Below, piece by piece: positions 1 to 64,000 of a DNA stretch of 64,000 bases (its first letter is position 1; each line of letters opens with the position of its first letter). Under the pieces are notes generated by a model, which worked only from the letters and a program-made list of their open reading frames with translations, was not told where the DNA came from and made no database searches. Position numbers and translations under genes: made by a program. This DNA comes from an uncultured Alphaproteobacteria bacterium (lineage in GTDB: Bacteria > Pseudomonadota > Alphaproteobacteria > Methylaequorales > Methylaequoraceae), in contig CACEXK010000004.1 in the NCBI GenBank assembly GCA_902563505.1, positions 1-64,000 on the forward strand, written 5' to 3'.

Positions 1-58
1 AAATAACTATAGGTTTACAATGAGATTTTTTTATTTCTAAAATTTCAATATTTTTCAT
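1..58 (-). CDS. rimI: N-terminus of a GNAT acetyltransferase, probably RimI (partial)
   Basis: Only the first 19 codons lie in the window (MKNIEILEIKKS...). The start ATG overlaps the tsaB stop region on the same strand, so the two genes are translationally coupled. The assignment rests on context: in many alphaproteobacteria tsaB is followed directly by rimI, the N-acetyltransferase that modifies the N-terminal alanine of ribosomal protein S18. The fragment is too short to show the acetyl-CoA binding motif, so another short GNAT protein is possible. The gene continues beyond base 1. Confidence 0.5.
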   Translation of the reverse strand, partial: MKNIEILEIKKSHCKPIVI

Positions 59-689
59 AATAAGAAGTATGATAAATTATATCCAAGTTTCTACTTCCGT
101 ATCCCAGAAAACAAACCTCAGCAATTTTCTTAGCACTCAATGGATAGAAAAAAACATTTTTTATTTTTTTATTCAGTATTTCTAAATCTTTCTTGTCGTT
201 AGTAATCAAACTTAACTCTTTTATTTTTTTTGCATTAGCTAAATAAAACTTTTCTACTTCCTTTAAATTATCCAGAAATACAATTGATTCCTTACTAAAA
301 ACTTTGCCTTTTTTTTTGTATAACTGAAAAAAACTTTTTCCTTTCAAAGATTTCAAACAAACAATAGAATTTGGGAAATAATCTTTTCGGCTCAATAAAA
401 GAGGAACAAATGAGCTAACAGAAAAAACCTTTGCATTCGTTGATAAGGACAGTGCTTCTACGATTGATCTAACCGTTCGCAAGGCTGTAAAACTCCCAGG
501 TCCATTAGAAAAAAAAATATTTGACAAACCTTTGATATTTTCCCCTTCAAAACAATTTTTTATTAATTTGAAAATTGATTCAATACCGGTGTTGTTAATT
601 TTCTTATATAAAAATTTTTTAAGTTTTCTTCTATCGTATAAAGCTACAGATATTGTTTGACTTGAACAAAAAAGCGACAGTGATAACAT
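45..689 (-). CDS. tsaB: tRNA threonylcarbamoyladenosine biosynthesis protein TsaB
   Basis: TsaB is the non-catalytic partner of TsaD in making the t6A37 modification of ANN-decoding tRNAs in the cytoplasm. The 214-residue protein shows the family hallmark GPGSFTALR at residues 63-71, within an ASKHA-fold N-terminal half that begins MLSLSLFCSSQ. Length is normal for the family. It overlaps the start of the rimI-like gene. Its own start is only 14 bp from the divergent dipeptidase gene, and a TAGAAT hexamer sits 6 bp before its ATG, suggesting a leaderless message. The second half diverges quickly, as is usual in AT-rich genomes. Confidence 0.9.
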   Translation of the reverse strand: MLSLSLFCSSQTISVALYDRRKLKKFLYKKINNTGIESIFKLIKNCFEGENIKGLSNIFFSNGPGSFTALRTVRSIVEALSLSTNAKVFSVSSFVPLLLSRKDYFPNSIVCLKSLKGKSFFQLYKKKGKVFSKESIVFLDNLKEVEKFYLANAKKIKELSLITNDKKDLEILNKKIKNVFFYPLSAKKIAEVCFLGYGSRNLDIIYHTSYYEKY

Positions 690-703
690 AATGTGATTCT
701 AAA

Positions 704-1243
704 ATGAAACATAATTTTATAAAAGTAAATGAAAATAATTTAGATGTCTTGATAGATCTAAGATATGCATCAAATGATAACTTTACTAAAAAAAAAGTTT
801 TTTTTTCAAAGAACTGTTATCTTCATGAAGTGGCATTTGAACATTTATGCAAAGCTATTGAAATTTCAAGAAAAATTGGTTTGAAAATTAAAATTTTTGA
901 TGCTTACAGACCAGTTTATGTTCAAAAAAAGCTCTGGGAATTTTTACCAAATCCTGAATTTATTGCACCACCAGACAAAGGATCACCTCACTCACGAGGT
1001 ATTGCTATAGATATAACATTAGTTGATCAAGAAGAAAATGAGCTTGAAATGGGTACTGGATTTGACGAGTTTTCAAAACTTTCCTATCACGGAAATATAA
1101 ATATCTCAGAAAAATCTTATCATAATCGACTTCTGCTATTAGGAATTATGATTGACGCCGGTTGGGACTTTTTTAGAAATGAATGGTGGCACTATCAACT
1201 ATTCAACTCTAAATCTTATCCTATTGTATATGATATGGATTAA
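704..1243 (+). CDS. D-alanyl-D-alanine dipeptidase (VanX/DdpX family)
   Basis: This is a zinc dipeptidase that hydrolyses D-Ala-D-Ala. In bacteria without vancomycin resistance clusters such enzymes usually recycle peptidoglycan-derived dipeptide. The metal and catalytic residues are visible: SPHSRGIAID (His96, Asp103) and EWWH (Glu160, His163), matching the family motifs SxHxxGxAxD and ExWH. An arginine in FDAYRP near residue 69 also fits the family. At 179 residues without an obvious signal peptide, it is probably cytoplasmic. Its stop overlaps the start of the downstream deacetylase gene (TAATG), so the two form a small cell-wall operon opposite to the surrounding genes. Confidence 0.9.
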   Translation: MKHNFIKVNENNLDVLIDLRYASNDNFTKKKVFFSKNCYLHEVAFEHLCKAIEISRKIGLKIKIFDAYRPVYVQKKLWEFLPNPEFIAPPDKGSPHSRGIAIDITLVDQEENELEMGTGFDEFSKLSYHGNINISEKSYHNRLLLLGIMIDAGWDFFRNEWWHYQLFNSKSYPIVYDMD

Positions 1244-2250
1244 TGAGAAATTTTGTCTTTTTTTTATTTTTTTGTTTTGGCTTTAATTTTTTAAAGTGCG
1301 AGGAAAATTCAGCAATTGTTTTAATGTATCATCGATTCAATGAAGCTGAGCATCCTGCAACAAGTATTTCATCGAAAACTTTTGAAAAACAAATGCAATA
1401 CCTGAAAGATAATAATTTTAAAGTTTTACCAACATCATCTCTGATACCTTTCTTCAATAAAGAAATCCAATTACCAAAGAAATCAGTATTTATAACTATT
1501 GATGACGCTTATAAAAGTGTTTACCAAATAGCATATCCAATACTAAAAAAATATAATTTTCCATTTAGTATTTTCGTTTCAACAAAATTTGTATCAACTT
1601 ATGAAAATAGTGATTTTATGAGTTGGGAAATGTTAAAAAATTTATCAAAAGAAAATGTAGAAATTTTGAATCATACAAAAAGTCATAAAAATTTAATAAA
1701 CCTTTTACCATCTGAAATCAAAAGGGAGTTTTTAGATGCAGAGGAAGAAATTTTTAAAAATATCGGAAAAATTGAAAAAATTACATCCTACCCATATGGT
1801 GAATCCAATTTAATAGTTGAAAATATAGCTAAGGAACTAAATTTCAAACTTGCTTTTTCACAACACTCGAGTCCTATTCATATTAGTCATGACAAAATGA
1901 AGTTAGCAAGATTTGCACTTAATGATGAATTTGGAAACCTTAAAAGGTTTAAAGAAATAATTAATTCAAAACCATTGATTCTGAAGGATTTCAGAATTTC
2001 AGAAAAAAATTTGGATAAGGATTTTTTAGAAATAAAATTCGAATCAAATATTTCCGCAAATCAAATTAGTTGTTATATAAATGGAGGAGCAAGTCTAAAA
2101 CTTACTGGGCAAGGAAATACTTTAAAATTGGGCCTTAATAATTTAAAAAATCAAAGATATAGATTAAACTGCACTCATATCTCAAGTGCTCAGGAATTGT
2201 TTTGGTTTGGAAAAATGATAATAAAAACAAAAGATTCAATTTCTTTTTAA
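1243..2250 (+). CDS. Secreted polysaccharide deacetylase (NodB-like domain)
   Basis: A 335-residue protein with an N-terminal hydrophobic signal segment (residues 2-17, then KCEEN), so probably exported to the periplasm or membrane-anchored. The NodB fold is supported by VLMYHRF (about residues 27-32), the metal/catalytic pair in TIDDAY (Asp87-Asp88), the HTKSH histidine pair (144, 148) and SYPYG. These residues appear intact, so it should be an active de-N-acetylase. The substrate could be peptidoglycan or another N-acetylhexosamine polymer. The last ~100 residues form a separate region that I do not recognise. It is coupled to the dipeptidase gene by a one-base overlap. Confidence 0.85.
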   Translation: MRNFVFFLFFCFGFNFLKCEENSAIVLMYHRFNEAEHPATSISSKTFEKQMQYLKDNNFKVLPTSSLIPFFNKEIQLPKKSVFITIDDAYKSVYQIAYPILKKYNFPFSIFVSTKFVSTYENSDFMSWEMLKNLSKENVEILNHTKSHKNLINLLPSEIKREFLDAEEEIFKNIGKIEKITSYPYGESNLIVENIAKELNFKLAFSQHSSPIHISHDKMKLARFALNDEFGNLKRFKEIINSKPLILKDFRISEKNLDKDFLEIKFESNISANQISCYINGGASLKLTGQGNTLKLGLNNLKNQRYRLNCTHISSAQELFWFGKMIIKTKDSISF

Positions 2251-2254
2251 TTAA

Positions 2255-3196
2255 CTAATTCATCGAATTTTTGTTATCAAACTTCATAAAATTGTTGGAC
2301 TCTATTATTTTCTTTAAATCATTTACATAATCGTCTTTTCTTTCCGAATATCTGGTCATAAAACTCGAGAGTTTTAACCCAGATAATATTTCTCCACCCA
2401 TTCTTAATTTTTTTCTTTCCTCTCTAAATTCTTTGTAAGCCAAATTAGTGTTTAAGTTTTTTAAGTATGAACGAGTTGACTCAGACAAATTAGAAAATTT
2501 CCTTATGAAAAACTTTTTATCTTTATCTCTATTAATAGGTTTTAATCCTTTTTTCTTATCAAATGTATATTGTCCAAATATTGCATTGCCCTCTCTTAAG
2601 TATCTTGATGTTCCCCAACCACTTTCAATAGCAGCTTGTGCAAGAACCATTGAAATTGGTATAATATCTACTTTAACTAATAAATTACCTAAATTTGAAT
2701 CAAAACTATCATACTTTTCGCTTAATTCAAACAACCAAGATGGCCAAAAATCTCGCGAAAAATTCTCCCCCTGTGATTCATTCCACCAGTCCAAAATTTT
2801 TTTTCTATCTTCAAGTATCCTAGAATTTTCAAGAAAAATAATTGGTAAGAGTGTATTTATGAATAATTTCTTTCTCTCACTTACTGGTTCTATATCCATA
2901 AAATCTTCTGGTAAGGATGAAAAAATAATCAAATTTACAGAATCATTGCTAAGAAAGTCATCGATAGTGAAATCATATTTTTTAAAAACCTCCATCATTT
3001 CATTAGCTTGGCTAATATAGTCAACACTCGTTAAATCTTTAACTGACTCCTTAGAATTCACTACATAATTTATTGCAGAACCATTATTTTTTTTTCCTTT
3101 CTTGAAATTACTGTAGAATCCAATAGCAATATTTAATAGAACAATTAAGACTAGAAATAAAAGAATATTTCTGTAAACAATTGGTGAATTTTGCAT
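2255..3196 (-). CDS. Bax-like membrane-anchored glucosaminidase
   Basis: The C-terminal half carries a glucosaminidase domain (PF01832 type), shown by AQAAIESGWGTSRYLREGNAIFGQY. Glu191 is the expected catalytic acid. Residues 9-26 form one hydrophobic transmembrane segment, placing the catalytic domain in the periplasm. E. coli Bax has the same arrangement and size (313 residues here). It probably cleaves peptidoglycan glycan strands. It follows nfu directly (TAG-ATG adjacency) and converges on the deacetylase gene, so three cell-wall genes are clustered. The family call is firm; the physiological role is inferred. Confidence 0.85.
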   Translation of the reverse strand: MQNSPIVYRNILLFLVLIVLLNIAIGFYSNFKKGKKNNGSAINYVVNSKESVKDLTSVDYISQANEMMEVFKKYDFTIDDFLSNDSVNLIIFSSLPEDFMDIEPVSERKKLFINTLLPIIFLENSRILEDRKKILDWWNESQGENFSRDFWPSWLFELSEKYDSFDSNLGNLLVKVDIIPISMVLAQAAIESGWGTSRYLREGNAIFGQYTFDKKKGLKPINRDKDKKFFIRKFSNLSESTRSYLKNLNTNLAYKEFREERKKLRMGGEILSGLKLSSFMTRYSERKDDYVNDLKKIIESNNFMKFDNKNSMN

Positions 3197-3760
3197 CTAT
3201 TGATTAATAGCTTCGACAGACTTAATTTCAGGAATATAATATTTTAACATATTTTCTATCCCAGATTTCAATGTAATTGTAGAACTTGGGCAACCCGAGC
3301 ATGCACCCCTTAATTCTAAAAAAACAATCCCATCCTTATATTCAACGAAACTTATATCTCCTCCATCTTGTGCAACCGCTGGTTTTATTCTTTGATCTAA
3401 CAAATCATTTATTTGATTTATAATCTTAGAATCTTTTTTATTATAATTCTTTTTTTCTTCTTTTTTTGACTTTTCAGCTAACTGAATATCTTGTCCAGAG
3501 GAAAAAAAATCAAGAATTTTTGACAATAGATTTGGTTTTAATAAATCCCAGTCAACATCTTCTGATTTTGTAATTGTAACGAAATCTTTTCCAATGAATA
3601 CATTTGAAACATATTTTTCTTCAAAAAGGATCTTTGCAAGATTATGCTTCTGTGCATCTTTTTTAGATTTATATTCTTGCGTTCCTTTTTCTAAGATTAT
3701 TTTACCCGGAAGAAATTTTAATGTTGCCGGGTTCGGTGTTTCTTCGGTCTGTATGAACAT
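3197..3760 (-). CDS. Nfu-type iron-sulfur cluster carrier
   Basis: A two-domain Fe-S scaffold/carrier protein. The N-terminal Nfu_N domain is clear from MFIQTEETPNPATLKFLPGK. A lysine-rich linker (about 95-112) leads to the C-terminal NifU-like domain with the cluster-ligating GACSGCPSS (Cys154, Cys157). Length (187 residues) is typical of alphaproteobacterial and mitochondrial Nfu1 proteins. It probably transfers 4Fe-4S clusters to lipoate synthase, aconitase-type and respiratory targets in the cytoplasm. Its position next to a universal stress protein gene and trpS is a conserved class-level arrangement. Confidence 0.93.
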   Translation of the reverse strand: MFIQTEETPNPATLKFLPGKIILEKGTQEYKSKKDAQKHNLAKILFEEKYVSNVFIGKDFVTITKSEDVDWDLLKPNLLSKILDFFSSGQDIQLAEKSKKEEKKNYNKKDSKIINQINDLLDQRIKPAVAQDGGDISFVEYKDGIVFLELRGACSGCPSSTITLKSGIENMLKYYIPEIKSVEAINQ

Positions 3761-3769
3761 AATATAAAA

Positions 3770-4246
3770 TTAATTAATTGAAGATAGTTTGTCAATTTCT
3801 TCTTCACTCAAATTTTGAGGTATTATCGTTAATGGTACACTTAAACTTGATCTAAATTTTCCTGTAAAAGCATTGATTAGTGGGTCAGAACTAGATTTTT
3901 CTGAGGAAGAAGCCAAAACTAAGTTTGAAATGAATTTATTTTCTTTGAGAAAATTCGTTATACACTCAATTCTATCTCCTTTCATAATAAATTTTTTTGG
4001 TTTTTTTGAATTAAATTCAAGTAGAAAAGTTTGGACATCTTTAATTTTCGATTCTGCTTTTTCCCTTGATTCAGCCTCAGCTATATCCTCAACCGCTTTC
4101 CAATGACTGAATTCTAGTGTGTCAAATGTATAGAGGAGAGCAACTCTCCCATTATTTCTTGAACTTCTTTGGGCAGCATATCTCAAAGCTTTATACATTT
4201 CAGGTGATTCATCTACAATTACTAAGAATGTTATTTCTTTTTCCAT
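3770..4246 (-). CDS. Universal stress protein (UspA family)
   Basis: A single-domain, 158-residue UspA-fold protein with the opening strand ITFLVIVDESPEMYKALRYAAQRS, the second strand GRVALLYTFD, and a C-terminal part with LVLASSSEKSSSDPLINAFTGKFRSSLSVPLTIIP. The latter only loosely matches the ATP-binding G-2x-G-9x-G(S/T) motif, so nucleotide binding is uncertain. Such proteins respond to starvation and stress. It sits in the conserved trpS-usp-nfu run with nine bases between it and nfu, so co-transcription is likely. Confidence 0.85.
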   Translation of the reverse strand: MEKEITFLVIVDESPEMYKALRYAAQRSSRNNGRVALLYTFDTLEFSHWKAVEDIAEAESREKAESKIKDVQTFLLEFNSKKPKKFIMKGDRIECITNFLKENKFISNLVLASSSEKSSSDPLINAFTGKFRSSLSVPLTIIPQNLSEEEIDKLSSIN

Positions 4247-4250
4247 AAGA

Positions 4251-4970
4251 CTAATTTTTTCTAAAAATGATCCCCGCTATCAATCCCAAACCAATAGCAA
4301 TGATAGCAGAGAAAATGCCATATATAAATGAGAATTTATGAGCGAACTTAAAAACTAATGAACTAATTCCAGGTTTCTCAACTAATAACTCTATTCTTTC
4401 TGTTTCAATTTTGCTTCCACTTTTCATTAAACTTAATGAAATAAAATATTTACCAGCAGGTGAATTATAAGGCAATTTAATTGGAATTTTAAAGAATGAT
4501 GGTGTTTGTTTGTTAAGTTCTTGAAAAGAATTGTTCTTAATCATAAAAAGTTTTAATGACATCTTCTTTTCAATTAATTCTTTTTTCAAATTATCATCAT
4601 CTTTTCCAATTAATTTAATATTGTCGACTAAATCTTTTTTTATTTCAAAGTCAATTTCATTATTTTTATTGTTCGTATAATAGTGGAATAGGCTTGGATA
4701 GCTAAATTCTCCAGTTTTATTCCATGTCCACATTCCAAATATTTTTTTTTTCTTTTGTAAAACCACTTTTTGATTTGGACCTACAACTTTAAGAACTAGA
4801 TTTTTTTTTGAATTGGAATGCACATAAACAGTAAACTCAGGGTCGGAAGAGTTTTCTTTTAATTCCACTTTTTTTTGAGGTACATCAAAAAAAATTACAT
4901 TTGAAGATACTTTTCCAAAAAATAAAAAAATAAGTAAAAATATATAACCTGAAAAATTTTTAATATGCAT
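4251..4970 (-). CDS. PF09608/TIGR02186-type membrane protein, TSUP partner
   Basis: A 239-residue protein with an N-terminal signal/anchor (about 8-23), a long periplasmic beta-rich region starting NVIFFDVPQKKVELKENSS, and a single C-terminal transmembrane helix (FIYGIFSAIIAIGLGLIAGIIF). This architecture matches the alphaproteobacterial putative transmembrane family PF09608, whose genes usually lie beside a TauE/SafE exporter gene, as here. The start codon overlaps the exporter's 3' end by 11 bp, so the two are coupled. The function is unknown; a periplasmic accessory role for anion export is an inference. Confidence 0.75.
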   Translation of the reverse strand: MHIKNFSGYIFLLIFLFFGKVSSNVIFFDVPQKKVELKENSSDPEFTVYVHSNSKKNLVLKVVGPNQKVVLQKKKKIFGMWTWNKTGEFSYPSLFHYYTNNKNNEIDFEIKKDLVDNIKLIGKDDDNLKKELIEKKMSLKLFMIKNNSFQELNKQTPSFFKIPIKLPYNSPAGKYFISLSLMKSGSKIETERIELLVEKPGISSLVFKFAHKFSFIYGIFSAIIAIGLGLIAGIIFRKN

Positions 4971-5877
4971 CTTGAATTATTATCCTTGAATTCATTAATG
5001 GCTCATTTATCAACTCTATACCCATTTTTATGCATACGATTATAACAATTAGAGCAAGAAAAATTCTTATTTGTTCACCTTTAAATTTCGAAGTATATTT
5101 TGAACCATATTGAGCTCCTATTACCCCCCCAACTAGAAGGAAAATAGCTAAAATTAAGTCTACGGAAAAATTATATGTTGCTTGGAGTATAGAAACATTC
5201 AATGTAACAAAAACAATTTGAAATAATGAAGTTCCAATTGCTGATACAGTGCCCATTCTGAAAAGATATATCATAGCAGGGACCATAATAAACCCCCCTC
5301 CAACACCCATCAAAGATGCAAGAAAGCCTGTGATCATTCCTACTAAAATTGGTAGTAAAATTGATATATATATCCCAGAATGTCTAAACCTTAATTTTAA
5401 TGGAAGAAAATCTAAAAATCTCCTCTTTCTTCTTTTAAAACTTGAATCAATTGTTTTATCAGGTCTCATCAATGAAATTGTACTTTCTATGAGCATTAAA
5501 GAGCCAATTACCAGAAGGAAAATAACATAGAGAATATTAATGATTAGGTCTATGTCTCCTGATTCCTTGAGAAAATTGAATAAAACAACACCAACAGTTG
5601 AACCAAAAATACCCCCTATTAAGAGAAAAATTCCGATTTCATAATCAATGTTTTTTTTTCTACTATGAGCTATTGCTCCTGAAACCGAAGAACCAAGAAT
5701 TTGAACTGACTCTGTTCCAACTGCTGTTGAGGGGGGTATACCTAAAAAAATTAATAGCGGTGTCATCAAAAACCCACCTCCAACTCCAAATAAACCAGAC
5801 ATAAAACCCACAATAAAACCAAAAAAAAGAATGACAAAAAGATTTATTTCAATTTCTGCGATGGGTAAGTAAAACAT
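4960..5877 (-). CDS. TauE/SafE (TSUP) family anion exporter
   Basis: A 305-residue polytopic inner-membrane protein with the duplicated TSUP signature: GLFGVGGGFLMTPLLIFLGIPPSTAVGT near the N-terminus and SLMGVGGGFIMVPAMIYL near residue 190. Several further hydrophobic helices surround these. Family members export sulfite, sulfoacetate or related organosulfur anions. The substrate cannot be read from the sequence. It is coupled to the downstream PF09608 gene and overlaps trpS by one base (TAATG). The pair appears inserted between trpS and usp relative to the usual order. Confidence 0.88.
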   Translation of the reverse strand: MFYLPIAEIEINLFVILFFGFIVGFMSGLFGVGGGFLMTPLLIFLGIPPSTAVGTESVQILGSSVSGAIAHSRKKNIDYEIGIFLLIGGIFGSTVGVVLFNFLKESGDIDLIINILYVIFLLVIGSLMLIESTISLMRPDKTIDSSFKRRKRRFLDFLPLKLRFRHSGIYISILLPILVGMITGFLASLMGVGGGFIMVPAMIYLFRMGTVSAIGTSLFQIVFVTLNVSILQATYNFSVDLILAIFLLVGGVIGAQYGSKYTSKFKGEQIRIFLALIVIIVCIKMGIELINEPLMNSRIIIQDAY

Positions 5878-6881
5878 TATATTCTATAAAAACTTATAAT
5901 TTTTTTTATTTCCTTAATATTATCCAATGCTATTTCATTAGCCTTTTTTATCCCATCATTTAAAATTGAATCAAGATAACCTTTTTCCTCCAATAATTTT
6001 TTCATTTCAGCTGATATTACAGAAATTTTTTGGTTAACAATTTCACATAAATCTTCCTTAAATTTTTTGAAATCCTTGCCGGAATAATCTTTTAAAACCA
6101 ACTCTTTTCTAGAATCAGTCATCGCGCAAAAAATGTTTATTAAATTATTTACCTCTGGTCGATTTTCTATATTTTGATCTGAATCCGGAAAAGGTAGTGA
6201 ATCAGTTTTTGCTTTCAGAATTTTTTTTCTCAACTCATCAGTTGAATCGGTTAGATTAATCCTAGAATAATCAGATGGATCAGATTTACTCATTTTTTTT
6301 GTTCCATCTTTTAAGCTCATTACTCTGGTTGCAGATCCAGTAATTATTGGCTCAGGGATAGGAAAAAATTCATTTTCGTAATATCTATTAAAGCTTTGTG
6401 CTATATCTCTACATAATTCTAGGTGTTGTTTTTGATCTTCCCCAACAGGAACATAGCTTGATTTATATAGCAAGATATCTGCAGCCATCAACACAGGATA
6501 AGAGTATAAACCTAAAGGAGCTTTTTCTTTGTTTTTACCAGCTTTATCCTTGAATTGTGTCATCCTATTTAACCATCCAATTGGAGTATGACAACTCAAA
6601 ATCCAAGCTAATTCACTATGCCCAGTGACATTTGACTGAACAAATATAATACTTTTTTTTGGATCAATTCCTGAAGCCAAATATGCAGCTGCAACTTCTT
6701 TGGAGTTCTCTTTAAGTTTTTTTCTATTTTCACTTACAGTTATTGCATGGAGATCAACTATACAAAAAATACATTTTTTTTTATTTTGTAAGTCAACCCA
6801 GTTTTTTATGGCACCTAGATAATTCCCAAGATGCAGATTTCCAGTTGGCTGAACTCCTGAAAAAACAAGTCCATTATTCAT
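5877..6881 (-). CDS. trpS: Tryptophanyl-tRNA synthetase
   Basis: A class I aminoacyl-tRNA synthetase charging tRNA-Trp. The HIGH-type motif appears in SGVQPTGNLHLGNYLGAIKNW and the KMSKS motif in GTKKMSKSDPSD. I prefer the ATG at 6881 (MNNGLVFSG) over the GTG at 6896 used in the ORF track, because a GGAAG ribosome-binding site lies 8 bp upstream and the N-terminus then matches the family. Length is then 334 residues, normal for bacteria. The start overlaps the murJ 3' end by 8 bp, indicating co-transcription with mutS-glnD-murJ. Confidence 0.96.
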   Translation of the reverse strand: MNNGLVFSGVQPTGNLHLGNYLGAIKNWVDLQNKKKCIFCIVDLHAITVSENRKKLKENSKEVAAAYLASGIDPKKSIIFVQSNVTGHSELAWILSCHTPIGWLNRMTQFKDKAGKNKEKAPLGLYSYPVLMAADILLYKSSYVPVGEDQKQHLELCRDIAQSFNRYYENEFFPIPEPIITGSATRVMSLKDGTKKMSKSDPSDYSRINLTDSTDELRKKILKAKTDSLPFPDSDQNIENRPEVNNLINIFCAMTDSRKELVLKDYSGKDFKKFKEDLCEIVNQKISVISAEMKKLLEEKGYLDSILNDGIKKANEIALDNIKEIKKIISFYRI

Positions 6882-8433
6882 ATCTTTTGCTTCCACTGAT
6901 TGATGTTAAATTTTTGACTCCTAAAATAAAAATGAAAAAAAAATATGTAAGAGCTCCTCCGAATATTGAAATTAACAACCACAAGTTTCCGTTTTGAAAA
7001 AATAAATTTGCTTTATTCATGTTAATTATCAAGTTTACTACAAAAATCATAACTAATGAAGATACCAAAACTTTAAAAATAATTATAAAGATGGTTTTAT
7101 CAAAAAAATATTTTTTTCTAACTGTTAATATATAAAAAAGAATTAAAGCATTAATCCAAGCTGATACAGATGTTGCAATTGCCAATCCTACATGAAGATA
7201 CTCTTTTATCAAAATTAAATTTAATATTAAATTTATAATCATCGAAAAAATTGATACTTTGATTGGTGTTTTAGTATCTTCGTCAGCAAAATATGGAACT
7301 ACCAGAATTTTAATAATAATAAAGGCTGGCAAACCAAAAGCGAGTGCAATTAGAGCTGATCCGGTAAAGTTTACATCCAATAAATCAAAGGCACCTCTAT
7401 AAAATAGAAAACTTATTATTTCATCTGATAACAAGACTAAACCAAAGAGAGAGGGAATAGAAAAAATGATACCAAATTTTATTGCATTATTTAGACTTTC
7501 ATTAGCTTTTTTATTTTCTTTCTTTTTTAACTGGCTAGAAAGAATTGGTAATAATGCAGTGCTTATAGCTATTCCCAAAACCCCAAGAGGTAATTGATTA
7601 ACTCTATCTGCATAATATAGATAAGAAATCGATCCATCAGGAAGAGTAGAAGCCAAAATCATATCAATTAAAAGGTTAAGTTGATAAGCCCCATTGCCAA
7701 TTACAGCAGGTAATAATAAAATGAGGAATCTTTTGGTCTCACCTTTTGGTTTTTTAAAAAAACTAATGTCAAAAAGGTTTAATTTTAATTTTACGCCATT
7801 AACTTTCAAGTTCAATATAATCCACAATACTTGTAAAATTCCTGCAAAAGAAACTGCCAAACTAAGGTTGTTAGAAATATAAACTTTATTTCCATCATTA
7901 TGAAAAATTAACAATGTAAAGATCATTGTTAAATTTAGTATAATTGGTGTAATTGCCATTGAGGCAAATTTACCCATCGTATTCAGGTATGCTCCAGCTA
8001 GAGATGTTAAACAAACAAACAAAACAAATGGAAAAGTCAATCGAGATAAATCAACTGCTAAGGAAAATTTGTCTGGATTTTTAGTAAAACCAGGAGCAAT
8101 TAAATTAACAATTAGTGGCATAAAAATTTCAACTATAAGAATAATGGTTAGGAGAACAATCAGTAGTCCTGAAAAAATACTTGAAAAAAATTCATCTGAT
8201 TTTTTTTTTCCAGATTTTTCAGAAATTCCAGATATGACTGGAATAAAAGCTGCATTCATTGAACCCTCAGCAAATAGTCTTCTGAATAAATTTGGTAATT
8301 TAAATGCAATAAAAAAAGCGTCCGATATAAGTCCAGCACCTAAAACTTTGGCAATCAAAAGATCCCGTGTATACCCAAGAACTCTACTAATTAGAGTCAT
8401 TGAACTAATTATAGAGATTGCTCTAAGAAACAT
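6874..8433 (-). CDS. murJ: Lipid II flippase MurJ (MviN)
   Basis: A 519-residue inner-membrane protein of the MOP superfamily that moves lipid II across the membrane for peptidoglycan synthesis. The N-terminus (ISSMTLISRVLGYTRDLLIAKVLGAGLISDAFFIAFKLPNLFRRLFAEGSMNAAFIPV) is the strongly conserved MurJ opening. About 14 hydrophobic helices follow, and conserved arginines are present. It overlaps glnD upstream by 11 bp and trpS downstream. The order glnD-murJ-trpS is common in alphaproteobacteria. Confidence 0.96.
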   Translation of the reverse strand: MFLRAISIISSMTLISRVLGYTRDLLIAKVLGAGLISDAFFIAFKLPNLFRRLFAEGSMNAAFIPVISGISEKSGKKKSDEFFSSIFSGLLIVLLTIILIVEIFMPLIVNLIAPGFTKNPDKFSLAVDLSRLTFPFVLFVCLTSLAGAYLNTMGKFASMAITPIILNLTMIFTLLIFHNDGNKVYISNNLSLAVSFAGILQVLWIILNLKVNGVKLKLNLFDISFFKKPKGETKRFLILLLPAVIGNGAYQLNLLIDMILASTLPDGSISYLYYADRVNQLPLGVLGIAISTALLPILSSQLKKKENKKANESLNNAIKFGIIFSIPSLFGLVLLSDEIISFLFYRGAFDLLDVNFTGSALIALAFGLPAFIIIKILVVPYFADEDTKTPIKVSIFSMIINLILNLILIKEYLHVGLAIATSVSAWINALILFYILTVRKKYFFDKTIFIIIFKVLVSSLVMIFVVNLIINMNKANLFFQNGNLWLLISIFGGALTYFFFIFILGVKNLTSISGSKRYE

Positions 8434-10978
8434 TTATTTCTTTCATCGAGAGTGTTTTTTTAATCTGACTAATTAAATCTTCTAGCAACTCTGTTTTATC
8501 AATTTTCAAACCATATTGATTTCTGAGATGAAAACTATCTTCCACAAAATCTCCATTGGTAGATATTTTTGCCATTGAAATTTTTAAATTATTTTTTATT
8601 AAAACATTTGATATTTCATAAAGCAAACCTGGCCTATCATTAGTTATCACTTCTAGTATGGTATATGTTGATGATGAATTATTATCTATTGTTACATCAT
8701 TTTTTTCTCTAATTATTTTATTTTTAGAGGAAAGAAAGGTGACTTTTGGTGATTTTTTTCCTAAACCAAACTCTTGAATTTTTTTTTTTAATGAAGAAAT
8801 TTTTTCCTGAAGATCTTTTTCTGATTTTTTATAATTTATGTACGACAATTTAAATGTATCAATTACTGTTCCATCGTCAAATGTAAATATTCTAGATTCA
8901 AAAATTGAAATATTCTCTGACATAAAAATTATAATTAAATCTAAAAAGAGGGAGGGTCTATCATTTGTAACAATTGTTAATTCTAAGAAATTATCTTCTT
9001 CGAATTTTTTTATTTGAAAGTCAAAGTTCTTTATTTTTTTTCCATTTGAAAAAAAATACTTAATTTGAAACGAAATAGACTCTGGGCTTTGTAATAACCA
9101 GTAATTTGGATAAGTAATTTTTGAGAATTCTTCAATTTCACTTTTTTTAGGAGATGATTTTAATTTTCTAACTCCTTTTTTTATTAAAGAAATTTTTTGG
9201 TTTAAACTTTTATTTTCCATTGGTTTTGAAATTTCTTTTTCAACTTTTTCGAATAATTTTTTGAGTAAACTCGACTTCCAGTTGTTCCATATTCCCTGAT
9301 CTACTGCAGATATATCCGCTACAGTTAAAAGAAATAAAGACCTTAATCTGTCTAAATTTTCTATATTCTCAGATGTCTTTTTTATAATTGAATAATCTTC
9401 AATATCTTTTTTGAAAGCTACCTCACTCAGGATTAAATGATTTTTTATTAGCCAAGATGTTTCTTTTATCACAGTTTTTTTTTCATTTAATCTGGTTAAA
9501 ATTTTTTCAGCTAAAGTGGCTCCTTTTAAATTATGTTCTCCAGAATAACCTTTGCCAATATCATGTAGAAGCGCAGCATAAAACAGTGGTTTTTTATCAA
9601 ATCTCTCTGAAAAAATTATTTTCGAAAATGAATAATTTTTTTTACTAACTCTCTTTTTAATATCTTTTAAAATATTAATAGCCTTCAATGTGTGTTGACC
9701 AACCGTTAATGCATGAAATCTATCAAATTGAGTTAAATTACTGATTCTTTTAAATTCGGGTATAATTTTTGATAATAAACCTACATCATTTATTTCCATA
9801 AATTTTTCTTGATTTTGAGAAAAGAAAATTTTTTTAAAGATTTCTATGTTAAATTTCGAGAATAAAACATTATTATTAATTTTATTTAAATTATTAGAGA
9901 TATCTCTAAAATCACTAAAATTTATAGAGCCAGATAAGGTGTTTTTCATAAACTTATCATTTAATTTTTTTAAATCTTGTCTTTTTTTAGGCTGCGATTT
10001 TTTTTTAAAATCAGCATCTAAAACATTTACAATTACCTTAGCCAAATTTCTTGTAATCGTGATCTGTTCAAAATAATCTCTCATCATATCTTCTACTTGA
10101 GAGTTAAGTATTTTGGTTGATTTTTTTTTCTCGATTTTTTCTGCAATTAATTCCTGATAGTCAAAAGTAAGCTTTTCATTTGATCTTTCACTCAAATAAT
10201 GAAGAAAACATCTTATTGTTAATAAAAACTGTTGTGCATTTTTAAATTTTTTTTTTTCTATGGAACTCAAAAAGTCTAAATAATTTATTGTATTTTTTTT
10301 TTTATAAATCTGAAATATTTTAAGACACCAAATTATTAAGTTTAAATCTCTTATTGATCCTTCACTTTCCTTAATATTAGGTTCATTTCTGAAATAATTG
10401 TAATTTGTTTCATTGATTTTTTTTTTTCTCTCATTAATTTTTTCGCCCAAAAAAACACCACTGTTGCTTGAAACATATTCAAAGTATGCCTTCATTATTT
10501 TTTTGAATGCCATTCTTGATCCACTTATAATTCTTGCATCAAGCATTGAGGTTTTTATCACATGATCTTTTTTAGAAAATTCCATTACCTCTTCCGAAGA
10601 TCTGACCGCATAACCAATTTTCAATTTTAGGTCCCAAAGAGGATATAGAAGAAACTTTACAAAATTTTCTAGTTTATTTGAGTCAATTTTCCCATAATAA
10701 ATAAATAAAAGGTCAATGTCAGAGAATGGAGCTAGTTGTCTTCGTCCATAACCGCCAACAGCACAAATTAAAAAACTTCTTGTAATTTTTCCGTATTCCT
10801 CTTGAAGTTTTTCAAATAATTTTTTTATTAAATAATCTATGGCATTCGAATTTTCTTCACAATTGAGTTGTCCTGATTTTTGTTTAAAAAAATTTTTTTT
10901 GATTTTTTTTCTTTTTTTTTCAAATTCATTTTTAAGAAACTCAATGGTATCTGATTGGCCGATTTTTTTTTTTTTCAT
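8423..10978 (-). CDS. glnD: Bifunctional [protein-PII] uridylyltransferase/uridylyl-removing enzyme
   Basis: GlnD senses glutamine and adds or removes UMP on PII proteins, controlling nitrogen assimilation. Domains in order: nucleotidyltransferase (GGYGRRQLAPFSDIDLLFI, about residues 75-93, with the G-x-D-x-D-type metal site SDIDL), a GlnD-specific helical region, an HD hydrolase domain (LLHDIGKGYSGEH, about 470), and two C-terminal ACT domains (around FLELTIVTNDRPSLFLDL and TILEVITNDRPGLLYEI). Length 851 is close to the usual 850-950. It ends where murJ begins and starts at the mutS stop (TAATG). Long T/A tracts on its coding strand give lysine-rich stretches. Confidence 0.96.
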   Translation of the reverse strand: MKKKKIGQSDTIEFLKNEFEKKRKKIKKNFFKQKSGQLNCEENSNAIDYLIKKLFEKLQEEYGKITRSFLICAVGGYGRRQLAPFSDIDLLFIYYGKIDSNKLENFVKFLLYPLWDLKLKIGYAVRSSEEVMEFSKKDHVIKTSMLDARIISGSRMAFKKIMKAYFEYVSSNSGVFLGEKINERKKKINETNYNYFRNEPNIKESEGSIRDLNLIIWCLKIFQIYKKKNTINYLDFLSSIEKKKFKNAQQFLLTIRCFLHYLSERSNEKLTFDYQELIAEKIEKKKSTKILNSQVEDMMRDYFEQITITRNLAKVIVNVLDADFKKKSQPKKRQDLKKLNDKFMKNTLSGSINFSDFRDISNNLNKINNNVLFSKFNIEIFKKIFFSQNQEKFMEINDVGLLSKIIPEFKRISNLTQFDRFHALTVGQHTLKAINILKDIKKRVSKKNYSFSKIIFSERFDKKPLFYAALLHDIGKGYSGEHNLKGATLAEKILTRLNEKKTVIKETSWLIKNHLILSEVAFKKDIEDYSIIKKTSENIENLDRLRSLFLLTVADISAVDQGIWNNWKSSLLKKLFEKVEKEISKPMENKSLNQKISLIKKGVRKLKSSPKKSEIEEFSKITYPNYWLLQSPESISFQIKYFFSNGKKIKNFDFQIKKFEEDNFLELTIVTNDRPSLFLDLIIIFMSENISIFESRIFTFDDGTVIDTFKLSYINYKKSEKDLQEKISSLKKKIQEFGLGKKSPKVTFLSSKNKIIREKNDVTIDNNSSSTYTILEVITNDRPGLLYEISNVLIKNNLKISMAKISTNGDFVEDSFHLRNQYGLKIDKTELLEDLISQIKKTLSMKEINVS

Positions 10979-13656
10979 TAATTTTTTATATAATTTTTTT
11001 TTAATGTATAAAGAATATCTAATGAATCTTTCGGTGATAAATTATCCAGATCAAGTTTTTTTATTTCTGTTACAAGCTTGGTATAATCGCTATTAGAATC
11101 TTTTGATTTTACTTCTTTTAAATTATTTTCTTTAATTTGAATTGATTTTTTTTTATTCAAATTAATTAATATATCTTTGGCTCTTGTTATTATTTTTCTA
11201 TTTATTCCTGCAAGATTAGCCACATGGATACCGAATGACCCTTCAGATATTCCATCAATAACTTTATAGTGAAAAATTACTTCATCTTCCCATTTTTTTA
11301 TTTCCAAAGTTTTATTCTGAATTTGTGTAAATTTTTCATTCATTCTACACAAATCTTTGTAATGAGTAGAAAAAAGTGTTAAGCATTTTATTTCTTTACA
11401 GATATATTCTAAAACAGAATAAGCAATGGCAAGTCCATCCTCAGTAGCTGTACCTCTGCCAAGCTCGTCAAGAATTACTAGTGAAGAGGTTGTAGCTTGA
11501 TCAACTATTCTCGATGTCTCAACCATTTCCATCATAAAAGTAGACATTCCTAGCGATAAATTATCTGATGCTCCAATTCTGGTGAAAATTTTGTCAAATA
11601 TTCCAATTTTTGCTGATTCAGCAGGAACATAACATCCAATTTGATTTAAAATTACTATCAAAGCAGTTTGCCTTAAAAAAGTGCTTTTTCCTGCCATATT
11701 TGGTCCTGTCATCAACCAAACACTGTTTTTTTTGTTCAAAAGAGAGTTGTTTGGTGTAAATTCAATTCCTTCTTTTTCTAAGCTCTCTTCAACTACAGGG
11801 TGTCTTCCATTAGTAATATTAATAAGAGTTTCATCACTTATTTCAGGCCTTGAATAATTTTTTTTTGCAGATAAATCTGCAAAATTAGTCATAACATCGA
11901 TATATGAAATAATCTTTGATATTTTGCTTATTTCTTCACCAAATTTTAAAATTTCATCAATAATTTCTGAATAAATTATTGATTCTAGTTTAATAGATTC
12001 CAATTCAGAATTTTCAATTTCCAAGGATATTGATTTTAACTCGTCTGTTTGGAATCTTGAGCTATTTAGAGTATTTTGGATTGGATTGAAAGTTATTCTC
12101 TGGGATTCATGAAGTTTTGGTGAATTTTTATTACTTACCTCAATAAAGTATCCATGAATATTATTAAACTTAATTTTAAGGTTATTTACCTTAGTTTCAA
12201 AAATATATTTTTCTTGTAAGGCTAATATTTGGTTTTTACCTTTTTTCTTAATGTTTCTCAAATCATCGAGTTTTTTACTTACATTGATTTTTATGACCCC
12301 ACCCTCAGATAAATTTATTGGTGGTGTTTCATTTATTTTTTTTTCTATTAAATTTTTAATATTCATCACATTTTTTAATAAATCATTGTGAGGGATCAAT
12401 TTTAATAGTTTTTGATTTTTTGATTTTTCAATCTCAGCAAATATTTCCTCAGATGTATTGATGAAATTACTTATTAAGATTAAATCTTTTGGATTATTTG
12501 TTTTTGCTGAGATTCTTGACATTGTTCTTTCTAAATCAGGTAAACCTGTTAAAAGCTTTATTATATCTTTAAGAAATTCTATTTTGGATATAAATGACTC
12601 TATTAAATCGTGTCTTTCTTTTATCTCATTTTTTTTTTTCAGAGGTGATTTTAAAAAATCTCTCAAAAGCCTTGCCCCACTTGCAGTTCTTGTGTGATCG
12701 ATTATATAGATTAAACTTCCTTTTTTTTGGCCATCATAACTTTGAAAAAGCTCTAAACTCTTTTGTGAAAACATATCAATTTGCATGAAATGATTTTGAT
12801 TGATTATTTCCAGATTTTTAATATTTGGAATGTTTTTTTTTTGTGTCAATTCCAGATAATTTAACAATGCTCCTATTGTTGAAATATCCACATTTGTCAA
12901 ATCACCTAAAGATTCAATTTTAGATTTGTTAAAAAATGTTTTTATTTTCGTCTCATTATTTTTCAAATCATAGAAAGATTCGGGTATTATTGATATGTAC
13001 TTTTCAAAAACCTTAAATTTATTTTTCAAAAATTCTGATTGCTTCAAGTTTTCTGAAACTATTATTTCACCTGGTTCAACTTTATGAATTACCTCTTGTA
13101 AATCCTGAAGAATGTTTTCACCCTTAACTCTTTGAAGCTTTATTTCCCCGTTAGTCATATCAATCCATGCAAGGGAAATATCACCTTTTTTGAAATTTAG
13201 ACTTAATAAATTGTTATGATTCTTGGATTCAAGAAGAGATTCTTCAAGTATAGTTCCAGGTGTGATAATCCTAACCACATCTCTTTTAAAAATTTTTTGA
13301 CTCTTTTTAAAATCTTGCTCACCTTCCTCTAATTGTTCGGCTATTGCAACCTTAAATCCTGACTTTATAAGTCGAGATAAGTATGTTTGAGAAGAATGAA
13401 CTGGCACACCACACATTGGAATGTCTAATCCATTAGCCTTTCCTCTTTTAGTTAATGCAATCCCCAGACTTGAGGCAGCAATTTTTGCATCTTCAAAAAA
13501 CAATTCATAGAAATCTCCCATTCGGTAGAATAGTAAGTATTCTTTGTGTCTTCCCTTTACCTCAAGGTACTGTGCCATCATAGGTGTAGGCTTATCTAAA
13601 GCCTCACTTTTTTTTGTATTTGATAAACCTTTTATATCTGGTTGTTTTAATTTCAT
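10978..13656 (-). CDS. mutS: DNA mismatch repair protein MutS
   Basis: A full-length MutS (892 residues) that binds mismatches and recruits MutL. The mismatch-reading motif is present in LLFYRMGDFYELFFEDA near residue 50. The ATPase domain shows Walker A GPNMAGKSTFLRQ and Walker B VILDELGRGTATEDG, followed by the FSTHYKDL signature. It is the first gene of the minus-strand mutS-glnD-murJ-trpS run and is divergent from phoR with 39 bp between starts. In a genome with very long homopolymers, mismatch repair is directly relevant to slippage stability. Confidence 0.97.
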   Translation of the reverse strand: MKLKQPDIKGLSNTKKSEALDKPTPMMAQYLEVKGRHKEYLLFYRMGDFYELFFEDAKIAASSLGIALTKRGKANGLDIPMCGVPVHSSQTYLSRLIKSGFKVAIAEQLEEGEQDFKKSQKIFKRDVVRIITPGTILEESLLESKNHNNLLSLNFKKGDISLAWIDMTNGEIKLQRVKGENILQDLQEVIHKVEPGEIIVSENLKQSEFLKNKFKVFEKYISIIPESFYDLKNNETKIKTFFNKSKIESLGDLTNVDISTIGALLNYLELTQKKNIPNIKNLEIINQNHFMQIDMFSQKSLELFQSYDGQKKGSLIYIIDHTRTASGARLLRDFLKSPLKKKNEIKERHDLIESFISKIEFLKDIIKLLTGLPDLERTMSRISAKTNNPKDLILISNFINTSEEIFAEIEKSKNQKLLKLIPHNDLLKNVMNIKNLIEKKINETPPINLSEGGVIKINVSKKLDDLRNIKKKGKNQILALQEKYIFETKVNNLKIKFNNIHGYFIEVSNKNSPKLHESQRITFNPIQNTLNSSRFQTDELKSISLEIENSELESIKLESIIYSEIIDEILKFGEEISKISKIISYIDVMTNFADLSAKKNYSRPEISDETLINITNGRHPVVEESLEKEGIEFTPNNSLLNKKNSVWLMTGPNMAGKSTFLRQTALIVILNQIGCYVPAESAKIGIFDKIFTRIGASDNLSLGMSTFMMEMVETSRIVDQATTSSLVILDELGRGTATEDGLAIAYSVLEYICKEIKCLTLFSTHYKDLCRMNEKFTQIQNKTLEIKKWEDEVIFHYKVIDGISEGSFGIHVANLAGINRKIITRAKDILINLNKKKSIQIKENNLKEVKSKDSNSDYTKLVTEIKKLDLDNLSPKDSLDILYTLKKNYIKN

Positions 13657-13695
13657 TTTTCTTTAACATTAACATTCTATCATTTAAACATTTCT

Positions 13696-14961
13696 ATGTT
13701 TGTTCATAAAGACATAATTATCGTATTCGTATTTATAGTACTAATATGTTTTATCTTCATCTTGCTTTTCTTAAAAGATTTGAGAAGTGTAGTTAAAAGT
13801 TTACAGAATTTTTCCGGCAAACCCTTAAGAAGCTCGCGCTTATTTTTTTTTAAATTATTTGAACCTATTATTTTCAACTTAAACACTATCTTAAAAAAAT
13901 ATCAGGATAACTATCGTATTGAACAATTAAGAGTGTTTTTCTTTAATTATTTTTTTAAAAACTTTCCAGACCCACTTTTAATTATTGATCAAAGACTTCA
14001 GGTCATTGAGTTTAACTCTGCCAGTGCAGACTTATTGGGGGAAGGCATTAAGAGTCAAAATATTTTCTCTGTATTACGAATTCCCGAATTAGGCGATCTT
14101 ATCGATGAATCACAAAAAAGACAAAAGCCTCTGGAAGCAGAAGTAAATCTTATTTACCCTTCAGAGAGAATTTTTAAAATCTGGATATCTGGAAGTAGGG
14201 ATGTTGGTAAAAACAAACTGAATTTTATAAGACTTTTTGATACAACTGCAGAACACAACCTTCAAAATCTCCAAAAAGACTTTATTGCCAATGCAAGCCA
14301 TGAGCTTAAAACTCCCATTTCTGTAATTATTGGTTATTGTGAAACCCTTCTTTCAGAAAAAAATACTAAAAATGATGTCAAAGAAAAATTCTTAAAAACA
14401 ATGGCTAATGAAGCTGAAAGAATGTCTAGACTTGTTAATGAATTATTGTCTTTATCCAGAATTGAAAGGACTGAATTTAGTCCTCCGGAAGATAAAGTTG
14501 ATCTAAACAAAGTCCTTAAAGAAGTTGAGAAAATTTGTATCGATAGAAAATTATTTAAAAAAATTAAGTGTAAGTTTTCATATTTAAAGAAAGGTGTTTT
14601 CGTAATAGGAGATGAATCTGAGCTTAAGCAAGTGTTTTTCAATATAATTGAAAATGCAATCAGACATAGTCAGTCAAAAAAACCGATTGAAGTGAAAATC
14701 AAACAAGCTAAAGACAATATCACTTTAATTTTTGAAGATTTTGGGATTGGAGTTGCTAATCAGAATATTCCTCTATTAACAAAAAGATTTTTTAGAGTTG
14801 ACCCATCGCGCTCAAGAGATACTGGGAATACTGGGCTTGGTTTATCAATTGTTAAACATATACTAAATCGGCATAATGCAAACTTTCAAATTGAGTCTGA
14901 AATTGGTAAAGGTTCAAAGTTTTTAGTTACATTCAATAATAAGAAACCAAGTCTTTACTAA
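13696..14961 (+). CDS. phoR: Phosphate-regulon sensor histidine kinase PhoR
   Basis: Inner-membrane sensor kinase that phosphorylates PhoB when phosphate is scarce. The 421-residue protein has an N-terminal hydrophobic anchor (about 7-27), a PAS domain (PDPLLIIDQRLQVIEFNSASADLLG, about 91-115), a HisKA H-box (FIANASHELKTPISVIIGY, His202) and a HATPase domain (ENAIRHS; EDFGIGVANQNI; GLGLSIVKHIL). The PhoR assignment rests on this architecture and on the pst/pho genes that follow. It is separated from phoB by more than 8 kb, with the porin, fae-like and pst genes between. Confidence 0.88.
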   Translation: MFVHKDIIIVFVFIVLICFIFILLFLKDLRSVVKSLQNFSGKPLRSSRLFFFKLFEPIIFNLNTILKKYQDNYRIEQLRVFFFNYFFKNFPDPLLIIDQRLQVIEFNSASADLLGEGIKSQNIFSVLRIPELGDLIDESQKRQKPLEAEVNLIYPSERIFKIWISGSRDVGKNKLNFIRLFDTTAEHNLQNLQKDFIANASHELKTPISVIIGYCETLLSEKNTKNDVKEKFLKTMANEAERMSRLVNELLSLSRIERTEFSPPEDKVDLNKVLKEVEKICIDRKLFKKIKCKFSYLKKGVFVIGDESELKQVFFNIIENAIRHSQSKKPIEVKIKQAKDNITLIFEDFGIGVANQNIPLLTKRFFRVDPSRSRDTGNTGLGLSIVKHILNRHNANFQIESEIGKGSKFLVTFNNKKPSLY

Positions 14962-14980
14962 AAATATTTTTTTCTTTTTT

Positions 14981-15009
14981 TTGTAATCTTTTTGTAACTT
15001 AATTGTCAC
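14981..15009 (+). promoter_or_regulatory. Pho box with three 11-bp-spaced half-sites upstream of the porin
   Basis: Three direct-repeat half-sites occur at exact 11-bp intervals: TTGTAAT (14981), TTGTAAC (14992) and TTGTCAC (15003), separated by 4-bp spacers. This matches the PhoB binding pattern of 7-bp CTGTCAT-like repeats with AT-rich 4-bp spacers. It lies 58 bp before the porin ATG, with an AAGAGGA ribosome-binding site at 15056-15062. The site predicts PhoB activation of the porin under phosphate limitation. Confidence 0.8.
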
Positions 15010-15067
15010 ATTTCAAACTTACCCTCTTAATTATTAATTAATAACTTTAATCAACAAGAGGAAATAT

Positions 15068-16525
15068 ATGAACAAATATCTTGCTTATACTCCAGTTATG
15101 TTAGCTGTGGGTTTTTTTAACAATGTTAAAGCCCAAAATTATGACAAACAGATTGATGCGCTTCAAAATGAGCTTCTTAAAATGAAACAAGAAATGAACA
15201 ATGGTTCTGATAAAAGCAAGGCCTACTTTAAAAAAGGTAAAGGGCTTTCAATAAAAAGCAATGACGGGAAGTACAGTTTTCAAATTAAAGGAAGATTAAT
15301 GTACGACATTGCTGCAATTGTTGATGCCGAGAAAACCGTTAATGGTGTATCATCAGATTATTCAAGTAGTGCTTCAAACGATACAGAAGGTTTCGGATCA
15401 GAATTTAGAAGAATTAGATTTACACTTAAAGGTGAAGTAGGAAATGGCTGGGGGTTTGCATTCCAGCCAGATTTTGGAGATTCGCCAGATATGGGTTCAG
15501 ATAGATCTGTTGTTTTCAAAGATGCTCATATATATAAAAAAATAAAAGGTTTTGGTAAAATAACTATTGGTAACCACAAAGTTGCCGGTGGTATGTATGA
15601 AAACACAAGTTCTAATGCATTAGTTTTCAATGAGCGTCCTATGCATAATGAATTAATGAACTTTGGGAATAGAACTGGAATAGGCTATGACACGAATGGT
15701 GTGTTCGGGAATACTTTTCATGGCAGAGCCTCATTGTTTTCTGGAACCGAGTCAGCTTTCGAACAAGGAATTAATATGGGAGATGCATCATCAACATCAC
15801 ATGAGCTTTATGGTTCAAGTGTTGCTGGTCAATACACATTCATAGATGAAAAAGAAATGAAAGCTATGGTTGGTTTTCACTATGGATACCTGAATCTAAG
15901 AGGGGAGGCTAGCACAACTGGTTATGACACTGCAAGTGCTTACATAAATGGTGTTCATACTATTTTAGATAAAGCAATAGACTTAGGAAACTGGGATACA
16001 ACAACCCCTAATCTTGAAAGTTTTCAGTTTTACGGACCTCAAGCTTTGTTTTTATACAAAAATTTCTTACTTATGGGTGAATACCAAAAAGGTTTCTATG
16101 AATTAGAAAAAGTTACTGGAAATGCTCAAGAAGAAGACTATGACATTCATGGATGGTCCATTGGTGGCCTATGGACGATAAGCGGTGAACAAATGAAATA
16201 CTCTGGGAAAAAGGGTAAAATTGGTGGTTTAAAATGCAAGAGACATTGTACTCAACTTAAGTTCCAATATCAATATGCTGATGCTGTTGATAGACCATCA
16301 AAAGCTGGTGTTACAGGTCCATTCAGAGATGATGGTGGTCAAGGTCGTGTATACAAAGGTGGTATAAATCATTATTTTAATTCGAATGTCAGAATTATGC
16401 TTGAATATGCCTATGGTGATTATTCCTATGATGATGCAATTGCCGAAGACACCACAAACGGCTTTGGTGAAAATGGTAGCTCTGAGGTTTCTACAGTAGA
16501 AGCCAGACTTCATCTAAAATGGTAA
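15068..16525 (+). CDS. Phosphate-selective porin (OprP/OprO family)
   Basis: An outer-membrane beta-barrel of 485 residues. The signal peptide is MNKYLAYTPVMLAVGFFNNVKAQ, followed by a short coiled-coil region (QIDALQNELLKMKQEM) and then SFQIKGRLMYD, the typical opening of Porin_O_P barrels. The protein ends in an aromatic residue (ARLHLKW), the outer-membrane assembly signal. The Pho box upstream and the pst operon downstream support a role in phosphate entry. GC content looks somewhat higher and lysine content lower than in neighbours, common for abundant surface proteins. A KCKRHC pair of cysteines near residue 395 is unusual for a porin and might form a loop disulfide. Confidence 0.88.
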   Translation: MNKYLAYTPVMLAVGFFNNVKAQNYDKQIDALQNELLKMKQEMNNGSDKSKAYFKKGKGLSIKSNDGKYSFQIKGRLMYDIAAIVDAEKTVNGVSSDYSSSASNDTEGFGSEFRRIRFTLKGEVGNGWGFAFQPDFGDSPDMGSDRSVVFKDAHIYKKIKGFGKITIGNHKVAGGMYENTSSNALVFNERPMHNELMNFGNRTGIGYDTNGVFGNTFHGRASLFSGTESAFEQGINMGDASSTSHELYGSSVAGQYTFIDEKEMKAMVGFHYGYLNLRGEASTTGYDTASAYINGVHTILDKAIDLGNWDTTTPNLESFQFYGPQALFLYKNFLLMGEYQKGFYELEKVTGNAQEEDYDIHGWSIGGLWTISGEQMKYSGKKGKIGGLKCKRHCTQLKFQYQYADAVDRPSKAGVTGPFRDDGGQGRVYKGGINHYFNSNVRIMLEYAYGDYSYDDAIAEDTTNGFGENGSSEVSTVEARLHLKW

Positions 16526-16618
16526 TGGTATAAAAGTTGGTTTTCGTTTCCCCAATATAATTTAAAGAAGGTTCTGAGTATGGGCCCTTTTTTAAATTAA
16601 AAAATCGCTAAAATAATC

Positions 16619-16762
16619 CTAATTATATATTGTTTTTCCTTTCATAGAAGCATCAGATGTAAACCCATAAAAAGATTTAAATTTGGAAGCATTTTGTTTC
16701 AGGTGCTTATCAAGAAACTTCTTATCTTAGAAGTTGAATTCACCATTGATCGTATATATTTT
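16619..16762 (-). pseudogene. Possible decayed coding fragment
   Basis: Reading the minus strand in one frame gives KIYTINGEFNF, a TAA stop, then DKKFLDKHLKQNASKFKSFY, and on to a TAG at 16619. The same frame continues upstream with more protein-like sequence (AKRLFVQIMFRATKTKDLI) broken by TAA and TGA stops. The lysine, phenylalanine and asparagine content resembles real genes in this window. No intact start or full ORF remains and I do not recognise the family. It could be a degraded gene or chance composition in AT-rich DNA. Confidence 0.3.
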
Positions 16763-16872
16763 TCAGAGCATAGTTTATAAAAAAAAACAGCTTATAAGAT
16801 CCTTGGTTTTAGTGGCTCTGAACATTATTTGCACAAATAACCTTTTTGCAATCAAGCAATGCCTTTAATTAA

Positions 16873-16929
16873 TATGCATATGCACATAACATACTCGTCT
16901 TATTATGCAAATATTAGTGCATATACATA
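16873..16929. repeat. 13-bp inverted repeat immediately downstream of the fae-like gene
   Basis: Left arm TATGCATATGCAC (16873-16885) and right arm GTGCATATACATA (16917-16929) are complementary at 12 of 13 positions, with a 31-bp loop. A nested TATGCA-N8-TGCATA hairpin uses part of the loop and the right arm. The element ends two bases from the fae-like stop codon. It could be a 3' mRNA structure or a factor-independent transcription end, although no U-tract follows on the minus strand. Confidence 0.5.
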
Positions 16930-16930
16930 C

Positions 16931-17476
16931 TTATTTTCCATCTAAAGCATTTTGGTAGTATTTGTGAATTATAGAATCTTGATTTTCTAACAGCCAGTCA
17001 ATCGATGGCTCATCATTCATTGCTTTCTTAATTGCATTTGTAGTTGCTTTTCTATGGATATCAAAAAGAATTTTGTGGTCTAGATTTTTTTCTTTTGTGA
17101 CTATTGGATTTAACCATACAGATACAATTACACCCAATTCATTTGCCTTGTCTTTAGGAATGTATCCTTCTCTCACAGAATCAAGAACTCCATTAGCAAT
17201 AGCTCCTTGGACAGTTCCCATGAGAATGTTCGTATATTTATCATCTTTTACAGTAACTTTACTGACCATCAATGTTGCAGGTTTAACCATCACATCAGTA
17301 TTCATTATTGCTAAAACCTTTGTGTGACCTTTGATTTGATTCCCAATAAGGGTTGCAAAAGCTGTCCCAAATGGTCCGTTGAGGTGACCAATAACAACCT
17401 CAGGTTCTGCTGCAGTCCCAGGTGGACCTCCTGCTATAAGGGATTCGCCAACTTTCATTATAAAGTCATTACTCAT
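16931..17476 (-). CDS. Formaldehyde-activating enzyme (Fae)-like protein
   Basis: The 181-residue protein aligns without gaps to the Fae core as I remember it: GTAFATLIGNQIKGHTKVLAI, VKPATLMVSKVTVKD and EGYIPKDKANELGVIVSVWLNP match the Fae segments around NTLMFNKVTI and IIPADEADDLYVLVGVF. Classical Fae condenses formaldehyde with tetrahydromethanopterin. Here the family histidine of the AHIDL segment is replaced (AEPEV, Glu24), so classical chemistry is doubtful. It belongs to a Fae-like subgroup of unknown role. A strong AAAGGAGATATT ribosome-binding site precedes the ATG. It lies, reversed, between the porin and pstS; no other methanopterin gene is nearby. Confidence 0.8.
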   Translation of the reverse strand: MSNDFIMKVGESLIAGGPPGTAAEPEVVIGHLNGPFGTAFATLIGNQIKGHTKVLAIMNTDVMVKPATLMVSKVTVKDDKYTNILMGTVQGAIANGVLDSVREGYIPKDKANELGVIVSVWLNPIVTKEKNLDHKILFDIHRKATTNAIKKAMNDEPSIDWLLENQDSIIHKYYQNALDGK

Positions 17477-17563
17477 AATATCTCCTTTAATAATTGGTAA
17501 AAAGAAAGGGATGTTAGCTTAAATTCGCTTTTTTTACAATGTCGTCTGAAATTAACCTGTTAA

Positions 17564-17592
17564 ATGTCACAAATCTGTAACAAAACTATCAT
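17564..17592 (+). promoter_or_regulatory. Pho box with three half-sites upstream of pstS
   Basis: Three 7-bp half-sites spaced exactly 11 bp apart: ATGTCAC (17564), CTGTAAC (17575) and CTATCAT (17586), with AT-only spacers AAAT and AAAA. This matches PhoB direct repeats. The site lies 61 bp before the pstS ATG and about 88 bp from the divergent fae-like start, so it could influence both promoters. Its direct-repeat orientation favours pstS. Confidence 0.8.
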
Positions 17593-17653
17593 AATTTAGT
17601 TTCACAAGTTTTTTATGTTAGGTTTTTAACTTTAACAATGATGAGGAACTATT

Positions 17654-18709
17654 ATGAAGAAAATGCTATATATTTTGTCAATTACCCTTTTATTTGGTTT
17701 AAATTATAATGCTTTTGCACGTGATCAGATAAAAATTGTTGGATCATCAACTGTTTATCCTTTTGCTACAGTTGTTGCTGAAAGATTCGGAAAATCAAGT
17801 GGTTTTAAGACACCTGTAATTGAATCAACTGGTTCAGGAGGCGGTCTAAAGCTTTTCTGTGCTGGTTTAGGAACAGAACACCCAGATATAACTAATGCCT
17901 CGAGAAGAATAAAAACAAAAGAGGTGCAAAAATGTTCTAAAAACGGTGTTGATGATATTACAGAAATTAAAGTAGGGTTTGACGGAATTGCTTTAGCTAA
18001 TGCTAAGTCTGGACCAACTTTAAAATTATCTCTAAAAGAGCTTTATCTTGCGTTAGCAAGAGTTGTTCCGGCAGATAAAGAGGGCAATACTGTAAAACCT
18101 AATCCATACAAAATGTGGAATGAAATTAACCCTGACCTTCCTGCAGCACCTATTGTTGTAATTGGTCCACCTCCGACTTCAGGAACAAGAGATGCTTTTA
18201 ATGAATTAGCTATTGAAAAGGGTTGTAAAAAGTTTCCAGGACGAAAAGCTTTAAAAAAAGAAAATAAAAAACTTTATAAAGCTGAATGTAGAGGGATTAG
18301 AGAAGACGGTCCTTATGTTGAAGCTGGAGAAAATGACAATCTTATAATTGAAAAACTAGTTGCTGACCCTGGTGCCATCGGTGTTTTTGGGTATTCTTTT
18401 CTTGACCAGAATAGAGATAAAGTTAAACCTTCAGAAATTGATGGTGTACTTCCAAAATTTGAAGATATTTCATCCGGGAAATATCCAGTTTCTAGATCAC
18501 TCTTTTTCTATGTAAAAAATGCACATGCAGCAGTAATTCCTGGAATAAAAGAGTATGTTCGGGAATTTACGGCAGAAAAAGCTATTGGTTCGGACGGATA
18601 CCTAATTTCAAAAGGTTTAATTCCATTACCTAATGATGAAAGAATGAAATTCGCTAAGGATGGAAAAAAACTAGCTAAGTTTAATCCAAAGGAATTAATT
18701 AAAAAATAA
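17654..18709 (+). CDS. pstS: Periplasmic phosphate-binding protein PstS
   Basis: High-affinity phosphate receptor of the PstSCAB ABC transporter. The signal peptide (residues 1-22, ending NAFA) is followed by the ligand-binding opening IKIVGSSTVYPFATVVAERF. Further phosphate-contact regions are ESTGSGGGLKLFCAG, SRRIK and PPTSGTRDAF. The 351-residue length is typical of the alphaproteobacterial type. It is first in the pstS-pstC-pstA-pstB-phoU-phoB operon and is preceded by a three-half-site Pho box and a GATGAGGAAC ribosome-binding region. Confidence 0.96.
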   Translation: MKKMLYILSITLLFGLNYNAFARDQIKIVGSSTVYPFATVVAERFGKSSGFKTPVIESTGSGGGLKLFCAGLGTEHPDITNASRRIKTKEVQKCSKNGVDDITEIKVGFDGIALANAKSGPTLKLSLKELYLALARVVPADKEGNTVKPNPYKMWNEINPDLPAAPIVVIGPPPTSGTRDAFNELAIEKGCKKFPGRKALKKENKKLYKAECRGIREDGPYVEAGENDNLIIEKLVADPGAIGVFGYSFLDQNRDKVKPSEIDGVLPKFEDISSGKYPVSRSLFFYVKNAHAAVIPGIKEYVREFTAEKAIGSDGYLISKGLIPLPNDERMKFAKDGKKLAKFNPKELIKK

Positions 18710-18722
18710 ACAAGCGGGGTGT

Positions 18723-20108
18723 ATGGGGTTTTGGTCCTTTTTTGTAATTTTTTGTTTTATCAGCTTTTATGTGTATTGGTATAGCACTACTAAAGCTCTG
18801 AAATTCAATTCTGATGTTAAAAAAGGACAAAAACTCCCCTCTCTACCTTCCTACTACGGGACTCATTCTTTCTTTTGGCTTTTCATACCTATTTTTTTAC
18901 TATTAGTTTCCTGGTTTTTTTTAAAACCTTTTATTCTTGACTTTTTTCTATTAAAAAAAATTCCTCAGGACTTTCTGGCGAATTTTGGAGGCAAACCAAA
19001 AATGCTAATAGATACAATAAAGTCAACAAACCCGGAAAATTTTTTTCCAGGAACAAACCCTGTTATTATTGATTCTGCTAAATATTTTCATAGTTTAAAA
19101 ATAATATCTGATTCTTATGTTTATTCAGGTGTTTTGATTCTAGGGTTGTTATCTAGTACTTTTTCTCTACGAAAAATCTCGGTTATTTTTAAAGCAAGGC
19201 AGGCCGTAGAGAAAACTAATATAAATTTGCTTATTCTGTGCTCAGTTATAGCAATAGTCACAACTGTAGGGATTGTTTTTTCATTAATTTTTGAAGCTTT
19301 ACGTTTTTTTGATAAAATCCCATTTTTTGATTTTCTTTTTGGTATTACATGGAGCCCCCAAACTGCAATAAGGGAAGGACAAATAGCTAGCGAAGGGTCT
19401 TTTGGAGCCATTCCAATCTTTACAGGAACGCTTTTAGTAACTCTTATTGCTATGTTTGTTGCAATTCCAATTGGTCTTTTATCGGCAATATATTTGGCTG
19501 AATACGCAAAACCAAAAGTAAGGTCAACCATAAAGCCAATTCTAGAAATCTTGGCAGGTGTTCCCACAGTTGTTTACGGTTTCTTTGCTGCAATTACAGT
19601 TGGTCCCTTCTTAAAAGAAATTGCTATTTTTTTTGGCTTCAGTATCGCTTCAGAAAGTGCGCTTGCTGCTGGTGGTGTAATGGGAATTATGATTATCCCT
19701 TTCATTTCTTCATTATCAGACGATGTGATGAGTGCTGTACCTCAATCCTTACGAGATGGTTCCTATGCAATTGGCGCTACAAAGTCAGAAACAATAAAAC
19801 AGGTTGTTTTACCAGCTGCACTTCCAGGCGTTGTTGCAGCAATTCTTCTTGCCGTATCCAGAGCAATTGGTGAGACAATGATCGTAGTAATGGCAGCTGG
19901 TATATCCGCTAACTTGACAATGAATCCATTTGAGTCTGTTACTACTGTTACTGTTCAGATCGTAACTTTGTTAGTAGGAGATCAAGAGTTTGATAGCGCA
20001 AAAACACTTGCGGCTTTTGCTTTAGGAATAACTCTTTTTTTTCTTACTCTTTTCTTAAATTTGATTGCACTAAAAATTGTTAGGAAGTACAGGGAAAAAT
20101 ATGAGTAA
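18723..20108 (+). CDS. pstC: Phosphate ABC transporter permease PstC
   Basis: Inner-membrane permease subunit of the phosphate importer. The C-terminal half is the classical PstC domain with GTLLVTLIAMFVAIPIGLLSAIYLAEYAKPKVR and the EAA loop (RDGSYAIGATKSETIKQVVLPAALPGVVAAILLAVSRAIGETM). At 461 residues it carries the extended N-terminal membrane region found in many alphaproteobacteria rather than the ~310-residue E. coli form. It starts 13 bp after pstS behind a GCGGGG-type ribosome-binding site and overlaps pstA by 8 bp if pstA begins at 20101. Confidence 0.95.
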   Translation: MGFWSFFVIFCFISFYVYWYSTTKALKFNSDVKKGQKLPSLPSYYGTHSFFWLFIPIFLLLVSWFFLKPFILDFFLLKKIPQDFLANFGGKPKMLIDTIKSTNPENFFPGTNPVIIDSAKYFHSLKIISDSYVYSGVLILGLLSSTFSLRKISVIFKARQAVEKTNINLLILCSVIAIVTTVGIVFSLIFEALRFFDKIPFFDFLFGITWSPQTAIREGQIASEGSFGAIPIFTGTLLVTLIAMFVAIPIGLLSAIYLAEYAKPKVRSTIKPILEILAGVPTVVYGFFAAITVGPFLKEIAIFFGFSIASESALAAGGVMGIMIIPFISSLSDDVMSAVPQSLRDGSYAIGATKSETIKQVVLPAALPGVVAAILLAVSRAIGETMIVVMAAGISANLTMNPFESVTTVTVQIVTLLVGDQEFDSAKTLAAFALGITLFFLTLFLNLIALKIVRKYREKYE

Positions 20109-21375
20109 TACGAAAATTATAAGAGAATCATTAAAGAAAAGACATTTAGCGGAATCAAGGTTTAAGGCCTATGGGATTTTGGGGATCATATCAGCTACCC
20201 TTTTTCTTATGGCAATCTTATCCACAATCTATATAGAAGGTAAAAGTGCGTTTAAAAGTACCTATATTAAAATAAATATTTTTTACGATCCCTCAATTAT
20301 TGACCCAGAGGGAACAAGAGATATTGAAGAAATCAAATTTGCAAATTATAGAAAAATAATAAAGAATTCATTGAAGAATTACTTTCCAGAGGTTATTGGA
20401 AGAGAAGAACTAAAAAACTTAATTAGCTTTATATCTTCTTCTGAAGAAGAAAATTTAATGAAGGCAGTTTTGGAAAACAATGAATTAATTGGCTCAGATA
20501 AAATAGTATGGCTTAAAGCATCATCTACCATAGATGTCATAAATAAGAATCCAGAAATGAAAAATTTGCCTGAGTCAAATAGATTAATTTCTGATCAAGA
20601 ACTAGTATGGTTTAACAAGTTAGTCTTAAGCGGTGATGTAAAGTTTGGTCTAAACAAGGATTTTTTTTTAAAAGCCGATTCAACGGAACCTGAGCAAGCA
20701 GGAATTCTTGGCTCTATTTTAGGTTCATTTTTTACTTTGCTAATTACTTTGATTCTTTCTTTTCCCGTTGCAGTTGCAGCAGGTGTTTTTCTTGAAGAGT
20801 TAGCTCCTAAGAATAAATTTACAGACTTTATTGAAATAAATATTAATAATTTAGCTGCCGTACCATCAATAATTTTTGGTTTGCTAGGTCTTGCGATTTT
20901 TCTTAATTTGATGCATTTACCCCGTTCAGCCCCTGTTGTTGGAGGAATGGTTTTAGCATTGATGACACTGCCTACGATAATTATCGCCACTAGGGTTTCT
21001 TTAAAAGCAGTTCCACCCTCCATAAGAGAGGCTGCAATTGGGTTAGGGGCAACAAAATTTCAAGCTGTTATTCACCATGTTCTCCCACTTGCTGTTCCAG
21101 GAATTGCAACAGGAACAATAATCGGAATGTCAAGAGCCCTTGGTGAATCAGCTCCTCTATTATTGATAGGCATGGTTGCTTTTATCGTTGATATTCCAGG
21201 CTCTTTTGTTGATTCGGCTACAGTTTTACCAGTTCAAATTTATCTTTGGAAAAGCACCGCTGCTAGAGGTTTTGTTGAATTAACTGCTGCAGGTGTTATT
21301 GTTTTATTAACCTTTTTAATTCTTATGAATGCTTTGGCTATTTTTGTTAGAAACAAATTTGAAAAGAAATGGTAA
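20101..21375 (+). CDS. pstA: Phosphate ABC transporter permease PstA
   Basis: Second permease subunit of the phosphate importer. I choose the ATG at 20101 (MSNTKIIRESLKKRHLAESRFK) rather than the TTG at 20077, because an AGGGA ribosome-binding site precedes it and the N-terminus resembles other long PstA proteins. Length is then 424 residues, including an extra periplasmic region between the first helix and the permease domain. The permease core shows VAVAAGVFLEELAPKNKFTDFIEININNLAAVPSIIFGLLG and the EAA loop IREAAIGLGATKFQAVIHHVLPLAVPGI. It overlaps pstC and is followed 6 bp later by pstB. Confidence 0.95.
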   Translation: MSNTKIIRESLKKRHLAESRFKAYGILGIISATLFLMAILSTIYIEGKSAFKSTYIKINIFYDPSIIDPEGTRDIEEIKFANYRKIIKNSLKNYFPEVIGREELKNLISFISSSEEENLMKAVLENNELIGSDKIVWLKASSTIDVINKNPEMKNLPESNRLISDQELVWFNKLVLSGDVKFGLNKDFFLKADSTEPEQAGILGSILGSFFTLLITLILSFPVAVAAGVFLEELAPKNKFTDFIEININNLAAVPSIIFGLLGLAIFLNLMHLPRSAPVVGGMVLALMTLPTIIIATRVSLKAVPPSIREAAIGLGATKFQAVIHHVLPLAVPGIATGTIIGMSRALGESAPLLLIGMVAFIVDIPGSFVDSATVLPVQIYLWKSTAARGFVELTAAGVIVLLTFLILMNALAIFVRNKFEKKW

Positions 21376-21381
21376 GGCCTT

Positions 21382-22143
21382 ATGGAAAAAACTAAAATAG
21401 AAAGTAAAAAGATAAATGTTTACTATGGAGATAAGAAGGCATTATCAAACATTACCTTAGATATACCAGAAAAAAAAGTAACATCCTTAATCGGTCCGAG
21501 CGGTTGTGGTAAATCAACTTTTTTAAGATGTTTAAATAGAATGAACGATACTATAGATATATGCAGGATTGAGGGAAAAATTTTAGTTGATGGAGAAGAC
21601 ATTTATGATACAAAATTAGATCCAGTATTGCTTAGAGCAAGAATTGGAATGGTCTTTCAAAAACCAAATCCTTTTCCTAAATCCATTTTTGATAATGTTG
21701 CATATGGTCCTAAAATCCATGGATTAACAAACAGCAGTGATGAGTTGCAATTATTAGTTGAATCTAGTTTAAAAAAAGCAGGTTTGTATAATGAAGTAAA
21801 AGATAGGCTCAATGAACCTGGAACATCTTTGTCAGGGGGTCAACAACAAAGGTTATGCATAGCTAGGGCAATAGCTGTTAGTCCAGAAGTTATACTTATG
21901 GATGAGCCCTGCTCAGCTTTAGATCCAATTGCTACAGCTATTATTGAAGAATTAATAGACGAAATATCTAAAAATTTTACCATAGTGATTGTAACTCATT
22001 CCATGCAGCAAGCCGCAAGGGTTTCTAATCAGACAGCTTTTTTTCATATGGGCAATCTCATAGAGGTTGGAAAAACAGATCAAGTTTTCTCTACACCTAA
22101 AGAGAAGAAAACTCAGGATTATATAACAGGTAAGATTGGATGA
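21382..22143 (+). CDS. pstB: Phosphate ABC transporter ATPase PstB
   Basis: ATP-binding subunit that powers phosphate import. Walker A is [19 protein letters not shown], the signature is [16 protein letters not shown] and Walker B is [13 protein letters not shown], followed by the H-loop VTHSMQQA. Length (253 residues) and the RCLNRMND segment are specific to PstB. It ends within the start of phoU (ATTGGATGA), consistent with one transcript. Confidence 0.97.
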
Positions 22144-22147
22144 TGAT

Positions 22148-22804
22148 ATGAAGGAACATATAGTTTCAAATTACGATGAAGATCTAAATTCACTAAAATC
22201 AAATTTAATTGAAATGGGTATTAATTGTGAAAGACAATTATTTAATGCTATAAATCTTACAAAAATAATTAATATATCTAAAGCAAAGGAAATCGTTAAA
22301 AATGACGACGAAATTGATGCCCAAGAAAGAAGAATAAGAGATTTTGCTACTATCACACTCAGCAAAAGACAGCCACTCGCTGACGACTTAAGGAAAATAA
22401 TCATTGCTCTTAAAATTTCTAGTATTCTCGAAAGAATTGGGGATCATGCTTCAAATGTTGCTGGAAGAATTCTATATGTAAAAAAAGCTCCAGAAAGCTA
22501 TCTAACCGATTCTATATATCAACTAGGTCAATTAGTTTTAAAAAACTTCTCAAAAGCATTAAGCTCTTACGATCAAGAATCACAGAAGATAGCGCAGGTA
22601 GTTCCTGCAGAGGATATTACAATTAATTCAGTTTATGAAACTTGTTTTAGAGAGCATTTACATTTAATGATGGAAGACCCAAAAATTTTAGGTTTTTGTA
22701 CACAAATGTTATTCATAGCTAAAGAACTTGAAAGAATTGGGGACTTATCAAAAGTTATATCAAAAGAAGTAATCTATAATTTAAAAGGTAAGTTGGCGAA
22801 ATGA
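22148..22804 (+). CDS. phoU: Phosphate-signalling regulator PhoU
   Basis: Cytoplasmic helical-bundle protein that links Pst transporter activity to PhoR and prevents phosphate over-uptake. I choose the ATG at 22148 (MKEHIVSNYDEDLNSLKSNLIEMG), which matches the usual PhoU N-terminus. A TTG at 22136 would add MDDD. The two repeats contain the metal-binding-type motifs DDEIDAQE...ERIGDHASNVA and ELERIGDLSKVI. Length is 218 residues, typical. It overlaps phoB by 4 bp (ATGA). Confidence 0.94.
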   Translation: MKEHIVSNYDEDLNSLKSNLIEMGINCERQLFNAINLTKIINISKAKEIVKNDDEIDAQERRIRDFATITLSKRQPLADDLRKIIIALKISSILERIGDHASNVAGRILYVKKAPESYLTDSIYQLGQLVLKNFSKALSSYDQESQKIAQVVPAEDITINSVYETCFREHLHLMMEDPKILGFCTQMLFIAKELERIGDLSKVISKEVIYNLKGKLAK

Positions 22805-23490
22805 GTGAAAAAAGGGAAATTTTAGTTGTTGAAGATGATACGGCTCTTCTCCCAATGATTACTTATAATCTTGAAAAAAATGGGTTTTTAGTTAAAGAAG
22901 CAACAAACGGTGAGGAAGCTTTATTACTTATAAAAGAAGAGATACCTTCTCTGGCTATAATTGATTGGATGATTCCTGCACCATCTGGATTAGAAGTTTG
23001 TAGAATATTAAGAAAAAAAAAAGAAACATCAAAATTACCAATAATAATTCTTTCTGCTAAGGGGGAAGAAGAAGATAAAGTTCGAGGTTTAAATACAGGT
23101 GCTGATGATTATATTACTAAACCCTTTAGTCCCACTGAGTTAATGGCTAGAATAAATTCTCTTCTTAGAAGATCAACTTCCAGTAGTGAAGAAATAATTG
23201 AATTTAAAGATATTTCTATAAACTTGAATGAACATAAAGTTTATAGGAAAAATAAAAAAATTCATTTAGGCCCAACCGAATATAAACTCCTCAAACATTT
23301 TCTTGAAAACCCTGGTAGAGTATATAGCAGAGAACAGTTGCTTGATTCTGTTTGGGGGCACGGAATATATGTTGAGTCCAGGACAGTTGATACCCACATT
23401 AGAAGGCTAAGAAAAGCCATGAATGTTCCCGGAACCAAAAATTTCATCAGAACAGTCAGAGCTGCCGGCTATTCAATTGACATTGATTAA
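22801..23490 (+). CDS. phoB: Phosphate-regulon response regulator PhoB
   Basis: OmpR-family transcription factor that binds Pho boxes when phosphorylated by PhoR. The receiver domain has the acidic pair EDD (11-13), phospho-acceptor Asp55 in IIDWMIPAPSG and the conserved lysine in YITKPFSPTEL. The winged-helix domain (GPTEYKLLKHFLENPGRVYSREQLLDSVWG; DTHIRRLRKAMN; IRTVRAAGYSI) is PhoB-like. It closes the pst operon. Both Pho boxes seen here should be its targets. Confidence 0.95.
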   Translation: MSEKREILVVEDDTALLPMITYNLEKNGFLVKEATNGEEALLLIKEEIPSLAIIDWMIPAPSGLEVCRILRKKKETSKLPIIILSAKGEEEDKVRGLNTGADDYITKPFSPTELMARINSLLRRSTSSSEEIIEFKDISINLNEHKVYRKNKKIHLGPTEYKLLKHFLENPGRVYSREQLLDSVWGHGIYVESRTVDTHIRRLRKAMNVPGTKNFIRTVRAAGYSIDID

Positions 23491-23540
23491 GTTCTCATAA
23501 AAGTTCTTGTTCATTAATATCAATATTTTATTATTGTTAA

Positions 23541-25409
23541 ATGAGCTTTAAAGATGGTGTTTCAATAATAGTTACCGTCTTCAATAAAGAAGAATTTATT
23601 GAAGAGACTCTTAATTCTATTTGTAAACAAATGAGAACCTCCCATCAACTAATTATTGTTGACGATGGTTCCAAAGATCAATCAATAAAAATAATAAATA
23701 CCCTGATTAAAAAAAATAAGAAAAAAAACATTAAGCTAATTAAAAAAAAAAATGAAGGCCCAAGTATTGCTATTAACAAAGCGTTAAAGTTTGTAGATTA
23801 TTCGTTTATAAAACTTGTAGATGGAGATGACATAATCGCTCCATATGCAATTAGTTACATGAAAAAAGAAATGGAAAAATTAAATATCGATCTACTCTAT
23901 GGTGATTGGAAATGGGTTAAAAAACCGAAAGAGTTTAAATTTGAAGATATTAGTTTTAGTTCCGATACAAAAGTTTTGACAAACTCTTTGGAGAAATTTC
24001 TTTTAGGAGGGTGGGGTGGATCCAGCAATTTAATGGTTAAAACACAGGCTTTTTTAAAAATTGGGGGCTGTGATGAAGATGTTTTTGTTCAAGATTTTTC
24101 TGTGCCTATGAAAATTTCTGGTTATCATTTAAAAAAAAAAGGAAATGAAAGATTTGTCATAGCTCAAACCAGCAAATTAATATGTGTTGGCCCCTCGTTT
24201 ATAGAAAACAGAATAATGAATATTAATGGACAAACTCTTTACGATTTGTCTATGGCAACAATAAATTTTATAGAAACTCATCCATTATTACAAAGATCAC
24301 TAATAAATAAATGCAACAATAAAATTATATCAAGGTGTTGGAAATGGCAAAGAAGAGTTAACAAAAAATCTCTGTTCAGTAGAATGTTTCTAAAATATAT
24401 CATCAACAAAATCAAACCTGAAATTGCTAGCGAGGTTTTGAGACAAATAGTTTTTCAAACATGGAAGGAGGAAAAAAACCTCAGAAGATTTGACCAAAAA
24501 TATTTAGATAGGAAAAAAATTTTAGTCTATGTAGGCTTGGATCTTTTGGGTGATGGTTTGATAAAAATCCCCTTTCTTAAAAGTTTAAGAAATTTATTTC
24601 CAAACTCTGAAATCACATGGTTTGCGGGGAAAGGATCGTCAGTTTTTAAATCTACGCTTCAACCTCTTTCCAAAAATCTTATTGATAAAGTTCTGGATAA
24701 CAAAGATTTTGGATCCAATTTTTTTGATATTTTTAAGGCTAAAAATTTCAAAAAATATGACATCGTTATTGATACACAAAAAAGATTTTTAACTACTCTT
24801 ATTCTTTCAATGATACCTAAAAAATTATTCGTTTCAGCAAGTTGTAAATTTTGGTTTTCAGATTTTTTCTATACTGATTACCAAGAAAAAAATCTTAGCA
24901 AACAACTTGTTGATCTTACATTATTTTTTTCAAACCTCCCTCAAAATGTAATATACAAGAAAAATATAAATAATTTTAAGAAAGTAGCTATCTGTCCAGG
25001 TGCCTCAGTATCATGGAAAAGATGGCCAATAAATAAATTTTTAGAAATAGCTGATTTTCTTAAAATAAAAAAATACAAGCCAATTTTCATATTAGGGCCC
25101 CAAGAAAAAGATTTAGAAAGAATTTTAAAATCACAAAAAGTTTTTAAAAGTGATAACCCTATGAAAACCCTTGAATTTGCAAAAAAATGTAATTTTGGAA
25201 TTTCAAATGATACAGGTTGTGGTCACTTAATTGCTTCAGCAGGAATACCCATAATTACAATTTTTGGCCCAACTGATTCACAAAAATTTTCACCTTATGG
25301 GAATCCAGAAAATGTTTCTATATCATCTCAAAATCTTTTTACCTCAAAAAATATTGATCTAATCGAACCACCACTCGTGATAGAAAAATTGAAAACTTTC
25401 TTAAAATAA
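23541..25409 (+). CDS. Fusion glycosyltransferase: GT2 domain plus GT9 (heptosyltransferase-like) domain
   Basis: The first ~300 residues are a GT-A family 2 transferase (SIIVTVFNKEEFIEETLNSICKQ; IIVDDGSKDQS; DxD-type LVDGDD at 93-97). From about residue 328 a second domain begins (KKILVYVGLDLLGDGLIKIPFLKSLRNLFP). It is a GT9/ADP-heptose:LPS heptosyltransferase-like domain, with CPGASVSWKRWPINKF and SNDTGCGHLIASAGIPIITIFGPTD near the end. The protein probably adds two sugars to lipopolysaccharide or another surface glycan on the cytoplasmic side. It stands alone with no other glycan genes nearby. The domain calls are firm, the substrates unknown. Confidence 0.82.
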   Translation: MSFKDGVSIIVTVFNKEEFIEETLNSICKQMRTSHQLIIVDDGSKDQSIKIINTLIKKNKKKNIKLIKKKNEGPSIAINKALKFVDYSFIKLVDGDDIIAPYAISYMKKEMEKLNIDLLYGDWKWVKKPKEFKFEDISFSSDTKVLTNSLEKFLLGGWGGSSNLMVKTQAFLKIGGCDEDVFVQDFSVPMKISGYHLKKKGNERFVIAQTSKLICVGPSFIENRIMNINGQTLYDLSMATINFIETHPLLQRSLINKCNNKIISRCWKWQRRVNKKSLFSRMFLKYIINKIKPEIASEVLRQIVFQTWKEEKNLRRFDQKYLDRKKILVYVGLDLLGDGLIKIPFLKSLRNLFPNSEITWFAGKGSSVFKSTLQPLSKNLIDKVLDNKDFGSNFFDIFKAKNFKKYDIVIDTQKRFLTTLILSMIPKKLFVSASCKFWFSDFFYTDYQEKNLSKQLVDLTLFFSNLPQNVIYKKNINNFKKVAICPGASVSWKRWPINKFLEIADFLKIKKYKPIFILGPQEKDLERILKSQKVFKSDNPMKTLEFAKKCNFGISNDTGCGHLIASAGIPIITIFGPTDSQKFSPYGNPENVSISSQNLFTSKNIDLIEPPLVIEKLKTFLK

Positions 25410-25497
25410 CACTTAAATAAGTTTTAAAGTTAAATTTTTAGCTATTTCTTATGATATTGTTTAATCTGAAAATTACTTAACTTAGGAGTTTACAATT

Positions 25498-25710
25498 ATG
25501 AATAAAATCAAGTGGGTTGGGACAATTTTCGTTCTTTCTGGAATTCTTTTTACCAACTTAAACATCTATCCGATTAACATATTTACTCACGGCTTTGGTG
25601 TAATTCTTTGGACAGCTTATGGGATAATATCCAAAGATAAAGCCATAAGTACAAATTTTGGCTTTCAGATTCCCTTGTTTGGATTGGGAATTGCAAATTA
25701 TTTAACTTAA
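25498..25710 (+). CDS. Small two-helix membrane protein, unknown function
   Basis: A 70-residue protein with two predicted transmembrane segments (VGTIFVLSGILFTNLNIYP and IFTHGFGVILWTAYGI) and a third weakly hydrophobic tail. A clear TTAGGAG ribosome-binding site lies 8 bp before the ATG, which supports real translation. I do not recognise a named family with certainty, although short proteins with a LNIYPxNI segment are common in alphaproteobacteria. It is between the glycosyltransferase and the convergent PfkB kinase. Confidence 0.65.
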   Translation: MNKIKWVGTIFVLSGILFTNLNIYPINIFTHGFGVILWTAYGIISKDKAISTNFGFQIPLFGLGIANYLT

Positions 25711-25721
25711 TTTTTTAAAGT

Positions 25722-26693
25722 TTATTCCAAATCTTTAAGTAAATCTCTAGTGGGTCTTGCCCCATATTGCTTAATAATTTTTGCAGCCACTTTGCATCCA
25801 AACTTGGCTGCTTCAACAACATTATCTTCATATGATAGCTTTGATATGAATCCAGCTGCAAACATATCTCCCGCGCCTGTAGAATCTACAACATTATCAA
25901 CCTTACACGCTTCAATATTAAAAGTTTTTTTATCTTTAAAAATTGTTACCCCATTTTTACTTTTTGTCATTATACAAATCTCTAGAGAGTCTGAAACTTT
26001 ATTAGAAATAATTTTTTCTTCTTTAGAACTAAATATCTCAAAAAATTCCATCTCATTTCCAATCAAGATGTCAACATGATCAGTTATAAATTTCAAAAAA
26101 TCATTTTTAAACATTTTAACTAGATTATGATTTGAAAGTGAAAAAATAATCTTTATGTTATACTTTTTGGATATTTCTATTGCTTTGAATATCGCTCTTC
26201 TTGCTGACTCAGAACTCCACAAATAACCCTCAATTAATAAAAACCTGACTTCCTCAAAAAAAGATTCTGAAACATCGCCCTCATCTAAAGTGGTGCTAGC
26301 TCCAAGGAAAGTTTGCATAGTTCTTTCTCCATCTGGCGTAACAAATACCAAACACCTTGCAGTTGGCAATCCAGTTTCAGATTGATTGCACAAAAATTTT
26401 GTTCCAGATTTTTCCATATCTTCTTTGAAATCATTTCCTAAATCATCATTTTTTACTTTTCCACAAAAAAGGGTTGGCGTTCCAAGAAGTGAAATTCCTA
26501 CTAATGTATTTGCAACAGATCCTCCAGAACTTTTTTTTATCAAGTTTATTTCACTTGTAAGTTTGTCTGATATGTCTTGTTCAACTAAACTCATGGAACC
26601 CTTTTCTAAATTATTTTTCAAAAGGTATTCGTCTGATGACTCGGATATCATATCTAATACGGCATTCCCAAAGCCAAGAATTTTCTTTTTCAT
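25722..26693 (-). CDS. PfkB-family sugar/nucleoside kinase (adenosine kinase-like)
   Basis: A 323-residue ribokinase-fold kinase. The N-terminal substrate motif region contains GSVANTLVGISLLG (glycine-rich, equivalent to GGxxxN) and the C-terminal signature is DSTGAGDMFAAGFISKL, with the catalytic Asp. The opening KKILGFGNAVLDMISESSDEYLLKNNLEKGSMSLVE resembles the adenosine-kinase-like PfkB proteins typical of alphaproteobacteria. The substrate is probably adenosine or a related nucleoside or sugar. It is divergent from the DUF2244 gene, with 89 bp between. Confidence 0.85.
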   Translation of the reverse strand: MKKKILGFGNAVLDMISESSDEYLLKNNLEKGSMSLVEQDISDKLTSEINLIKKSSGGSVANTLVGISLLGTPTLFCGKVKNDDLGNDFKEDMEKSGTKFLCNQSETGLPTARCLVFVTPDGERTMQTFLGASTTLDEGDVSESFFEEVRFLLIEGYLWSSESARRAIFKAIEISKKYNIKIIFSLSNHNLVKMFKNDFLKFITDHVDILIGNEMEFFEIFSSKEEKIISNKVSDSLEICIMTKSKNGVTIFKDKKTFNIEACKVDNVVDSTGAGDMFAAGFISKLSYEDNVVEAAKFGCKVAAKIIKQYGARPTRDLLKDLE

Positions 26694-26782
26694 GATTTAT
26701 TTTATATTATTCACAATCTTTTTTTACCTATTTTTTACAAATTATAACTTTAAAAAGTCAAAAAAGAATTTTATATAATAGT

Positions 26783-27256
26783 ATGACTAACGCTTTGCTA
26801 AACATAACTGTTCTTCCCTACAGGAGTTTATCTAAAAAAGGTTTCAGATATTTGATGCTTTGTGTTGCCGCAGTCTTCTTTTCAATCGGTGTATTTTTCT
26901 GGATCATAGGTGCCTGGCCAGTTTTTGGGTTTCTGGGTCTTGATGTATTGCTTTTGTACTATGCCTTCAAAATGAACTATAAAAGTGGAGAGATTTTTGA
27001 AAACTTAATAATCATAAAAGAAAAATTATTAATAACTAGAAATTTTCCATCTGGAAAAATTCAAAGTTGGGATTTAGAACCTTACTGGACGAAAGCAGAG
27101 TTACTTAAAGCAAATTCGCATAACCACAATTTAATTATAAAATCAAAAAACAAAGTTGTTATGATTGGTTCTTTTTTAAACTTCAAAGATAAAAAGCGAT
27201 TGATGAAAAAAATAAATGAAGCTTTAAAACAATACAAATTAAGCAGAAGAGTATAA
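26783..27256 (+). CDS. DUF2244 family membrane protein
   Basis: A 157-residue protein with two central transmembrane helices (YLMLCVAAVFFSIGVFFWIIGAWPVFGFLGLDVLLLYYAFKMNY) and a C-terminal cytoplasmic domain, matching DUF2244. Family members often sit near cytochrome oxidase genes in alphaproteobacteria, but not here. The function is unknown. A TATAAT-type hexamer overlaps the sequence just before the ATG. The DMT transporter gene follows after a short gap. Confidence 0.8.
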   Translation: MTNALLNITVLPYRSLSKKGFRYLMLCVAAVFFSIGVFFWIIGAWPVFGFLGLDVLLLYYAFKMNYKSGEIFENLIIIKEKLLITRNFPSGKIQSWDLEPYWTKAELLKANSHNHNLIIKSKNKVVMIGSFLNFKDKKRLMKKINEALKQYKLSRRV

Positions 27257-27306
27257 TTCTGAGACAAACAAAATCATTCAATTTACTTTCAAATTATTTT
27301 TCTTTA

Positions 27307-28167
27307 TTGTTTTTGTCAGCAATCTGGGGCAGTTCCTTTATATTTATAAAAATAAGTGTTGAGTCAATACACCCAACCCTATTAACCTTGTATAGATTAT
27401 TAATTGCATCAATTTTTCTTTTTTTTTTTTGTAAAATTGCAAAGATAAAAAGATTGTTTAATAAAAATAAAATTGATTTATTGGTTATTGCATTCCTTGG
27501 TAATGTAATTCCCTTTAATTTAATAAGTTGGAGTGAAGTCTATGTTGATAGTGTGACCGCATCAACATTAATTGGTACAATGCCATTGTTTACTTTTCTA
27601 ATTTCTTTTTTATTGCTCAAGAATTCAAGATTCTCATTCAGTATTTCATTGGGATTAATGACTGGATTTTTAGGTATGATAATTTTTTTAGGTTTTAATT
27701 CAATACTCTTAATTGAAAATTCTATTTATTCATTTCTTATAATTTTAGCTTCAATTATGTATGCTTTCTCAGCAAATTGGGTGAAAAAATTAGATGATTC
27801 TTCCTCCATAGAATTAGCCTTCTGCTCAATACTTGTTGCGGCGATAATGTCCATACCAATTTTTTTAGGAACTATGTATATTTTGGAAATACGAATTATT
27901 GATTTAATTATTTCAATAAAAAGTTACGGTTTGATTTCAGCAACTATACTTGGAATAATTTGTACCGGACTGGCAATTTCTTTATTTTTTCATATCATTA
28001 AAAAAAAATCTGCAATTTTTGCCAGTCAAAGTAATTATTTAATTCCTTGTTTTGGTTTTTTATGGTCATACATATTTTTATCAGAAAAATTATCTCCTAA
28101 TTTATTATTAGGATTGATTTTAATTGTTTTAGGAGGTTATTTAGTAAATAAGAAAAATTCTAATTAA
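27307..28167 (+). CDS. DMT-superfamily (EamA) transporter
   Basis: A 10-helix inner-membrane protein with two EamA repeats (first: LSAIWGSSFIFIKISVESIHPTLLTLYRLLIA; second: ASIMYAFSANWVKKLDDSSSIELAF...). Such carriers move amino acids, nucleobases or other metabolites, and the substrate is not inferable. The start is uncertain. The TTG at 27307 truncates the first helix slightly, while the same frame is open back to 27220 and encodes RQTKSFNLLSNYFSLL with no ATG or GTG. A rare start such as ATT at 27256 is possible. The gene converges on the lipoprotein gene with a 4-bp overlap. Confidence 0.82.
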   Translation: MFLSAIWGSSFIFIKISVESIHPTLLTLYRLLIASIFLFFFCKIAKIKRLFNKNKIDLLVIAFLGNVIPFNLISWSEVYVDSVTASTLIGTMPLFTFLISFLLLKNSRFSFSISLGLMTGFLGMIIFLGFNSILLIENSIYSFLIILASIMYAFSANWVKKLDDSSSIELAFCSILVAAIMSIPIFLGTMYILEIRIIDLIISIKSYGLISATILGIICTGLAISLFFHIIKKKSAIFASQSNYLIPCFGFLWSYIFLSEKLSPNLLLGLILIVLGGYLVNKKNSN

Positions 28168-28733
28168 TCTTCTGGTATGTTATCTTGAATTTGCAAATCT
28201 AGCTTTGGCTTTTCACCCACATCATATTCTTCGTGCTCCATAACTGGTTTAACTTTTTTTTCGTCTTCTATTACATAAACGATTTTTACAGCATTTTGAA
28301 AATTTACCCTGGCCATATCAACATTCCTCTCAGCAAAGCTTACAGAACCTCCCAACCATGCATTGTCCTCCAAAGCGTTACTTGCTGAAATTAATAATTC
28401 TGAAGCTTCAATTAAAGAATAATGAATTTCTCTCAATTTTGATGAATTTGGAATATCCATCTTTCTTAATTCATCTGACCTACCAAAGGATTTTAAATGA
28501 CTTTTTATTATTTCCTCAGCTTCTTTAAAATGGTCCTCATCGGCTCTCTCATTACTTAAATTAAAAGCATCAAGTAATCTTCCCTGCATTATAATTGCAT
28601 TTCCCAAATGACCTAATCTTACATCCATTAAATTTTTATAAATGTGGAGATCTTCGCTGGAAATATTTTCTTCACAGGAAATTAGGAAGAATCCCAAAAA
28701 GAAAATAATTATGTTCTTAAATTTTCTTTTCAT
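28164..28733 (-). CDS. Predicted lipoprotein of unknown family
   Basis: The N-terminus MKRKFKNIIIFFLGFFLISCEEN is a lipoprotein signal with a lipobox-like LISC, so the mature protein should start at Cys20 and be lipid-anchored. The rest (189 residues in total) is charged and mostly helical, with an acidic tail (EHEEYDVGEKPKLDLQIQDNIPED). I do not recognise the family. It is the last gene of the dnaK-dnaJ-dapB run, 3 bp after dapB, so it may be expressed with the heat-shock genes. Confidence 0.7.
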   Translation of the reverse strand: MKRKFKNIIIFFLGFFLISCEENISSEDLHIYKNLMDVRLGHLGNAIIMQGRLLDAFNLSNERADEDHFKEAEEIIKSHLKSFGRSDELRKMDIPNSSKLREIHYSLIEASELLISASNALEDNAWLGGSVSFAERNVDMARVNFQNAVKIVYVIEDEKKVKPVMEHEEYDVGEKPKLDLQIQDNIPED

Positions 28734-28736
28734 TCT

Positions 28737-29516
28737 TTAAATTAACATATCCGAAATAGTGTATAAACCAGGTTTTTTTTTAACTAACCATTTGGCAGCA
28801 CTAATAGCTCCCAAAGAAAAAATTTTCCTTGAGTGGGCATTGTGAGTAATTTCTATTCTTTCCCCATCTAAAAAAAAAAATACAGTATGATCCCCAACAA
28901 CATCCCCACCTCTGATAGAGGAAAAACCAATTTCATTTTTCTTTCTTAATTTATCTGCTGACTTTTCCCTGAAAGCAAATTTTTTTTCAATTAATAAACC
29001 TTTATTAATAGAATCTGCAAGAGTTAGGGCCGTGCCAGATGGGATATCTCTTTTTTTGTTATGGTGTGTTTCGACTATTTCTATATCCGAAATATCCGAA
29101 AGATTTTTTGATGCAATTTTAAGAAGTTTTTTCATAAGATTTATCCCAAGACTCATATTAAAAGATCTAAGAATTTTTTGACCTTTGGCTAGTTGAATGA
29201 ATCTTTTTTCTTGGGAATGTGTATAACCAGTGGTCCCAGTCACCAAAGCTGTTTTTTTATTCAGTTTCTTCATTTGAGCTATAAGAGATATTGTTGCAGC
29301 GGGCAAAGTGAAATCAATTATCACATCAACATCTGATATTAATTTACTTATGTCATTTTCAACTATAAATCCGTTAATTTTTTTCCCAATAGCTCTGTGA
29401 CCTTTTTTTTCACAAATATTAATGATTTGAAAATCATTATCATTTTTTAATTGTTTGATAACATCACTACCCATTCTTCCGACTGGTCCAAAAACCCCGA
29501 CTTTAATCTTTTTCAT
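28737..29516 (-). CDS. dapB: 4-hydroxy-tetrahydrodipicolinate reductase
   Basis: DapB catalyses the NAD(P)H-dependent step of lysine and diaminopimelate synthesis that yields tetrahydrodipicolinate. The Rossmann motif is GVFGPVGRMGSDVI (about 8-21). The catalytic and substrate-binding region VETHHNKKRDIPSGTALTLADSI contains the His-His-x-x-K motif. The usual GTTG motif is present as VTGTTGY. Length 259 is normal. It lies 9 bp downstream of dnaJ, an order found in other alphaproteobacteria. Confidence 0.95.
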   Translation of the reverse strand: MKKIKVGVFGPVGRMGSDVIKQLKNDNDFQIINICEKKGHRAIGKKINGFIVENDISKLISDVDVIIDFTLPAATISLIAQMKKLNKKTALVTGTTGYTHSQEKRFIQLAKGQKILRSFNMSLGINLMKKLLKIASKNLSDISDIEIVETHHNKKRDIPSGTALTLADSINKGLLIEKKFAFREKSADKLRKKNEIGFSSIRGGDVVGDHTVFFFLDGERIEITHNAHSRKIFSLGAISAAKWLVKKKPGLYTISDMLI

Positions 29517-29525
29517 CTCTAAACA

Positions 29526-30653
29526 TTACGTCAAACCATCCCAAAAGTCTTTTACTTTAGTGAAAAACCCAGTACTTTCTGGATTATTTTTTTGAGATAA
29601 TTCTTCATTAAACTCTTTCAATAACCTTTTTTGGTTATCTGATAAATTTTTAGGGATCTCAACATTGATAGTAATGACCATATCCCCAAATGATGTAGAC
29701 CTAATAGTTGGCATTCCCTTTCCATTTAACTTAAATTGATCTCCGTTTTGGGACCCGGCAGGTATCTTCACTTTTACTTTTCCACCAGAAACTGTTGGTA
29801 CATCCACCTCTCCGCCTAAGGAAGCTTCAACAACAGATATAGGAACATTACAATAAATTTGTATACCATCTCGATCAAAAATTGGGTGATCTAACATACT
29901 CACAAAAAGATAAAGGTCTCCTGGAGAAGATCCATTGGGTCCAACTGCACCTTCGCCTGACAACCTGATTCTGCTACCGTCTTCTACACCAGCTGGAATG
30001 TTTACTTCAATTTTCCTATTTTTTCTTCTTCTGCCTTCACCATTACAACTTGAACATGGATCTGTTATTACCTGTCCAGCCCCTCCGCAGGCGGAACACG
30101 TTCTTTCAACTGTAAAAAAGCCTTGAGATGCTCTGGTCCTCCCAGAACCTCCGCAGGCTCCACAATCTTTAAGTCCACTGCCTTTCTCTGAACCAGAACC
30201 ACTACAGCCATCACAACGGATTAATGTGTCAAAAGATATTTCTTTTTTAATTCCTGTATAAGCCTCTCTTATATCGATATCAATTTCGTATTTTAGATCT
30301 TGTCCTCTTTGCTCTCTTCTTTGATTGCCTCTTCCTCCCATGTCACCAAAAAAGTCCTCGAATATATCAGAGAAACTCCCAAAGCCACTGAAACCATCAG
30401 AAAACCCGCCCCCCCCTGCACCACCTTGAGCAAAAGCATCGTGTCCGTAAGTATCATAGGCTTGTCTTTTTTCATCATTTGAAAGGACTTCATAAGCTTC
30501 TGAAACTTCCTTAAAATTTTTTTCTGCATTCTTGTCACCTGGATTTTTGTCAGGATGAAATTGCATTGCTAGTTTTCTGTATGCAGATTTTAAGGAACTA
30601 GAGTCCACATCTTTGGTAACACCTAGAACATCATAGTAATCTCTTTTAGACAT
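29526..30653 (-). CDS. dnaJ: Chaperone DnaJ
   Basis: Hsp40 co-chaperone stimulating DnaK ATP hydrolysis. Domains in order: J domain with the HPD motif (MQFHPDKNPGDKNAE, about 33), a Gly/Phe-rich linker (FAQGGAGGGGFSDGFSGFGSF), and a zinc-binding region with four CxxCxGxG repeats (CDGCSGSG, CGACGGSG, CSACGGAG, CSSCNGEG). The substrate-binding C-terminal domain follows. The 375-residue length is standard. It sits 15 bp after dnaK in the same operon. Confidence 0.97.
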   Translation of the reverse strand: MSKRDYYDVLGVTKDVDSSSLKSAYRKLAMQFHPDKNPGDKNAEKNFKEVSEAYEVLSNDEKRQAYDTYGHDAFAQGGAGGGGFSDGFSGFGSFSDIFEDFFGDMGGRGNQRREQRGQDLKYEIDIDIREAYTGIKKEISFDTLIRCDGCSGSGSEKGSGLKDCGACGGSGRTRASQGFFTVERTCSACGGAGQVITDPCSSCNGEGRRRKNRKIEVNIPAGVEDGSRIRLSGEGAVGPNGSSPGDLYLFVSMLDHPIFDRDGIQIYCNVPISVVEASLGGEVDVPTVSGGKVKVKIPAGSQNGDQFKLNGKGMPTIRSTSFGDMVITINVEIPKNLSDNQKRLLKEFNEELSQKNNPESTGFFTKVKDFWDGLT

Positions 30654-30668
30654 AAGCTAAAACAAAAA

Positions 30669-32636
30669 TTAAGCAGATTTTTTATCGTCAGGTTTATCTT
30701 TTTCTGTTACATCTTCAAAATCAGCATCTACAACTTTTGAATCCTTCTTTGTTTTTTTACCCTTGGTTTTATCTCCAGCTTTTGAATCAGAAGGCCCCGA
30801 AGCTTTTTTTTCTTTTTCAGCTTTCTCTTGTGCCTCTTTATACATTATTTCACCTAACTTCATTGAGTTTTGGATAAGAGCCTCAGTTTTTTCTTTTAGA
30901 ACAGTTACTTCAGCCTTTTCGTCTTTTAACACTGTTTTTAATTCTTCCAGTGATTTCTCAATTTTTTCTTTGTCCTCTTTTGGGACTTTTGAGCCGTGGT
31001 CTTTTAGGCTTTTTTCTGTGCTGTGTACAATCGAGTCAGCATTATTTCTTGCTTCGATAGTCTCAATTTTTTTCTTATCTGAATCTGCATTGGCCTCAGC
31101 ATCTTTAACCATCTTATCGATTTCTTCATCAGACAACCCACCAGATGCTTTTATTTGAATTTGGTGTTCCTTACCAGTAGCTTTATCCTTAGCAGAAACT
31201 TTAACAATCCCATTGGCATCAATATCAAATGTCACTTCAATCTGAGGTGTGCCTCTAGGAGCAGGAGGGATACCTACTAAGTCAAATTGACCTAAAAGCT
31301 TGTTATCTCCTGCAATTTGTCTTTCACCCTGAAACACTCTTATTGTTACTGCGGATTGGTTATCATCAGCTGTTGAAAAAATCTGACTTTTGTTAGTTGG
31401 TATAGTTGTGTTTTTTTCAATTAATTTAGTGAAAACACCACCCATGGTTTCTATTCCAAGTGAAAGGGGGGTTACATCTAAAAGTAGAACATCCTTAACA
31501 TCACCAGCAAGAACACCGCCCTGAACAGCTGCTCCTAACGCAACTACTTCATCTGGGTTTACGCTTCTATTTGGATCTTTTCCGAAAAAATTCTTAACTG
31601 CTTGAATAACTTTTGGCATCCTTGTCATTCCACCAACAAGAATAACATCGTTAATCTCACCGGCGGTCATGCCTGCATCCTTCAGTGCTTGTTTGCAAGG
31701 CTCGATAGACTTATCGATTAATTCCGATACTAAGGCCTCAAACTTGGATCTAGATAATTTTATGTTTAAATGTTTTGGTCCAGAGGCATCAGCAGTAATA
31801 AATGGAAGATTAACTTCGGTTTGAGGTGCCGTTGATAACTCAATTTTTGCTTTTTCTGCTGCCTCTTTCAATCTTTGAAGTGCAAGTTTATCTTCTTTTA
31901 AATCTATTGATTGTTCTTTTTTAAATTCAGCAGTAAAATAATCGATCAACACATTATCAAAGTCTTCACCACCTAATTTTGTATCACCATTGGTTGCTTT
32001 TACTTCAAATACTCCATCACCAATTTCAAGTATCGAAATATCGAATGTTCCGCCTCCAAGATCATATACAGCTACAGTTCCTGTTTTTTTCTTATCAAGC
32101 CCATAGGCTAGAGCTGCTGCAGTTGGTTCGTTTATGATTCTTTTTACATCTAAACCAGCAATTTTTCCTCCATCTTTTGTTGCTTGTCTCTGAGCATCAT
32201 TAAAATATGCTGGAACAGTTATAACCGCTTCTTTGACAGGTTTTCCAAGAAACTTTTCAGCCGTTTCTTTCATTTTTTGTAAAATCATTCCACTGATTTG
32301 ACTCGGTGAATATTTTTTATCTGAAATTTCTACCCAGGCATCTTTATTATCTCCTGGAACAATTTTATAAGGTAATCTTTCCTGATCTTTTTTTACAGAA
32401 GGGTCGTCCATTCTTCGACCAATTAATCTTTTTATTGCAAATAGAGTCTTTTCAGGGTTTGTAACAGCCTGTCGTTTTGCTGATTGTCCTACTAAAGTCT
32501 CATTATTTTCGGTAAATGCAACCATTGAAGGTGTGGTCCTCGAACCTTCAACATTTTCAATTACTTTGGGTGATTTACCATCCATTATGGCAACACAAGA
32601 GTTTGTGGTACCTAAGTCTATGCCAATTATAGTCAT
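30669..32636 (-). CDS. dnaK: Chaperone DnaK (Hsp70)
   Basis: Main cytoplasmic Hsp70 chaperone. The true start is the ATG at 32636 ([20 protein letters not shown]), preceded by an AGGAG ribosome-binding site; the longer ORF-track start adds 18 non-conserved residues. Diagnostic segments are [40 protein letters not shown] and the substrate-domain [11 protein letters not shown]. The acidic, lysine-rich C-terminus is typical. Length is 655 residues. A heat-shock-sigma-like promoter lies about 45-70 bp upstream. Confidence 0.98.
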
Positions 32637-32678
32637 TATAACGCTCCTATTCTTCCTAATGTTATTGGACAGAGTTCC

Positions 32679-32705
32679 CAGATAGCCCAAAAAGGCACTA
32701 TCAAG
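32679..32705 (-). promoter_or_regulatory. Putative heat-shock (RpoH) promoter for dnaK-dnaJ
   Basis: On the minus strand CTTG (32705-32702) is followed after 15 bp by GCTATCTG (32686-32679). This resembles alphaproteobacterial sigma-32 promoters, which have a CTTG core in the -35 region and a CYTATNT-type -10. The predicted start would leave a leader of about 35 nt containing the AGGAG ribosome-binding site. No CIRCE inverted repeat is present in this leader, although hrcA is encoded 1.3 kb away. Confidence 0.5.
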
Positions 32706-32723
32706 AAATTGTTTAAAGCTGTT

Positions 32724-32740
32724 ATTTTATATTATAAAAT
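32724..32740. repeat. AT palindrome between dnaK and alkB
   Basis: ATTTTATA-T-TATAAAAT is a perfect 8-bp-arm palindrome between the divergent dnaK and alkB genes. TATAAT-like hexamers on both strands make it a plausible shared -10 region or operator. Short AT palindromes are expected by chance in this composition, so the call is tentative. Confidence 0.3.
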
Positions 32741-32762
32741 CATTCATTAGATCAAGGAAAAA

Positions 32763-33377
32763 ATGAAAATTTTTTTAAATGAGTTGAATGAAGAGATGCA
32801 AAATTCACTTGCTTTGGAAGTTTCTAGAATTATAAAGAAATCGCCTCTATTCACACCCACAATGCCTATTTGGGGAACACCATTCAAAACTAAAATTACA
32901 AATGCTGGGGATTGGGGATGGAAATCTGACAAAAGTGGCTATGGTTATATTAAAAAAAATCCTAGAAACGGAAAAGAATGGCCAGAAATTCCTGAAATTT
33001 TCATTAAAGTTTGGTCAAAGTTTTCTGGATCAAAAAAACTTCCAAACTGTTCGTTAATAAATGTCTACGAAAATAATGAGGCACGATTAGGTCTTCACCA
33101 AGATAAAGATGAAAATGATTATTCTATCCCAGTTGTATCCATCTCCCTGGGGAATAAAGCTATATTTCATTACGGAAAAGAAAAGAAAAATTTAAAGGAA
33201 ATAATTTTAACATCTGGATCTGTTATTGTTATGGGAGGGTATTCAAGATTATTTTTTCACTCAATACCAAAAATTTTAAAAGACAATTCCAATATTTTTA
33301 GATCATTCCCAATATCTAATATTCCCAAAGAATCAAGAGTGAGTATTACGATGCGAAGGTTTATTTCCAGGAAATGA
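32763..33377 (+). CDS. alkB: AlkB-type 2-oxoglutarate/Fe(II) dioxygenase
   Basis: Oxidative demethylase that repairs 1-methyladenine and 3-methylcytosine in DNA or RNA. Iron ligands appear in LGLHQDKDEND (His-x-Asp) and RLFFHSIPK (His). The 2-oxoglutarate-binding arginines are in SRVSITMRRF. The substrate-side segments TPTMPIWGTPFKTKITNAGDWGWKSD and CSLINVYENNEA fit bacterial AlkB. The 204-residue length is typical. An AAGGA ribosome-binding site precedes the ATG. Confidence 0.92.
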   Translation: MKIFLNELNEEMQNSLALEVSRIIKKSPLFTPTMPIWGTPFKTKITNAGDWGWKSDKSGYGYIKKNPRNGKEWPEIPEIFIKVWSKFSGSKKLPNCSLINVYENNEARLGLHQDKDENDYSIPVVSISLGNKAIFHYGKEKKNLKEIILTSGSVIVMGGYSRLFFHSIPKILKDNSNIFRSFPISNIPKESRVSITMRRFISRK

Positions 33378-33971
33378 TCATTTTTCTGGTGAATTTTTCT
33401 TTTCTGGACCCATCGAAACGGCGACCATTGCAGGCCTTAGAAGTCTCTCATCAATCATAAAGCCTCTTTGTAATTCCTCAACTATAGTTCCCTCAGGATG
33501 TTGGCTGTGAATTTTTGAAACTGCATGATGAAATTCTGGGTTAAACTTTTTATCTATTGATTTGAAACTCTTAACTCCATTTTTTTCTAGTGCGTCTTCT
33601 AATTCTTTTTCAACCGCTTGAATACCGACTATTAAGTTTTTTACAATTGGATTTTTGTCAGATTCTATTTTTGGAATAGAATTAATAGCTCTTTGAAAAT
33701 TATCGGTAACAGTCAAAAGAGATTCGGCAAAGTTTTTTACTGCGTATTTAAAATTTTCATTTATTTCTTTTTCATGCCTTTTTCTTAAATTGTCATTCTC
33801 AGCTAACGACCTAAGTAGTTTGTCCTCCAAATCTTTTAATTTTACTTTTAAATCTTCAACCACAATGTCTTGATTCGATTTTTTCTTAATATTTAAATTT
33901 GAGTCCTTTACACTTTTTTTTGTATTCCCAATATTAGGATTTGATGACTTGTTTTGATTCTTATCATTCAT
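33378..33971 (-). CDS. grpE: Nucleotide exchange factor GrpE
   Basis: GrpE releases ADP from DnaK. The protein has a lysine- and asparagine-rich disordered N-terminus, a long coiled coil (DLEDKLLRSLAENDNLRKRHEKEI) and the conserved C-terminal beta domain (FNPEFHHAVSKIHSQHPEGTIVEELQRGFMIDERLLRPAMVAVS). Length 197 is normal. It overlaps hrcA by 8 bp, forming the classical hrcA-grpE operon. Confidence 0.96.
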   Translation of the reverse strand: MNDKNQNKSSNPNIGNTKKSVKDSNLNIKKKSNQDIVVEDLKVKLKDLEDKLLRSLAENDNLRKRHEKEINENFKYAVKNFAESLLTVTDNFQRAINSIPKIESDKNPIVKNLIVGIQAVEKELEDALEKNGVKSFKSIDKKFNPEFHHAVSKIHSQHPEGTIVEELQRGFMIDERLLRPAMVAVSMGPEKKNSPEK

Positions 33972-35085
33972 TTGTTTCTCCCAAATTACTTATTTGAAAT
34001 TTCTTTCCAATTAATTTAGCAGTATAATCAACTACTGGTATAATTTTCGCGTAATTAATTCTCATTGGACCAATTACTCCTATAGCTCCAATTATTTCCT
34101 TTTCCTTGTTTCTAAAAGGACTTATTATAGTTGAGCATCCTGTTAATCCAAAAAGACTGTTTTCTGACCCTATATATATTTGTAGACCCTCAGCTTCTTG
34201 AGTTTCGTCTATTATTCCCATCAAGTTTTTTTTATTTTCAAGTTTTTCAATGAGAACTCTAGCATCCTCAAGTTGTTCCATCGCATTGACATCTTCGAGT
34301 AATTTAGATGTGCCAGTAATTAAAAGTTTATTTTTTTTACTTGCATCATCCCAACACGCGAATCCCTGGTTTATAAGTTTTTCAGCTAGATTGTCAATAT
34401 TGAGTGTATCACTCTTAATTTCTTTACTAATAATTTCCTTGCTTTCCCTCAAAGTTCTTCCTTTTATAATAGAATTTAAATAATTTGTAGTTTCAACTAA
34501 GATAGAACTTGGCATGCCTTTTGGTGTCTTAATTATTCTATTTTCAATTATACCATCCTCTGTTATCAAAATTACAAGTGCCTTTTCTTTGCTCATAGGC
34601 ACAAATTCTATGTGCTTTAATAAACCATCCAGTTTAGGAGCTAGCACTATTCCTGCACAATCTAAAAGTCCTGAAAGTAATTTTCCTGCTTCATTACACA
34701 TCTGGTCAACATTTGTTGAATTAACATTTATTGTATTTTTTATCTCGGAGCACTCAATATTACTTAATGAACTTACTTGTAATAAACCATCTACAAAAAG
34801 TCTCAGACCAAGATCTGTCGGAATTCTTCCAGCAGAAGAATGATTAGACATTAACAAACCAGCCTCTTGCAAATCGTACATAACATTTCTTACTGAAGCT
34901 GGAGACAATTTTTCACCCATCTTTATTGAGAGCTTTCTTGATCCTACAGGCTTACCATCCCTCAGAAAGTCATCTACAATAAGTTTAAAAATTTTTTTTG
35001 ATCTTCGATCTAGATCTAAAATAGTTGATGGTTCATTTCGAGACAATACAGAATTTGAGAATTTTAGATTGTTTTTTTTTCTCAT
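33964..35085 (-). CDS. hrcA: Heat-inducible transcription repressor HrcA
   Basis: HrcA represses chaperone genes by binding CIRCE operators. The N-terminal winged helix is visible (KIFKLIVDDFLRDGKPVGSRKLS; LSPASVRNVMYDLQEAGLL; SAGRIPTDLGLRLFVDGLL), followed by the dimerisation and inserted domains up to the conserved C-terminus (GAIGVIGPMRINYAKIIPVVDYTAKLI). Length 373 is typical. I find no full CIRCE element in this window, so its targets (for example groESL) are probably elsewhere. The start is 46 bp from divergent rph. Confidence 0.95.
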   Translation of the reverse strand: MRKKNNLKFSNSVLSRNEPSTILDLDRRSKKIFKLIVDDFLRDGKPVGSRKLSIKMGEKLSPASVRNVMYDLQEAGLLMSNHSSAGRIPTDLGLRLFVDGLLQVSSLSNIECSEIKNTINVNSTNVDQMCNEAGKLLSGLLDCAGIVLAPKLDGLLKHIEFVPMSKEKALVILITEDGIIENRIIKTPKGMPSSILVETTNYLNSIIKGRTLRESKEIISKEIKSDTLNIDNLAEKLINQGFACWDDASKKNKLLITGTSKLLEDVNAMEQLEDARVLIEKLENKKNLMGIIDETQEAEGLQIYIGSENSLFGLTGCSTIISPFRNKEKEIIGAIGVIGPMRINYAKIIPVVDYTAKLIGKKFQISNLGETNE

Positions 35086-35131
35086 ATTGATAAATATTTC
35101 AACTTAAATACTGATTAAACTATATATTACA

Positions 35132-35845
35132 ATGAGAAAATTCAATAGAAAAAATTATGATATAAGGGAAATTTCAATTGAAAAAAATGTAATTGAAAAT
35201 TCACATGGCTCATGCCTTTTTTGTATTGGAAAAACAAAAGTCATTTGTAGCGCAACCTATGAAAATGATATTCCTCAGTGGCTAAGAAATAAAAAATCTG
35301 GTTGGGTTACAGCAGAGTACGGAATGCTTCCTAGCTCAACATCTACTAGAAACAAGAGAGAATCAAAAATGGGGAAACAATCAGGGAGATCAATAGAAAT
35401 TCAAAGATTAATAGGTAGATCAATTAGAACAATTATTGACTTAAAAAAAATTAAAGATAGTCAATTCATTTTAGATTGCGATGTTCTTCAAGCTGACGGT
35501 GGAACAAGAACTGCAAGTATATCTGGGGCTTTTGTAGCCTTATCATTAGCAATCAAGAACCTAATGCATAAAGGAATTATTAAAATTAATCCAATCAAAG
35601 ATTCGATATCAGCAATTTCTTGCGGAATAATCAAAAATGATATCTTGATTGATTTAGATTATGAGGAGGATTCTAAAGCTGATGTGGATGCAAATTTTGT
35701 AATTACAAAAAATTCTGGTATTTCTGAAATACAAATCTCGGGGGAAAAAAAAAATTTCACACATGAACAAATGAATGAAATGACAGAATTATGCGATCAT
35801 GCTTGTAAAAAAATCTTCATTGCACAAAAAAAAATTATTGGATAA
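35132..35845 (+). CDS. rph: Ribonuclease PH
   Basis: Phosphorolytic 3'-5' exoribonuclease trimming tRNA precursors. The core features are KTKVICSATYENDIPQWLRNKKSGWVTAEYGMLPSST, RESKMGKQSGRSIEIQRLIGRSIR and the phosphate-site region DCDVLQADGGTRTASISGAFVAL. Length 237 is standard. A TATATA hexamer lies only 5 bp before the ATG, hinting at a leaderless transcript. It is followed 2 bp later by rdgB, the usual alphaproteobacterial pair. Confidence 0.97.
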   Translation: MRKFNRKNYDIREISIEKNVIENSHGSCLFCIGKTKVICSATYENDIPQWLRNKKSGWVTAEYGMLPSSTSTRNKRESKMGKQSGRSIEIQRLIGRSIRTIIDLKKIKDSQFILDCDVLQADGGTRTASISGAFVALSLAIKNLMHKGIIKINPIKDSISAISCGIIKNDILIDLDYEEDSKADVDANFVITKNSGISEIQISGEKKNFTHEQMNEMTELCDHACKKIFIAQKKIIG

Positions 35846-35847
35846 TT

Positions 35848-36453
35848 GTGAAAGAAAAAATTTTAAACGATAAACAAATTGTTATTGCTTCACATAACAA
35901 GGGCAAGATTGAGGAATTTAAGAGTCTTTTCTTAAGATACAAAATTAAAATTTTAACTTCATCGGAACTAAATATTGGAGATGTTGAGGAAATTGGTAAA
36001 ACCTTTGAAGAAAATGCCATAATAAAAGTAAGAAGTATTTCCCAAAACTTTATTGGTCTTTCTGATGATTCAGGACTATGTGTTGAATCTTTGAATGGTA
36101 AACCCGGAATATTTTCAGCACGCTTTGCCAAGGAGTCAGGTGGGTGGGAGCCGGCAATGGAAAAAATTTACAATGAAATAGTTAAGAAAAATACCTCTAA
36201 TTTCAATGCAAAGTTCGTTTGTGTTATTGCTCTAAAATGGTTTGATTCGGATATTTCTTTATACAGAGGCGAAGTCAATGGTGAGATTGTTTGGCCACCA
36301 AAAGGGATAAACGGATTTGGTTATGATCCTATTTTCAAACCAAAAGGTTTTTCAGAAACATTTGCCGAAATGAGCCACAGCAAAAAAATTTTCTGTGATC
36401 ACAGATACGAAGCATTTCTGAAATTATCTAAAGAGCATCTAATTGACAACTAG
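35848..36453 (+). CDS. rdgB: XTP/dITP diphosphatase (RdgB/HAM1)
   Basis: House-cleaning pyrophosphatase that removes dITP, XTP and related non-canonical nucleotides. Motifs: IVIASHNKGKIEEFKSLF, GKTFEENAIIKV, LSDDSGLCVESLNGKPGIFSARFA and GFGYDPIFKP. The start is a GTG two bases after the rph stop, indicating coupling. Length 201 is normal. The 3' end overlaps the convergent lipoprotein gene by 26 bp. Confidence 0.95.
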   Translation: MKEKILNDKQIVIASHNKGKIEEFKSLFLRYKIKILTSSELNIGDVEEIGKTFEENAIIKVRSISQNFIGLSDDSGLCVESLNGKPGIFSARFAKESGGWEPAMEKIYNEIVKKNTSNFNAKFVCVIALKWFDSDISLYRGEVNGEIVWPPKGINGFGYDPIFKPKGFSETFAEMSHSKKIFCDHRYEAFLKLSKEHLIDN

Positions 36454-38440
36454 ATACTTTTTCGACTTTATTATTATACTTGTTTTTTTTTAAGAATGTC
36501 TCTCTTTTCAAAGAACCTAACTGAAGTAAAGTATTAGTAAATTCTCCTATATGAATTTTATTCTCAGGATATATTTCATAATACTTATAATCGTTAACTA
36601 AATCGATTAAGTCAACTAAATGAAAATTAACAGATGAAGGTTCTACAGCAAAAACATCTTTGAAATTTTTTGAAAATGTTTCACTTTTTTCCTTCAAATT
36701 TGTTACATAAAATGTATTTTCGAAAACTTTGTCAGTTTTATCTGTATCCTCCCATAAACTCGTTCCATATATCAAAGTATTTTCTGCATTAATGTCATAA
36801 AAAGCTAAATGAGAGAGTATTTCCAGTAATTTATCACCCTCTGATGCGATAATAACTGCATCAAAAGGAACATCTAAGGTTAACTGCCTATCCAACTTTT
36901 TCAATTCTCTCTTTTTTTCATCATTAGGAATATTTTTATCTTTAGAAATTTCCATTCTTTTTCTTTTGAGACTTTTTTTCCTTTTTTCAAATTGGCTAAT
37001 TGATTTAATTTCATTGTTCAAATCTAAGTTTTGAGAAATTTTAAGATAAGAAGTTTTTATATCAGCTTGTGCATCAAAGTTAGATATTCCTTGAACTAAG
37101 CTATTTCTTACAATTTCTCCGTATTTATCATTGTGATAAATTAATAATAGATCATTAATTTTTTTTGCCATAAGATTTTCTGATATGCAAATCATTTGAT
37201 CTTGTGGGTTCTGTCCAGATACTATTATGTTATCTGAAACATTAGAGGTATCAGGAGAAAGGCTAAAAAAAGTTATATTTTTTTCATTTTGAAAAAAGTC
37301 TTTTAAAGCCTTTGTTTCATCAGAAAAAATCGGGCCAACAAATGTTTTTACTCCATCTTTTTTCCCTTTATTTGCTGCTTGAACTGCACCGTTTTTTGTA
37401 CCTTTGGTGTCGTATATCTTGAAATTTATATCCATTGGCTTTCTGACCAAACTATATCTGAATGTATTCAGAACCAAGTTTCCAGCTGATCTTTTTTCAC
37501 CGGTCAATGGTAAAAGCAAACCAACATAATTATTTAAAGGTTGTTTTTTAATTTTTTTTGATTTTGGTTTTTTTAGGTCAAAAAAAGCAAAGTTTTCACT
37601 CTCCCCGTTATTATATACTTCATCAATATTTTCAGATAAGCTATCTGTCTCATTATTTGTCTTTTCATCTATCGTCAAATCTTCTTTTGATTCAACTTTT
37701 TCTATTTTTTCTATGACCGCTTCATCTTCGTTAAGCTGATTTTTTATCAAATTATCATTTTTTTCAATTTTTGTTTCAAGTCTCTTATCTTTTTTTTCTA
37801 ACAAATTATCTTTTTCAACAACTTCCTTGTTATCATTTTTCCTTTCGTATCCGGAAATGATACTCTCTTTTACATCATTTGGCTCAATCCCGTCGATTTC
37901 TTGTTGATTTTTATTTTCAAAAAAACCAGTAAAAAAAGAAAGAATTCTTTTTTCATCTTTGGGTTTTTCAGGTTTATAGAAGTTTGGTTGCGTGCCCAGT
38001 TTTTCACTTTTCTCAATTTTATCAATCAAAGATAAAGGAATAATTCTTTTCTCGTCCTTTGCTTTTTCTGGTTTATAAAAGTCTTTTTCTTCCTTATCAG
38101 ATAATTTACTTTTCAATTTTTGATCTGAATCTTTTTTGGCTTCTTTTAAAGTAATTTCATCTTCAGTTCCAAATAAATCAGCTAAGTATGAGATAAGTTT
38201 ATTCTTATCTTCAGATTCTTCTATCTCAGAGTTTAAGGCTTCTTCTTCTTTTTTAACATCAGCTTGAGGAATTTCAGATGAATCCTGTTTTAAATTCTCG
38301 ATTGAATTCTCCTCGTCAATAGATGTAACATTCAGATCTGACTTAACTTGGTCTGTTGACTGTGTTAACTGGCAACCTCCAAAAAAAAGAAGTGAAATAA
38401 ATAACAAAATTTTTCTTATCTTTAGAACCTTTAGTGTCAT
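36428..38440 (-). CDS. LppC/LpoA-type penicillin-binding-protein activator lipoprotein with long charged linker
   Basis: I choose the ATG at 38440 (MTLKVLKIRKILLFISLLFFGGCQLTQ), which gives a lipoprotein signal with lipobox FGGC; the ORF-track start extends across the divergent lolA start. After the lipidated cysteine come about 280 residues rich in Lys, Glu and Asp with repeats (FYKPEKAKDEKR and FYKPEKPKDEKR). A periplasmic-binding fold then begins at NNYVGLLLPLTGEKRSAGN and continues through FVGPIFSDETKALKDFF. This domain resembles alphaproteobacterial PBP activators that stimulate peptidoglycan synthases. The linker may span the periplasm. Length 670. Confidence 0.78.
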   Translation of the reverse strand: MTLKVLKIRKILLFISLLFFGGCQLTQSTDQVKSDLNVTSIDEENSIENLKQDSSEIPQADVKKEEEALNSEIEESEDKNKLISYLADLFGTEDEITLKEAKKDSDQKLKSKLSDKEEKDFYKPEKAKDEKRIIPLSLIDKIEKSEKLGTQPNFYKPEKPKDEKRILSFFTGFFENKNQQEIDGIEPNDVKESIISGYERKNDNKEVVEKDNLLEKKDKRLETKIEKNDNLIKNQLNEDEAVIEKIEKVESKEDLTIDEKTNNETDSLSENIDEVYNNGESENFAFFDLKKPKSKKIKKQPLNNYVGLLLPLTGEKRSAGNLVLNTFRYSLVRKPMDINFKIYDTKGTKNGAVQAANKGKKDGVKTFVGPIFSDETKALKDFFQNEKNITFFSLSPDTSNVSDNIIVSGQNPQDQMICISENLMAKKINDLLLIYHNDKYGEIVRNSLVQGISNFDAQADIKTSYLKISQNLDLNNEIKSISQFEKRKKSLKRKRMEISKDKNIPNDEKKRELKKLDRQLTLDVPFDAVIIASEGDKLLEILSHLAFYDINAENTLIYGTSLWEDTDKTDKVFENTFYVTNLKEKSETFSKNFKDVFAVEPSSVNFHLVDLIDLVNDYKYYEIYPENKIHIGEFTNTLLQLGSLKRETFLKKNKYNNKVEKVSSCQLDAL

Positions 38441-38444
38441 TGTG

Positions 38445-38450
38445 TATAAT
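38445..38450 (+). promoter_or_regulatory. TATAAT -10 box six bases before the lolA ATG
   Basis: A perfect TATAAT lies at 38445-38450, followed by GTCATT and the ATG at 38457. With normal -10 geometry, transcription would start at or next to the A of the ATG, giving a leaderless mRNA. No Shine-Dalgarno sequence is visible. The element lies within the 16-bp gap between two divergent start codons. Confidence 0.5.
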
Positions 38451-38456
38451 GTCATT

Positions 38457-39053
38457 ATGAAAAATTTCAGTAAAATAATAATCTTATTATTAATATTTAT
38501 ATATAAAGATTGTTTTGGCAATCAAAATCAAGATAGAATATTTAAATATCTTCAAAATTTTAACACCCTTAAATCTGAATTTATTCAGGTAAATAATAAT
38601 GGTGATGTTTTATCCGGAGAAATCTTTATTGTGCGACCGGGAAAAGTAAGAATAAAATATAATGAGATTCCTCTTTTGATAATTAGTGATGGAAAAAAAG
38701 TAGCCACAATAAACAAAAAACTTAAATCAATCACATTTTATAAACTTTCAGACATACCAGTAAGTTTACTTCTATTTAAGAATTTTAAATATGACAAAGT
38801 CAATATTTTAGAAATTCGTAAGAATGATAATCAATTAGTTGTGAAAATTAATGAAAAAAAAAAGAATGCCTCTGGCTATGTTGAAGTATTATTTGAAGAG
38901 ACACCGTTCCAAATGAAAAAATGGACAGTTTTCAGAGATAAAAATACAAAAACAGAGGTCCTACTTAATAATTTAGAGCTTAATAGAAAAATTGTTTTAA
39001 AATTATTTGATATAAGTATTGAGGATCCACGACCAAAAGTACTCCCAAAATAA
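38457..39053 (+). CDS. lolA: LolA-family outer-membrane lipoprotein carrier
   Basis: Periplasmic chaperone carrying lipoproteins from LolCDE to the outer membrane. I choose the ATG at 38457 (MKNFSKIIILLLIFIYKDCFGNQ), which gives a clean signal peptide; the GTG at 38442 would overlap the likely -10 box. The mature part shows the LolA fold pattern: NFNTLKSEFIQVNNNGDVLSGEIFIVRPGKVRIKYNEIPLLIISDGKKVATIN. Length is 198 residues. It is close to the family but divergent, so the symbol is given with some caution. Confidence 0.82.
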   Translation: MKNFSKIIILLLIFIYKDCFGNQNQDRIFKYLQNFNTLKSEFIQVNNNGDVLSGEIFIVRPGKVRIKYNEIPLLIISDGKKVATINKKLKSITFYKLSDIPVSLLLFKNFKYDKVNILEIRKNDNQLVVKINEKKKNASGYVEVLFEETPFQMKKWTVFRDKNTKTEVLLNNLELNRKIVLKLFDISIEDPRPKVLPK

Positions 39054-39054
39054 C

Positions 39055-39714
39055 TTATACTTCAAGAAAATATTTATTTTTCTTTTGGATCAAAAAATCT
39101 GGCTTGCTTGGATTTTTTTCAATTTTTCTTCTTAATCTGTATATTAATGATTCTAATGTGTGTGTGTGTAATACTTTATTGTGTCCCCAAACTTTCTGCA
39201 AAATTTCATTTTTTGTTGATCCGTTTCTATTTATGATCAAAAATTTTAAAAATTTATTTTCTAATTCTGTTAAATTAATTTCAGCTTGTTTCTTTTCATC
39301 TATTAAGCTTGATCTTTTCGGATAAAAGATAAGGTTACCTATTTTTGCTAAAGGTGAAATATCTTTATTTCCATCAGCAACATGGTGAAGAATTTTAACA
39401 AAATTGCGAAATATTATAGGTAAATTAATACTATAAATTTCTTTATTTATATCTTCTAAATTTAAATCCTTTTTTGAAAATATAAGAATTTTCGCTTGAT
39501 TGTTTTTAGATTTAATTATTTTATTAATTTCATCAAGTTTATGGTCAATTGATATATCTATTAATATTATTTTTTGCTTACTGGGATATTCAGTTATCTC
39601 TCTTAAACTTTTAAAAAATTTAATATGAAATTTTTCATTTGAAATTAAATTTATCAATTCATCCAGAAAAAAACTCTTCTTAAATATAGCTATAATATTT
39701 TTATCACTTGGCAT
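39055..39714 (-). CDS. OmpR-type winged-helix regulator with degenerate receiver domain
   Basis: The C-terminal half is a Trans_reg_C winged helix (LTELENKFLKFLIINRNGSTKNEILQKVWG; HTHTLESLIYRLRRKIE; FLIQKKNKYFLEV). The N-terminal ~115 residues look like a receiver that lost key residues. The usual N-terminal acidic pair is absent (NIIAIFKKSF), an aspartate remains in ILIDISID, and the conserved Lys-Pro is not evident (SINLPIIFRNF). No histidine kinase is adjacent. It may be phosphorylation-independent. It converges on lolA with 1 bp between and starts 12 bp from the divergent L,D-transpeptidase gene. Confidence 0.75.
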   Translation of the reverse strand: MPSDKNIIAIFKKSFFLDELINLISNEKFHIKFFKSLREITEYPSKQKIILIDISIDHKLDEINKIIKSKNNQAKILIFSKKDLNLEDINKEIYSINLPIIFRNFVKILHHVADGNKDISPLAKIGNLIFYPKRSSLIDEKKQAEINLTELENKFLKFLIINRNGSTKNEILQKVWGHNKVLHTHTLESLIYRLRRKIEKNPSKPDFLIQKKNKYFLEV

Positions 39715-39726
39715 ATTCTCTAAATT

Positions 39727-40239
39727 ATGACAAATATTTTTATAATTAGATCTAAAAAAAAAAATATAGCATATGTTTATTATGAAAAGAAAAAAATTAT
39801 TTGTTATATTGGTAAAAATGGTATTGGGAAAAAAAATAGAGAGGGTGATTTAATTACTCCTAAGGGAAATTACAAAGTCGAAAAAGTTTTTCTCAGAACA
39901 GATAGAGTTTTTAGAGTCAAGTCACCATTACCAATTTCACAAATAAATCAATCAAATATATGGTGCATAGATCCAAAAAACAAAAAATATAATTGTTTTT
40001 TGAAAAAACCCATAAATTGCTTTTATGAAAAATTACATAGAAAAGATGAAGCTTATGACATAATTGTATCAACAAATTTTAATTCAAAACCAATTAAAAA
40101 GCACAGGGGCAGTGCTATTTTTATTCATTGCATGGGACCAAAAAATAACTTTACAGAGGGTTGTATTGCTCTTGGAAAGAAAGATTTGATTGATTTATTA
40201 AAAGAACTTAAACCCTCAACTAGAATAATAATTCGTTAA
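39727..40239 (+). CDS. L,D-transpeptidase (YkuD) family protein
   Basis: A 170-residue protein with the YkuD catalytic signature IHCMGPKNNFTEGCIALGKKDLIDLL, where the cysteine is the expected nucleophile and an upstream histidine lies in the same strand. The N-terminal part (GKNGIGKKNREGDLITPKGNYKVEKVFLRTDR) also fits the family (substrate-side GDxxTPxG). No signal peptide is evident, which is unusual for a cell-wall cross-linking enzyme, although compact alphaproteobacterial YkuD proteins often look this way. It probably acts on peptidoglycan or another D-amino-acid substrate. Confidence 0.85.
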   Translation: MTNIFIIRSKKKNIAYVYYEKKKIICYIGKNGIGKKNREGDLITPKGNYKVEKVFLRTDRVFRVKSPLPISQINQSNIWCIDPKNKKYNCFLKKPINCFYEKLHRKDEAYDIIVSTNFNSKPIKKHRGSAIFIHCMGPKNNFTEGCIALGKKDLIDLLKELKPSTRIIIR

Positions 40240-40907
40240 TTTCTTGGTCCAAAAACACCTGAACCTATTCTCAAATGGGTTGCTCCGAATTGGATAGCCT
40301 TCTCATAATCGTCAGACATCCCCATACTAGCATTTTTTAAATTATTTTTATCACACAGATTTCTAAGTAAACTAAAATATATTGAAGGCTCATCGTTTAA
40401 CGGAGGAATACACATTAGACCAGTCAAATTTAAATTCATATCATTTCGACACCATTTGACAAATTCAGAAACTTCCTGAATTTCTACTCCACTCTTTTGA
40501 GACTCTTTACCTATATTTACTTGTGCAAAAAATTCATAGTTTTTTTTACTCTGGCTAGAGTCAATGAAATCTCTGATTCTTTTAACAACTTTTTCTCTAT
40601 CAATTGTTTGAATTATATCAAAAGTCTCCAAGGCTGTTTTGACTTTATTTGATTGGAGTGGACCAATAAGATGTAACTCTATTTCTTTGTTTTTCTCTTT
40701 CATATTTCTCCACTTTTCATTAGCTTCTTGAACTTTATTTTCTCCAAAAACTTTATGCCCGTGCTGAATTACTAATTTTATTTTTTCCATCGCAAATGTT
40801 TTGGAGACAACAACTAGCTTTGGGCTTTTTGAGGTTTTTGAAAACTTCTTATTAAAATAATCTATTTGATTTATAATATTTGAATAATTTTTAATAATTT
40901 CATGCAT
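40236..40907 (-). CDS. YggS/PLPBP family pyridoxal-phosphate homeostasis protein
   Basis: A 223-residue alanine-racemase-fold protein that binds PLP without known catalysis and affects B6 and amino-acid homeostasis. The PLP lysine is in KLVVVSKTF near the N-terminus. Other family segments are VFGENKVQEANEKW, HLIGPLQSNKVK, TGLMCIPPL and MGMSDDYEKAIQFGATHLRIGSGVFG. Its start codon overlaps the divergent start of the next gene by two bases (within GCATGTC). Confidence 0.94.
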   Translation of the reverse strand: MHEIIKNYSNIINQIDYFNKKFSKTSKSPKLVVVSKTFAMEKIKLVIQHGHKVFGENKVQEANEKWRNMKEKNKEIELHLIGPLQSNKVKTALETFDIIQTIDREKVVKRIRDFIDSSQSKKNYEFFAQVNIGKESQKSGVEIQEVSEFVKWCRNDMNLNLTGLMCIPPLNDEPSIYFSLLRNLCDKNNLKNASMGMSDDYEKAIQFGATHLRIGSGVFGPRN

Positions 40908-41503
40908 GTCGAAATACTACCAGTCAAATTATAGTGTTTTTAACCTTCCAAATGAATGGTTTTTTTTTAATCCATTTCAAAAAAAAAATAATGATTTTTT
41001 CTTTAAAATTAAAAGACATACCGGCATTGTTTTTTTTCATAATAGTTATCAAAAAAATTGTAAATTTTTAGAACAAATTCAACCCTTTGTAAAATGGTGT
41101 AAGAATAAAAGAATGAAGTTTTTGGTTCAATGTTCTCTGACTTGGGCGAACAAATACAAACCCTTTGGTATTTTGATTGACCATGAAAATAATCAGTTAA
41201 ATAATATGCTAAACATAAATATATTAAAAAAAAAGATTTTTGATTGCAACAAAAATACATAGTATCATTGAAGCAAATGCTCAAAAACATAAATTCAATG
41301 TTTTCTTCATTTCTAATGTATTCCCTACAAATTCTCATCCGGATAGATCAAAAATAAATTTTTTTGTTTTTTTCTCTATTTGTAATTTTTTAAAAAATAA
41401 AAAAGTTTTTGCTTTAGGCGGAGTTACAAAAAAGAATTATAATCGTTTAAAAAATAAAAATTTAAATGGATTTGGTGGTATAAGTTATTTTATAAAAAAA
41501 TAA
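40906..41503 (+). pseudogene. Thiamine-phosphate-synthase/TenI-like gene split by a frameshift at an A9 tract
   Basis: Two ORFs together make one protein. The first (118 aa) contains FHNSYQKNCKFLEQIQPFVKWCKNKRMKFLVQ. The second frame continues IATKIHSIIEANAQKHKFNVFFISNVFPTNSHPDRSK and ends VFALGGVTKKNYNRLKNKNLNGFGGISYF, matching the HS, VFPTxSHPG and ALGG-GxxGIS landmarks of the ThiE/TenI fold. The frames meet at nine consecutive A (41226-41234). Removing one A would restore continuity. This could be a real loss, slippage-rescued expression, or a sequencing error. The position between yggS and leuS matches relatives. Confidence 0.75.
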
Positions 41504-41504
41504 A

Positions 41505-44036
41505 ATGCAAAATTATCATCCTCAAAAAATTGAAAAAAAATGGCAAGCCAGATGGATTAATGAAAAAGTTAATGCGGCCCACATATGCGATAAAGAAAAA
41601 TTTTATGTTTTAGAAATGTTTCCTTATCCATCAGGAAAAATCCACATGGGTCATCTAAGAAATTATACCATCGGTGATGTTGTGGCACGCTTCTTTAAAA
41701 ATAATAATTTTAATGTTCTACATCCTATGGGTTGGGATAGTTTTGGAATGCCTGCAGAAAATGCAGCAATAGAAAACAATCTCAGTGCAAGAAAATGGAC
41801 TGAAGAAAATATTTCAAATATGAAAAAACAATTACAGTCAATTGGTCTTGCGATTGACTGGAACAGAGAAATATCAACATGCAGTGATGAATATTACAAA
41901 CATCAACAAAAATTATTTATCGATCTCTATAATAAAGGATTAATTTATAAAAAAGATAGTTATGTAAATTGGGATCCCGTAGACAATACTGTTCTAGCTA
42001 ATGAGCAAGTTATTGATGGGAGAGGCTGGCGATCAGGAGCAATTGTTGAAAAGAAAAAATTGTCACAATGGTTTTTAAAGATAACAGCTTTTTCTAAAGA
42101 GCTTTTAGATGATTTGAAAGGACTAGATGAATGGCCAGAAAAAGTTAAAACAATGCAAAAAAATTGGATAGGTTATTCTGATGGAGCTGAAATAATATTT
42201 AAAGTTGTTAATAAAAACCTGGAAATAAAAGTTTTTACTACAAGACCAGAAACTATTTTTGGTGCTAGTTTCATTGCTGTTTCAGTTGAACATGAACTTA
42301 ATTTATTATTTAATCATGACAAAGGGTTCCAGATATTTAGAGAAAAGTGCCTAAAAAATCAATCCAGAATTGATAATGAAGATGAAAAATTAAGTTTTCC
42401 TACCAAGCTTTTTGTTGAACATCCTTTTATTAAAGAGAAAACTTTACCTGTTTTTTTTGCCAATTATGTTCTAATGGACTACGGAAATGGTGCAATATTT
42501 GGATGTCCAGCTCACGATAACAGAGACTATGATTTTGCTAAAAAGTTCAAGATTTCGATAACTAATGTAATAAAAACTGTAAAGAAAAATGAAGGTGGGG
42601 AATTGCCTTATTCAGGAATCTCTGAAAATGACATAATGATTAATTCAGAATTTTTAAATGATCTAAAAATATCGGAGGCAAAAAAAACAATAATTAATAA
42701 ATTAATAAAAACAGGAAAAGGTAAAAAAAAAATTGGATTTAAATTGAGAGATTGGGGTATTTCAAGACAAAGGTATTGGGGGTGTCCAATACCAGTGATT
42801 TATAAAGAAGATGGTGAAATTCAGACAGTTAGTGAAAGTGAGCTGCCAATAAAACTCCCAGATGATATTGACCTCTCGAAACCTGGAAACCCCCTAGTAA
42901 ATCACTCATCATGGAAAAAAACTAAATGCAGTATCACTGGTCTCAACGCAACGCGTGAAACTGATACATTAGATACTTTTTTTGATTCATCTTGGTATTA
43001 TTTGAGATTTTGTTCACCAAAAATTAAAGACAAGCCATTCAATGAAGAGGATATAAATTATTGGATGCCGGTTGATCATTATATTGGTGGTATTGAGCAT
43101 GCAATTCTGCATTTACTATATTCAAGGTTTTTTTCTAGAGCTCTAAAAGAATGTAATTACAAAATACCTAAGGAACCATTTAAAAAATTGATAACCCAAG
43201 GAATGGTTTGTCATGAAACTTTCAAAAACAAAAAGGGTAAATGGATAGAACCAGGAGAAGTTGTTTTTAAAAATGGGAAGTACTATCATAATACTGAAGA
43301 ATTGATCAAAGGACGCTCAGAAAAAATGAGTAAATCAAAAAAAAATGTTGTTGACCCAGACGAAATAATAGAAATATATGGAGCTGATACAGCAAGACTT
43401 TTCATGATTTCTGATTCACCACCGGAGAGAGATCTTGAATGGTCAATTGATGGGATTAAAGCAACTCATAAATATCTATGTAAAATTTTTGATTTTTTAA
43501 GTAAAGATTTAAAGTTTGTCCTAGATACGGGAAAATTAGATGGAAAAAAATTAAATGAATTTGAAAAAAATATATATACTTTTGTAAATACAACTATTTA
43601 TAGTTTTACTGAAGATATTAAAAGCTACAGATTCAATACAGCTGTTGCAAAATTAAGGGAACTATCTAATAAAATTTTAACGAGAGGAATCTGCTCAGAT
43701 CTTTTTGACTATTCCTGGTCAATTTTTTTAAGGCTCATTTCCATAATTACACCTCATCTTTCTCAAGAAATTGCAAGTAAATCAGGTTATAATAAACTTC
43801 TTTGTGATTTAGACTGGCCATCTTATGATAAATTATGCTTAACTTCAAAAAATGTTAAAATGGTTGTGCAAAAAAATGGGAAGAAAAAATTGTTGTTAGA
43901 AGTTCCAATGGATATAGATCAGGATGAAGTTATAAAAATTTTGTTTAATCATAATTCAAAATTAGGAATTGAACTTAAAACATCTGTGAAAAAGATAATA
44001 TTTATAAAAAATAAAATCATAAATTTTGTAAAATGA
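41505..44036 (+). CDS. leuS: Leucyl-tRNA synthetase
   Basis: Class I synthetase charging tRNA-Leu. The HIGH motif is in [22 protein letters not shown] and KMSKS in [31 protein letters not shown]. The editing (CP1) domain is present, with [16 protein letters not shown] and the downstream [20 protein letters not shown]. Length 843 is typical. It begins one base after the split TenI-like gene and overlaps lptE by 4 bp (ATGA). Confidence 0.98.
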
Positions 44037-44533
44037 AAAATTTTTTGGTTTTATTGTTCTTAAGTACTTTTTTTATAATTAACAGTTGTTCATTCAAGCC
44101 ACTTTATAATAGCAACCAGTTTTTTTCTAAGTACAAAGTAGAAATACTTGTTAAATCAAAAGACAAATATGAAAACAATGCAAACCAATTAAAAAACATA
44201 CTCGATGGTAAGTTAAACTCTTCTTCATCTAAGTCATCAAATCTTAAACTAATAGTTTCTATTAATAGATATGAATCAGACTTAGGTATAAACAAAAATT
44301 TGTATACTTTTAGAAAAATGTTATCTTTCGATGTTATTTATTCTTTTTATGATAAGAAAGGATTGTTAACATCGGGAAAAGTGACTAATAAAGCAAGTTA
44401 TAATATTACTGCTAATACTTATGCAAACATTGTATCAAGAGAAGATGCATCTAAAAAATTAATATTATCAATTTCTAAAAATTTAAGTAATTTAATATTG
44501 GCAAAGGATTTTAGGAGAAAAATTTCACCGTGA
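44033..44533 (+). CDS. lptE: LPS-assembly lipoprotein LptE
   Basis: Outer-membrane lipoprotein that plugs LptD during lipopolysaccharide export. The signal [26 protein letters not shown] has a lipobox ending at Cys19 and the family-typical CGFxPLY-like segment (CSFKPLY) after the cysteine. The 166-residue length and the position between leuS and holA are standard for alphaproteobacteria. Similarity in the rest is weak, as usual for LptE. It overlaps holA by 4 bp. Confidence 0.88.
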
Positions 44534-45558
44534 TAATTAAATCTTCTGTATTTCTAAGTGAGTTAAAACAATACATCTCAAAAAGATTTTTTTTGATCTA
44601 CGGTCCTAATTTAGGAAAGGTAGAGTATTGTTCTAAAAATATTGTTAAAGCACTTAAAGAAAAAGAAGAAAAATATGGTGTTGTTAATGTTTCACAAGAA
44701 GAATTCTTAAAAGAGAATTTTTCTGGTCTTATTAAAAAGTATGATTGTCATGATATTTTTGGAAAGAAGAATATATTGGTATTTTCATCAATAGAAATTA
44801 GATCAATTAAGGAATTAATAGAATCTTTAGATAATTATAAATTTAATTATTTGTATATAATTTTAAAATTCGAGAATCTTAAAAAAAAATCTGAAATTAG
44901 AGATTTCTTTGAAAAGAACAATGATTGTATTTGTGTTCCTTGTTATGAAGAAACATCTTGGGAGAAAAAAAAAACTATAAAAGAATTTTTTAAAAATGAA
45001 AATCTAGAAATAAGTAGTGCACAAGTCGAGCAATTATCAGAAAAATTGACAAATGAAAAATTTGAGATTTTATCCGAATTAGAAAAAAAAATTATTTTTT
45101 TAAAACATAAAAAAAAAACTATTGAAGAACTTCTAAATAAATTTGAAAAAACAGTGTTTCATGACGAAACTGAATTTATATATGAGTTGGTTTCTGGAAA
45201 AAAACAAAAAATAAATGATTATTTATTTAATTCTGGTCAATTTCAGAATAATGAGATAAAAATTATTAATTTTTTATCAGACCATTTTGCAAAGCTTTTA
45301 ATCGTAAAAGGTAAAGTTCAAGAAGGTACATCTCTAGAAGAAGCTATAAGATCCCTTAAACCACCCATTTTTTTTAAATATATAGATAGATTTAAAATGC
45401 AGGTCGGTTTGTGGAAAGAAAATGAAATAAACGAAGTTTTAAAACAACTTTATATTTGTCAAAGCAATTTTTTTGAGGGCTTAAAATCTGCCAGATATAA
45501 ATTCCTTTTTTTGATCCTAAAAATATTGAATAAAAAATCTAAATCTACAGTTTATTAG
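44530..45558 (+). CDS. holA: DNA polymerase III subunit delta
   Basis: Clamp-loader delta subunit that opens the beta sliding clamp. The opening FFLIYGPNLGKVEYCSKNIVKAL corresponds to the delta AAA-like N-terminus. The C-terminal helical region includes NEIKIINFLSDHFAKLLIVKGKVQEGTSLEEAIRSLKPPIFFKYIDRFKMQVGLW, typical of the family. It starts with GTG overlapping the lptE stop (GTGATAA). Length 342 is normal. The 3' end overlaps convergent coaE by 14 bp. Confidence 0.93.
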   Translation: MIIKSSVFLSELKQYISKRFFLIYGPNLGKVEYCSKNIVKALKEKEEKYGVVNVSQEEFLKENFSGLIKKYDCHDIFGKKNILVFSSIEIRSIKELIESLDNYKFNYLYIILKFENLKKKSEIRDFFEKNNDCICVPCYEETSWEKKKTIKEFFKNENLEISSAQVEQLSEKLTNEKFEILSELEKKIIFLKHKKKTIEELLNKFEKTVFHDETEFIYELVSGKKQKINDYLFNSGQFQNNEIKIINFLSDHFAKLLIVKGKVQEGTSLEEAIRSLKPPIFFKYIDRFKMQVGLWKENEINEVLKQLYICQSNFFEGLKSARYKFLFLILKILNKKSKSTVY

Positions 45559-46162
45559 TAAAAGTTTCAATTTTCTCTTTTAACTTTTCCCTGCTACAAT
45601 TTGTATTAATTTTTAATGATATAAAATTATCAAAACTTGAAATTCGTGAAAGTTGATTTTTTAAAATTGTCTTCAATTTTTCCTCGTTCATATTTTTTCT
45701 CCTGAGCACTCTCTTTTTCTGAGTAAATTCATCTGTGTAAAGATAAATTATTTTATCATAAGAATAATGAAGTTTTTTTTCAAATAATAAGGGAACATCA
45801 AAAAATAAAATTCTTTCTTTAATATTATTATTTATAAAAACTTTTTTTATCTTGTATAATTCAGGATAAATTATTTTTTCGAGTTTTTTTAATTCTTTTT
45901 TATCTTTAAATACATAACTGCCCAGCACATTTCTATCAATCTGCCCTTTCTCATCAAACAAATTTTTAATTTTCTTCAAAAATACTGAAGCAATATTTGT
46001 TTTAACATTTTTTTTCAAATAAATTTTACTCACTTCTTTGTCTGACTGAAATACTTTGAAACCGAGTTTAGTAATAATATTTGAAATTGTTGTTTTGCCA
46101 GAACCAATATTTCCAGTTATTGCTATTTTAAATTTTTTTTTCACATAATTTTCTTGCTTCAT
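45545..46162 (-). CDS. coaE: Dephospho-CoA kinase
   Basis: Last enzyme of coenzyme A synthesis. The P-loop is AITGNIGSGKTTISNIITKLGFKVFQSDKEVSKIY and the lid and core segments ILFFDVPLLFEKKLHYSYDKIIYLYTDEFTQKKRVLRRK are characteristic. The ATG at 46162 overlaps aroE by 35 bp; a GTG at 46144 (VKKKFKIAITG) would give a shorter overlap and is an alternative. It follows aroE and maf in the conserved maf-aroE-coaE order. Confidence 0.95.
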   Translation of the reverse strand: MKQENYVKKKFKIAITGNIGSGKTTISNIITKLGFKVFQSDKEVSKIYLKKNVKTNIASVFLKKIKNLFDEKGQIDRNVLGSYVFKDKKELKKLEKIIYPELYKIKKVFINNNIKERILFFDVPLLFEKKLHYSYDKIIYLYTDEFTQKKRVLRRKNMNEEKLKTILKNQLSRISSFDNFISLKINTNCSREKLKEKIETFTNKL

Positions 46163-46955
46163 ACAAATCTTGATTTGTTAATTTAATATTGAACCACAAC
46201 GAAAAAGAAATTGCTGCTTGATGAATTAACATTCCTAGCCCATTGAAAGTGCGGAATCCTTTTTTTTTAAACTCTTTAATTAATTGAGTTTCTGGTGGAT
46301 TGTAAATTATATCATATAAAATTACACTTGCGTTTAACATTCCTTTATTAACTTTTAAACATTCAGACTTTTTCATTCCATATGATGAAGTGTTCACAAT
46401 AATATCTGTATCTTTGTCCGGTGTTGCTGTTTCCCAATCTGCCAAACTCAGTGAGACTTTGTTATTTGCAAATTTGGTTATTATTTCTTTCGCGTTGCTT
46501 TCTGTTCTATTCAAAATTTGTACTTTATTTACTTTCTGCGAAATTAATTCGGCCAATATTCCTTGAGCTGCTCCGCCGGCTCCTATCAAAAAAATGTTTT
46601 TACCTCGAACTTTGATTTTAGCTTCTTCTGATAATGAATTTATGAAACCTTTACCATCTGTGTTTTCACCAACTATTTTTTTATTTTTTTGATAAATTGT
46701 ATTTATTGCGTTACTCTTCAAAGCAACTGGCGTGAGACTATCTACTAGTTCAAATATTTTGTTTTTATAAGGTAAAGTTATATTAAGCCCTTTTATTTCT
46801 TTTTTTCTAACTTGCTCAATAATTGTATTTAAATCTGCCTCTTCAATCTCTTTTTTTAAATATTTATTATTTAGATTATATTTTTTTATCCAATGATTAT
46901 GAATTAAAGGTGATAATGAGTGTTTTATTGGTTTTCCTATTACTAAAAGATTCAT
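46128..46955 (-). CDS. aroE: Shikimate dehydrogenase
   Basis: NADPH-dependent reduction of 3-dehydroshikimate in aromatic amino-acid synthesis. The substrate domain has GKPIKHSLSPLIHNHWI and GLNITLPYKNKIFEL (catalytic Lys). The Rossmann domain has FLIGAGGAAQGILAEL and NRTESNAKEI, with the C-terminal GLGMLIHQAAISFSLWF. Length 275. It overlaps maf by 4 bp and coaE downstream. Confidence 0.96.
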   Translation of the reverse strand: MNLLVIGKPIKHSLSPLIHNHWIKKYNLNNKYLKKEIEEADLNTIIEQVRKKEIKGLNITLPYKNKIFELVDSLTPVALKSNAINTIYQKNKKIVGENTDGKGFINSLSEEAKIKVRGKNIFLIGAGGAAQGILAELISQKVNKVQILNRTESNAKEIITKFANNKVSLSLADWETATPDKDTDIIVNTSSYGMKKSECLKVNKGMLNASVILYDIIYNPPETQLIKEFKKKGFRTFNGLGMLIHQAAISFSLWFNIKLTNQDLYEARKLCEKKI

Positions 46956-47578
46956 ATCTTTTTGTTTCCTAGTTGAGTTAAAAAATTATTCAATGGGAAG
47001 CCAGTTATTGTTTCTAGGTCGCCGCTTATCACTTGCATAAAATTATATTTATAATTATCTTCGATTTTATATGATCCCACTGAATTTAATGCTGTTTCTT
47101 TGTTTTTATATAAATACCCATTAATTTCTTTTTGACTAATTTTTTTAAAATGAATTTCTGCCATTTTTGATTCTTGAAAAAAAAGTTTTTGCTGATCAAA
47201 AACACATATAGCACTGTACAATTTATGGTTTTTTCCTGTTAGATAAGCTATGTTTCTTGCCGCTTCTTTTATATTCTTTGGTTTACTTATAACTTTCCCT
47301 CCACATTCTAAAATCTGATCTGACGCAATTATAATTTGATTAGGAAAATCATTTTTTATTGATTCTACCTTTTTCCTTGCTAATATTTCCGCCTGTTTTC
47401 TGGCTGACTTTTTTTTGTTTTTTTGTTTTTCGCTTTCTTCGTCAATTTTATGCTTTACGGTCTTTATGTTCTGAAATATCTCCATAGCTATTCTAATTCT
47501 TGTCTGACTGGACGATGCTAGAACAAACTGTTGGCTCTTTGTTATTAACTTTACTTTTTTGTTTTGTTGCAATTCCAT
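46952..47578 (-). CDS. maf: Maf-like nucleotide pyrophosphatase
   Basis: Hydrolyses non-canonical or modified nucleoside triphosphates such as dTTP/UTP or m7GTP. Recognisable segments: QFVLASSSQTRIRIAMEI (family SxSPRR region, here SSQTR), the KIDEESEKQ stretch, IIASDQILECGGKVISKPKNIKEAARNIAYLTGKNHKLYSAI, and the C-terminal GSYKIEDNYKYNFMQVISGDLETITGFPL. Length 208. It is the first gene left of the candidate origin and transcribed away from it. Confidence 0.92.
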   Translation of the reverse strand: MELQQNKKVKLITKSQQFVLASSSQTRIRIAMEIFQNIKTVKHKIDEESEKQKNKKKSARKQAEILARKKVESIKNDFPNQIIIASDQILECGGKVISKPKNIKEAARNIAYLTGKNHKLYSAICVFDQQKLFFQESKMAEIHFKKISQKEINGYLYKNKETALNSVGSYKIEDNYKYNFMQVISGDLETITGFPLNNFLTQLGNKKI

Positions 47579-47834
47579 ACACTTTTTTCTAACTATTTTT
47601 TCAACATGTTAAATATGTCTATTTTTTTCTTAACAAATTTATCCTCGTTACTCGATACTTTTTTTTCCACAAATATTGTATTTTTTTTAAGCTGTTCATT
47701 AAATTACTCACAAGTTTTACACAATTTTACGTTTTAATAAACTGTTGGCAAAATGTTAGTATTTAGTTACAAACATAATTAAGCTTACAACAACTACAAC
47801 AACCTTTATATATATATATAGTAATAGTAGAATT
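47579..47834. other. Candidate chromosomal replication origin (oriC) beside hemE
   Basis: A 256-bp, very AT-rich divergent gap between maf-aroE-coaE and hemE-hemH-hemJ-rho. Four DnaA-box-like 9-mers lie in the same orientation: TTATCCTCG (47639, 7/9 to TTATNCACA), TTTTCCACA (47663, 8/9), TTACTCACA (47704, 8/9) and TTTTACACA (47715, 8/9). A (TA)n tract at 47807-47820 could be an unwinding element. In Caulobacter and Rickettsia the origin lies next to hemE. Genes on both sides run away from the gap. No canonical 9/9 box or CtrA TTAA-N7-TTAA site was found. Confidence 0.6.
47786..47803 (+). repeat. Tandem 9-bp repeat (TACAACAAC x2)
   Basis: Two exact, adjacent copies of TACAACAAC lie in the candidate origin, followed by CTT, a (TA)n tract and then TAGTAATAGTAG. 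This is the least AT-homopolymeric part of the gap. It could be a protein-binding direct repeat involved in origin opening or in hemE control. Confidence 0.6.
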
Positions 47835-48851
47835 ATGGATAAAATACATTTATCAAAAGAAAAAAAACCGCCAATTTGGTTTATGCGTCAAGCAGGACGA
47901 TATTTGCCAGAATACCAAAAAATTAGAAAGGAAAAGAAAGATTTTCTAGACCTCTGTTTTTCTCCTGATCTTGCAAGCAAAATTTCTTTTCAGCCAATTC
48001 AAAGGTTTAATTTAGATTTTATTATACTGTTTTGTGATATTCTTGTGATCCCACATTCTCTTGGGCAAAAAGTTGAATTTATTGATGGTAAAGGACCAGT
48101 GCTTGATCCAATATCTTCAATAAAGGATTTAGATTATAAGAACATGACACTGATTTTAAAAAAACTAAATCCAGTTTTTGAAACTTTAGATTGTATTTCA
48201 AAAAGGAAGAAAGATAAAAAGTTAATTGGTTTTTGTGGAGGTCCATTTACTGTTTTAAATTATATGATTGAGGGAGGCACGTCAAAAGATCATAAGAAGA
48301 TTAAAGAATTTATTAAAAATAATAGGTTGAAAGCAAAAGAAATAATAAAAGTGATAACAGATGTTTCATCGGAATATTTAAAAAAACAAATTGAGAATGG
48401 AGCAGACCTAGTTCAGATTTTTGAGTCATGGGCAAGTTTGCTGGATGGAGAAGACTTCAATGAATTCATAGTAGAACCCAATGCTAAAATAAGTAGGGAG
48501 ATAAGAGAATATTCAAGAGATGTTAAGATCATTCATTTTCCTAGAGGGTCGAAGAAAAATTTGTTGACATTTGTTAATGAAGTTGTATGTGATGTTCTAT
48601 CTTTAGATGAGAACTTTCCTAACGAAATTATGAGAATAGCAAAAAGAAAAAAAATGGTTTTACAAGGAAACTTAAGTCCACAAATACTAGTTGAAGGTGG
48701 CGAAAGATTAGAAAGGGAAGTAAAAATCATTCTGGAAAAATTTAAAAACAATAAACATATATTTAATCTTTCGCACGGCATTTTACCAACCACTCCCATT
48801 GAGAATGTAGAAAAAACAATAGAAATTGTAAGAAATTATGAAACTTCCTGA
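47835..48851 (+). CDS. hemE: Uroporphyrinogen decarboxylase
   Basis: Converts uroporphyrinogen III to coproporphyrinogen III in heme synthesis. The N-terminal signature KKPPIWFMRQAGRYLPEYQKIR and the segment FCGGPFTVLNYMIEGG are diagnostic, as are QIFESWASLL and the C-terminal NLSHGILPTTPIENVE. Length 338. It is the first gene right of the candidate origin and heads a hemE-hemH-hemJ-rho run, overlapping hemH by 14 bp. Confidence 0.97.
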   Translation: MDKIHLSKEKKPPIWFMRQAGRYLPEYQKIRKEKKDFLDLCFSPDLASKISFQPIQRFNLDFIILFCDILVIPHSLGQKVEFIDGKGPVLDPISSIKDLDYKNMTLILKKLNPVFETLDCISKRKKDKKLIGFCGGPFTVLNYMIEGGTSKDHKKIKEFIKNNRLKAKEIIKVITDVSSEYLKKQIENGADLVQIFESWASLLDGEDFNEFIVEPNAKISREIREYSRDVKIIHFPRGSKKNLLTFVNEVVCDVLSLDENFPNEIMRIAKRKKMVLQGNLSPQILVEGGERLEREVKIILEKFKNNKHIFNLSHGILPTTPIENVEKTIEIVRNYETS

Positions 48852-49842
48852 CAAACACCCCTCACTTCCATCAAAAAAAACAGGAATACTTTTAGTTAAT
48901 CTAGGAACGCCTGACTCAACTAATTGGTTTGATATTAGAAAATACTTGAAAGAATTCTTATCAGACAAAAGGGTAATAGAATTAAATCCATTAGTTTGGA
49001 AAATAATCCTTAATGTTTTTATTTTGACATTTAGACCGTCAAAAACAGCCAAAGCATACAAAGAGATATGGATGGAAAAAGAAAATATTTCCCCACTAAG
49101 ATATTATACCGAAAAACAAACAGAAAAATTAAGGGAAAAATTTAAAAGTGAAAACATTAAAGTTGATTATGCAATGCGATACGGAAACCCGAGCATTAAA
49201 ATCAAAATGAAGGAAATGCAAAAAAAAGGTTGTCAAACCATTGTTATACTTCCCTTATACCCTCAATATGCTGCAGCAACGACGGCAACCGTTTGTGATG
49301 AAGTATATCGTTCATTAATGTTAATGAGATGGCAACCAAATATACAAATAATCCCTCATTATGAATCAGAGCCAATTTATATTGAGGCTTTAAAAAAAAG
49401 TGTAACGAATACTTTGAAACAAATAAAATGGAAACCTGATATTATCGTTGCATCTTATCATGGAATACCAAAAAAGTATTTTGACAAAGGCGATCCTTAT
49501 CACTGTTATTGCCAAAAAACAACGAGGCTGTTAAAAGAAAAACTAAAAATTAAAATTCCAATCATTACAACTTTCCAGTCAAGATTTGGGCCTGACGAAT
49601 GGCTACAACCTTATACAGACAAGACATTTGAAGATCTTCCAAAAGAAGGAAAGAAAAATATTTTAGTAATATGCCCGGGTTTTGCATCTGACTGTGTTGA
49701 AACACTTGAAGAAATTTCGATTCAGGGAAAAGAGAGTTTTGTCGAAAATGGTGGACAAAACTTTCTGATGATTCCGTGTTTAAATGATAATACAGACCAT
49801 ATTAAATTACTTGAGCATTTGACTAAAAAATATTTATTTTAA
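48838..49842 (+). CDS. hemH: Ferrochelatase
   Basis: Inserts Fe2+ into protoporphyrin IX, the final heme step. Key segments: KTGILLVNLGTPDSTNWFDIRKYLKEFLSDKRVIELNP, PLYPQYAAATTATVCDEV, the catalytic-histidine region IVASYHGIPKKYFDKGDPYHCYCQKTTRLL, TTFQSRFGPDEWLQPYTDKT and VICPGFASDCVETLEEI. Length 334 is normal. The start lies inside the hemE 3' end. Confidence 0.97.
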   Translation: MKLPDKHPSLPSKKTGILLVNLGTPDSTNWFDIRKYLKEFLSDKRVIELNPLVWKIILNVFILTFRPSKTAKAYKEIWMEKENISPLRYYTEKQTEKLREKFKSENIKVDYAMRYGNPSIKIKMKEMQKKGCQTIVILPLYPQYAAATTATVCDEVYRSLMLMRWQPNIQIIPHYESEPIYIEALKKSVTNTLKQIKWKPDIIVASYHGIPKKYFDKGDPYHCYCQKTTRLLKEKLKIKIPIITTFQSRFGPDEWLQPYTDKTFEDLPKEGKKNILVICPGFASDCVETLEEISIQGKESFVENGGQNFLMIPCLNDNTDHIKLLEHLTKKYLF

Positions 49843-49880
49843 TGAGGTAGATAGATTCTAATGCTATTAATGAAAAAATT

Positions 49881-50321
49881 ATGGAGAATTTAAACTATTA
49901 TCTAATCCTAAAATATTTCCATATCGTATTTGTTACAACATGGATGGCAGGTTTGTTCTATTTACCAAGGTTGTTTGTTTATCATTCAAAGGTAAAAAGT
50001 AATTCAAGTGAGTATAAAATTTTTTTAACAATGGAGTATAAATTACTCAAGTATATTATGAATCCCTCACTCGTGCTATCATGGGTTTTTGGGTTACTTT
50101 TAGTAATTCATTTAGAAATATATAATGAATTATGGTTAAATTTAAAATTTAGTATGGTTGTTTTAATGTCAATTTTTCATATGTATTGTGCAAGAATAAG
50201 AAAAATTTTTGAGAGTGGAATGAACAGAAATCATGAAAAATTTTTTAGATGGATCAATGAAATTCCAACCATACTATTTTTAATTATTATTTTTTTAGTT
50301 GTTTTTAAACCATTCGTTTGA
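49881..50321 (+). CDS. hemJ: Protoporphyrinogen IX oxidase HemJ
   Basis: Integral-membrane enzyme converting protoporphyrinogen IX to protoporphyrin IX in bacteria lacking HemG or HemY. The 146-residue protein has four hydrophobic helices with the conserved histidine of [24 protein letters not shown] near the N-terminus, and [21 protein letters not shown] and [20 protein letters not shown] later. Position between hemH and rho is typical for the class. Together hemE, hemH and hemJ supply three late steps; coproporphyrinogen oxidase must be elsewhere. Confidence 0.92.
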
Positions 50322-50373
50322 CAAACTGATACGAATAAATTATAAGGTAAATTCGTTTTTCTCCCTAAAAATT

Positions 50374-51630
50374 ATGCACTTAAAAGATTTAAAATCTAAA
50401 AGCCCATCAGAGCTCCTCAAAATTGCAGAGGATTTAAAGATCGAAAATGCTGGAACATTGAGAAAGCAAGATATGATTTTCTCTATTCTAAAACAAATGG
50501 CATTGAATAATGATGCTATTTATGGAGAGGGCGTACTTGAGATTTTGCAAGATGGATTTGGATTTTTGCGTTCATCAGATGCAAATTATCTTCCAGGACC
50601 GGATGATATTTATGTTTCGCCAACACAAATAAAACAAAATAGTCTGAGGACAGGAGACACGGTTGAAGGTGAAATGAGATCTCCTAGAGACTCAGAAAGA
50701 TATTTCGCAATTACAAAGATCGATAAAATTAATTTTGAATCAGTAGAAAAAACAAAACAAAGGATTAATTTTGACAATTTAACACCATTGTATCCTGACG
50801 AAAAGCTTAAAATGGAAGTTGAAAATCCAATGGAAAAAGATATTACTCATCGAGTCATGGATCTTATAGCACCTCTCGGAAAAGGCCAAAGGGCCCTGAT
50901 TGTAGCTCCTCCTCGGACAGGAAAAACCGTCATGTTACAAAATATTGCTCATTCTATAACATCCAATCATCCCGAAGTTTATTTGATTGTTCTACTGATT
51001 GATGAAAGACCGGAAGAGGTAACTGACATGATTCGCTCAGTTAAGGGGGAGGTTGTTTCCTCAACATTTGATGAGCCAGCAGTTAGACATGTTGCTGTTT
51101 CTGAGATGGTTATTTCAAAAGCCAAAAGGCTTGTTGAACATAAAAGAGATGTTGTAATTTTATTAGATTCAATTACAAGATTAGCTCGTGCTTATAACAC
51201 GCAAGTTCCTAGCTCAGGAAAAGTTTTGACAGGTGGTGTTGATGCCAATGCATTGCAGAGACCCAAAAGATTTTTTGGGGCAGCAAGAAATATTGAAGAG
51301 GGAGGCTCACTTACAATAATAGGAACTGCATTAGTTGATACTGGATCAAGAATGGACGAAGTAATTTTTGAAGAATTCAAGGGTACTGGCAATTCCGAAA
51401 TTATTTTAGATAGAAAGTTATCAGATAAAAGAGTGTTTCCATCCATTGATGTAACTAAATCTGGAACTAGAAAAGAAGAATTGTTAGTCTCTAAAGAAGA
51501 TCTATCTAAAATGTGGATTTTGAGGAAGATCCTAATGCCTATGGGAGTGAACGACTCAATGGAGTTTCTAATTGATAAAATCAAAAACTCTAAAAATAAT
51601 GCAGACTTTTTTGAGTCAATGAAATCTTGA
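50374..51630 (+). CDS. rho: Transcription termination factor Rho
   Basis: Hexameric RNA-dependent ATPase that ends transcription. I choose the ATG at 50374 ([21 protein letters not shown]), which gives the conserved N-terminus; the ORF-track start adds 25 residues of intergenic sequence. The RNA-binding domain has [36 protein letters not shown]. Walker A is [15 protein letters not shown] and Walker [16 protein letters not shown], with the Q- and R-loop [27 protein letters not shown]. Length 418. Its stop overlaps the xth start (TGATG). Confidence 0.97.
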
Positions 51631-52412
51631 TGAAAATTATAAGTTGGAATCTTAATTCAATCAGAGCAAGGAAAGAACAACTACTTCAGATTTTAAAAAA
51701 AGAAAAACCTGATTTTCTCTGTCTTCAGGAAACAAAGGTTACTAATCAATCCTTTCCAGAAGAACAAATAAAAAAACTAAACTATTTTATTTTTAAAAAC
51801 GGAATGGCCTCTTACAATGGGGTTGCGATCTTATCTAGGCATAACATTGAAAACTACAATATAAATAATTTTTGTGGAAAACCTGACTGTCGACACATAG
51901 AGTTAATTTATAAAAAAATTAAAATCCATTCAATTTATGTTCCTGCAGGAGGGGATGAGCCGAATCCTCTTAGAAATGAGAAGTTTGATCACAAACTTAA
52001 ATTTCTTGACGAAATGTTAATTTTTTTCATGAAAAACAAAAATCACAATCACATTATTTGTGGGGACCTAAATGTTGCACCTTTGGAAGATGATGTATGG
52101 TCACATAAAAGTTTGAGAAATGTAGTCAGTCATACAAGAATAGAAAGAGAAAAAATTTTAAAAATTTTAGAAACTTGTAACTTTGAAGATACAGTTCGAA
52201 AATTTATTGCTCCGCCAAAAAATGTCTTTACTTGGTGGAGTTATAGATCACCTGATTTTTCAGTTAATAATAGAGGACGAAGACTTGATCATATTTGGAT
52301 ATCTAAAAACAGTTTTTTAAAATCAAATAGTGCATCAATTATGAAAGATTATAGAAAAATTATCAAACCCTCGGATCATGTTCCGATATGTGCCAACATT
52401 TCTATAAGATAA
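51630..52412 (+). CDS. xth: Exodeoxyribonuclease III
   Basis: AP endonuclease/3'-5' exonuclease of base excision repair. Active-site segments: IISWNLNSIRARKEQLL, FLCLQETKVT (metal-binding Glu), YNGVAILSR, ICGDLNVAPLEDDVW and the C-terminal RRLDHIWISK and PSDHVPICANI. I choose the ATG at 51630 overlapping the rho stop rather than the TTG three bases earlier. Length 260. The HIT gene converges after 10 bp. Confidence 0.94.
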   Translation: MKIISWNLNSIRARKEQLLQILKKEKPDFLCLQETKVTNQSFPEEQIKKLNYFIFKNGMASYNGVAILSRHNIENYNINNFCGKPDCRHIELIYKKIKIHSIYVPAGGDEPNPLRNEKFDHKLKFLDEMLIFFMKNKNHNHIICGDLNVAPLEDDVWSHKSLRNVVSHTRIEREKILKILETCNFEDTVRKFIAPPKNVFTWWSYRSPDFSVNNRGRRLDHIWISKNSFLKSNSASIMKDYRKIIKPSDHVPICANISIR

Positions 52413-52422
52413 ATTCTCTTTA

Positions 52423-52788
52423 CTAAGGAACTATTTTTCCCAAAAGTTTACCAGACAAAATATGAAAGTGAAGGTGTGGAACTTCCTGCCCCCCCCTCTT
52501 ACCTATGTTAGTTATTAACCTATATCCATCTATCAAATTTTCTTGATCAATAATTTTCTTTATAGTTTTAAAAAAGCTGGCGATTATTTTATCATTAGAT
52601 CTTGTTACAAAATCATCAAAGCTGCAAAATTTTTGTTTTGGTATTACTAAAATATGAACAGGTGCTTGAGGCCTTATATCTTTAAATGCATATACATTGT
52701 TATCTTCATACACCTTCTCTGAGGGGATTTCATTCCTCAAGATTTTAGCAAAAATATTCCCATCATCATAATTTATGATATCAATCAC
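52423..52788 (-). CDS. HIT-family purine nucleoside phosphoramidase (HinT-like)
   Basis: A 121-residue histidine-triad protein hydrolysing nucleotide phosphoramidates. The triad is PHLHFHIL near the C-terminus. Other family parts are NIFAKILRNEIPSEKVYEDNNVYAFKDIRPQAPVHILVIPK and NIGKRGGQEV. It lies downstream of hisE with an 8-bp overlap, the common alphaproteobacterial his-operon tail. Confidence 0.95.
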   Translation of the reverse strand: MIDIINYDDGNIFAKILRNEIPSEKVYEDNNVYAFKDIRPQAPVHILVIPKQKFCSFDDFVTRSNDKIIASFFKTIKKIIDQENLIDGYRLITNIGKRGGQEVPHLHFHILSGKLLGKIVP

Positions 52789-53071
52789 TTTTCATCCTTT
52801 TTTCTAAAACTTTAAAGACATCTTCTATTGATAGGTCGTTAAATTCTAGAAGTATTATAAGATGAAATAATAAGTCGGCAGATTCATCTAAGATTTCGTT
52901 TTTGCTTTCTGCTAAAAAAGCTGAAACAACTTCCACAGCCTCCTCACCAAGCTTATTTGCTATCTTTACTTTGCCTTTTTTAAAAAGTTTAGCCACATAA
53001 GAATCTTTTGGCATATCCTTTTTTCTCAGCTTAATTATCTCTTCTAAATGCTTTATTACCTTGTCATTCAT
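52781..53071 (-). CDS. hisE: Phosphoribosyl-ATP pyrophosphatase
   Basis: Second step of histidine synthesis (PR-ATP to PR-AMP). The 96-residue MazG-fold protein shows the metal-binding helices KIANKLGEEAVEVVSAFLAESKNEILDESADLLFHLIILLEF. It is a stand-alone HisE; no hisI is fused or nearby. It is 4 bp from hisF in the hisB-DUF2628-hisH-hisA-hisF-hisE-HIT cluster. Confidence 0.95.
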   Translation of the reverse strand: MNDKVIKHLEEIIKLRKKDMPKDSYVAKLFKKGKVKIANKLGEEAVEVVSAFLAESKNEILDESADLLFHLIILLEFNDLSIEDVFKVLEKRMKSD

Positions 53072-53075
53072 TTTT

Positions 53076-53846
53076 CTAGCTTTTTGTGTAATCCATTCTT
53101 ACATCAATACCATTAGAAATTAAATGTTTTTTTACCTCTGTGACTGTAAATTTACCAAAATGAAAGACTGAAGCGGCTAGCAACGCCGATGCTCCTCCAA
53201 ACTTTACCCCATCCACAAAATCATCGAGTGATCCAACTCCCCCAGATGCTATAACTGGAATTTTTAATTTTTTAGAAATTATTTTTGTTAAATCAAGATC
53301 AAAACCGCTATTAGTTCCGTCTTTGTCCATGGAAGTTAAAAGAATTTCCCCGGCTCCCAATGATTCTGCTTTTTCCGCCCACTCAATTGCATCCAATCCT
53401 GTATCAATTCTTCCTCCATTTATATAAACATTCCAGCTATTAGATTTTTTTTTTGCATCAATTGCAACCACTATACATTGATTACCAAACTTTTCCGCGC
53501 CTTTGGTAATAAGATTAGGATCTTTAATTGCAGAACTATTTATGGAAACTTTGTCAGCACCCACAGACAGGAAGTTTTTCATATCTTTGATATTTCTTAT
53601 ACCTCCACCAACAGTTAGTGGAACAAAACATTGGTTTGCTGTCTTTTCAATGATATCAACCATCGCATTTCTTTTTTCATGAGTGGCTGTTATGTCTAAA
53701 AATGTAATCTCATCTGCACCGTTTTTACTATAAATACTTGCTTGTTCAACAGGATCACCTGCATCTTTTAAATTCACAAAATTTATTCCTTTAACAACTC
53801 TTCCATTGTTAACATCCAGACAAGGAATGATTCTTGTTTTTAGCAT
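53076..53846 (-). CDS. hisF: Imidazole glycerol phosphate synthase subunit HisF
   Basis: Cyclase subunit that uses ammonia from HisH to form imidazole glycerol phosphate and AICAR. The beta-barrel has catalytic Asp in [18 protein letters not shown] and in the [20 protein letters not shown] region, with phosphate-binding VGGGIRNI and [11 protein letters not shown]. Length 256 is normal. It overlaps hisA by one base. Confidence 0.97.
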
Positions 53847-54571
53847 CAGCTTCCCAAAATTTTTATAGCTTCATTTACCTTAATTTTTTTTTCATATATT
53901 GCTCGACCCACAATAACTCCATCAAGGTTTTTTGCATTTATGGATTTTAATTTTCTCAGATCATTCAAATTCGAAACTCCTCCAGAAGCAATTATTTTCA
54001 TTGATGTTGAATTTAAAATTTTACATATTTCTTCTGTATTCACTCCTTCTAAAACACCATCTTTTTCAATATCAGTAAATATTAATGCAGAGACGCCTGC
54101 GTCTTCATAAATTTTTATAATTTCATTTATAGTGACTTTACTTGTTTTTGTCCAACCGTCCGATGCAACAAAACCTTTTTTTGCATCTACTCCGACAGCA
54201 ATTGTGTTAGGAAACATCTTGCAAATTTTCTTTACAAGTTTTGGATTTTTTATAGCTAATGTGCCCAGTACAATTCTATTAATTCCATTTTCAAAAAGAT
54301 ACTCCACAGTATTTATATCTCTAATTCCACCCCCTACTTGAATCGAACATTTTAGTTTTTTTTTAACATCTATAAAAAGCTCATGGTTAAGATTTTTTCC
54401 TTTAAATGCTCCATCAATATCAACCATATGAATCCATGTAGCCCCCATTTTTTGGAAATATTTTGCTTGTTCCACAGGATCGTCATTATAAAAAGTTATT
54501 TGATTTATTTCTCCCTTTTTAAGTCTGATACATTTTCCATCTTTTAAATCTATTGCAGGATAGAGAATCAT
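53846..54571 (-). CDS. hisA: ProFAR isomerase HisA
   Basis: Isomerises 5'-ProFAR to PRFAR in histidine synthesis. The TIM barrel shows the catalytic Asp in [18 protein letters not shown], the conserved [43 protein letters not shown], the second Asp in [13 protein letters not shown] and [12 protein letters not shown]. Length 241. It overlaps hisH and hisF by one base each, so translation is coupled. Confidence 0.97.
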
Positions 54572-55224
54572 TAAAACTCCTCACATTCTAGAAAAGTTTT
54601 CAAAAAAGCAAGACCAAAATTATGACTTTTTTCTGGGTGAAATTGTGTTCCAATTATATTAGATTTCGAAACCATTGCAGTGATCTCTTGTCCATATTTT
54701 GTTGTTACAACTTTCTCAGATTCATTTTCAAGAAAGAAATTATAACTATGAACAAAATAGGCGGTAACTCTCTCCAAATTAGTTTTCTTTCTTAATTCTT
54801 TTATGAAATTAGTATCTTTTTTAAATTCAAGTTCATTCCATCCCATGTGCGGGATTTTTAGTTTATTGATAGTGGGCTTAATTTTTTTCACTTCACCTTT
54901 TATCCAATTAAGACCTGAAAAAATTCCATTTTCGTGACCAACAGTTGCTAGCATCTGCATTCCAACACATATTCCTAAAAATGGAGTTTTATCATTCAAA
55001 ACTTTTTCTTCCAGAACTTCTCGAACAGAGATTTGCTTTAACCCCGATATGCAAGATTGAAATGCTCCAACACCTGGTAAGATTATATGTGTTGATTTTT
55101 TTATCTCTGAATAATTATTGGTGACAATTAATTTTTTCTTTCCCTCCTCGCACAGATAATTAAACGCATTATAAACCGATTTTATATTACCGGAACCATA
55201 ATCAATAATTGAAATTAAACTCAT
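54571..55224 (-). CDS. hisH: Imidazole glycerol phosphate synthase glutaminase HisH
   Basis: Glutamine amidotransferase that feeds ammonia to HisF. The class I nucleophile is in FLGICVGMQMLA, the His-Glu pair in QFHPEKS, and the N-terminus IIDYGSGNIKSVYNAF is diagnostic. Length 217 is slightly longer than average. It overlaps the DUF2628 and hisA genes by one base. Confidence 0.96.
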   Translation of the reverse strand: MSLISIIDYGSGNIKSVYNAFNYLCEEGKKKLIVTNNYSEIKKSTHIILPGVGAFQSCISGLKQISVREVLEEKVLNDKTPFLGICVGMQMLATVGHENGIFSGLNWIKGEVKKIKPTINKLKIPHMGWNELEFKKDTNFIKELRKKTNLERVTAYFVHSYNFFLENESEKVVTTKYGQEITAMVSKSNIIGTQFHPEKSHNFGLAFLKTFLECEEF

Positions 55225-55565
55225 TAAGTTTGTTCTGAGAAATAAGTTAATAGAGCCTTTTTATTTGAGCTGGCAGTGATTACCTTTTTTGCAGTAAAAT
55301 TTGAAACAATTAAGTTTTGGATAAGCAAATCTTTCCCAAGAAATGCCCAAAATAATTGAGAGAAAAATATAAAAATTATCAATGATTCTTTATAAAAAAT
55401 TTCCAGGAAACACATAACACTCAAGTTTATCAAAGAATAAAACCACAAACCCTTTATCAACCCCCAAAAAGGACCAAAAATTAATGCAAAATAACTAAAT
55501 CCATTATCTAGTGCTTTGAAATCTTTATCTTTCAAATTATTTTTGAAAATAAAATATGTTTTCAT
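55224..55565 (-). CDS. DUF2628 membrane protein of the his cluster
   Basis: A 113-residue protein with hydrophobic segments (FSYFALIFGPFWGLIKGLWFYSLINLSVMCFLEIF and LIIFIFFSQLFWAFLGKDLLIQ). The FGPFWGLIKGLW part and position between hisB and hisH identify it as the DUF2628 protein common in alphaproteobacterial his clusters. The function is unknown. Six bases separate it from hisB. Confidence 0.8.
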   Translation of the reverse strand: MKTYFIFKNNLKDKDFKALDNGFSYFALIFGPFWGLIKGLWFYSLINLSVMCFLEIFYKESLIIFIFFSQLFWAFLGKDLLIQNLIVSNFTAKKVITASSNKKALLTYFSEQT

Positions 55566-55571
55566 ATTTTT

Positions 55572-56159
55572 TTAAAGCGTACCTTTAGTTGATGGGATTT
55601 CGCCCTTCCTTTTTAAATCAATTTCAACGGCTTCGCGTAGCGCCCTGGCAAGGCCTTTAAAACAAGACTCTATAATATGATGATTATTTTCTCCGTAAAG
55701 ATTTTCTACATGAAGGGTAATCCCTGAGCTTTGCGCAAAAGCTTGAAACCATTCTTTGAAAAGCTCTGTATCCATTTCACCCAACTTAGGTTTTGTCAAA
55801 TTGACATTCCAAACGAGGTAAGGTCTGTTTGAACAATCTACAACTACTCTTGATAATGTTTCATCCATTGCAGACAAAGCCTGTCCAAATCGTTTAATTC
55901 CTTTTCTATCTCCAAGAGATTTTGTAAGAGCTTCTCCAAGTGCTAATGCGCTATCTTCAGTAGTATGATGATAGTCAATGTGGAGATCTCCTTGTGCTTT
56001 TATTGAAATATCAAACATGCTGTGTTTTGCGAGCTGTTCAATCATATGATCTAGAAAGCCAATCCCTGTTTCAATTTTACTTTTTCCATTTCCATCTAGA
56101 TCTAAATCAACTTTTATCTCTGTTTCTTTAGTTTTTCTGTTGATAGAATATTTTCTCAT
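55572..56159 (-). CDS. hisB: Imidazoleglycerol-phosphate dehydratase
   Basis: Mn-dependent dehydration step of histidine synthesis; monofunctional here (195 residues), without the phosphatase domain of E. coli HisB. Metal ligands appear in [38 protein letters not shown] and [21 protein letters not shown]. It is first in the his cluster and divergent from hslV with 73 bp between. Confidence 0.97.
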
Positions 56160-56232
56160 AAATAAATTTTATTGGATATTAAATTTAAAATATATAGATT
56201 AATATTAATTTTATCAACGAGATGTAAAATTT

Positions 56233-56784
56233 ATGGAAGAAAAAAGTAAATATGAAAAATGGTATGGAACAACAATTGTTTCAGTCAGAAAAAACAATCA
56301 TGTTGTAATCGCGGGAGATGGCCAAGTAACCTTGGGTGATACAGTAGTTAAATCTAATGCTAGAAAAGTTAGATCTTTGGCAAGTGGGAAAGTTATTACT
56401 GGTTTTGCTGGTGCTACTGCAGATGCTTTTGCATTGTTTGAGAGATTAGAATCAAAGTTGGAAAAAAGTTCAAATAATTTAATGAGAGCTTGTGTTGAGA
56501 TGGCTAAGGATTGGCGTACTGACAGGTATTTGAGAAGACTGGAAGCTATGATGGTGGTTGCAGATAAGGATGCTAGTTTAATTCTTAGTGGAAATGGTGA
56601 TGTCTTAGAGCCTAAAGATGGTCTGATGGCTATAGGTTCAGGAGGTAATTATGCCCTTGCGGCCGCTAGAGCATTATTCAAATCAAAACTAAGTGCAGAG
56701 CAAATTGCTAAGCAAAGCCTTGAAATAGCTGCTGAATTATGTATTTACACAAATGATAACATAATAATAGAGACTATTAAATGA
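56233..56784 (+). CDS. hslV: ATP-dependent protease subunit HslV
   Basis: Proteasome-like peptidase of the HslUV complex. The mature N-terminal threonine is in [29 protein letters not shown] (Thr about residue 13; the annotated ATG leaves an 11-12-residue propeptide). Other segments are [25 protein letters not shown] and [16 protein letters not shown]. Length 183. Its 3' end overlaps hslU by 4 bp (ATGA). Confidence 0.97.
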
Positions 56785-58091
56785 CATCATTTACCCCAAG
56801 AGAAATTGTTTCCGAGCTTGATAGATTTATTGTCGGACAAGAATCAGCAAAGCGTTCTGTAGCAATTGCACTTAGAAATAGGTGGAGAAGGCAGCAGATT
56901 GAAGGCTCTTTGAAAGAAGAAGTGCTTCCAAAAAATATTTTAATGATTGGTCCTACGGGCGTAGGTAAAACCGAAATTGCTAGAAGACTGGCTAGATTAG
57001 CTGACGCTCCTTTTATCAAAGTCGAAGCCACAAAATTTACTGAGGTTGGGTATGTAGGGAGAGATGTAGAGCAGATAATAAGGGATTTAGTTGAAATTTC
57101 AATTAATAACAATAAAGAAAATTTAAAAAAAGAAGTAAAGGCTAAAGCCGAGCTCAATGCAGAAAAAAGAGTTATAAATGCACTTGTTGGTTCATCAGCG
57201 ACAAATCAAACCCGTGAAAAATATAAAAAAATGCTTCGAAACGGAGAATTAGATAATCAAGAGATTGAAATTGAGCTCTCTACACAAACAGGTTCTTCGC
57301 TCAAGTCAATGGAAATTCCTGGAATGCCAGGCGGTATGATGGGCATGATTAATTTGGGTGATTTATTTGGAAAAGGTTTCGGGCAAAAGAAAGAAAAAAG
57401 GAAGCTGAGTGTTAAGGAATCTTACGATTTTCTCATAGATGAAGAATCAGAAAAACTTATTGATAATGAAAATTTAACCAAAAGGGCAATTGATAATGTT
57501 GAACAAGACGGAATTGTTTTTATTGATGAGATTGATAAAATTTGCGGTAAAAATAGTCGTGGTACTGCTGAAGTCAGTAGAGAGGGGGTGCAACGTGATT
57601 TACTCCCTTTAATCGAGGGCTCAACAGTCACAACCAAGTATGGTTCAGTGAAAACAGACCACATTCTTTTTATCGCGTCAGGTGCTTTCCATGTTGCTAA
57701 GCCATCTGATTTACTTCCAGAACTTCAAGGTAGGCTCCCAAACAGGGTTGAACTATCTGCTTTATCTAAAGATGATTTTGTAAAAATTTTAAAAGAACCA
57801 GAAAATAATTTAATTAGGCAATATGTCGAGCTAATTGCAACCGAGGGAGTAAATTTGAATATTACTGATACAGCTATTTCTGAAATTGCTAACATTGCTT
57901 CAAAAGTAAATGATGAAATAGAAAATATCGGCGCTAGAAGACTTCATACAATATTAGAAAAAGTTCTTGAAGATATAAGCTTTTCTGCCTCTGAGAAAAA
58001 AAAGCAAATAATAAAAATAGATGATCAATATGTGAAGAAACAAATTGGGGATATATATAAAGACTCAGACCTTACAAAATTTATTCTTTAA
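56781..58091 (+). CDS. hslU: ATP-dependent protease ATPase subunit HslU
   Basis: AAA+ unfoldase that feeds HslV. The N-terminus [34 protein letters not shown] is diagnostic, Walker A is [22 protein letters not shown], the pore loop GYVGRD is present, Walker B is [10 protein letters not shown], and the C-terminal sensor 2 region is [18 protein letters not shown], ending in a hydrophobic FIL tail that docks on HslV. Length 436. Confidence 0.98.
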
Positions 58092-58590
58092 TTTTCTTCA
58101 GGTACACTAGCAATGCACCATCACCTCCTTTGTCTGGTGGAGCTTTGTCGAACCAAAGAATTTTTCTTGAGAATAATTCTGAATTTAATAATTTTGGAAC
58201 ATTCTCTTTCAGTTTTCCTGTTCCTTTCCATCCAAAATCAACAGAACTTCTATAACCCTTTCCTGTGATTATTAAAACCAGTCTTATTTGATTTTCAAAA
58301 CTTTCCTCAATAAATTTAGTTACTTTTTTTTGAGACTCTTCCCAAGTTTTTCCATGAAGATCTAGAATTGATTCAATCTTGATTTTACCTTTTTTGATTC
58401 TTTTTAGTGTGTTTTTTTCTAAATTTTTCCCAGAAAAATTTTTAATTTCTTGTGATTGTTCTATTTCAAATTCATCCTTTTGGAAATTTAAAGTAACATT
58501 AGGATTTTTTTTCAAAAATGTTTTTGCCTTACCTGAATCTTTTATTGGCTTTACTTGTTTTTTGAATAGTTCCCATTCATCGTCATTCAT
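58081..58590 (-). CDS. Smr-domain protein
   Basis: A 169-residue protein with a C-terminal Smr (small MutS-related) nuclease-type domain: [40 protein letters not shown], followed by the family tail [21 protein letters not shown]. The histidine in the LDLHG motif is present. The role in alphaproteobacteria is unclear; RNA or DNA cleavage is possible. It overlaps convergent hslU by 11 bp and follows mltA, a conserved pair. Confidence 0.9.
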
Positions 58591-59613
58591 TTAATTACTA
58601 TAGGGAACCAACACATGTAAAATCAATTTCTTTTTTAAATCACCAGCTTTTTTTTCTGCCATTTTACCTCTGCCTGTAAAAAGATCAGCTCTGTTAGGGC
58701 CGATGATTGCTGAACCCGTATCGGATGCAATTCCAAGGAAAACTTTCCCATTATTAGTTGTTTGAGCCAGAAATGGCAAACCAAGTGGATAATATTTTTT
58801 GTCTATAGCAATACTTATTCCTGGCCTTAAATTTATACCCAAGGCACCATAAGCTGATTTTTTATTATATTCTTTGACATCAAAAAAAATATACCTTTCA
58901 TTATGATTAAATATATCATCAATTTGATTTTTGTTATTCCTCAAATATTCTTTAATTGAAAATAAAGAAACATTCTTTTTTTTGATTATGTCTCTTTCCA
59001 CTAAAAGTTTTCCTATGGAACTATATTCTTTTTCATTATTCCCCGAGTATAAAATTTTAATTTTTTTTTTATCTGGAAAAACTCCAATCCCTGACCCTTG
59101 GATTTGTAAAAAGAATAAGTCGATTTTGTTATTAGTCCAAAGGAGAACATCATTACTATTATAATCAGAAATTATTGATTTTCTGGGAGAACCTATGAAT
59201 TTTTTATTAAATTTCAGAATCGGAAAATTATAATCATTTTTCTTTGTTCTGGATACCTCGATAATTGGCTCATAATAACCCGTAAGAAGTCCCGAGGTTT
59301 TCTGGATTGAGGCTAGCTTAAAATTTTTTTTTAAGAAACTCTTTTTGTCTAATGAGTCATCATTTACTTTTTTGCAAACTTTTTTCCAATTTTTAGTAGA
59401 TCCAAATTTTGGATAAGACGAATGTTTTTTTAAATTCTTGAACAATATTTGTGATGAGCATATTTGTTTTAGAAAAATAAAAAATTCATCTAAGTTTTTG
59501 ATTTCTAGCTTTTCTTGAAATAAAGATATTTCAGGATGAAGTAATTGTTTGCTATCTAGATTTAATTTAAAAAGTGAAAAAACAACCAGGAGTGCAGGGA
59601 ATATTTTATTCAC
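58591..59613 (-). CDS. mltA: Membrane-bound lytic transglycosylase A
   Basis: Cleaves peptidoglycan glycan strands to 1,6-anhydromuramyl products. The N-terminal signal MNKIFPALLVVFSLFKLNLDS has no lipobox cysteine, so it may be periplasmic rather than lipid-anchored. The MltA domain includes GLLTGYYEPIIEVSRT and the 3D domain with the catalytic Asp in LGIASDTGSAIIGPNRADLFTGRG. Length 340. It overlaps the Tim44-like gene by 8 bp; the Tim44-MltA-Smr order is typical. Confidence 0.93.
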   Translation of the reverse strand: MNKIFPALLVVFSLFKLNLDSKQLLHPEISLFQEKLEIKNLDEFFIFLKQICSSQILFKNLKKHSSYPKFGSTKNWKKVCKKVNDDSLDKKSFLKKNFKLASIQKTSGLLTGYYEPIIEVSRTKKNDYNFPILKFNKKFIGSPRKSIISDYNSNDVLLWTNNKIDLFFLQIQGSGIGVFPDKKKIKILYSGNNEKEYSSIGKLLVERDIIKKKNVSLFSIKEYLRNNKNQIDDIFNHNERYIFFDVKEYNKKSAYGALGINLRPGISIAIDKKYYPLGLPFLAQTTNNGKVFLGIASDTGSAIIGPNRADLFTGRGKMAEKKAGDLKKKLILHVLVPYSN

Positions 59614-60292
59614 TTTCCTCGATCTTATCCAATGTCCAGTTTGGATCTTTATTTTTTAGATTCCGATTAAAAGTCCAATTTTCACTTATTTCAAGAATTT
59701 GATTACTATCTCCGTCAATTATATCCCCCCTAAGGTTTTTTGTAACTTGTACTTGCTCTGATAAAAAATTTACTGTAATTGAGGCCAAGCTTTTTTTTGA
59801 TATCTTAGCATTAATAATTTTTGAGTCTTTTAAACTTATGATAGTGATATCTAGATTTTGTTTTTTTTTTGTTCTTTCTGTAATCTGAGAATCAAAATCA
59901 TTAAAAATTTGAGGTGATAAAAGTTTTTTAAGTGGTTTTATGTTCTCCTGAGAATAATTACTTATAATAAACTCGAATGCTTTTTTTGCTCCATTTATAA
60001 AATCCTCAATTGAGAAATTTAGATCAAGCCCGTGAATGCTTTTCAAGCTGTTATTAACTTTGTCTTTGGGATGAAACCTTTTGAGAGACAATTTTTCCAT
60101 GTGTTTAGAATTTTTTATCTGTGAAGTATTATCTGGTGGCGATTCTTTAAAAGAAGATTTGCCTTGTGTAAATTTTTCAACGATATCTTGTTCATTTCCA
60201 GTTTTCTTTCCAAGTACATTTTTTAGTCTATTGATAATAAATACCGCTATCATTGCTAATATTAAAATATCTATGTAAGGTATACTGTTCAT
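59606..60292 (-). CDS. Tim44/TimA-domain membrane protein
   Basis: A 228-residue protein with one N-terminal transmembrane helix (YIDILILAMIAVFIINRLKNVLG) and a C-terminal Tim44-like domain (DLNFSIEDFINGAKKAFEFIISNYSQENIKPLKKLLSPQIFNDFDSQI...WTFNRNLKNKDPNWTLDKIEE). This is the alphaproteobacterial relative of mitochondrial Tim44. The precise role is unknown; a link to inner-membrane protein biogenesis is inferred. It is divergent from secB (75 bp). Confidence 0.88.
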   Translation of the reverse strand: MNSIPYIDILILAMIAVFIINRLKNVLGKKTGNEQDIVEKFTQGKSSFKESPPDNTSQIKNSKHMEKLSLKRFHPKDKVNNSLKSIHGLDLNFSIEDFINGAKKAFEFIISNYSQENIKPLKKLLSPQIFNDFDSQITERTKKKQNLDITIISLKDSKIINAKISKKSLASITVNFLSEQVQVTKNLRGDIIDGDSNQILEISENWTFNRNLKNKDPNWTLDKIEESE

Positions 60293-60367
60293 TTATAATT
60301 ATTTCTGTAGAAGGTATTCATGTTTTTTTGTATTATATTGTCTTCAATTAAATAATGAAACTTTAAT

Positions 60368-60832
60368 ATGGCAAATAAAAAAAAAAATACAAATGTTAAC
60401 AATCTAAAATTTATAATAAATGCACAATATTTAAAGGATTTGTCCTTTGAAAACCCCAGAGCCCCTGAATCTCTTAAAAGTTTTTCGTCAAATCCAACTT
60501 TTAATATTGATGTTGATGTGAGGTGTAGGCCTTTAAAGGATCATGGCCCTAATATTCACGAGGTGGAATTAATTGTGAAAGGTGAAACAAAAATGGAAGA
60601 AAAACCAATGTTTGTAATAGAATCATCTTATTGTGGAATTTTTACAATTGAAAATGCTGAAAAGGAAATTTTAGATAGAATTTTGCTAATTGAATGCCCC
60701 AAGTTTCTTTTCCCTTTCTTGCGCTCTGTTATTGCTAATTGTACTAGAGAGGGTGGTTTTCCCCCCCTTATGCTTAATCCAATTGATTTCATTGGAATGT
60801 ATGAGAAGAAAAAATCTGAAATTAAAAAATAA
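60368..60832 (+). CDS. secB: Protein-export chaperone SecB
   Basis: Tetrameric chaperone that holds presecretory proteins unfolded for SecA. The sequence has the family landmarks INAQYLKDLSFENPRAPESL, YCGIFTIENAEKEILDRILLIECPKFLFPFLRSVIANCTREGGFPPLMLNPIDF and a short charged tail. Length 154. It is convergent with the unknown coiled-coil gene, 3 bp between stops. Confidence 0.96.
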   Translation: MANKKKNTNVNNLKFIINAQYLKDLSFENPRAPESLKSFSSNPTFNIDVDVRCRPLKDHGPNIHEVELIVKGETKMEEKPMFVIESSYCGIFTIENAEKEILDRILLIECPKFLFPFLRSVIANCTREGGFPPLMLNPIDFIGMYEKKKSEIKK

Positions 60833-60835
60833 TGG

Positions 60836-61495
60836 TTAAAGTTTGAATCTTTTTTTCTTTGATTTACTGATATCTAGATTTTCTTTTTTAAAATAATTAC
60901 TTATTTCATTGGTTGTATGACCTGTTTTCCATTTTTCCATAAATTCTTTTAAGTTTTTTTCGTCGAAATCAATTTTTTTTGATCTTTTATTTTTATTCAC
61001 AAGTTGTGCTGTGGGTAATTTCTTTTTTAAAATCTGTTTAATGTCCTCTATTTCCTGAAGAGTATTCTCCCTTATGTAGTTTTCAATTATGAATTGAAGT
61101 CGTTTGGTTTCGTTCTCGAGTCGGAGATTTTCCTCCTTCAAATTATCTAAATGCCCCTGAATTTTTTGTTTATCAACCTCTTTAATTATTTTAATATCCA
61201 AATTAAACTTTTGGAAACAAATGTTCAGGTTTTCTAGGATTAATTCTTTTAAAATTAAAATATCAAGTTCTGAGTACTTGTAGTGACTTTTGTCACTGAG
61301 CTTTGCAATACTGTTAAATGCAGCAAAAACTCTGTTAAGTCTTTTCTTTGATAGTACTGCAAAGTTGCAAACTTTAAAAGTTATCCTATCTTCTTTAGAC
61401 CATTCCCTTCTGGGCTTATACCTAAATTTGGACAACATTTCTTGTGCTTTTCCGAATGAAACTGTATTTTGAATGGGTTTTTCTTTTTTTGCCAT
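60836..61495 (-). CDS. Lineage-specific coiled-coil protein, unknown
   Basis: I prefer the ATG at 61495 (MAKKEKPIQNTVSFGKAQEML, 219 residues); the ORF-track start adds 32 hydrophobic residues across the putative operator. The N-terminal half is basic and helical (SKFRYKPRREWSKEDRITFKVCNFAVLSKKRLNRVFAAF). A central coiled coil follows (DNLKEENLRLENETKRLQFIIENYI), and a lysine-rich C-terminus contains a helix-turn-helix-like stretch (WKTGHTTNEISNYFKKENLDISKS). I do not recognise any family. DNA binding and autoregulation through the upstream dyad are possible but unproven. Confidence 0.7.
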   Translation of the reverse strand: MAKKEKPIQNTVSFGKAQEMLSKFRYKPRREWSKEDRITFKVCNFAVLSKKRLNRVFAAFNSIAKLSDKSHYKYSELDILILKELILENLNICFQKFNLDIKIIKEVDKQKIQGHLDNLKEENLRLENETKRLQFIIENYIRENTLQEIEDIKQILKKKLPTAQLVNKNKRSKKIDFDEKNLKEFMEKWKTGHTTNEISNYFKKENLDISKSKKKRFKL

Positions 61496-61549
61496 ATATG
61501 ATATAATTCCAACATGCGAGATTTGTTCTTTTAAAAAAAAATAATCGTA

Positions 61550-61574
61550 TAGTATAGCGATATATACTATACTA
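61550..61574. promoter_or_regulatory. Dyad operator candidate TAGTATAG-N9-CTATACTA
   Basis: A perfect 8-bp inverted repeat with a 9-bp centre (CGATATATA) lies in the divergent gap between the coiled-coil gene and the DUF2784 gene. It overlaps TATACT/TATAGT sequences that look like -10 elements on both strands, so a bound dimer could control both promoters. The 25-bp size suits a dimeric helix-turn-helix regulator. Confidence 0.5.
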
Positions 61575-61613
61575 ATATATTTTAAATACAATTTTATTTT
61601 GCAAACATTTATA

Positions 61614-61988
61614 ATGTATTTATTAGCTGCTCAAATTACATTAATCCTCCATTTTATGTTCATACTCTTTGTGTGCTTCGGGGCATTGTTTGTAATTCTT
61701 AGAGCAAAAATATTTTTTCTTCATTTTCCATCTTTAGTGTGGGCTGTTTACCTAGAGCTTTCCAGTTCAATTTGTCCTCTTACATATTTAGAAAATAATT
61801 TGCTTGAAATGGCTGGTTTGCAGAGCTATCCAGAAGGTTTCATAGAAAAATATATTTTCAAAACAATTTATCCATTAGGTTTAACGGATGAAATTCAGAT
61901 GTATATTGCTTTGTTTTTAATTTTAATTAATTGTTTATTTTATTTTTTGGTATTAAAAAAACTCAAAAAAAGACGAAATAATTTGTAA
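61614..61988 (+). CDS. DUF2784 family membrane protein
   Basis: A 124-residue protein from the ATG at 61614 (a TTG at 61599 is an alternative). It has hydrophobic helices (LLAAQITLILHFMFILFVCFGALFVIL, an internal helix, and IQMYIALFLILINCLFYFLVL) and the DUF2784 pattern around SLVWAVYLELSSSICPLTYLENNL. The function is unknown. It is divergent from the coiled-coil gene and shares the putative dyad operator. Confidence 0.8.
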   Translation: MYLLAAQITLILHFMFILFVCFGALFVILRAKIFFLHFPSLVWAVYLELSSSICPLTYLENNLLEMAGLQSYPEGFIEKYIFKTIYPLGLTDEIQMYIALFLILINCLFYFLVLKKLKKRRNNL

Positions 61989-62007
61989 TTCTAAACCTTA
62001 TCAGTTT

Positions 62008-62379
62008 TTATTTCTCGTCGGGCATACTTGTTAAATCAGTTTGGAGTATGTGGTCAAGATTAGTTAGACGACAATATGTTGACCGCAAAATGGCTTTTAT
62101 TAAAATTGGAGAGTTTTCGTATTCTCCAAGTAGGCGTTCTTTTGGTATCTTCACTGCCTCTGAATCTTTTGTGGCTTTGGCGGTCACGGTTCTTCTTGTC
62201 CCAAGCAATATTGATTGTTCGCCAAACACTTCATTTTCATTTATAAAGCCGACCTTTATGTTTTTGTCAGATATTATTTGTATTTCACCTTTTTTCAGCA
62301 AATAAGCAAAATCAGACTCATCATTAAAATTGTATATGGTTTCGCCAGCTTTCCAGTAAACAAGATCTTCGTTCATCAT
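62008..62379 (-). CDS. Stand-alone cyclic-nucleotide-binding domain protein
   Basis: A 123-residue single-domain protein of the CRP/cNMP-binding fold: AGETIYNFNDESDFAYLLKKGEIQII, then the phosphate-binding cassette FGEQSILLGTRRTVTAKATKDSEAVKIPKE, with the Gly-Glu and Arg residues retained. There is no DNA-binding domain or kinase fused. It may act as a small sensor partner. AGGAGG lies immediately before tandem ATGs; the second ATG (62376) has the better spacing. Confidence 0.85.
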   Translation of the reverse strand: MMNEDLVYWKAGETIYNFNDESDFAYLLKKGEIQIISDKNIKVGFINENEVFGEQSILLGTRRTVTAKATKDSEAVKIPKERLLGEYENSPILIKAILRSTYCRLTNLDHILQTDLTSMPDEK

Positions 62380-62436
62380 CCCTCCTAAGGGATTAATAAT
62401 ATCTCTTTTCTTAACTTTTTAAAGATTTTAATATTA

Positions 62437-62511
62437 TGGAGCGGGAAACGAGATTCGAACTCGCGACCCTCACGTTGGCAACGTGATGCTCTACCACTGA
62501 GCTATTCCCGC
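62437..62511 (-). tRNA. tRNA-Gly (GCC)
   Basis: The minus strand folds as a cloverleaf: acceptor GCGGGAA/TTCCCGC, D arm GCTC-AGTGGTA-GAGC, anticodon stem TCACG/CGTGA with loop TTGCCAA (anticodon GCC), and T arm with GTTCGAATC. The CCA end is genomically encoded (discriminator T then CCA). It reads GGC/GGU glycine codons. No other tRNA gene is near. Confidence 0.96.
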
Positions 62512-62614
62512 CTATTCGAGCAATTTAAATATACTTAAAAAAAAATTAAATTCAACTTCATTGAATACATAAAGTTAACACGATTTTTTTTTTAAGAATA
62601 TTTGTTAATTATTG

Positions 62615-62620
62615 TATAAT
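62615..62620 (+). promoter_or_regulatory. TATAAT -10 element upstream of the Lon-N-domain gene
   Basis: A perfect TATAAT lies 22 bp before the ATG at 62643 in the gap after tRNA-Gly. Transcription would begin near 62627, leaving a leader of about 16 nt. A convincing -35 hexamer is not evident; the preceding sequence is T-rich. Confidence 0.4.
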
Positions 62621-62642
62621 GAAACCATATATATATTAAATA

Positions 62643-63317
62643 ATGTACAGTTTTGAAAAATATTTAAAAGATCTTCCAGATGTGGTCCCTCTGTTTCCAC
62701 TAAACAAAGTTTTGCTTCTTCCTAGGGCAAAACTGCCGTTAAACTTGTTTGAGACAAGATACTTGCATATGTTCGATTATTCTATGGCTAATGGAAGATG
62801 TATTGGTATGGTTCAACCTAAGCAAATATCAGGTAGTAACTACAATAAAAAAAATCCTGAAATTTACCAGATTGGTTGTGCGGGATATGTAACTGCTTTT
62901 TCACAAACTCATGACAATCGATATGAAATTATCCTAAAAGGTCTATGCAGATTTAATATCAAATCGGAGCTAAGACTGCAAAATGGATTTAGAAGAGCTA
63001 AAGTTGAATGGAAAAAATTTAAAAATGATTTTAAAACGGACTCACTCTCTGACAAAAAGAAAAGAAAAGATTTTCTTGTTATTCTTAAACCTTTTTTAAA
63101 AAAAATGTCGATAACCGCAGATTGGCAAGCCGTAGAGGTTTCGAGTGATGAAGATTTAGTAAATTCAATTGCCATGGGCTGTCCCTTCGATCAGAATGAG
63201 AAACAAGCTCTACTTCAAGCAAAATGTTTAGATGATAGGTTAGATGTACTAATATCTTTGATAAATATGAATTTAAATTATAATAAAATGACCTCGACAG
63301 GTTCGACTCCTTCCTGA
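62643..63317 (+). CDS. Lon N-terminal (substrate-binding) domain protein
   Basis: A 224-residue protein consisting of the Lon substrate-binding domain without ATPase or protease: VVPLFPLNKVLLLPRAKLPLNLFETRYLHMFDYSMANGRCIGMVQPK, GCAGYVTAFSQTHDNRYEIILKGLCRFNI and the helical C-terminal half (SIAMGCPFDQNEKQALLQAKCLDDRLDVLISLINM). Such proteins are common in alphaproteobacteria, usually before a Trm112-like gene, as here. The function is unknown. Confidence 0.9.
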   Translation: MYSFEKYLKDLPDVVPLFPLNKVLLLPRAKLPLNLFETRYLHMFDYSMANGRCIGMVQPKQISGSNYNKKNPEIYQIGCAGYVTAFSQTHDNRYEIILKGLCRFNIKSELRLQNGFRRAKVEWKKFKNDFKTDSLSDKKKRKDFLVILKPFLKKMSITADWQAVEVSSDEDLVNSIAMGCPFDQNEKQALLQAKCLDDRLDVLISLINMNLNYNKMTSTGSTPS

Positions 63318-63322
63318 TTTAA

Positions 63323-63493
63323 ATGGAAAAATTTGATAAAAATCTTCTCAAAATGATAGTTTGTCCTGAAACTGGAAGAGATTTAATTTTTGATGAAAAA
63401 AAAAATATTTTAAGAACAGTTGATGGAAAAAATATTTATAAGGTAAAAAATGGTATTCCAATTCTTATTGTTAAGAACTCATTTGAAAAATGA
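63323..63493 (+). CDS. Trm112-like small protein (56 aa, below ORF-track cutoff)
   Basis: This short gene is missing from the ORF track. It encodes MEKFDKNLLKMIVCPETGRD at the N-terminus and ends with NGIPILIVKNSFEK. The LLxxxVCPxTxxxL opening and the GIPILL-type ending are diagnostic for the Trm112/YcaR family. One of the two usual cysteines is retained (CPETG), so zinc binding may be lost. It begins 6 bp after the Lon-N gene and overlaps the DUF971 gene by 4 bp, a conserved trio. Confidence 0.9.
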   Translation: MEKFDKNLLKMIVCPETGRDLIFDEKKNILRTVDGKNIYKVKNGIPILIVKNSFEK

Positions 63494-63792
63494 CTCCAAA
63501 ATCAATAAAAATTTCTTCGGACAAAAGATATTTGCAAATAAATTATGATGAAAAAAAAACATTAGTTTTGCCTTCTTTTTTCCTTAGAGCTTTTAGCCCA
63601 TCTGCCGAGAACAAAAAAAATTTAGCTAGTCCCAAATTAAGCCTTAATAAAAAAATCTTGATCAAAAAAATTGAAAAGGTTGGGAATTATGCTTTAAGGA
63701 TTATTTTTAGTGATAACCATGATACCGGAATATATAGCTGGGAGTTTTTACACGAAATTGGAATTAAATTTCAAAATTCCTTAAACCCATAG
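63490..63792 (+). CDS. DUF971 family protein
   Basis: A 100-residue protein matching the DUF971/gamma-butyrobetaine-hydroxylase N-terminal-like family (PF06155): PKSIKISSDKRYLQINYDEKKTLVLPSFFLRAFSPSAENKK and the ending VGNYALRIIFSDNHDTGIYSWEFLHEIG. In eukaryotic relatives this fold binds zinc; bacterial members may be linked to Fe-S or Mrp-like proteins. It follows the Trm112-like gene with a 4-bp overlap and overlaps the convergent UbiH-type gene by 29 bp. Confidence 0.88.
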   Translation: MTPKSIKISSDKRYLQINYDEKKTLVLPSFFLRAFSPSAENKKNLASPKLSLNKKILIKKIEKVGNYALRIIFSDNHDTGIYSWEFLHEIGIKFQNSLNP

Positions 63793-64000
63793 CGAAAATC
63801 ATACTTTGTTTCTTTAGAAAATTTGATTTATTAAAGATTCTAAGGCCTAGTTTTCTGGCATTTTTTAAAAAATAATTTTGATTTGAGAAAATTGCATTAA
63901 GTTGATGCGTTGCTTGAAAAAGAAGCCTTTTATCTATATGTCTTTTTCTTGAATATTTTCGTAAAACAATTTCACTTCCTATATCCATGCCTAGATTATA
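63764..64000 (-). CDS. C-terminus of a UbiH/VisC-family FAD hydroxylase (partial)
   Basis: The frame is open to the window edge and reads NLGMDIGSEIVLRKYSRKRHIDKRLLFQATHQLNAIFSN, then LGLRIFNKSNFLKKQSMIFAMGL. This is the typical C-terminal helix region of ubiquinone-biosynthesis hydroxylases of the UbiH/UbiF/Coq6 group (LGxxDIGS, T-x-x-LNxLFSN, AMG). The FAD-binding part lies outside the window, so the hydroxylation position cannot be assigned. The ORF-track start at 63988 is internal. Confidence 0.85.
   Translation of the reverse strand, partial: YNLGMDIGSEIVLRKYSRKRHIDKRLLFQATHQLNAIFSNQNYFLKNARKLGLRIFNKSNFLKKQSMIFAMGLRNFEI

Follow-up and report, generated by a model that had tools for sequence, protein, structure and literature searches.

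In Caulobacter crescentus, Rickettsia and Wolbachia, the chromosomal replication origin is flanked by hemE (PMC1914354), and in Caulobacter and Rickettsia the second flank is COG1806. The opening of the duplex has been dissected in Bacillus subtilis, where the BUS, a module known from other bacteria too, consists of a DnaA box, a short spacer, a series of triplets (DnaA-trios) and AT-rich DNA, and where DnaA extends in the 3′ to 5′ direction along the strand that lies opposite the box (PMC8287927). The published search rule for trios requires a middle A; the authors of the BUS survey nevertheless suspected that there are deviant trios lacking this adenine (PMC8287927). In the Bacillus protein, Asn187 contacts the middle A of the trio, while Arg202 and Glu228 contact the G (PMC10721633), and changing the middle A of Bacillus trios to T impairs the origin. 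The unwinding element of Escherichia coli oriC is likewise an AT-rich region beside DnaA boxes, with 13-mer repeats and IHF-assisted capture.

Here we consider an uncultured alphaproteobacterium whose genome of 1.27 Mb is distributed over 24 contigs and is 87% complete. The window analysed comprises bases 1–64000 of contig C4 (83,770 bases). The closest named record is uncultured alphaproteobacterium AG-343-F10, with a hemE identity of 64%, and the order of the organism was sampled with 32 genomes from 12 genera. No published oriC for this lineage was found in the literature.

The maf–hemE gap as probable chromosomal origin

The gap between maf and hemE (Table 1) is very probably the chromosomal oriC of the organism, a conclusion that is well supported rather than proven. 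It draws on the relatives, namely on kept synteny, enrichment of DnaA boxes and GC skew, and on the proximity of parS and parAB. The sequence-only reading had described an AT-rich divergent gap of 256 bp with a (TA)n tract and had taken it for oriC by reference to the Caulobacter and Rickettsia origins beside hemE; the description holds, the precedent agrees with the literature (PMC1914354), and the reading as oriC is strengthened by what follows.

Table 1. Positions of the features discussed (window coordinates, except where C4 is given)
Feature	Position	Strand	Remarks
Candidate oriC, maf/hemE intergenic gap	47579–47834		256 bp, 22% G+C
maf, left flank	46952–47578	−	Synteny in relatives; occupies the COG1806 position
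hemE, right flank	47835–48851	+	Usual alphaproteobacterial oriC neighbour
DnaA-box-like TTATCCTCG	47639–47647	+	2 mismatches to TTATNCACA
DnaA-box-like TTTTCCACA	47663–47671	+	1 mismatch; identical 9-mer recurs in relatives
DnaA-box-like TTACTCACA	47704–47712	+	1 mismatch
DnaA-box-like TTTTACACA	47715–47723	+	1 mismatch; 11 bp from the box at 47704
Weak array-proximal box TTACAAACA	47767–47775	+	2 mismatches; 12 bp before the left array
Left triplet array, candidate variant DnaA-trios	47788–47802	−	+ strand CAACAACTACAACAA; − strand 3′-GTT GTT GAT GTT GTT-5′
TA-rich core, proposed duplex unwinding element	47805–47818		Sequence, conservation
Right triplet array TAGTAATAGTAG	47819–47830	+	TAG TAA TAG TAG; 3′-GAT GAT AAT GAT-5′ read from the hemE side; canonical spelling
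Inverted DnaA-box-like TTATCCATA	47834–47842	−	1 mismatch; overlaps the hemE start codon; 3 bp from the right array
Perfect parS in the gidB start region	C4:71815–71828		Outside the window; one of only two in the genome
Perfect parS in the gidA start region	C4:73736–73749		Outside the window; one of only two in the genome

The likeness to the hemE-flanked origins lies in the hemE neighbour, a gap that is AT-rich and a few hundred bp long, and the presence of DnaA boxes (PMC1914354). The gap is intergenic and adjoins hemE, as expected of a hemE-type oriC, and its A+T content is above the average of the window (22% G+C against 23–38% in 2-kb stretches of the window). The order aroE–maf–gap–hemE–hemH is kept in 28/28 relatives that have both flanks. 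Differences concern the other flank, which is maf, COG1806 having not been found in the 87% complete genome; the length of the gap, which is shorter; and regulatory sites. No CtrA or IHF sites were found in the gap, and in the order as a whole their counts, like those of GANTC sites, are at chance. Since CtrA sites are reported to be scarce in several Rickettsiales too, this lack is not taken to exclude an alphaproteobacterial oriC.

GC skew was assessed on eight contigs of relatives, the organism's own genome being split into 24 contigs. In all eight, the skew is lower on the left of the gap than on the right, and the difference is significant by block permutation (P < 0.05) in four of them (G021, G028, G018 and G006). 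The cumulative skew minimum of G028, computed over 365 kb, falls 86 bp from the left triplet array; in the other contigs, the raw minimum lies 8 kb or more from the gap, the skew being weak in the order, so that this evidence supports an origin without pinpointing it. A closed alphaproteobacterial genome of 1.5 Mb (G189) ends its record beside hemE with CAACAACATCATAATATAATATTGATATATAGTAGTAG, and its skew, which was sampled, has a mainly positive first half and a mainly negative second half, which puts a turning point at the element. Moreover, parA, parB, gidB, gidA and trmE share the contig of the gap. The genome has no more than two perfect parS sites; they adjoin parA and parB, and these sites and parAB are located 22–26 kb from the gap. 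In Caulobacter, parAB and gidAB likewise lie near oriC.

Two further loci were recorded on the same contig, both judged by inspection. One (L080:12812-19248, that is, C4:76812-83248) is a two-partner-secretion-like pair, in which a protein resembling an outer-membrane transporter precedes a filamentous-haemagglutinin-like protein of 1543 aa; such a pair is unexpected in a 1.3-Mb genome. The other, at window positions 39055–39714, encodes a protein resembling a response regulator, with a degenerate receiver and an output domain of the winged-helix type.

The four same-orientation boxes listed by the sequence-only reading, two of them exactly 11 bp apart, are present (three with one mismatch and one with two). 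The exact sequence TTATNCACA does not occur in the gap (47579–47834), and no one-mismatch box on the − strand lies wholly inside it. The AT-rich window contains 86 one-mismatch boxes against 93 expected from shuffling, so that such boxes are common and occur at the chance rate; for three on one strand of the T-rich gap, dinucleotide shuffling gives P = 0.036. The boxes of the gap are thus weak evidence by themselves. They might even be chance matches in a T-rich spacer that is not an origin at all. Conservation, synteny, skew and the proximity of parS all speak against this, making it very improbable. The earlier suggestion to look for conserved 9-mers in relatives that keep the maf/hemE junction proved informative, since boxes are enriched there, mostly on the + strand. 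Over the 230 bp that precede the left triplet array in 30 genomes of the order, boxes with at most one mismatch number 78 on the + strand, where 12.4 are expected, and 31 on the − strand. The cluster of DnaA boxes is therefore weak in the gap alone and strong across the 30 genomes. In the same stretches, TTTTNCACA occurs 24 times (2.3 expected) and TTATNCACA 10 times (0.7 expected). It had also been proposed that TTTTNCACA is a lineage-specific box. Its enrichment, about 10-fold, bears out part of the proposal, but TTATNCACA is similarly enriched and domain IV of the DnaA protein closely matches that of E. coli (1j1v), so that a lineage box arising from a change in DnaA is unsupported. The lineage-specific part is the triplet array rather than the TTTTNCACA box.

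Another recurrent feature was seen upstream of the array. The gaps of L006–L018 contain a near-palindrome, for example GTTAATAAAGTTTATCAAC, formed 5′ of the array by two weak boxes that face each other (TTATTAACA / TTATCAAC), and GTTAATAA is present in 16/30 genomes against 0.3 expected.

The left triplet array and the TA-rich core

Neither of the two triplet arrays had been noted in the sequence-only reading. Just upstream of hemE, a run of CNA triplets followed by a TA-rich tract is found in 30/30 genomes of the order, with at least four triplets and usually five. The array is the best-conserved stretch of the gap, with 2.0 bits per column where the mean is 0.66, in an alignment of segments cut around the array, which favours the array's own alignment. 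Its 14-base core CWACWACWACWACC is single copy in the genome. Within 16 bp ahead of the array stands a box that is weak in this genome (TTACAAACA, two mismatches), and the relative L012 has a perfect TTATCCACA at that position. Other Alphaproteobacteria display, at the same place, TTATCCACA followed by a spacer, three to six CNA triplets and AT-rich DNA, as in TTATCCACAGGGATCAACAACAACTACAACCTATTTATAAATATA (L036). When the element was defined by a box of no more than two mismatches and, 0–16 bp further on, at least three CNA triplets, upstream of hemE, it was detected in 25/30 loci of the order (0.1 expected in shuffled sequence) and in 35/88 loci of the class (0.7 expected in shuffled sequence), more than half of the latter being without the full element. 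Candidate elements away from hemE were also sought in 20 genomes, most of which have none beside it; the matches examined turned out to be ferrochelatase codons (LYPQFSTTTT etc.) or other coding sequence. As a separate observation, L036–L044, which belong to several other families, carry GGGATAA, an inverted half-box TTATCCC, about 27–31 bp to the right of the array at a near-fixed distance.

Within the triplets, the variable position is the middle one. On the + strand it is A in 141, T in 5 and C in 1 of the 147 triplets of the order, and T in 76, A in 73 and C in 37 of those of the class. Read on the trio strand, the middle base is accordingly T in 141/147 triplets of the order; in the class, it can be A, T or G. 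The flanking G and T, by contrast, are preserved. For 19 box-anchored class loci, the search itself imposed the outer C and A on the first two triplets, but these bases also predominate in the later triplets.

The position of the arrays directly upstream of the hemE start (25–66 bp in the order, measured to the hemE match) invites a different reading, in which the gap is oriC but the arrays and the TA tract form the promoter and leader of hemE, the CAA run being an unstructured leader and the TA tract a −10-like box. CAA repeats do serve as unstructured leaders, and promoter-like matches are present, including one at 47805–47833. Such matches are nonetheless within chance (5 against 3.0, sd 1.9), no Rfam match was obtained, and TAGTAG, the hallmark of the right array, precedes 1/73 ORFs of the window, that of hemE alone. 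Furthermore, other orders keep the array behind a DnaA box, at distances from hemE that vary between 39 and 305 bp across the class, and this variation disfavours a leader. We regard this reading as unlikely.

A proposed variant of the DnaA-trio module

As compared with the BUS of B. subtilis (PMC8287927, PMC10721633), the left array shows the same arrangement: a box, a 12-bp spacer, five triplets of period 3, an adjoining AT-rich tract and the same polarity, with the first base of the trio, G, being kept. It departs from it in the middle base, mostly T here and A in Bacillus. Only one of the five trios (GAT, the rest being GTT) has the form 3′-NAN-5′, short of the three or more expected opposite a box, and the array is for this reason called a variant rather than a member of the DnaA-trios.

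The DnaA protein differs from its Bacillus counterpart in a corresponding place. When residues were assigned by alignment to 8btg_A, positions 187, 202 and 228 of the organism's protein were Tyr, Lys and Glu, as in 22/22 DnaA proteins of the order, whereas positions 187 and 202 are Asn and Arg in Bacillus. The Bacillus trio-capture residues Asn187, Ile190, Ile193, Arg202 and Glu228 correspond in the order to Tyr, Ile, Leu, Lys and Glu. Among 30 further proteins from the class, drawn mostly from genomes showing the box–array element, residue 187 is Tyr in 26, Phe in 3 and His in 1; Lys202 and Glu228 are each found in 30/30, and hence in all 52 proteins when the order is included. This pattern suggests that the contacts to the guanine are kept in character and that the contact to the middle base has changed. 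We propose that Tyr187 may explain the relaxed middle base, the correlation counting as one class-level event; many class genomes with Tyr187 still have 3′-GAT-5′ triplets.

On these grounds, the left array probably represents a novel form of DnaA-trio module, an estimate that covers jointly the identity of the gap as oriC and the mechanism. By analogy with the Bacillus BUS, DnaA would bind the co-oriented boxes across the left two thirds of the gap and, from the array-proximal box, a DnaA filament would extend onto the lower strand of the left array, one protomer per 3′-G(T/A)T-5′ triplet. The filament would then open the adjoining TA tract, leading to helicase loading. The relaxed middle base would follow from the alphaproteobacterial DnaA, in which Tyr, Phe or His replaces Asn187 and Lys202 and Glu228 stay. 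Taken as a whole, an origin opened by such a trio-bound filament is, in our view, the likely explanation of the locus.

Alternatively, opening may proceed as in E. coli: DnaA seated on the double-stranded boxes would recognise TTGT-type motifs and thereby capture the lower, T-rich strand (5′-TTGTTGTTGT-3′). The lower strand of pure CAA arrays is indeed an overlapping run of TTGT. In the class, by contrast, the arrays switch between CAA, CTA and CCA, which destroys TTGT, while the 3-bp period and the outer bases are kept. E. coli-type origin opening also uses IHF, sites for which are at chance here, and the locus has a triplet array in place of 13-mer repeats. Strand capture of this kind is accordingly improbable, and the trio-like filament is preferred.

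A second array facing the first

A further difference from the Bacillus BUS is that a second array, of canonical spelling, faces the first on the other strand. It satisfies the published trio rule (GAT GAT AAT GAT). To the right of the left array, TAGTAG is found in 22/29 genomes of the order against 1.4 expected; as a class-wide feature it is unsupported (3/39 outside the order, 0.8 expected). The facing inverted box, with one mismatch, is present in 18/27 genomes as compared with about 4% in shuffled tails, usually as TTATCCATA over the hemE start or as TTATTAACA slightly further in. Because the box overlaps hemE codons, coding may explain part of it; in L027, a similar box, TGTGGATTA, lies in another reading frame of hemE, which hints at selection on the DNA rather than on the codons.

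Another conceivable reading is a cruciform, extruded by the two arrays as inverted repeat arms on either side of the TA core. Some other families do have a right side that mirrors the left (CTACTACC ... GTAGGTAGTA in L048). In the order, however, CAA on the left and TAG on the right are not complementary and are both conserved nonetheless, so that a cruciform appears highly unlikely. One may speculate that a single TA core is flanked in this order by two unwinding modules that face each other, one on each strand and spelled 3′-GTT-5′ and 3′-GAT-5′; two DnaA filaments would form on them and each would serve one helicase, a doubtful but possible arrangement. A Tyr187 DnaA that reads the outer bases and not the middle one would make both spellings usable. 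In the proposed mechanism, the right canonical array may be where opening, or the loading of a helicase, starts on the hemE side, this being its least certain part.

The work on DnaA-trios left open the case of trios without a middle adenine, and the present locus, with its counterparts in the class, provides a concrete candidate that is tied to a DnaA residue. If this is true, the trio rule of Alphaproteobacteria would be 3′-GNT-5′, which would help to locate origins in fragmented genomes of uncultured organisms. The facing second array, if functional, would bear on how each strand gets its helicase.
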